Assembly (NCBI GenBank): GCA_002712305.1
Contig: PATE01000051.1
Span: 1-25,656 of the forward strand
Source: Gemmatimonadota bacterium
Lineage (GTDB): Bacteria > Latescibacterota > UBA2968 > UBA8231
Reading direction: 5' to 3'
Length of the DNA stretch: 25,656 bases
Each line of letters begins with the position of its first letter. Positions within the stretch are counted from its first letter, which is position 1. Positions 1 through 25,656 of the stretch are shown one piece after another. The translations under genes and the position numbers were made by a program. The notes beneath the pieces were generated by a model, which had not been told where the DNA came from, did not search any database, and worked only from the letters and a program-made list of their open reading frames with translations.

Positions 1-122
1 GGAAGAGGCGAGATTTTGAAGGGCGGCTAGGGGATGCCAGATCGTCGGAATCGTCAAGATGCGTTCTGTGTTTTGACGGCTTGTTCCGCCGTCAGTCTGA
101 GAATGACCACATACAACTTCGA

Positions 123-151
123 TTGACAGATCGGTGCAAAGCACCTAGGTT
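123..151 (+). promoter_or_regulatory. Putative sigma70-type promoter of rpmH
   Basis: A perfect -35 hexamer TTGACA (123-128) is followed after 17 bases by TAGGTT (146-151), which matches only three of six -10 positions. The spacer carries a perfect palindrome, GGTGC-AAA-GCACC (133-145), that could be an operator. Upstream there is another perfect inverted repeat, TGACGGC/GCCGTCA (74-94), with no T-run after it. I see no gene in 1-237. The promoter call rests on motif and position only. Confidence 0.4.
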
Positions 152-160
152 CACCCGTTT

Positions 161-184
161 CCACCCGCCCAATTTTGCGGGTGG
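161..184 (+). repeat. Inverted repeat in the rpmH leader
   Basis: CCACCCGC and GCGGGTGG are perfect 8-base complements separated by an 8-base loop. The hairpin lies about 50 bases before the rpmH start, inside the presumed 5' leader. It could be a leader structure affecting L34 translation. No T-run follows, so it does not look like an intrinsic terminator. Confidence 0.45.
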
Positions 185-237
185 ACGAGGCAACAGTTGG
201 ATCTCCCCCAGATTATGTTGATGAAAGTCAGGTTTCA

Positions 238-372
238 GTGAAGCGCACGTATCAACCCAGCAACCGCCGCCGCAAGAACAAGCACGGGTTCCGCAAGCGC
301 ATGCGAACGCCAGGCGGCCGCGCGATTCTGGCTCGCCGCCGCCGTCGCGGGCGCAAGAGTCTCTCCGTCTGA
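238..372 (+). CDS. rpmH: 50S ribosomal protein L34
   Basis: L34 is a small, extremely basic protein of the large ribosomal subunit. Translation from the GTG at 238 gives 44 residues beginning (M)[17 protein letters not shown], the near-invariant L34 N-terminus, and ending in an Arg/Lys-rich tail, which is the usual family length. The frame stays open upstream to an ATG-less start at 175, but those residues are not L34-like, so the GTG is chosen. The upstream Shine-Dalgarno is weak (AGTCAGG). It is the first gene of an rpmH-rnpA-yidC cluster, the arrangement commonly found near the chromosome origin. Confidence 0.95.
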
Positions 373-401
373 CGACGGTCACTGTTCCGCGCACCCCGAC
401 A

Positions 402-689
402 ATGGGCTGGACTCGTGGCTCGGATCTTTGGGTGCGTGATGGCCGCGAGGATGACGGCACCATTTTCGTGATCCGCAAGGCGCTTGGTAACGCCGTCGTT
501 CGCAATCGACTCAAACGCCGTCTCCGTCACATCATGCGTGACCTCGACGCGCCCGCGTCGGGAAGCATTGTGTTGCTGGCCCGGCCTTCAGCCGTTGGGT
601 TGTCATTCGCCGCTCTTGAGAGGCAAGTAACCGAACTTCTGGATCGATTGCACGAGGCGCCCACCGGCGCAGCTCACTCACAACACTGA
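402..689 (+). CDS. rnpA: Ribonuclease P protein component
   Basis: RnpA is the protein subunit of RNase P and helps the RNA subunit bind and cleave the 5' leader of pre-tRNAs. The diagnostic RNR region is clear: GNAVVRNRLKRRLRHIMR at about residues 29-46. From the ATG at 402 the protein is 95 residues, short for the family (about 110-120), and it lacks the usual N-terminal block containing the FxxV segment. The reading frame continues upstream, and translation from a CTG at 369, overlapping the rpmH stop as CTGA, would add [11 protein letters not shown]. That places residues at about the right spacing before the RNR motif. No ATG, GTG or TTG exists in this frame between the upstream stop at 222-224 and 402. 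The gene is certain; the start is not. Confidence 0.9.
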   Translation: MGWTRGSDLWVRDGREDDGTIFVIRKALGNAVVRNRLKRRLRHIMRDLDAPASGSIVLLARPSAVGLSFAALERQVTELLDRLHEAPTGAAHSQH

Positions 690-721
690 AGCTCAGTTCC
701 TAAGAGAGCACAAGACTGTTC

Positions 722-2431
722 ATGGACGACAAGCGGACACTGCTCGCCTTCCTCCTCGTGGGCCTGATCTTTCTTTTGATGCCCTACTACTACGAGTGGA
801 TGGGCCTGACACCGCCTCCACCGGAAGAGCGTCCGGTTCAGGAAGCCGTCACCCAAGAGCGGACCCCGGACCCGCCAACCGAGACAACACCGCGTTCACA
901 ATCAACGGCCACGCTGGATCGGGTCGAAGCAGAGGCACCGCCGGCGGTGCCCGGACCCGATGGGGCGTCCAAGCCTGCGCGGACGGTCGTAATCGGCAGC
1001 CACCTGCAGCGGATGGTTTTATCGACGAGGGGTGGGGCTTTCCTCAATGCCCAGTTGCTGGAGTATCGACGTCCGGACGGCCGTATTGTCGATCTGATTC
1101 CGCCTGGCGCCGAGTCACTGACAGTAAGCCTGCGTTCGGAATCGAATGAGCGGATCATCGATCTGCGAGATCTTCATTTCGAGCCTGACGCTGACAGTGT
1201 GTGGGCGACCGAGGGCGGTGAGGCAAGTCTCACGATGCGCGCCGATCTCGGGGACGGACGGTCGCTGGAAAGACGCATCGTGGTGACCGATGGCGAATAC
1301 GGCATCCGGTTGACGCACCGTTTCCGTGGTTTTCGCGATGGCACGTTGGCGTTCCTGCATTGGAATGGTGGCATCGACCTGGCCGAGCGTGATGCGAAGC
1401 TGGATCTGCAGGCCATGCGTGTGATGTGCTACTTCAACGACAGTCTCGAGGAACTACAAGTCGATGAAGATGAGGACGATCGCTGGGAGGAGCGGGGTGA
1501 GTTGAGTTGGGCCGGTGTGCGCAACAAATACTTCTTCGCGGCCCTGGCACCAACCGGTTCGCAACGTCATCGCATCGAGATGTCGGGTCGGCCGTTGAGC
1601 CGCGAACCTTTCAGGGAGTACGAATTCGCGTTTGGCAGGCGTGTGGATTCCACCGATGAAACTTGGGAGACGCTGTTCTATGCGGGCCCTCTAGATTTCG
1701 AGGAAGTCGAGCGCTATGAAGGCTCGCTGAGCCAAGCTCTCGATCTCGGCTTCCCAGTGGTGAGACAAATCGCCGAGGTCTTTCTCATTGTGTTTGTCGC
1801 CGTCCACACGGTGGTGCCCAACTACGGCTGGGTGATCGTCTTGTTTGGTGTGGTCGTGAAACTTCTTGTCTACCCGCTCACACACAAATCGTATGAGTCG
1901 GCAGCACGCATGCAGGAGCTGGCGCCCAAGCTGACGGTGTTGCGAGAGAAATACCAGAACGACAAGAACCGCCTGAGTCAGGAGACGATGAAGCTGTATC
2001 GAGACGAGGGCGTGAACCCCATCGGGAGTTGTCTTCCGATGCTGCTGCAGATGCCGATCTTCATCGCACTTTACGAGTTATTCTCGTCAACGATTGAACT
2101 GCGGCAGGCACCGTGGATGTTGTGGATCACGGACCTGTCGCTACCCGATGAAATCGACATCGGTGGTTTTCCGCTGCACTTGCTGCCGCTGCTGATGGCG
2201 ACGGCCACGTTCTTTCAATCGCGCATGACGATGAAAGACCCAAAGCAAGCGGCGCTGGTGTACATCATGCCGGTCGTGATGGTCTTCATCATGTGGGACT
2301 TTTCATCGGGCCTCGTGCTCTACTGGACCGTCTTCAATGTATTGCAGATTGGCCAACAGTATCTGACGAATCACCTTCGACAGTCGAAGGCAGCCACCGA
2401 ACCCCATGCTCGCTTCTCCGACGGCACGTAG
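722..2431 (+). CDS. yidC: Membrane protein insertase YidC
   Basis: YidC inserts and folds inner-membrane proteins, alone or with SecYEG. The 569-residue protein has the Gram-negative layout. An N-terminal transmembrane segment lies at about residues 7-24. A Pro/Glu/Thr-rich linker and a large periplasmic beta domain extend to about 340. The conserved C-terminal insertase core follows, with the segments YPLTHKSYESAARMQELAPK, GVNPIGSCLPMLLQMPIFIALY and SSGLVLYWTVFNVLQIGQQY. A Lys stands where the E. coli protein has its groove Arg before YPLT. It begins only 32 bases after rnpA, so there is no yidD between them. No jag follows, although both are common neighbours. Confidence 0.95.
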   Translation: MDDKRTLLAFLLVGLIFLLMPYYYEWMGLTPPPPEERPVQEAVTQERTPDPPTETTPRSQSTATLDRVEAEAPPAVPGPDGASKPARTVVIGSHLQRMVLSTRGGAFLNAQLLEYRRPDGRIVDLIPPGAESLTVSLRSESNERIIDLRDLHFEPDADSVWATEGGEASLTMRADLGDGRSLERRIVVTDGEYGIRLTHRFRGFRDGTLAFLHWNGGIDLAERDAKLDLQAMRVMCYFNDSLEELQVDEDEDDRWEERGELSWAGVRNKYFFAALAPTGSQRHRIEMSGRPLSREPFREYEFAFGRRVDSTDETWETLFYAGPLDFEEVERYEGSLSQALDLGFPVVRQIAEVFLIVFVAVHTVVPNYGWVIVLFGVVVKLLVYPLTHKSYESAARMQELAPKLTVLREKYQNDKNRLSQETMKLYRDEGVNPIGSCLPMLLQMPIFIALYELFSSTIELRQAPWMLWITDLSLPDEIDIGGFPLHLLPLLMATATFFQSRMTMKDPKQAALVYIMPVVMVFIMWDFSSGLVLYWTVFNVLQIGQQYLTNHLRQSKAATEPHARFSDGT

Positions 2432-2567
2432 ACGACCCGACAACTGGATTCCTGGGCGTGGGCATGGTGACCGTGTTCGCTCCGGATTAGTGACAACGAG
2501 GCGGCGGCATGGAGAACGCCGCTGACCCCCCGGCCGGTGCCCACTGGCCGCATCGCGGGAGACGAGA

Positions 2568-3932
2568 GTGACCTCCCCAACTGAGCCTGCCCATTCCACC
2601 ATCGTAGCTGTCGCCACACCGCGGGGGCGTGGGGGGTTGGGCGTGGTCCGTCTCAGCGGACCCAATGCGCTATCGATTGCTGAACGCATCTTCCGATCTA
2701 AGAAGTCTCTTTCAGGGAGGCCCCGCTGCGTCCAGTATGGACAGTTTGTGGGCGGCGATGGCAAGCAAATCGATGCTGGTCTCGCCTGGTTCATGCAAGG
2801 TCCTAGCTCTTATACGGGTGAAGACACGGTGGAGCTGAGCTGCCACGGCAGCGAGCTTGTGGTGGAACTGCTCGTGGAGGCGGCGTTGCAGCAGGGCGCT
2901 GTGGTGGCTGAACGCGGAGAGTTCACGCAGCGGGCCTTCCTGAATGGTCGCCTCGATCTATTGCAGGCCGAAGCGGTCCTCGATGTGATCCAAGCCGGGA
3001 CGCGAAGGGATCTGGCTGCCGCCCTGGGCGCCGCGGGCGGGCGGCTCAGTGATGAAATTCGTCGGGTGCGGGAGGCCACACTGCAGTGTATTGTGCAGGT
3101 CGAGGCTCATCTCGATTTTGCTGACGAGGACATCGAGCCTCAGGCGATCACGATCGTTCGAGAAGACTTGTCCAGAATCACAGACAGTGTGCAACAACTG
3201 CGCCAGGGCTATGAAGGCGCCAAGCGCCGTCGAGACGGCTGGATGGTCTTGTTGGTGGGGCCTGCGAACGTGGGCAAGTCGACGTTGTTGAATGCCTTGG
3301 CCCATGAGGAGCGAGCCATCGTGGCCGCTACGCCAGGCACCACGCGTGACTGGGTGGATGCACGTGTTGTCTGGGGCGGCGAGCTGTTGCGAATTGTGGA
3401 TACGGCGGGGCTGCGTCCTGGCTCCGACAAGGTCGAGATGGAGGGCGTGCGCCGAACCCAGGAGCTGGCCACAGAAGCAGACGTACTCGTGCTGGTTCTG
3501 GATGGAGCCACACCTTGGCCGACTCAGATCAGCGGCAGTGAGATTGTGAGCAAGGCCCAGGTCGTTGTGTTGAACAAGCAGGATCTGGGTTTGGCGACGC
3601 ACCTGCCTGAGGGTCCTGGGTGGCCCAAGACAGTGGTGCCTGTCTCAGCAAAGACGTCAATTGGACTAGGCAGGCTCCAGGAAGCACTGCTGGAGGCTCT
3701 CCCTCGCGAATCGGGAGAAGCAGCCCGGGGAATCTTTCGGGAACGCCACGACGCCCTGCTAGCGGCCTGTGAGCAAGCGTTGAAGCGCGCTTCGGGAGTG
3801 CTCCGAGCAGAGCCGGAGAAGGCGGCGGCGGATCTGTGGGAAGCCCTCCGGCAAACCGATGAGCTGTTGGGGGAGGAGATCGGAGACGAGGTGCTCGATC
3901 GGATTTTCCAGGAATTCTGCATTGGCAAGTAG
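2568..3932 (+). CDS. mnmE: tRNA modification GTPase MnmE
   Basis: MnmE, with MnmG, installs the aminomethyl-type group on wobble U34 of certain tRNAs. The 454-residue protein is full length. The N-terminal formyl-THF-binding domain is at about 1-125 (TIVAVATPRGRGGLGVVRLSG). The G domain shows G1 GPANVGKS (231-238), G2 TPGTTRDW (255-262), G3 DTAG (278-281) and G4 NKQD (336-339). The invariant C-terminal Cys-Ile-Gly-Lys is intact (Cys451). The GTG start is preceded by GGGAG at good spacing and gives the expected N-terminus. Its usual partner mnmG is not adjacent and not in the window. Two parS sites begin just after the stop codon. Confidence 0.96.
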   Translation: MTSPTEPAHSTIVAVATPRGRGGLGVVRLSGPNALSIAERIFRSKKSLSGRPRCVQYGQFVGGDGKQIDAGLAWFMQGPSSYTGEDTVELSCHGSELVVELLVEAALQQGAVVAERGEFTQRAFLNGRLDLLQAEAVLDVIQAGTRRDLAAALGAAGGRLSDEIRRVREATLQCIVQVEAHLDFADEDIEPQAITIVREDLSRITDSVQQLRQGYEGAKRRRDGWMVLLVGPANVGKSTLLNALAHEERAIVAATPGTTRDWVDARVVWGGELLRIVDTAGLRPGSDKVEMEGVRRTQELATEADVLVLVLDGATPWPTQISGSEIVSKAQVVVLNKQDLGLATHLPEGPGWPKTVVPVSAKTSIGLGRLQEALLEALPRESGEAARGIFRERHDALLAACEQALKRASGVLRAEPEKAAADLWEALRQTDELLGEEIGDEVLDRIFQEFCIGK

Positions 3933-3933
3933 A

Positions 3934-3949
3934 TGTTTCACGTGAAACA
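3934..3949. promoter_or_regulatory. parS site 1 (ParB binding, perfect palindrome)
   Basis: TGTTTCACGTGAAACA is the canonical 16-bp chromosomal parS palindrome, bound by ParB to seed the partition complex near the origin. It starts two bases after the mnmE stop codon. The sequence match is exact; function is inferred from the family. No parA or parB gene is in the window. Confidence 0.92.
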
Positions 3950-3981
3950 ATCTGCACGACGATGGTGCCCCTTCCCGCCGA

Positions 3982-3997
3982 TGTTCCACGTGAAACA
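3982..3997. promoter_or_regulatory. parS site 2 (ParB binding)
   Basis: TGTTCCACGTGAAACA differs from site 1 at one position and matches a well-known functional parS variant. The two sites are 48 bp apart start to start, in the same intergenic gap between mnmE and rsmG. The pairing strongly supports a real centromere-like locus. Confidence 0.9.
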
Positions 3998-4056
3998 ATC
4001 CACTCCAACGCCAGGGCTGCCCCAGTTGGTGGCTCAGAAACGTCAGATGAGGGCAC

Positions 4057-4671
4057 GTGGCTGATAACCTCCACCTCGCTCTCAACCAGGTTCATCCCGC
4101 CCTCTCCCAGCAAGACCTGGAGCAAGCCGCCGACCTGTTGAGAAGTTACGAGCGAGAGCTGGCTCGCTTTGCCACCCAAGTAAACCTTATCAGCCCTGCC
4201 GATCTGCCACGACTGCAGCAACACCACATTCTGCCTTCAGTCGCACTGGGAGGTCTGATTCTCGATCGACCCCGAGACCATATTCTCGATGTCGGCTCAG
4301 GGGGTGGCCTACCTGCGATCCCACTCTCCATTCTGTTTGCCCAAAGCCAGTTTACACTCGTGGAATCGCGTCGTCGTCGCGCAAACTTCCTTCGTCACTG
4401 TGTACGTCAGCTGGACCTGACAAATGTCCGGGTCCGCCATGCTCGCGTGGAAGACATCGACGATGGGCCCTTCGACATTGCCACATCACGCGCCGTCGGT
4501 GGTATCGACCACCTTCGACAGGTCGCCGGTGCCAAACTCCATGAACATGGCTGTCTGATTACGACAATCAGTCCCGACGAGAATGAACCCGCCCACGGCG
4601 AGCTGCATGAAATCGAGGGTCCAGGATCGCCAATCAGGGCCATCCTTCTGGAACGCTTTTCCTGTGGATAG
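4057..4671 (+). CDS. rsmG: 16S rRNA (guanine-N7) methyltransferase RsmG
   Basis: RsmG methylates N7 of a conserved guanine in the 530 loop of 16S rRNA using SAM. The 204-residue protein shows the family segments in order: LLRSYERELARFATQVNLIS near the N-terminus, the SAM-binding loop ILDVGSGGGLPAIPL at about residues 75-89, then VESRRRRANFLRHC, and the catalytic-side segment FDIATSRAVG. The GTG start has GATGAGGG just upstream with tight spacing. The gene sits between the parS pair and the DnaA-box cluster. Its coding strand is C-rich, unlike mnmE and yidC just upstream. The last codons overlap the first DnaA-box-like 9-mer. Confidence 0.93.
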   Translation: MADNLHLALNQVHPALSQQDLEQAADLLRSYERELARFATQVNLISPADLPRLQQHHILPSVALGGLILDRPRDHILDVGSGGGLPAIPLSILFAQSQFTLVESRRRRANFLRHCVRQLDLTNVRVRHARVEDIDDGPFDIATSRAVGGIDHLRQVAGAKLHEHGCLITTISPDENEPAHGELHEIEGPGSPIRAILLERFSCG

Positions 4672-4875
4672 CCATGTGGACAACATGTCCCGCACGCCTG
4701 GTTCTCCACAGAGTTTTCCACAGTGCGCGTGGATAACTCAGACTCTCACAATATTGCCTAACCTATTGGTTTACCGTAGGTTGCTGGCTATGGTCTCGGA
4801 CCATGACGGTGTCTTCCACACGCCCTAAACAAATCGTGGATAAGAAACCGTCTGTCCAGATTCCTTCGTGGACAA
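4663..4875. other. oriC: Candidate replication origin (oriC): DnaA-box cluster
   Basis: Eight 9-mers resembling the DnaA box TTATCCACA fall within 213 bp. Minus-oriented: 4663-4671 (TGTGGATAG), 4675-4683 (TGTGGACAA), 4728-4736 and 4835-4843 (both CGTGGATAA), 4867-4875 (CGTGGACAA). Plus-oriented: 4702-4710 (TTCTCCACA), 4714-4722 (TTTTCCACA, which fits the relaxed TTWTNCACA), 4812-4820 (TCTTCCACA). Six differ from the consensus by one base and two by two. The segment at about 4743-4775 is locally AT-richer and could serve for unwinding. The cluster fills the gap between rsmG and the next gene and lies 0.7-0.9 kb from two parS sites. No dnaA or dnaN is in the window, so identification is by motif and context. 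Confidence 0.78.
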
Positions 4876-4977
4876 GTTACCTCTTGCTGCACTTGTTGGC
4901 AGCCGCCTATATTCTTGTCCGCACATTTGTACAACCTGGTTTTTGGCCACCTCTCCTCTGCACCGATCGATGTCACC

Positions 4978-5604
4978 TTGATCGTCTCTCGCCTCAAGTC
5001 TTCCGCAACTAGCGTCTTGCGGCCACTCGTCCAGCTGTTCGTCCGCCTGGGGTTTCGTCCAGACTGGCTGACCCTGTTCGGATTGCTGATGAATGTCGTT
5101 GCCACCGGGGCCTTCGCAGTGGGAGAGCTGCGTTGGGGTGCGGCGATCATGCTCGCCGCGGGTCTGTGCGACATCCTTGATGGCCAATTGGCGCGAGAGG
5201 GCCGCAGTGAGACCAAATTCGGTGCACTGCTAGATTCCACAACGGATCGATACTCTGAGATCTTCCTGTTCTTTGGCATTGCCACCTACCTGGTTCGTCG
5301 CGGAGACTGGTTGATAAGTTCCATTCTCTTCTTTGCCTTGGCAGGATCCCTCATGGTGAGCTATGTCCGTGCCCGCGCAGAGGGTTTGGGTGAGGACTGC
5401 AAAGTAGGCTTCATGCAGCGACCAGAGCGTCTTGCTGGTCTTGCCATAGGAGGACTCTTGGGACACGAAGGCCTTGTCTTCGTCCTCGTCGTACTGGCGG
5501 TCACGACCAACTACACCGTGATCGAAAGGTTGGCCTACATCCGCAACAAGCTCAACAACCCTCCAGCCCCCTCCCCCACGCCAATCTCGTCTACAGGCAA
5601 ATAG
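4978..5604 (+). CDS. CDP-alcohol phosphatidyltransferase family membrane protein
   Basis: This integral membrane enzyme family transfers a phosphatidyl group from CDP-diacylglycerol to an alcohol in phospholipid synthesis. The signature DG-x2-AR-x8-G-x3-D-x3-D is intact in DGQLAREGRSETKFGALLDS followed by TTDRY. It is flanked by hydrophobic helices such as LTLFGLLMNVVATGAFAVGEL, IFLFFGIATYLV and LISSILFFALAGSLMVSY. The acceptor alcohol (inositol-phosphate, glycerol-phosphate or another) cannot be decided. The TTG at 4978 gives the usual short N-terminus before RPDWLTLFG. An in-frame TTG at 4915 would add 21 residues. Neither has a clear Shine-Dalgarno. It is the first gene after the origin-like region and is followed closely by tmk. 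Confidence 0.85.
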   Translation: MIVSRLKSSATSVLRPLVQLFVRLGFRPDWLTLFGLLMNVVATGAFAVGELRWGAAIMLAAGLCDILDGQLAREGRSETKFGALLDSTTDRYSEIFLFFGIATYLVRRGDWLISSILFFALAGSLMVSYVRARAEGLGEDCKVGFMQRPERLAGLAIGGLLGHEGLVFVLVVLAVTTNYTVIERLAYIRNKLNNPPAPSPTPISSTGK

Positions 5605-5676
5605 GCGCTCTTCCAACGCTTACGCGCCGCACGCTACGACTTGAGTTCAGCAAGCGCCTCCCGGTTTGAACAGCGC

Positions 5677-6321
5677 GTGAAGCAATCACCCCTCTTCATC
5701 GTCTTCGAAGGCATCGATGGGTCGGGAACGACCACCCAATCCAAGCGACTCTTCGAGAGGCTTCAAGAGGACGGTCACGACGTGGTGCTCACTCGAGAAC
5801 CTGGAGGTACACCGCTGGCTGAGCGGATACGCGACCTCGTTCTGGATCCGGATGCAGGAGATGTGGATCACCGCACGGAACTGTTGTTGTACGGTGCCAG
5901 CCGTCGTCAACATGTGGCCGAGCTCATCGCCCCCAGCCTTGCGTCGGGTAAGCCGGTCATCAGCGACCGATATGCGGCCTCAACCGTAGCCTACCAGGGG
6001 ATCGGGCGGGGTTTGGGTGTGGACCTGGCGAACGCTGTGAATGACATCGCCGTCGCAGACACCACGCCTGATCTCACCATCTGTCTTGATGTGCCCGTCG
6101 ATGTGTCCTTGCAGCGGCGCCATCGCCGCGGAGGCCGACAGGATCGACTGGAAAAGGCCGGTTCCTCTCTGCAGCAGGCCGTCCGTCAGGCCTTCCTGGA
6201 CATGTCCATCGCAAGCCAGGATTGGTTTTTGATCGATGCCGTGACCACGGCAGATGCCATCCACGACCAAATCTGGTCACATCTTCACGAACGTTTCGCT
6301 GCTTTTCCATTCCGGAAATAG
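5677..6321 (+). CDS. tmk: Thymidylate kinase
   Basis: Tmk phosphorylates dTMP to dTDP for DNA synthesis. Seen: a phosphate-binding loop FEGIDGSGTTTQ at the N-terminus, a TREPGGTPLAERIR substrate segment, SDRYAASTVAYQG with the DRY motif, DLTICLDVPVDVSLQRR, and an Arg-rich lid RRGGRQDRLEKAG. The loop has Thr where the Walker A Lys normally stands. The GTG at 5677 gives the standard start MKQSPLFIVFEG. A TTG at 5641 in frame would add 12 residues. Neither has an obvious ribosome binding site. It lies between the CDP-alcohol transferase and an S41 protease. Confidence 0.92.
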   Translation: MKQSPLFIVFEGIDGSGTTTQSKRLFERLQEDGHDVVLTREPGGTPLAERIRDLVLDPDAGDVDHRTELLLYGASRRQHVAELIAPSLASGKPVISDRYAASTVAYQGIGRGLGVDLANAVNDIAVADTTPDLTICLDVPVDVSLQRRHRRGGRQDRLEKAGSSLQQAVRQAFLDMSIASQDWFLIDAVTTADAIHDQIWSHLHERFAAFPFRK

Positions 6322-6334
6322 CTGGGTGAACTCA

Positions 6335-8212
6335 ATGCCATTGTCACGATTCATCGCCAGTTTCGGTTGCGCTGTTATCACGCTGATTGCCCCTTTACCC
6401 GTGCAGGCGAGCAACGCTGACAAGGATCTATACGGAGATATCAACGACAGCTGGGAGCGCTTCGGCGCGGTCTATGGCCGGGTAGTGGAACATTACTACC
6501 AGGATGTCGACCACGAACAGATCATGCGATCAGCTATCGATGGTCTGCTTCGCGATCTGGACCCCTACAGTCAGTTTTTCGGCGCAGAGGGTCTGCGCCA
6601 GCTGCTACAGGATACGTCGGGTAAATTCGCGGGTCTGGGAATCACGGTGGGCCTCAAAGACCACTATCCGGTCATTATCGCGCCGATCGAAAACACCCCC
6701 GCTTCCAGGGCAGGTCTTTTGCCTGGCGACCTGATTGTCGGAATCGAAGGCCGAGATACTTTCGATCTGGGTCTTGAACAGATCGTCAATCGACTTCGAG
6801 GAGAGCCGGAGTCCACTGTCCATATCACGATTTCAAGACGCGGCGTGGAGAACGATTGGGATGTGGCGATCACCAGAGAGCTGATCACCATCCGCAGTGT
6901 GGCCGCCAGTGGACAAGTATCGCCGGGGGTTGGATATGTCAGCATGCGGCAGACCCGGTTCTCTGAGGAAACATCTGAGGAGGTCGCACAGGCTATTCGC
7001 CAGCTGCGTGAGGACGGTATCCACAGCCTCATCCTCGATCTGCGAGGGAATCCCGGAGGGCTGCTGAGCCAGGCCACGGAAGTGGCGGATCTGTTCCTGG
7101 AGAAGGGCGCCCCCATCGTTTCGGTACGAGAACGCGACCACGATCGGGCCGAGCTAAAGATCTCCCAGCGCTCTCCGTTGTTCGGCGACCTACCTTTGAT
7201 CGTGCTTATCGACGGTGGGAGCGCTTCGGCTGCAGAGATTGTGGCTGGTGCCCTGCAGGATAACGACCGCGCTCTACTGGTGGGAACACGCTCCTTTGGC
7301 AAGGGGTCGGTACAGACCATCTTCGACTTGCGCGATCTGGGCCAGGCCGCCCTCAAACTCACCACCGCCCTCTACTACACGCCTAGCGGTCGTAGCATCC
7401 ACCGTCAGTCGTTGACGGTGCCCCCCGGTGCGCTGCTGCAGGTGCCGGCCGGTGACTACGACTTGCCAGCCGGGCTTCTGCTGGGACTCATCCTGCGGTC
7501 GCCGGATTCTGAAACGGCCGTCGAACGATTGCAGGCCCGTTTCGAATTGGAAGAGGATGAGGCACGCCTGATTCTCTCGACGCCCCTCGATGCCTTCATC
7601 GGCGAAGCGGCGGATCGACAACTGACGGCCGAATCCTCCACCGACACCGTCATCTATCGAACCCGGCGTGGACGAACCGTATTCGGTCATGGCGGAATCG
7701 ATCCGGATGTGACGGTCACCGATTCCACACCGCCCATGATCGTCCAGCAGATGCATCGACAGCGTGTCTTCTTCGACTTTGTCGTCGACTATGTCGGTCG
7801 CGATGCTGATCGCGAAACTGCCACCGCAGCCGTGGACGCTCAAATGCTGGAGGCTTTCCGACGCTTCCTCCCCCAATCGCAACTGGCTCATGCTCGTCAA
7901 CCAGACGGTTACGATGAGTTGGAGCAGCTACGTCGTCTCGCTCAGGACGCAGGCTGGAATGGCAGCGTCGTGCAGGCCCTCGACAGTCTGCAGGTCGCCA
8001 TGGATCGCCGAAGAGAGTATCTCAACTTTCCCGAAGCGGCCCTACCCTTCATTCGTGAGGCACTTCTGCGAGAACTGGACCTGCGACTGCATGGTCGCGA
8101 AGCAAGCCTCCTGTCGGGTCTCCAATACGACCATCAAGTGCAGGAAGCGCTGCAATTGTTCGAAAATCCCGCACGGTATCAGGAATTGTTGCTCGCTGGC
8201 GTCGACGACTGA
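6335..8212 (+). CDS. S41 family C-terminal processing peptidase (CtpA-like), secreted
   Basis: CtpA/Prc proteases cleave C-terminal segments of envelope proteins using a Ser-Lys dyad. From the ATG at 6335 the protein is 625 residues with an N-terminal signal peptide (SRFIASFGCAVITLIAPLPV, likely cleaved near QASNA). A PDZ domain at about 88-175 (GKFAGLGITVGL, ASRAGLLPGDLIVGIEG) precedes the S41 domain. The probable catalytic Ser298 is in GGSASAAEI, and Lys323, 25 residues later, is in FGKGSVQ. A roughly 260-residue C-terminal region contains TRRGRTVFGHGGIDPDVTV, a segment typical of CtpA proteins in Bacteroidota/Chlorobi-like lineages, and then an uncharacterised helical part. An open frame extends 27 codons upstream into tmk, but the signal peptide fixes the start. 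Confidence 0.92.
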   Translation: MPLSRFIASFGCAVITLIAPLPVQASNADKDLYGDINDSWERFGAVYGRVVEHYYQDVDHEQIMRSAIDGLLRDLDPYSQFFGAEGLRQLLQDTSGKFAGLGITVGLKDHYPVIIAPIENTPASRAGLLPGDLIVGIEGRDTFDLGLEQIVNRLRGEPESTVHITISRRGVENDWDVAITRELITIRSVAASGQVSPGVGYVSMRQTRFSEETSEEVAQAIRQLREDGIHSLILDLRGNPGGLLSQATEVADLFLEKGAPIVSVRERDHDRAELKISQRSPLFGDLPLIVLIDGGSASAAEIVAGALQDNDRALLVGTRSFGKGSVQTIFDLRDLGQAALKLTTALYYTPSGRSIHRQSLTVPPGALLQVPAGDYDLPAGLLLGLILRSPDSETAVERLQARFELEEDEARLILSTPLDAFIGEAADRQLTAESSTDTVIYRTRRGRTVFGHGGIDPDVTVTDSTPPMIVQQMHRQRVFFDFVVDYVGRDADRETATAAVDAQMLEAFRRFLPQSQLAHARQPDGYDELEQLRRLAQDAGWNGSVVQALDSLQVAMDRRREYLNFPEAALPFIREALLRELDLRLHGREASLLSGLQYDHQVQEALQLFENPARYQELLLAGVDD

Positions 8213-8220
8213 TGGTTGCT

Positions 8221-8638
8221 GCAGCGGCATGCGCTGCGTACCATTAAGAAACCTGACTATTTGATTTCATACCGCCAGCATCGGGGCAAGACCCTGACGG
8301 GCGGCGGGTTCCGACACAGCGTCGGCCCATTTACAACATCGCGTCCGGTACGGACGCCAGGATCTTCCGGCTCGATACACCGTCATAGACTGCGTCACCT
8401 GTGATGTGAACGCAGACGGTCTCGAACCTACCTCGCAGGTCGAGGATGCCGCACGAAGTGGCCCAGAGTGGATTCGTCCGGCACAAGGCCGGCAACCACA
8501 GATCGTCGCCAGTTTCCATCGCCGCACCACGACCCTCATGTCGCAGGGTTGCGCGGCGGGCATACGTGTTGCGACACGTGCGCGACGATACCCTCTCCTG
8601 CCCTCCGTACCGGACCTACGTCACCGGCAACCGGTGAC
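8221..8638 (+). promoter_or_regulatory. Hairpin-rich leader upstream of the RNase E/G gene
   Basis: The 442-base gap 8213-8654 has no convincing gene but is full of perfect short inverted repeats: GCAGCG/CGCTGC (8221-8237), CCGCC/GGCGG enclosing GGG/CCC (8272-8304), CCGAC/GTCGG (8311-8325), GCGTCC/GGACGC (8341-8357), a long interrupted stem (8369-8428), CCTCG/CGAGG (8431-8445), CCGGC/GCCGG (8478-8492), GCCGC/GCGGC enclosing ACCCT/AGGGT (8521-8557), ACGTGT/ACACGT (8564-8579) and GTCACCGG/CCGGTGAC (8620-8638). Five have exactly 5-base loops. The last hairpin ends just before the ribosome binding site of the RNase gene. E. coli rne is autoregulated through a structured 5' leader, so a similar role is plausible. 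Strand and RNA boundaries are inferred. Confidence 0.55.
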
Positions 8639-8654
8639 ATCAAGGACAAGGTCC

Positions 8655-10211
8655 ATGCGTACGGAAATATTCATCAATCAAGGGATTCACGAATCCCGCA
8701 TCGCCATCGTCGAAGACGGAGATCTGGCCGAAATCTGGGTCGAACGACCTGAGGCCGAGCGGATTGTCGGCGATATCTACAAAGGCACGGTCACAGCCGT
8801 CCTGCCTAGCCTTCAGGCGGCCTTCGTCGAAATCGGCCTTGAACGCACTGCGTTTCTACAGGTGCGTGACATGGTCGAAGCCGAATCGGATGACGAGAGC
8901 AATGGCTCATCACGTCACCGCCGATCGCGCTCGTTTCCCAACATCCAGGATCTGGTGAAGAAGGGCCAGCAGCTGCTGGTGCAGATCTCCAAAGAGCCCA
9001 TCGGAACCAAGGGGGCTCGGGTGACCACACAGCTCAGTCTCGCCGGTCGCTTCATCGTCGCCATGCCCAATGGTGACTGGGTCGGTGTGTCGCGCAAGAT
9101 CTCAAGCTGGAACGAACGGCGTCGCTTGCGCGATGTGGTGCGCAAACTGTGTCCGGATGGGTTCTCGGCCATCGTACGCACTGAAGGACGCGGCAAACCG
9201 GAGAAGGACCTGCGCAAAGACCTCAAGCAACTGACGCGCACGTTCCGGCGAATTCAGAAACGCGATAAACGTCTCAAGCCGCCGGCGGTCATCCATCGTG
9301 AGATCGGCATGACGTCGAGTGTCATCCGAGATCTGTTTACCGAAAATGTCGATCGCCTCGTCGTTGACTCTCGCGATCTCTATGACGAGATCGTCGAATA
9401 CCTCAAGCAGGTCTCACCGGAGCTGCGCAAGCGGGTCGAACTGCATCGCGACAAGAAACCCCTCTTTGATGTCAACAAGATCGAAGGGGAACTGGACAAG
9501 GTAAACGAACGCGAAGTGTGGATGCGTCGCGGTGGTTCGCTCGTGATCGATCACGCGGAGGCCGGCACCTTCATCGACGTAAACTCCGCCCGCAACACGG
9601 GCAAACGCGATCAAGAAGAGAGCATTCTCCACACCAATCTGGAAGCTGCTCGTGAGGTGGCCAGACAGCTTCGCCTTCGTGACATCGGCGGCATCATCGT
9701 CATCGATTTCATCGACATGCACGACGAGCGGAATCGACGCAAACTCGTCGATGCCATGATCGAGGAGGTCAAACGCGATCGGGCCAAGGTCTCCATCAGT
9801 CCCCAGATTTCCGAATTCGGCCTCATTGAAATGACACGCCAACGTGTCCGTCCGAACCTGCTCCACACCCACTCCGAACCTTGCCCAACCTGCGAGGGAC
9901 GAGGTCGCATCATGGGGGCCGATACGACAATCACCAAGATCGAGCGCTGGCTCCGCCGAGCCTATGCCCACAACAGCGACCGCCGCTTTCACCTTCGGGT
10001 TCATCCGGAGGTGGCCGCAGCGGTTCGTGGCGAGAATGGTCGTCGACTCAAAGACATGCGGAAGGCGACCAAGACGCGGGTCGACATCGTCGAGGACGCA
10101 ACGATGACCCTGCAGGACTATCGATTTATCTCGACACGTCGAGAATTGGACGTCACCGCCGAACATTTGATCCGGGTGGGTGGCAACAACGGGGGCCGTC
10201 GATCTCGTTGA
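8655..10211 (+). CDS. rng: Ribonuclease E/G family endoribonuclease
   Basis: RNase E/G enzymes make single-strand endonucleolytic cuts in mRNA decay and rRNA maturation. The 518-residue protein has no long C-terminal scaffold, so it resembles RNase G in size. An N-terminal RNase H-like segment (MRTEIFINQG) leads into a split S1 domain (GDIYKGTVTAVLPSLQAAFV, about 39-58) with a charged insertion at about 76-95. The 5' sensor region follows at 100-180. The catalytic aspartates are probably Asp308 (TFIDVNS) and Asp351 (VIDFIDM). The Zn-link CPTC is Cys410/Cys413. The ATG at 8655 is preceded by AAGGACAAGG and gives the family start. An 83-codon open extension upstream is unlike the family. It is followed by rplU and rpmA. 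Confidence 0.95.
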   Translation: MRTEIFINQGIHESRIAIVEDGDLAEIWVERPEAERIVGDIYKGTVTAVLPSLQAAFVEIGLERTAFLQVRDMVEAESDDESNGSSRHRRSRSFPNIQDLVKKGQQLLVQISKEPIGTKGARVTTQLSLAGRFIVAMPNGDWVGVSRKISSWNERRRLRDVVRKLCPDGFSAIVRTEGRGKPEKDLRKDLKQLTRTFRRIQKRDKRLKPPAVIHREIGMTSSVIRDLFTENVDRLVVDSRDLYDEIVEYLKQVSPELRKRVELHRDKKPLFDVNKIEGELDKVNEREVWMRRGGSLVIDHAEAGTFIDVNSARNTGKRDQEESILHTNLEAAREVARQLRLRDIGGIIVIDFIDMHDERNRRKLVDAMIEEVKRDRAKVSISPQISEFGLIEMTRQRVRPNLLHTHSEPCPTCEGRGRIMGADTTITKIERWLRRAYAHNSDRRFHLRVHPEVAAAVRGENGRRLKDMRKATKTRVDIVEDATMTLQDYRFISTRRELDVTAEHLIRVGGNNGGRRSR

Positions 10212-10301
10212 CAGATCCAGAGGGTCGGCTTAGCTTTGGTCCTTCTGTCCGCCGACGTGTGTGGGCAGATCTCCCCTGGTCTGACAAAAGAGAAAACCAG
10301 C

Positions 10302-10619
10302 ATGTACGCCGTCATCCGCATCGGTAGCCACCAGTTCCAGGTCGAAGAAGGTGCCACTGTGCGTGTGCCTCGCCTCGACGCTGACGAAGGCGCCAAACAG
10401 ACCCTCACCGATGTCTTGCTCGTACGTGGCGACGCAGCCACTCACGTCGGTACGCCGACGGTCGAGGGTGCATCGGTGGAGGCCACCGTCGTCGGCCACG
10501 GAAAAGCCGACAAGATCATCGTATTCAAGATGAAGCGGCGGAAGAACTATCGCCGCCGCAATGGGCACCGTCAGCAATACACAGACTTGAAGATCGACGG
10601 GATCGTCGCTCCCAACTAG
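10302..10619 (+). CDS. rplU: 50S ribosomal protein L21
   Basis: L21 binds 23S rRNA in the large subunit. The ATG at 10302 gives 105 residues starting [17 protein letters not shown], the conserved L21 opening, and containing [20 protein letters not shown] and [10 protein letters not shown], the conserved basic C-terminal core. The upstream purine-rich AAAAGAGAAAA serves as ribosome binding site. In-frame sequence upstream to 10236 is not L21-like. It forms the standard rplU-rpmA pair, 37 bases apart. Confidence 0.96.
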
Positions 10620-10656
10620 AGCGTCATTCCCTCCTCTACGGACGACAGGACAATCC

Positions 10657-10911
10657 ATGGCACACAAGAAAGGCGTCGGTAGTTCGCGCAATGGTCGCGA
10701 CAGCCAGTCCAAACGCCTCGGCGTCAAGCGCTATGGCGGACAACACGTGACGGCGGGAACGATCATCGTCCGTCAGCGTGGCACCCGCATCCACCCCGGC
10801 ATCAACGTAAAAAAGGGTGGAGATGACACGCTCTACGCAACGACCGATGGCCGGGTGGCATTTGAGGTCGTGGGTCGCAACCGCAAGCGAGTGAACATCG
10901 TCGCTACCTGA
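10657..10911 (+). CDS. rpmA: 50S ribosomal protein L27
   Basis: L27 reaches the peptidyl-transferase centre of the large subunit. The 84-residue protein starts directly [20 protein letters not shown], without the cleavable N-terminal extension seen in Firmicutes, and continues [20 protein letters not shown] and [20 protein letters not shown], all highly conserved. AGGAC at suitable spacing precedes the ATG. It is the last gene of the rightward transcription unit, followed by a strong terminator. Confidence 0.96.
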
Positions 10912-10929
10912 TCACGCGTAGACCAAAGC

Positions 10930-10972
10930 AGAAAAGGCCGCAGATCCTCGGGATCTGCGGCCCTTCTCTTTT
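10930..10972. terminator. Bidirectional intrinsic terminator between rpmA and sdhB
   Basis: GGCCGCAGATCC (10936-10947) and GGATCTGCGGCC (10951-10962) form a perfect 12-bp stem with a 3-base loop. On the plus strand it is followed by CTTCTCTTTT. On the minus strand it is followed by TTTTCTGCTTT. It can therefore end both the rplU-rpmA transcript and the convergent sdhCAB transcript. Confidence 0.9.
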
Positions 10973-11009
10973 GGTATCGGATGACGAGTCGGGCTGTTCT
11001 TGCGTCGCT

Positions 11010-11789
11010 TTACTCTCCCGTCACCGTCGGGGCCAGGCTCGAGGTCACGAGAGAACTTCTGTAGACCTCACGATTCAAGAAAGCGATGGTGCCGACGGAG
11101 ATCTCCTTCGGGCAAACCGCCTCACACTCATACTCGTTGGTGCAGTGACCAAAGCCCGCATCGTCCATCGCCTTCAGCATCGCCCGACTGCGCTCTCGCC
11201 GCTCGGGTTGCCCCTGGGGCAGAACATTCAGGTGTTTGAGCTTGGCGGATACAAAGAGCATGGCAGACGCATTCTTGCAGGTTGCAACACAGGCTCCGCA
11301 ACCGATACAGGCGGCTGCATCCATGGCCTCCTCAGCGCGATCCTTGGAAACCAGCACGGAATTGGCGTCCGGTGCCGAGCCAGTATTGACGGAATTGTAG
11401 CCGCCAGCCTGGACGATATCATCAAACGCCGAGCGATCAACCACCAGATCACGAATGACGGGAAATGACCGAGCCCGGAATGGTTCGATCGTGATCGTGT
11501 CACCGTCTGCGAAACTGCGCATGTACAACTGACACGTGGTCGTGCCTTCTCCCGGTCCATGGGCGACGCCATTGATGACAAGACTGCACATGCCGCAAAT
11601 CCCCTCACGACAGTCACTGTCGAAGGAGATGGGCAGTTTCTGCCCTTCCTCCAACGAGTCATTCACGACATCGAGCATCTCCAGAAACGACATGTCAGGT
11701 GTTGCCTGGGTCTGGTAGGTCTCGAACCGGCCCTTCTGATCGGGACCGTCCTGACGCCACACTTTCAGCGTAATGTCCACGTCGCTCAC
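11010..11789 (-). CDS. sdhB: Succinate dehydrogenase/fumarate reductase iron-sulfur subunit (B-type)
   Basis: SdhB carries electrons from the flavoprotein to the membrane cytochrome b. The GTG at 11789 gives 259 residues starting (M)[15 protein letters not shown]. The [2Fe-2S] ligands are Cys60, 65, 68 and 86 ([10 protein letters not shown]...TTTC). The C-terminal [4Fe-4S]/[3Fe-4S] ligands are Cys161, 164, 167, 171 ([11 protein letters not shown]) and 216, 222, 226. The sequence resembles the Bacteroidota-type enzyme ([35 protein letters not shown]). GTG overlaps the sdhA stop as GTGA, and an AGAGGAGC Shine-Dalgarno lies inside sdhA, so translation is coupled. An open frame upstream of the GTG is not family-like. 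Confidence 0.95.
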
Positions 11790-13696
11790 TTGTAGCTCCT
11801 CTGCGTCAATTGCACGTTCTCGAAGGCAAGTTCTTCCTTGTGAAGCGTGGCGTTGTTGCCGATGCCAGCAAACTCCCACGCCGCCACATGGGCGAAGTCC
11901 TCATCATCACGCCGAGCCTCTCCTTCTTCGGTCTGGTGTTCTTCTCGGAAGTGCCCTCCGCAGGATTCGTCACGCGTCAACGCATCCTGGATCATCGTCT
12001 CGGCGAACTCCATGAAGTCGGCGACCCGTCCGGCACGCTCCAGGGTCTGATTGAACTCGCCGCCACTACCCGTCACGGTCAGATTCTTCCAGAAGTCATC
12101 GCGCAGTTCACGCACGCGACCCCGGGCGGCTGTCAGTCCCTCTGCATTGCGTGCCATGCCACAGTGGTCCCACATCAAAAGGCCCAACTCACGATGGAAG
12201 TCGTCGACAGTTCGTGACCCGTCCACGGCCAGTAGAGAGCTGATCCGTTCCCGGGCCTGCTTTTCCGTATCCTCAAAGGACGAGTGATTCTCATCGACAC
12301 CACCCAGCTGAGCGCCCGCCAGATACCCACCCAGCGTGTAAGGGATCACGAAGTAACCATCGGCCAGCCCTTGCATCAGCGCCGAGGCGCCAAGACGGTT
12401 GGCCCCGTGGTCGGAGAAATTCGCTTCGCCGAGAACAAACAGACCGGGTACGTTGCTCATCAGGTTGTAGTCGACCCACAGTCCCCCCATCGTGTAATGG
12501 ACGGCAGGGTAGATTTGCATCGGCGTGGTATACGGATCATCACCGGTGATCTCTTCATACATCTGGAACAAGTTCCCATACTTCTGACGAATCGTGTCGG
12601 CCCCGTCTCGCTGAATGGCATCGGCGAAGTCCAGGTAGACGGCGCGTCCGCTGCCCACGCCCAACCCTTCGTCACAAACCGCCTTTGCGGCCCGGGAGGC
12701 CACATCACGAGGCACCAAGTTGCCAAAACTGGGGTAACGTCGCTCGAGGTAATAGTCGCGATCCGCCTCTGGAATTGCTCCCGCGGACCGTGCATCACCG
12801 CCTTGTTTCGGCACCCAGACTCGGCCGTCATTCCGCAGACTCTCCGACATCAGCGTCAGTTTGGCCTGGTAGCTACCGGATACGGGGATGCACGTGGGGT
12901 GGATCTGGGTAAAGCACGGATTCGCAAACAGGGCGCCACGACGATGAGCGCGCCAGGTTGCCGTCACGTTGGAACCCTTGGCATTCGTCGACAGGTAGAA
13001 GGCGTTGCCATATCCGCCTGTGCAGAGAAGAACCGCGTCGGCCACCCATGAGCGAATCTTACCCGTCACCAGGTTGCGGGTGACGATGCCTCGAGCACGA
13101 CCCTCAGCGACAACCAGATCGAGCATTTCGTGTCGCGGAAAGATCTCCACACCGCCCGCAGCGACCTGTCGCATCAGAGCGGAGTAGGCCCCCAGAAGGA
13201 GCTGTTGTCCGGTCTGACCCCGCGCATAGAAGGTGCGAGACACCTGCGCTCCGCCGAAGGACCGATTCGCCAGGGTGCCACCGTACTCTCGGGCAAACGG
13301 CACCCCCTGAGCAGCGCACTGGTCGATGATGGAGGTAGACACCTGGGCCAGCCGGTACACGTTGGCTTCTCGGGCTCGATAGTCGCCACCCTTGATGGTG
13401 TCGTAGAACAACCTGAACACACTGTCACCGTCATTCTGATAGTTCTTGGCGGCGTTGATCCCGCCCTGGGCGGCGATCGAGTGGGCGCGTCGGGGCGAAT
13501 CCTGCAGACAGAAGGACTTGACGTGGTATCCAAGCTCTGCCAAAGTGGCCGCAGCCGAGGCGCCCGCCAAACCCGTACCGACGACGATGACACTGTGCCG
13601 GCGTTTGTTGGCGGGATTGACCAACTTCAGATCGAAACGGTGGCGATCCCACTTTTCTGCCAGGGGTCCGCCGGGTACATGTCCGTCGAGGGCCAT
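11786..13696 (-). CDS. sdhA: Succinate dehydrogenase/fumarate reductase flavoprotein subunit
   Basis: SdhA oxidises succinate to fumarate (or the reverse) with covalently bound FAD. The 636-residue protein has the dinucleotide motif [19 protein letters not shown] (GxGxxG at 40-45). The FAD-linking His is probably His72 in [18 protein letters not shown]. The substrate-site segment is [13 protein letters not shown] (His266). The capping and C-terminal helical regions are complete. Length and sequence fit the Bacteroidota/Epsilonproteobacteria-like B-type enzymes rather than the classical C/D-type. It is the middle gene of sdhC-sdhA-sdhB, 11 bases after sdhC. Whether it works mainly as dehydrogenase or reductase cannot be told from sequence; adjacency to sucCD suggests oxidative TCA use. 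Confidence 0.95.
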
Positions 13697-13707
13697 GATT
13701 GATTAGC

Positions 13708-14325
13708 TCACTGGGCCAGGAAGAAGTAGATCGGGATCGCGGCGAAACCACCAGCGATGAGGATGCTCATAAGGATAGAAGCGCGGCGCCAACCGGCCCG
13801 CGCATGCCATCCAAGGGTTTGAAAGGCGCTGTGCATGGCGTGCCACAAATGGAAGCCTAGCACCGTCATCACCACAACGTAGCCGGCTGCCCAACCGGGC
13901 TGGTGGAAGGTGTCTGCCACAAGGGCGAACAGACCCCCCTCACCGGTCTGGCCAAATTTGAACGTCCGGATATGGATGACGAGGAAGATCAGAATCGTTG
14001 ACCCCGACCAGATCATCGTCCGAGATGCCAGAGAGCGGCCACCCACGGCTTGGCGGACGGCATATCCCTGCGGCTTGGCCTGACGCGACAACCGCGTCAG
14101 AGACGCGGCAAACCAGACATGGAGAACGAGGGCGCCCAAGAGGACGAACTCCGTCGGTACCAACAAGGGGTTGCTGATCATGAACTCGGCATACGTATTG
14201 AATGCCGTCCCACCGTCGTCAAAGAACAACTGCAGATTGCCCGCCAGATGTCCGATGAGGAACGAGTACAGAACCAGGCCCGTCAGAGCCATGCCCAGTT
14301 TCTTGCCGATCGAAGTGGAGAACAC
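13708..14325 (-). CDS. sdhC: Succinate dehydrogenase cytochrome b subunit (B-type, SdhC/FrdC)
   Basis: A single membrane subunit anchors SdhAB and carries two b hemes to pass electrons to or from quinone. The GTG at 14325 gives 205 residues starting (M)FSTSIGKKLGMALTG, the usual B-type opening. Five transmembrane segments are visible. His26, 69, 118 and 159 are spaced much like the four heme ligands of Wolinella FrdC. A strong Shine-Dalgarno (GGGGAGAG) precedes the GTG. The upstream open frame (47 codons) includes promoter sequence and is not family-like. A single anchor gene fits the B-type complex. Confidence 0.92.
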   Translation of the reverse strand: MFSTSIGKKLGMALTGLVLYSFLIGHLAGNLQLFFDDGGTAFNTYAEFMISNPLLVPTEFVLLGALVLHVWFAASLTRLSRQAKPQGYAVRQAVGGRSLASRTMIWSGSTILIFLVIHIRTFKFGQTGEGGLFALVADTFHQPGWAAGYVVVMTVLGFHLWHAMHSAFQTLGWHARAGWRRASILMSILIAGGFAAIPIYFFLAQ

Positions 14326-14410
14326 CGGTGTTTCTCTCCCCTGACCCGAAGGCCTCGTCAGGTGGGCGTTCGTGAAGCGATCGTCGAACTCGGACGGATC
14401 TTGAACGCGG

Positions 14411-14466
14411 TGGGTCCGCATGCGCGAATGCGCACCCAATATCAGTAGAAGCCGATCAACAGGCAA
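14411..14466 (-). promoter_or_regulatory. Putative sdhCAB promoter with start-site hairpin
   Basis: On the minus strand TTGCCT (14466-14461) is separated by 17 bases from GATATT (14443-14438), four of six matches to the -10 consensus. Transcription would begin near 14431, inside an imperfect inverted repeat, TGGGT-cc-GCAT...ATGC-gc-ACCCA (14411-14438). The transcript could therefore start with a hairpin. The 242-base gap 14326-14567 is shared with the divergent sucC gene. A weaker plus-strand promoter candidate for sucC is TTGCCG-17-TACCGT (14484-14512), with the palindrome AGAGCGCTCT in its spacer. Confidence 0.4.
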
Positions 14467-14567
14467 TCAGCACGATGGGAGTCTTGCCGCTAAGAGCGCT
14501 CTGACGTACCGTACAAAGCTTCCAAGGGCCCTTCCTTTTCGCCCACGACCTTCGAACGAGAGTCCCG

Positions 14568-15725
14568 ATGAAGATCCACGAATTCCAAGGCAAGGAGTTG
14601 TTGCGCTCCTACGGGGTTGCTGTCCCTGACGGCAAGGTTGCCACTACCGCCGAGCAAGCCCAAACGATCGCCGCCGATTTCGGTGGTCGCGTCGTCGTTA
14701 AGGCGCAGATCCACGCCGGTGGACGCGGCAAAGGCGGTGGCGTCAAGGTCGCCGACGATCCTCAACAAGCCGCCCAGCACGCCAGCGATATCCTCGGGAT
14801 GCAGTTGGTCACCCACCAGACGGGCCCCGAAGGACAGAAGGTGAAGCAGGTGTTGGTCGAAAGAGCCAGCGACATCAGCCGTGAACTCTACCTCGGGATC
14901 ACCCTCGACCGTGCACAGAGTCGGGTTGTGGTGATGGCCAGCCAGGAGGGAGGTGTGGAGATCGAGGAGGTCGCTGCCAAGACGCCCGAGAAGATTCTCC
15001 GGGAAACGGTCGAACCGGGTCTGGGTTTGCAGCCCTTCCAGGCGACGCGGCTGGCCTTTGGCCTTGGGCTAGAGGGCAAGCAGGTGCGCGCCGGCGCTGG
15101 ACTGCTGATGAATCTCTACAAGGCTTTTGAAGGTGCCGATTGCTCCATCGCCGAGATCAATCCACTCGTGGTCACCGGAGACGGCCACGTATTGGCTCTC
15201 GACGCGAAAATCAACTTCGACGACAACGCGCTGTATCGTCACAAGGATCTATTGGAGTTGCGCGACCTCGATGAGGAAGAACCTCTTGAGGTCGAGGCGA
15301 CCTCTTTCGATCTGAACTACATCAAACTCGACGGGACCATCGGCTGCATGGTCAATGGAGCGGGTCTGGCGATGGCGACGATGGACATCATCAAGCTCGC
15401 CGGGGGGTCGCCTGCCAACTTTCTCGACGTGGGTGGCGGTGCCAGTGCCGAGACGGTTGAGAACGGATTCCGGATTCTTTTGTCCGATCCCAATGTCAAA
15501 GCGATCCTCATCAACATCTTTGGTGGCATCGTGCGATGTGACCGCGTCGCCGAAGGGGTTATTCAGGCGCGTAAGAACCTGCAGACCGATGTGCCCATCG
15601 TTGTTCGTCTGGCCGGTACCAACGCCGACATTGCGGCGAAGATGCTGGAAGAATCCGACATGAACTTTGCCGTCGGTGACGGCCTTGCCGATGCGGCCGA
15701 AAAAGTCGTCGCTGCCGCAGGCTGA
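14568..15725 (+). CDS. sucC: Succinyl-CoA synthetase beta subunit (ADP/GDP-forming)
   Basis: SucC with SucD interconverts succinyl-CoA and succinate with nucleotide phosphorylation in the TCA cycle. The 385-residue protein is full length: an N-terminal ATP-grasp domain from [20 protein letters not shown], with [19 protein letters not shown] and [15 protein letters not shown], then a C-terminal CoA-ligase domain with [31 protein letters not shown] and [26 protein letters not shown] lies before the ATG. It is paired with sucD 43 bases downstream and divergent from sdhCAB, which uses its product succinate. Confidence 0.96.
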
Positions 15726-15768
15726 TGCCGTTCCACCGAAGCGAAACCGCAACCAGAGCTGTGATCTC

Positions 15769-16641
15769 ATGAGCGTACTCGTCGACGAAAACACCAAACT
15801 CCTGGTACAAGGCATCACCGGCGCTGAAGGATCCTTCCACACGCGCCAGATGGTCGAATACGGAACCCAGGTCGTAGCTGGCGTCACACCGGGAAAAGGT
15901 GGTCAGACCTTCGAAGAGATCCCCGTCTTCGACACCGTGTCGGCTGCCGTCGAGGGCACGGGCGCAAACACCTCCGTCATCTTTGTGCCACCGCCCTTTG
16001 CGGCCGATGCCGTCATGGAAGCCGCTGACGCAGGTGTCGAACTCATCGTCTGCATCACCGAAGGAATTCCCGTCAACGATATGGTGCGTGCCTACGAATT
16101 CCTTGGGTCACGCAATGTGCGAATGATCGGTCCCAACTGTCCCGGCATCATTTCACCCGGTAAGTGCAAGATCGGGATCATGCCCGGCTTCATTCACAGT
16201 GAGGGTCGAGTGGGCATCATCTCTCGCAGTGGAACGTTGACCTACGAAGCGGTGGGTCAGCTCGGAAGTGTCGGGTTAGGTCAGTCCACCGCCATCGGCA
16301 TCGGTGGTGATCCTGTCATCGGCACTCGATTCGTCGATGCCCTTGGGCTGTTCAAGGATGACGATGAGACCGACGCTGTCGTCATGATCGGCGAAATCGG
16401 GGGTACCGCCGAGGAGGAGGCAGCGGCCTATATCAAAGCGCACTACGAAAAACCCGTCATTGGCTTCATCGCCGGTCGCACAGCGCCCCCCGGTCGCCGA
16501 ATGGGGCACGCGGGCGCGATCGTTGCTGGGGGCAAGGGCACTGCCGAGGACAAGATGGCCGCCATGCAGGATGCCGGCATTCACGTGTGCGAGAGTCCGG
16601 CAACCATCGGAGCCACCGTACAGAAGGCACTGGCCGCCTGA
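15769..16641 (+). CDS. sucD: Succinyl-CoA synthetase alpha subunit
   Basis: SucD binds CoA and carries the phosphohistidine intermediate. The ATG at 15769 gives 290 residues starting [20 protein letters not shown], the standard opening. It contains [52 protein letters not shown], and the active-site His in [20 protein letters not shown]. In-frame sequence upstream to 15667 overlaps sucC and is not family-like. A strong terminator follows. Confidence 0.96.
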
Positions 16642-16669
16642 AGCCCCAGCCCCGATGTGTCAAAAGACA

Positions 16670-17563
16670 TCATCGACCCTCGCCGACGGGCGGGGGTCGT
16701 TTTTTTTGCGCCTCCTGGGTCTCGCCCAGACGTGATGTCCAACGCGAAAAGGCGAAGGGCGACAGGGCAGGCATCAACGGAGGCCATCGTCGCAGCAAGA
16801 GGATACCGAGGACGAGAACCACAAGACACGCCATGCGCACGGGCGACGCGACCGGCTCCAAGGCGCCGAGGGGATCGATGCCCAGGTGGGCACGCAGATT
16901 GACGGCCAGTACAGACAGAAGATTGTTGAGGGCGTGGGCGAGAATCGCCGGATAGATGCTGTGTGTCCTGTGCACGAGCCACCCTAAAAACAGCCCAAGA
17001 AGAAAAAAGGCAGGCATCTGCCACGGATTCAAATGGGCCACTGCGAATAACATCGACGATCCGATCAGTGCCACACGGGGACCGTGATGAAAACGCAGAC
17101 CTGTGTATACAAAACCGCGAAAGAACGTCTCCTCGCAGATGGCGGGCAGAAGGCCGATGGCCACAATCGTTGGCACGATGTGGGCCATGTCTGTGATGAC
17201 TTGAATCTCCAGCATACTCCGTCGTAGCATCAGCGGCGAAGCCCATCCCGCCCACTCCCAAATTCGTGCGACGTGAAGATCGGCCTCTCCGGCCAACAGC
17301 CCAGCAGCTATCGCGGTGGGAATGACGATGAGCAGACCACGCCCATGCGTCGCGTTCAGCAAGAAGAGATCCTCCATCGCCCATCGTCGCCGACGAATGA
17401 CGAACACAGCGATACCCAACAGGAAGAGTTCGGCGATGCTGAGTGACAGATGCGCGGGCAACATCTCCAACAGGGGTAGCAGAACCAACTGCATCAGAGG
17501 CAGTACCACGAGGGCCAGGATCACCACCTGTCGGGCTCGTGGATAGGGGGCGGCATCCTCCAT
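16670..17563 (-). CDS. CPBP family intramembrane glutamic endopeptidase
   Basis: CPBP (Abi/Rce1-like) proteins are multi-pass intramembrane proteases. The substrate here is unknown. The 297-residue protein has about eight hydrophobic segments. The three family motifs are in order: EE-x3-R in ICEETFFRGFVYTG (about 143-156), F-x3-H in MLFAVAHLNPWQ, and H-x3-N in ILAHALNNLLS. The C-terminal tail KKRPPPVGEGR is encoded across the sucCD terminator, including an A8 run on the coding strand. It starts 4 bases after the GT2 stop, so it is co-transcribed with the two glycosyltransferases and may act on an envelope substrate. That role is inference. Confidence 0.85.
   Translation of the reverse strand: MEDAAPYPRARQVVILALVVLPLMQLVLLPLLEMLPAHLSLSIAELFLLGIAVFVIRRRRWAMEDLFLLNATHGRGLLIVIPTAIAAGLLAGEADLHVARIWEWAGWASPLMLRRSMLEIQVITDMAHIVPTIVAIGLLPAICEETFFRGFVYTGLRFHHGPRVALIGSSMLFAVAHLNPWQMPAFFLLGLFLGWLVHRTHSIYPAILAHALNNLLSVLAVNLRAHLGIDPLGALEPVASPVRMACLVVLVLGILLLRRWPPLMPALSPFAFSRWTSRLGETQEAQKKRPPPVGEGR
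16674..16707 (+). terminator. Intrinsic terminator of sucCD
   Basis: CGACCCTCGCC (16674-16684) pairs with GGCGGGGGTCG (16689-16699) as an 11-bp stem with one T-G wobble and a 4-base loop. Eight consecutive T follow at once (16700-16707). It overlaps the 3' end of the convergent CPBP gene. Confidence 0.92.
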
Positions 17564-17567
17564 GTTA

Positions 17568-18491
17568 CTATCGTGCCTCAGAGGCGGACCGGCTCATGAA
17601 CCCGCGCGTACGCCGACACCACCAGAGGTAGTCGAAGAGGATCCCTGGTAAGCGCCATCTCATCAGTAGGACCACCACTCCATGGACAAAGGCCAACACC
17701 GGTGACCACAGGGCTATCGTGAGAGCCCAACGGCGCAAATTCCACCTCGGCTTTTGTAGAAAGTCCAACCGCAACAACTGAGCGAGTTCGGGGTGACGTT
17801 CGAGGATCAATGGCACTGTATCACGACCGTACGCGAACATGGCGTCCCCCATCTGCGCGAAGGGTCGAACCTCGTGGTGCAGGCTGGCCGCCTCGGGCAG
17901 ATAGTGGACTTTCAAGCCGTCATTGTGCAGCCGATATCCCAACTCCAGATCTTCACCCCCGTAGGTGACAAATGCTTCATCGAAGCCGTCGGTATCGAGC
18001 AGCGCCTGACGTGGGACCGACGAGTTGCCCGTGACGAAACATTTGAAGGGGACGGGACCCGCCTCGCAGCGTGCCACGCCGCGACTGTGGATGTAACGGG
18101 TCATAGCGTCGACGCGAATGTCGGGAGCAAAACGGATATCCCCCACGGCGATGGCGCGCGGATGTTGCCGATGAAATGCTGCATGGGCAGCCAGGAATCC
18201 TGCACCAACGGTCATGTCGCCATCCAGGAAAACGACGGTTTCACCGCGGGCGTGTCTCAGTCCTTCATTTCGCGCAGCCGCTCGTCCTTGGTTCTGCTCG
18301 AAGTGGATGAGCGTGAGTGGCCAACGACCGCTGAGTCCGGCCAGGTCATTTGCATCGTAGTCGGGAGATCCATCGTCGACGACGATGACCTCAACGGTCA
18401 ACTGGGCGACGTCGTCTGCGAGGCTTCGCAGTGCCTGCTGGAGCAGCCGAGGTGCGCGATAACTTGGAATGATGACGGAGAGATCCACCAA
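17568..18491 (-). CDS. Family 2 glycosyltransferase
   Basis: A GT-A fold enzyme that transfers a sugar from a nucleotide-sugar donor. Acceptor and sugar are not identifiable. Motifs: LSVIIPSYRAPRLLQQALRS at the N-terminus, VIVVDDGS (about 35-42), RAAARNEGLRHARGETVVFL and the metal-binding DGD in FLDGDM (about 88-93), and GGEDLELGYRLHNDG, which supplies the ED-type catalytic region. A C-terminal hydrophobic segment (ALTIALWSPVLAFVHGVVVL) suggests membrane association. The start is TTG at 18491 or GTG at 18488, neither with a clear Shine-Dalgarno. It begins 3 bases after the GT4 stop. Confidence 0.88.
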   Translation of the reverse strand: MVDLSVIIPSYRAPRLLQQALRSLADDVAQLTVEVIVVDDGSPDYDANDLAGLSGRWPLTLIHFEQNQGRAAARNEGLRHARGETVVFLDGDMTVGAGFLAAHAAFHRQHPRAIAVGDIRFAPDIRVDAMTRYIHSRGVARCEAGPVPFKCFVTGNSSVPRQALLDTDGFDEAFVTYGGEDLELGYRLHNDGLKVHYLPEAASLHHEVRPFAQMGDAMFAYGRDTVPLILERHPELAQLLRLDFLQKPRWNLRRWALTIALWSPVLAFVHGVVVLLMRWRLPGILFDYLWWCRRTRGFMSRSASEAR

Positions 18492-18494
18492 AGA

Positions 18495-19619
18495 TCACAA
18501 GCGGGTGTAGAGTTCGATCAGACCTTGTGATTCCACTTCCCAGCAATTGCGCCGTGCGGCAAACCGCGCCGCCGCCGCCAGCTCGTCGCAGCGATCTGGA
18601 TCCTGCAACAGTTTGTCGATGGCCGCACCCACGGAACGCGGCTCGGTTGGATCTACGATGATGCCCGCATCCGTTTCTTCTAGGACGCGGCGAATCTCAG
18701 GTGTATCCCCACCCACGACGGGCAATCCGGCCATCATATACTCGAATAGCTTGTTGGGCATGGACCAGGCGAAACTTCGACCGGTGGGTTTGATCACACA
18801 CAGGCCTATATCGGCGCCACAGGTCACCTCATGGAGGGATTGAAAGGGTACGCGCGGGACAAAGTGGACGCGATCCTGCAGGCCCAATCGATGCGTCTCA
18901 TCCTTCAACGTCTGCTCCGTCGGTCCACTACCCAACAACACCAGATGCGCTGATTCGTCGACGAAGTGCATGGCCTCGATCTGCTCGACCAATCCGTTGT
19001 CGGTGAGGAATCCCCCCTGATACAGGATCAGTGGACACGACTCCGGGATGTTGGCAAGTCGTCGCAGGTCGTGGTTGGCGACGGGCTTCTTATAGAGAGG
19101 GACATTGCGCAGAACCGTCGGCGCTTCCGACAACTCATAGGACTGATGAAGCTGTTGGGCGATCGCCGTTCCCACCGTAATCACATGCGCGGCACGGTGA
19201 ATCAGACGGCGTTCCATCTGTCGCCAGACGAAGGCGATGGCCGGTCGTTGCACCAGGGAGGATTGTTCGCAGAACAATTCGTGAGAATCGTACACCAACG
19301 GAACATCATGGTGTCGAGCAGCCCTCGCAGCTGGCCAGAGGGCATCCAGATCGTGCGCGTGATAGACGTCGGCCGATACTTCACGTGCCCGATTGGACGC
19401 CCAACGCCAGAATGCAGGATAACTTCTCCGCAGCGATCCGGCCCGATCGATGTCGAGCATCTGCACATCCAGCTGATCCCACGCGCAGGGCAAGGGTTCG
19501 TCACGAAAACGGGTGGACAGGACCGTCACCTCATGACCGGAGCTGCGCAGGGAGTCCGCTTCCCGAAACACGCGGTAATCGAAGGGCAGATCTGTGAACA
19601 CGACCATACAGATCTTCAT
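18495..19619 (-). CDS. Family 4 glycosyltransferase
   Basis: A GT-B fold retaining glycosyltransferase of the GT4 type. The ATG at 19619 gives 374 residues starting MKICMVVFTDLPFDYRVFRE. Characteristic segments are VYHAHDLDALWPAARAAR and LVYDSHELF in the N-terminal domain, YQGGFLTDNGLVEQIEAMHF at the domain switch, and the C-terminal nucleotide-sugar site with SMPNKLFEYMMAGLPVVGGD and EETDAGIIVDP, where the final Glu/Glu-type motif is visible. Open sequence upstream to 19724 is not family-like. It is first gene of the GT4-GT2-CPBP operon, preceded by a structured leader. The product glycan is unknown. Confidence 0.88.
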   Translation of the reverse strand: MKICMVVFTDLPFDYRVFREADSLRSSGHEVTVLSTRFRDEPLPCAWDQLDVQMLDIDRAGSLRRSYPAFWRWASNRAREVSADVYHAHDLDALWPAARAARHHDVPLVYDSHELFCEQSSLVQRPAIAFVWRQMERRLIHRAAHVITVGTAIAQQLHQSYELSEAPTVLRNVPLYKKPVANHDLRRLANIPESCPLILYQGGFLTDNGLVEQIEAMHFVDESAHLVLLGSGPTEQTLKDETHRLGLQDRVHFVPRVPFQSLHEVTCGADIGLCVIKPTGRSFAWSMPNKLFEYMMAGLPVVGGDTPEIRRVLEETDAGIIVDPTEPRSVGAAIDKLLQDPDRCDELAAAARFAARRNCWEVESQGLIELYTRL

Positions 19620-19696
19620 AGTGATGGACTCATTGTCAGGAGCATGCCACAAGAAGTAGGAGGGCCGAGGGATGGCAGAATCGAGCAGAACACGAA

Positions 19697-19720
19697 ACAG
19701 CCCGACCGAAGCCGGGCTGT
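19697..19720 (-). terminator. UUCG-capped hairpin before the GT4 gene (terminator or leader hairpin)
   Basis: Read on the minus strand, ACAGCCCGGC and GTCGGGCTGT form a 10-bp stem closed by a TTCG tetraloop. It is followed by TTTCGTGTTC, a weak U-tract. It lies between the candidate RNA at 19746-19920 and the GT4 start at 19619, so it may end that RNA or attenuate transcription into the operon. Confidence 0.55.
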
Positions 19721-19745
19721 ACATGTCCGCTGCATGCGGGACGAA

Positions 19746-19920
19746 GAAAAAGTGAGTGTGACGACCCTGGGGTGCAGGATGCCATCCGCGTCCACAACCT
19801 TCTCACGAGGCGAAGTGGAGAGGTTCGGGAGACGAAGATCGCGGCGGGCCCGAGGGGGTGAGCCTGGCGATGGACGGCTGGACTGACCGAAGCCAGTCAC
19901 ACATGCAGGCCGCCACACTC
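19746..19920 (-). ncRNA. Candidate structured RNA of about 175 nt, family unknown
   Basis: On the minus strand, GAGTGTGGCGGCCT (19920-19907) can pair without a gap with GGGTCGTCACACTC (19767-19754): 14 pairs, three of them G-U. A 7-bp stem with a UUCG loop (19898-19881) lies inside. Other matched segments are CGTCC/GGACG and CTCAC/GTGAG. A T5 run (19750-19746) follows the closing helix. The G-U pairs and UUCG loops exist only on the minus strand, which sets the direction. Size and closed-rod shape recall 6S RNA, but I cannot see family-specific motifs, and it lacks the SRP domain IV motif. It could instead be a regulatory leader of the GT4 gene. Confidence 0.5.
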
Positions 19921-19949
19921 AATTCCTTGGTAACTGTATGTTTTATAGC

Positions 19950-19978
19950 GATTTACGATAGGCCAATGCGGCCGTCAA
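19950..19978 (-). promoter_or_regulatory. Putative promoter of the structured RNA / GT4 operon
   Basis: On the minus strand TTGACG (19978-19973) is followed after 17 bases by TAAATC (19955-19950), in the AT-richest part of the 19620-20068 gap. The predicted start near 19943 lies about 20 bases before the closing helix of the candidate RNA. The -35 is good and the -10 is weak. Confidence 0.35.
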
Positions 19979-20019
19979 CCAACGCGTAACGACCAAGGCC
20001 AATGTAACATGGGGAGGCG

Positions 20020-20056
20020 AAAAAAGTCAAGAAACAGGGCCCCTCACACAGGGCCC
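20020..20056 (-). terminator. Putative terminator after the HEAT-repeat lipoprotein gene
   Basis: On the minus strand two GGGCCC blocks (20056-20051 and 20042-20037) can pair across an 8-base loop. They are followed by TGTTTCTTGACTTTTTT. The stem is short, but the two T-rich runs support termination 12 bases after the stop codon of the upstream gene. Confidence 0.5.
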
Positions 20057-20068
20057 AGCGCGCCGGAC

Positions 20069-20557
20069 CTACGGGGTTGCCTGGGCGGCCTGCTGCGGGT
20101 CAGGGGCTGGCTGGAGGCGGGCGCGTTCTCTCTGCTCGAGAACCTGCATGACTTTCCCGCGAACAAAGGGGTTCGGGTCCTTCAGCGCCGCGATCAGGTA
20201 TTTGTTGGATAGTTCGGAATCCATCTGCCCAAGAACCTCGACAACCTGAAGGCGAAGCCCAGGATCGGAGTCTTTCAGCGCCGAACCCAACACGACCACC
20301 ACCTCCAGGCGGGTACCCCTGTCAGGCCCTACCGCCAGCAATCCCAGTAGCTCCACCGCCTCAGCCCGAAGATTGACGTCTCCGTCTCTGAGCGCCCGAA
20401 TCAAGACCTGTGTGGTCGAAACCTTCGGCTCAGCACCGAAAATGGGCACATATCGGATGGGCGGGATCGTTCGCAGGCCACAACCGGACAGGGACAGTCC
20501 CACCATACAAAGGGAGAGGAAGAGGTGCCGGCGAAAGGGAGAAGTGGTTTGCATCAT
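20069..20557 (-). CDS. HEAT-repeat lipoprotein, function unknown
   Basis: A 162-residue predicted lipoprotein. The signal sequence RRHLFLSLCMVGLSLSGC has a lipobox with Cys26 as the lipidation site. After a short linker, alpha-helical HEAT-type repeats follow: TTQVLIRALRDGDVNLRAEAVELLGLL, GSALKDSDPGLRLQVVEVLGQM, and YLIAALKDPNPFVRGKVMQVLEQ (about 48-142). Each has the D-x-(D/N)-x2-(V/L)-R pattern at the inter-helix turn. HEAT repeats usually mediate protein binding. No partner is evident. It is the last gene of the nuclease/lipoprotein group and ends before a putative terminator. Confidence 0.75.
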   Translation of the reverse strand: MMQTTSPFRRHLFLSLCMVGLSLSGCGLRTIPPIRYVPIFGAEPKVSTTQVLIRALRDGDVNLRAEAVELLGLLAVGPDRGTRLEVVVVLGSALKDSDPGLRLQVVEVLGQMDSELSNKYLIAALKDPNPFVRGKVMQVLEQRERARLQPAPDPQQAAQATP

Positions 20558-20648
20558 ACTACTCTGTATCGGTCAATCTGACACTCTCTTCACATCTGCC
20601 TTACTGGCAATCCGCCCCAAGGGAGCATGCTCCGGCCGCCAGAACAGC

Positions 20649-21098
20649 CTAACGAGCAAAAGGCAGCCGAAACTCACCTTCCGCAACAGCCAGCTCCAGA
20701 GCTTGACGAAATGCAGGATCAAGGTGGGTGGTCACCTTCCAGCCATCCTCTTCCTGCACAAAATAGAAGAAGGGGCTTTCATCTGCCTCCACGGTCGAAT
20801 CGTCAAACCGCAGAAACCCAATCCGATCATTGATCAATTTCTCCTGCTGGATCTGCAGGCGGCGAACGGCTTCTTGACGGGTCGCCCGCTCAACGGGCCA
20901 GGCCGCCAGCCACCGTTCGAGACGGTCCTCGTATTCAAGCTGGCGATACCCAGCGCCGAAACAGGCCCAGACCTCATGAGGTCGATCGCCGAGGACGGCG
21001 TCTTTGTACGTGCCGTAGGTTTGGGCAGGAGACGGATAGGGTGATTCTCCTGCGCCACAAGCCAGGAGCAGGAGTCCGATCAGTGAAACGAAGCGCAC
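20649..21098 (-). CDS. Small predicted lipoprotein, function unknown
   Basis: A 149-residue protein with a short signal peptide and lipobox (RFVSLIGLLLLACGAG, Cys14). I do not recognise the mature domain. It is mixed alpha/beta, with YGTYKDAVLGDRPHEVWACF near the N-terminus and DESPFFYFVQEEDGWKVTTH near the end, a layout that resembles NTF2-like lipoproteins (DUF4878-type) without being diagnostic. It lies 39 bases after the upstream nuclease gene and 91 bases before the HEAT lipoprotein, all on one strand, so co-transcription is likely. The gap to the next gene holds a 12-bp perfect palindrome, GGAGCATGCTCC (20622-20633). Confidence 0.65.
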   Translation of the reverse strand: MRFVSLIGLLLLACGAGESPYPSPAQTYGTYKDAVLGDRPHEVWACFGAGYRQLEYEDRLERWLAAWPVERATRQEAVRRLQIQQEKLINDRIGFLRFDDSTVEADESPFFYFVQEEDGWKVTTHLDPAFRQALELAVAEGEFRLPFAR

Positions 21099-21137
21099 AG
21101 GTATCCAGGGGGTCTGAAGATTTCTCGGCGTGGCTGC

Positions 21138-21824
21138 CTATGTTCGCGAGCTCTTTACGCGTTCGATCTCGTCACGCAGTTGGGCGGCCTCTTCGTATTC
21201 TTCGCAGATCACCGCCTGTTCGAGGCGATGCTCAAGGTCGGCCAACGGATCGGGCTCGGTCAACGCTTCCACCTCTTCCGGTTCGGACACCGGCGCCGCG
21301 GCCTCAGGATCTGCTCGGCGGCCCGTGATCTGCGGCTCCAACTCGTAGAATTGGGAGATGGCTTCTTCGACGCCTTCGCCCTGGGCCGTACGTATTCCGG
21401 CTTGATCGAGCAACTCGGCGCTGACGAAGATGCTGGCATTGGATCGAAGCGCAAGTGCCACACCGTCGGATGGGCGACAATCGATTTCTCGAAGGCGGCC
21501 ATCGCTTTCTACGACGGCGGCGGCATGGAAGATCTGCCCCTCGACGGAATGGATGACAACACGGCGCACTGGAACATCCAGCTCTTCCATCAACGTGGCG
21601 AACAGATCGTAGGAGATCGGCCGCAGTGGCTTCTCGCCTCCTAGATGCATCTGAATCGCGGCAGCTTCGAACTCGCCCACAGCCACCGGCAGCAGTCTCG
21701 GCGCCGAACTGTCCTTCTCACACAACCACATCAATGGCTTTTCTGCACGCATGTAAGGACTCACCTTGACCACCGCCATTTCGACCAAGGCTCTGCGTTT
21801 ACGGGAACTGGACGTCTGATTCAT
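21138..21824 (-). CDS. Bifunctional nuclease (DUF151) domain protein with UVR motif, copy 2
   Basis: BFN/DUF151 proteins have reported RNase and DNase activity and a compact alpha/beta fold. The 228-residue protein has the BFN domain at about 15-140, including RLLPVAVGEFEAAAIQMHLG, RPISYDLFATLMEELDVPV and the core IDCRPSDGVALALRSNASIF. A Glu/Pro-rich linker leads to a UVR-type helical pair, ADLEHRLEQAVICEEYEEAA followed by QLRDEIERVK, the UvrB/UvrC interaction motif. It lies 38 bases after a second gene of the same architecture. The N-terminal 15 residues are family-unlike; an in-frame ATG at 21779 is an alternative start. Neither has a clear Shine-Dalgarno. Confidence 0.85.
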   Translation of the reverse strand: MNQTSSSRKRRALVEMAVVKVSPYMRAEKPLMWLCEKDSSAPRLLPVAVGEFEAAAIQMHLGGEKPLRPISYDLFATLMEELDVPVRRVVIHSVEGQIFHAAAVVESDGRLREIDCRPSDGVALALRSNASIFVSAELLDQAGIRTAQGEGVEEAISQFYELEPQITGRRADPEAAAPVSEPEEVEALTEPDPLADLEHRLEQAVICEEYEEAAQLRDEIERVKSSRT

Positions 21825-21862
21825 AGGTATCGTTTGTCGTCCGAATCACAAGATTCGGTGAA

Positions 21863-22468
21863 TTAGTCGGTAAGGGTTGCCAACCGGTCACGCAGTCGTG
21901 CCGCTTCTTCGTAGGCTTCTTCAGCAACGGCCTGTCGCAGGCGTTTTTCCAACATCTGCACTTCTGTGAGCTCTTCGCGGGCGTCGGCCAGCAACTCTTC
22001 CATGGATACGCCACCCTCGACCGGCTCTGTCGGTTCGAGAAGATCACCGCCCTCGGTGTCATCCTCCTCGTCCCATTCGGCTTCATCCTCTTCCAATACC
22101 GCTTCGGCCGCGAAGATCGGCGCATGCCATCGCAGAGCCAGGGCGATGGCGTCTGAAGGTCGCGAGTCCACGACCCGCTCATCTCCGTCGGCCCCGGTCA
22201 CGTGGATCTCTGCGTAGTAGATCCCATCCTGCAGATCTGTAATGGCCACGTGATGGATCTTGGCCCCCGCCTCACGCAGAAGTCCCACGGCCATGTCATA
22301 GCTGAGGGGGCGTGGTGGATCTTGCTCGCGATGTCCCAGAGCGATGGCACGAGCTTCGGAAGGTCCAATGACGATGTGGAGGCTGGACTCGACCTGCTTT
22401 GCACGCAGCACGACACGATGGTAGGCTCGCGAGGAAACCTGTACCCGATGGACTTCCATTTCTACCAC
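21863..22468 (-). CDS. Bifunctional nuclease (DUF151) domain protein with UVR motif, copy 1
   Basis: The 201-residue paralogue of the next gene. The BFN domain spans about 5-125 (LHIVIGPSEARAIALGHREQ, RPLSYDMAVGLLREAGAKIH, VVDSRPSDAIALALRWHAPI). A very acidic linker (EDEAEWDEEDDTEGGD) follows, then a C-terminal UVR pair, MLEKRLRQAVAEEAYEEAAR followed by LRDRLATL. A GTG at 22468 is preceded by GAGGTGA with 8-base spacing and is preferred to the ATG at 22459. A consensus promoter lies about 35-65 bases upstream, so this is the first gene of the four-gene minus-strand unit. The combination with UVR suggests a DNA-repair or nucleic-acid-processing role, not shown by sequence. Confidence 0.88.
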   Translation of the reverse strand: MVEMEVHRVQVSSRAYHRVVLRAKQVESSLHIVIGPSEARAIALGHREQDPPRPLSYDMAVGLLREAGAKIHHVAITDLQDGIYYAEIHVTGADGDERVVDSRPSDAIALALRWHAPIFAAEAVLEEDEAEWDEEDDTEGGDLLEPTEPVEGGVSMEELLADAREELTEVQMLEKRLRQAVAEEAYEEAARLRDRLATLTD

Positions 22469-22502
22469 GAAACAATCACCTCATTCTGGGTCAACTCCGT
22501 TG

Positions 22503-22532
22503 AATATAGCAGGGGGCAGAAAGCCGTGTCAA
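22503..22532 (-). promoter_or_regulatory. Consensus sigma70-type promoter of the BFN operon
   Basis: On the minus strand a perfect TTGACA (22532-22527) is followed after 18 bases by TATATT (22508-22503). Transcription would start near 22496, about 28 bases before the GTG start. It is the best promoter in the window. It shows that the organism uses classical -35/-10 elements rather than the Bacteroidota TTTG/TAnnTTTG type. Confidence 0.75.
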
Positions 22533-22569
22533 TCAGACGTGAACTTGGACCTAAGTAAATAGAAAACAA

Positions 22570-22719
22570 TTAATTGGCGCCTTTTTCATCGATCAGATCA
22601 GACAATTGATGGGACATCTCAGAATTACGTGCTCTCAGCCTCATCACATACGTAAACAGAGCCACGAAGAACACGCCATATGCGATCGCGAGATATCCAA
22701 GGCCGGCATCTGCTTCCAT
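22570..22719 (-). CDS. ccmD: CcmD-like small membrane protein
   Basis: A 49-residue reading frame starts at an ATG behind a strong Shine-Dalgarno (AGGAAGAG). It begins MEADAGLGYLAIAYG, has one transmembrane helix (LAIAYGVFFVALFTYVMRL, about 10-28) and a charged cytoplasmic tail ending SDLIDEKGAN. Size, the single N-terminal helix with an aromatic/Gly lead-in, the Arg-rich exit and the position directly after ccmC match CcmD, which helps release holo-CcmE from the CcmABC complex. Sequence conservation in CcmD is low, so the call relies on context. It is 41 bases after ccmC. Confidence 0.75.
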   Translation of the reverse strand: MEADAGLGYLAIAYGVFFVALFTYVMRLRARNSEMSHQLSDLIDEKGAN

Positions 22720-22760
22720 CTATATCTCTTCCTGTTGACGAACAACGTCGAAGCCAAGAT

Positions 22761-23444
22761 TTATGATGCCGCACGCCCTCTTTGTTGCACCAGTTTCTGC
22801 AGCATCGCTGCATTGACTTGCTGACTCAGGCGCAGGCGCAACAGGTAAGCGAACAACAAGGCAAAAGCGACATAACAAAGATACTTCGTTGTCGCCATCG
22901 CCGGGTCTAGTTCGACACTCGGTGGATGAAGCTGTTGATCGGCCGCCCACAGATTGATGGAGTAGCGAACGAAAGGGACCATCACAAAGGCGAAGATGCC
23001 CACCACGGCTGCAAACCTCTGCGTTCGCTCACCTGGATCACTGTAGGAACGGACCATCAGATACGTGACGTAGATGGTGAAGGTGATCATCATCGTCGTC
23101 AAGCGAGGTTCCCAACGCCAGAACACGCCCCAAATCGGTCGTGCCCACAGCGGACCCGAGATCAGTACGAAAACGGAATACAAGACCCCAAGTTCGGCGG
23201 CGGCCAGGCCGAGCCGATCCCAAGCGTCGTTGCGGGTACGCAAGTATCCGACGGATCCGACAAACACAAGGAAATAAGCGAAACCGGCACTGATCGCCGA
23301 GGAGACGTGGAAGTAGAAGATGCGCTGCACCATCCCCATCTGTTTCTCTGTCGGTGCATAGACGAAGACCGCCCACAAGGCGATGACCATGGCCAGCAAT
23401 GTGGCAGCGCCGTGGATGTTCCAGAGGACGGAATCCTTCTTCAT
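22761..23444 (-). CDS. ccmC: Heme exporter / cytochrome c biogenesis protein CcmC
   Basis: CcmC presents heme to the chaperone CcmE at the periplasmic face. The ATG at 23444, with GAGGAGTG upstream, gives 227 residues and six transmembrane helices. The WWD heme-handling motif is WGVFWRWEPRLT (about 105-116), with Glu where Asp is typical. The flanking heme-ligand histidines are His46 (RIFYFHVSSA) and His173 (LHPPSV). The open frame upstream of the ATG overlaps ccmB and is not family-like. It starts 4 bases after ccmB. Confidence 0.93.
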   Translation of the reverse strand: MKKDSVLWNIHGAATLLAMVIALWAVFVYAPTEKQMGMVQRIFYFHVSSAISAGFAYFLVFVGSVGYLRTRNDAWDRLGLAAAELGVLYSVFVLISGPLWARPIWGVFWRWEPRLTTMMITFTIYVTYLMVRSYSDPGERTQRFAAVVGIFAFVMVPFVRYSINLWAADQQLHPPSVELDPAMATTKYLCYVAFALLFAYLLRLRLSQQVNAAMLQKLVQQRGRAAS

Positions 23445-23448
23445 CCGT

Positions 23449-24156
23449 TCACTCCTCGATGACGAAATCGAACAGCATAAGGGACAATGTTGTAAACACG
23501 AGGCAATAGACACCCAACATGGCGATGTGCACCGTCATCTCTTCTGGCCACCACAAGCCAGATCGTCCGGGTGCGGCGCCCTCCAGAATGAGAGCCGTCG
23601 CTTCCACGCACGAAATCAAGGCGGGGATCAGAACGGGAAGAACAAGCAGTGGAAGAAAAAACTCACGCAGACGAGAATGCCCAGCCATGGCGGCAAACAG
23701 GGTTCCCACCGAGGAGACACATGCCGATCCCAGTAGGAAAACGACGGGCAAACTCAGCAGATACCAACCGGGCGTTAGGTTAAAAAACAGCCCGAAAAGC
23801 GGCAAGGTGATGGTCTCCACCAACAACAGAAATACGAGGTTGCCCACCATCTTGGCCAGGTAGAGGGAGGCTCTCGGAATTGGGGCGACCAACAACGCAT
23901 CGAGACAATCGTTGGCCGTTTCAGCGGCAAACGTCCGCTGTAGACCGAACAGGGAGGCGAACACAAAGGAAGACCACAACACACCGGCGCCGATTTCCCA
24001 CAACGCCGCCCCACCCAGCTCGAAGCCGAAATTGTAGACGAGCAGCACCAGCAGAACGAAGAATACCATCGGACTCAAACGTTCCTTGGATCGCCACTCC
24101 GCGACCAGGTCTTTGCGCAACAGCGCCCCAGTATGACCGACGAAGCTCGACGTCAC
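23449..24156 (-). CDS. ccmB: Heme exporter membrane subunit CcmB
   Basis: CcmB is the ABC-type membrane subunit that works with CcmA to release holo-CcmE. The 235-residue protein has six hydrophobic segments and the family N-terminus with a cytoplasmic amphipathic lead (ALLRKDLVAEWRSKERLSPM). Other conserved parts are LFGLQRTFAAETANDCLDAL, LVAPIPRASLYLAKMVGNL and REFFLPLLVLPVLIPAL. The GTG start directly abuts the ccmA stop codon (TGAGTG), with GGAGGA inside the ccmA end, so translation is coupled. Confidence 0.93.
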   Translation of the reverse strand: MTSSFVGHTGALLRKDLVAEWRSKERLSPMVFFVLLVLLVYNFGFELGGAALWEIGAGVLWSSFVFASLFGLQRTFAAETANDCLDALLVAPIPRASLYLAKMVGNLVFLLLVETITLPLFGLFFNLTPGWYLLSLPVVFLLGSACVSSVGTLFAAMAGHSRLREFFLPLLVLPVLIPALISCVEATALILEGAAPGRSGLWWPEEMTVHIAMLGVYCLVFTTLSLMLFDFVIEE

Positions 24157-24852
24157 TCAGTCCTCCAGATGCCGATCACAAAGGTCCTGGAGTTCCTGAC
24201 TTGCTCGATCATGCTGCCACCCTTGCTCATGCACGACGCGGCCCCGACGAAGCAGCACGACCCGCGTGGCGATCTGAGCGGCCTCAGTCACATTGTGGGT
24301 AACCAGTACAGACATGGTATCCGGCTGACGTGCCCGCTGCGCCAACTCCTGTCCGAGTTGGTGGGCGGCGCGACGATCAAGTCCGGTGAAGGGCTCGTCC
24401 AGCAGCAGCAGTTGGGGTTCGTGCAGCGTCGCACGCGCCAGTGCGAGCCGCTGTTTCATCCCCCGGGAGAAACCGCCGACCAGGAAATGTGCCTGTGCCC
24501 CAAGACCGACGCGCTGCAGAGTCGACTCGATATTCAGATCCAATCCATACAGTTGAGCAAAGAAGCTCAAGTTCTCGAACGCCGTGAGGTTCTCATACAG
24601 AAGAATCTGGTGAGAGAGAAGCCCGATGTGCTGTCGGACGGCTTCGGACTGACGCGGATCTTGTCCGTCGATTCTCACCTGGCCCGTTGACGGCCCGGTC
24701 AGCCCTGTCAGCAGACGCAGGAGCGTCGATTTTCCAGCACCATTGGCCCCCGCCAGCAACACATGCTCACCCGCGTTCAACCGTAAATCGACCCCATCCA
24801 GGGCCATCGTCGGCCCGAACTGTTTGGTCACAGCCTCGAAACGAACGTCCAT
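24157..24852 (-). CDS. ccmA: Heme exporter ATP-binding subunit CcmA
   Basis: CcmA is the ATPase of the CcmABCD complex in System I cytochrome c maturation. The 231-residue ABC protein has Walker A GANGAGKST (35-43), an FSRGMKQR signature in place of LSGGQ, which is normal for CcmA, Walker B LLLLDEPFTGLD, and the switch His in VLVTHN. The gene order ccmA-B-C-D is standard. ccmE, F, G and H are not in the window. It begins 7 bases after the upstream membrane-anchored protein gene. Confidence 0.92.
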   Translation of the reverse strand: MDVRFEAVTKQFGPTMALDGVDLRLNAGEHVLLAGANGAGKSTLLRLLTGLTGPSTGQVRIDGQDPRQSEAVRQHIGLLSHQILLYENLTAFENLSFFAQLYGLDLNIESTLQRVGLGAQAHFLVGGFSRGMKQRLALARATLHEPQLLLLDEPFTGLDRRAAHQLGQELAQRARQPDTMSVLVTHNVTEAAQIATRVVLLRRGRVVHEQGWQHDRASQELQDLCDRHLED

Positions 24853-24859
24853 GGCCGAC

Positions 24860-25656
24860 CTAAGATGGAGGGAGTTTCCGATAGATCTCGCGTGCCCGCT
24901 GCATCAACGACGCGTGTTGACGATCCAGTTCGATTCTCTGTGCGTCATCCGCTCGGGCCCTGGCATCTTGCACGTGAGCCAGTTCTTTCAGGATCTGCAG
25001 TCGCTCGGTCTCAGCGTCAGAACCCGTTGCTGGGTCTGTGTCTGCCCTCGCCGGCTGTGGCGCGCCCCCATCAAGGGGTACGGGGCGCCGGGCCACGGCC
25101 ACAACGCCGATGAGAATCGCGGGTACCAGGGCCAGCAATGCCCACTTCAGTGCCCAACGCAGCGGCCGAGAAACAGGCAGATCAATCGCCAGACGTTTTC
25201 CGGCTTCAAGGTCATGTGCTCGATAGTGCCGGTACTGTTGGCCGTGAAGATCGATGACACCCAGGTCCTCGTAGGTCCCGTCCAGCTCGACGCTCACAGG
25301 CTGCACAAACACGTCCAGATGGGTCGTCGGATACACGACTTCGTGCACGTAGGTGCCATCGAAAGCATCAGGGCGGATCTGAAAGGTAAATGCAATCTGC
25401 GACGGCCCCGGCGGGACGGGCTGACTGTCGAACACTCGCGTCGCCGAAAAACGGACTAACTCGCCCGTGTGGGCCGTCAGTGCCGACAGTTTGGCAGGCA
25501 CGACGAATTCGATGCCTCGTGTCTGTCCATCAAAAACAGGCCCGGCATAGGTTCGATTTCCACCGTTGTCGACCTGCACCAGGTTGGCGACTTCCAGGGT
25601 TTGATCACGCAATCCGAGAAACAGATTGTGATTGGAGACGGTGATCTGCGATGCGT
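24860..25656 (-). CDS. Membrane-anchored protein of the ccm operon, function unknown (partial, 5' end outside window)
   Basis: The frame is open to the right edge of the window, so the N-terminus is missing; a TTG at 25612 is internal. The visible part of about 265 residues begins ASQITVSNHNLFLGL. It has an extracytoplasmic beta-rich region (LEVANLVQVDNGGNRTYAG, then GIEFVVPAKLSALTAHTG and FTFQIRPDAFDGTYVHEVVY). One transmembrane helix near the C-terminus (WALKWALLALVPAILIGVVA) follows. A charged helical tail follows (ETERLQILKELAHVQDARAR, ending AREIYRKLPPS), probably cytoplasmic. I do not recognise a named family. The tail resembles short helical C-termini found in other cytochrome-biogenesis proteins, and the 7-base spacing to ccmA argues for a shared role. 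Confidence 0.6.
   Translation of the reverse strand, partial: ASQITVSNHNLFLGLRDQTLEVANLVQVDNGGNRTYAGPVFDGQTRGIEFVVPAKLSALTAHTGELVRFSATRVFDSQPVPPGPSQIAFTFQIRPDAFDGTYVHEVVYPTTHLDVFVQPVSVELDGTYEDLGVIDLHGQQYRHYRAHDLEAGKRLAIDLPVSRPLRWALKWALLALVPAILIGVVAVARRPVPLDGGAPQPARADTDPATGSDAETERLQILKELAHVQDARARADDAQRIELDRQHASLMQRAREIYRKLPPS

Follow-up and report, generated by a model that had tools for sequence, protein, structure and literature searches.

In Escherichia coli, a 361-nt leader of rne (the rne5 element, RF00040) mediates feedback (PMC10989929), and the region around the rne translation start is reported to be unstructured (PMC8200214). The 5′ UTR of rne in Synechocystis contains a U-rich RNase E site; feedback by self-cleavage has been proposed, cleavage and premature termination have been measured, and RN/WUU is the core motif quoted (PMC10989929). 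A candidate cis element, the rne-II motif (RF01756), lies upstream of rne in Pseudomonadales (PMC2864571), and RNase III cuts the coding region of rng in E. coli (PMC3985665).

The locus described here belongs to an uncultured Latescibacterota MAG, whose nearest publicly recorded relatives are themselves MAGs labelled Latescibacterota or Gemmatimonadota; the whole stretch of DNA analysed (the window) comprises 25,656 nucleotides. A gap of 442 bases (8213–8654) lies between the gene for an S41 processing peptidase (6254–8212, 5′ of the gap) and rng, which encodes a Rne/Rng family ribonuclease (8655–10211, + strand; TIGR00757, E 3e-148). Downstream on the same strand are rplU (10302–10619) and rpmA (10657–10911), a pair covered by TIGR00061 and TIGR00062 (10302–10911), and the three genes probably form one operon. 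The order rng-rplU-rpmA is maintained in the relatives' loci where it could be checked, and the S41-rng neighbourhood is conserved across the family, with gaps of differing length between the two genes. The Rne/Rng gene is usually single in the family genomes that gave a match.

Our analysis indicates that the gap holds a long 5′ UTR, conserved and structured, immediately before the Rne/Rng gene, on a predicted transcript. The leader resembles rne5 in combining a long structured leader (404 nt here), an RNase E/G-family gene, and a promoter of its own. It differs in that a long-range helix closes a branched domain, in that the initiation region is predicted to be paired whereas that of E. coli is reported to be unstructured (PMC8200214), and in that the gene is rng-like and lies in an rng-rplU-rpmA operon. 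With rne-II it shares the position of a candidate cis element upstream of an RNase gene, although in a different phylum. Like the Synechocystis 5′ UTR, it is a long leader with an A/U-rich element; cleavage and termination were measured there, whereas the leader here is known from its anatomy alone.

Searches for known RNA families and hidden genes

Unlike rne5, the leader matches no Rfam model even at a permissive threshold: covariance models run at gathering and permissive thresholds on the window and its relatives identified no family, and one match, at E 1.1, is far below the cut-off. The rne5 model gives no match in the gap at the gathering threshold or at E values up to 5, and the rne-II covariance model does not match either; because of this the leader is not a member of rne5 or rne-II, although it may work like one of them. 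Models of ribosomal-protein leaders (L21 and others in Rfam) likewise do not match.

RNase P RNA, tmRNA, and 6S RNA, the large RNAs named in the original prediction, are all without a match in the gap. The first two (RF00010 and RF00023) are each found on another contig in the same-genus relative G001, with 315 and 175 bits, respectively; in the window's own assembly (91% complete) neither rises above the cut-off. The predicted fold is multi-branched, unlike the long single hairpin with a central bubble of 6S RNA (RF00013). No 6S RNA scores above the cut-off in any of the 25 family genomes; it is either absent or has diverged beyond the reach of the Rfam model.

It had also been considered that 8406–8654 might be translated as an N-terminal extension of the RNase. 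There is no protein extension or hidden gene at this open reading frame: it has no Pfam match, the indels in G001 are not multiples of three and break the frame, and similarity to RNases begins at the ATG at 8655.

DNA searches of the family genomes found no copies of the leader away from rng, searching with a covariance model built on the 5′ domain gave, besides both copies already known, a single match close to chance, and no terminator-like site was found before rng. Our search of open-access papers turned up none that describes a leader of this kind in Latescibacterota, which is not proof of absence. The segment 8251–8654 is a so far unlisted RNA element, real and selected.

Predicted promoter, fold, and conservation within the genus

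A promoter-like element, TTGC-N19-TANNNT (here TTGCTG-N17-TACCAT; 8216–8244, + strand), is conserved in nine of nine long-gap loci, with identical spacing and 3–28 bases 3′ of the S41 stop codon, and is missing from all four of the short-gap loci checked. Across 306 kb of loci, the + strand contains 33 matches to the pattern, a count that includes the long-gap copies and their duplicates. A generic sigma-70 scan found no site, the element scoring below its threshold, so the promoter assignment rests on conservation. We read the element as the leader's promoter, with a predicted transcription start near 8251.

Hairpins were counted as non-overlapping perfect stems of at least 5 bp with loops of 3–8 bases and compared with dinucleotide shuffles. 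The gap contains eight strict Watson-Crick hairpins against a shuffle mean of 2.5 (p ~0.003; about threefold enrichment) and 11 against 7.9 when G-U pairs are allowed (p 0.08). Four strict hairpins, or six with G-U, have a loop of exactly 5 bases (shuffle means 0.35 and 1.0); these counts are equalled by none of 300 shuffles, and the strict enrichment is about tenfold. The folding energy of the gap has a z of −4.5 against dinucleotide shuffles and that of the predicted transcript (8251–8654) a z of −4.9, the strongest excess among the window's 127 tested segments of that length (404 nt); at the 200-nt scale, the leader is among the best-folding segments but is not unique. The excess of hairpins in the gap and the structure beyond that of the surroundings, both claimed in the original prediction, are thus borne out.

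That prediction described a chain of about ten hairpins. The excess holds, but a simple chain is an incomplete picture: in our models, the likely fold of the 404-nt leader is one closed branched domain, with two hairpins on the 5′ side, a long-range helix of 12 bp, a middle part that varies, a final hairpin, and pairs covering the ribosome binding site. The first supposed member of the chain (8220–8238) is located between the two boxes of the promoter-like element and so is probably outside the transcript.

All features of the predicted fold are on the + strand. The 5′ strand of the closing helix P1 (8251–8265) pairs with the region of the ribosome binding site (8251–8254 with 8649–8652, and 8260–8265 with 8639–8644), and is predicted independently in both the window and G001. 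It is followed by a compound hairpin, H1 (8272–8304), with 11 of 11 pairs common to G001 within slip, and by H2 (8306–8328), in which the base of the stem is common and the distal stem has been re-formed from other sequence. The A/U-rich segment ATTTACAACATCGC (8329–8342) is near-identical in G001 and unpaired in the predicted fold.

The long-range helix PL joins 8343–8354 to 8604–8615, and all 12 of its pairs are kept in G001, two of them by C to U changes that give G-U pairs on the + strand. A local hairpin (8341–8357), also maintained in G001, competes with it. Equilibrium folding of nascent lengths gives this hairpin a probability of ~1 for lengths up to 8610 and 0 from 8620 on; the 5′ strand of PL is thus predicted to be held in the hairpin until the 3′ strand is made and then to exchange into the 12-bp helix.

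Within PL lie the hairpin H4 (8356–8371) and the compound hairpin H5 (8372–8425), which together span 8356–8425; both are common to G001, with two-sided changes at 8360–8368 in H4 and at 8379–8420 and 8395–8410 in H5. A second long-range helix, PL2 (8435–8445, pairing with 8592–8601), has nine of nine pairs in common within slip. The middle (8448–8589) folds into hairpins of the window's own, none of whose pairs is common to this nearest relative. The terminal hairpin H9 (8620–8638) is the last hairpin of the original prediction and is real, with an 8-bp stem and a 3-base loop; it is common to G001, with a C-G to U-A change at 8624–8634. The final segment (8642–8654), identical in G001, contains the Shine-Dalgarno sequence AAGGA (8642–8646) and a small hairpin, GGAC-AAG-GUCC, that extends to the start codon; the GGA is predicted to be mostly paired, via either P1 or this small hairpin. 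The sequence GA/UUU at 8263–8267 fits RNWUU and overlaps the P1 strand that pairs with the Shine-Dalgarno sequence; since three RNWUU-type matches occur in the 404 nt, it is weak evidence when taken alone.

The fold for this genus (g1) is based on two sequences, the window and G001, whose leaders are 59% identical. Folded separately, both give the same plan of P1, H1, H2, ATTTACAACATCGC, PL, H4, H5, PL2, an unshared middle, and H9. Under a null that left all conserved columns in place and shuffled the substituted letters alone (300 simulations), 17 ± 11 common pairs are expected; the two leaders share 75, a number reached by 0 of 300, and the true G001 leader folds 3.9 SD better in energy than this null. 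The fit is better on the + strand than on the − strand, where the 42 shared pairs are equalled by 8 of 300 simulations. The matched helices contain 58 unchanged pairs, eight changed on one side, and six changed on both, counts biased towards the fold by a matching procedure designed to favour agreement; the comparison of 75 with 17 is free of that. None of eight control segments from the same genome pair (S41, rng, and rplU region) has an excess of shared structure. A column-by-column pairing test on the plain alignment over the whole length was not significant, as the middle defies sequence alignment, and the fold-against-fold test was used instead. As judged from these sequences, selection maintains the fold on the rng-sense (+) strand while the sequence changes fast.

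Leaders and gaps in related genera

The gap between S41 and rng is long in the window (442 bases), G001 (457), genus g5 (742, 513, and 513), genus g2 (847), and three genomes of genus g7 (582, 591, and 532); long gaps with the same promoter-like element are thus found in four genera. Shorter gaps occur in one g5 genome (157 bases), an unplaced contig (276), the other g7 genomes (67–71), and g4 (13–32). Any control by the leader is dispensable, since many relatives do without one (gaps of 13–71 bases).

Genus g7 is divided between loci with an A/T-richer leader of 532–591 bases (L009, L010, and L011) and loci with a gap of 67–71 bases (L014 and L016–L022). The split indicates that the module of promoter and leader was recently gained or lost, and leader-bearing and leaderless relatives within one genus make the cost and gain of such control comparable. 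Sequence similarity between the g7 leaders (L009 and L011, from the three g7 genomes with a leader) and that of the window is undetectable. On the + strand, L009 and L011 have 62 pairs in common where 18 would be expected (0 of 300), the − strand being not significant, and they share a long-range rod of their own of ~30 bp; the shared-structure comparison of L010 with L011 was not significant. In g5, one leader (L004) folds well and two (L005 and L006) fold weakly. The Shine-Dalgarno region is predicted to be paired in the window, G001, and the g7 leaders, and not in L005. The 847-base gap in g2 (L008, genome G002) has an internal repeat, GAGAGTACTTGAAATGGCCGCCTCA, present in two copies 3′ of the same promoter element, and may hold an inserted element.

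A strongly selected leader precedes the usually single RNase E/G gene in a remote, uncultured phylum, which suggests that leader-mediated control of RNase E/G arose more than once.

Proposed function and other readings

It is very likely that 8251–8654 is a functional structured cis leader, as supported by the conserved promoter-like element, the fold conserved on the + strand, and the constant linkage to rng. To this extent the original prediction stands: a structured leader with a selected fold, probably acting in cis, is well supported. The accompanying proposal that the RNase reads its own activity through the leader draws by analogy on the rne genes of E. coli and Synechocystis. The feedback through the E. 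coli rne leader makes the RNase the likeliest regulator, L21/L27 or RNase III being possible, and by that analogy we put the chance that the RNase itself senses the leader a little below even. The usual presence of one Rne/Rng gene per genome and the conserved single-stranded A/U-rich segment are consistent with self-sensing. The combined reading, a cis leader of the rng-rplU-rpmA operon with its own promoter and with RNase feedback, is reasonably probable. In broader terms, the leader is very probably an RNA element controlling an RNase E/G-family enzyme, perhaps through the enzyme itself.

In the proposed mechanism, the leader would be transcribed from its own promoter just 3′ of the S41 gene. 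It would adopt a single closed domain, with the ribosome binding site covered by the outermost pairs. Translation of the RNase would depend on the state of the leader, giving cis regulation of rng and perhaps also of rplU and rpmA. Less certainly, RNase E/G would recognise the leader and cut its own mRNA when in excess, resulting in negative feedback; candidate cut sites are the single-stranded A/U-rich segment (8329–8342) and GA/UUU (8263–8267) opposite the Shine-Dalgarno sequence. A more ambitious and rather doubtful model is that Latescibacterota possess a new class of large closed-domain RNA switches for RNase E/G, in which a long-range helix that would form only once the 3′ half has been transcribed and the pairing of the Shine-Dalgarno sequence opposite an RNase site would make translation and self-cleavage mutually exclusive, and in which the leaders of different genera would follow a similar plan without detectable similarity.

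The original prediction offered as its alternative an independent large ncRNA. A structured ncRNA with its own promoter in the gap, rng being transcribed from elsewhere or by read-through, would account for the promoter-like element and for a complex 400-nt fold of stable-RNA size. This reading is weakened, and we regard it as unlikely: no terminator-like site was found before rng, the outer helices engage the ribosome binding site of rng at the Shine-Dalgarno sequence, and no copies were found away from rng. The element is absent from close relatives and is therefore not a housekeeping RNA, and RNase P RNA and tmRNA are located elsewhere in G001.

Ribosomal-protein operons are often preceded by structured leaders, and the conserved order of rng, rplU, and rpmA would also allow L21 or L27 to be the regulator, the element then being an autogenous ribosomal-protein leader. 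Its position before rng rather than rplU, the lack of a match to the Rfam ribosomal-protein leaders, and the relatives that have the same operon and lack the leader make this improbable. There is a similarly small chance that the cis element is under other control, by RNase III cutting the long-range helices or, via the exchange between hairpin 8341–8357 and PL, which are mutually exclusive, by temperature or a small molecule. The ~30-bp rod of the g7 leaders fits such control, as does the control of E. coli rng mRNA by RNase III, though there via cuts in the coding region (PMC3985665); against it, PL and PL2 of the window are short for an RNase III site, and a conserved core resembling a ligand pocket is not definable from two sequences. 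Functionless chance structure in G+C-rich DNA is very improbable: although a large part of the leader evolves rapidly in sequence and relatives manage without it, the folding exceeds that of composition-preserving shuffles, and the fold is conserved beyond the neutral null, as in 0 of 8 controls.

Two other parts of the window fold strongly. A 200-nt excess (z −4.2) is present at 10401–10600, inside rplU, although 10212–10620 is without an excess of conserved structure relative to G001. Second in folding excess within the window is 4445–5050 (404-nt z −4.95 and −3.56), around the place where rsmG ends and a CDP-alcohol transferase-like gene begins; it is possibly another leader or a terminator region.
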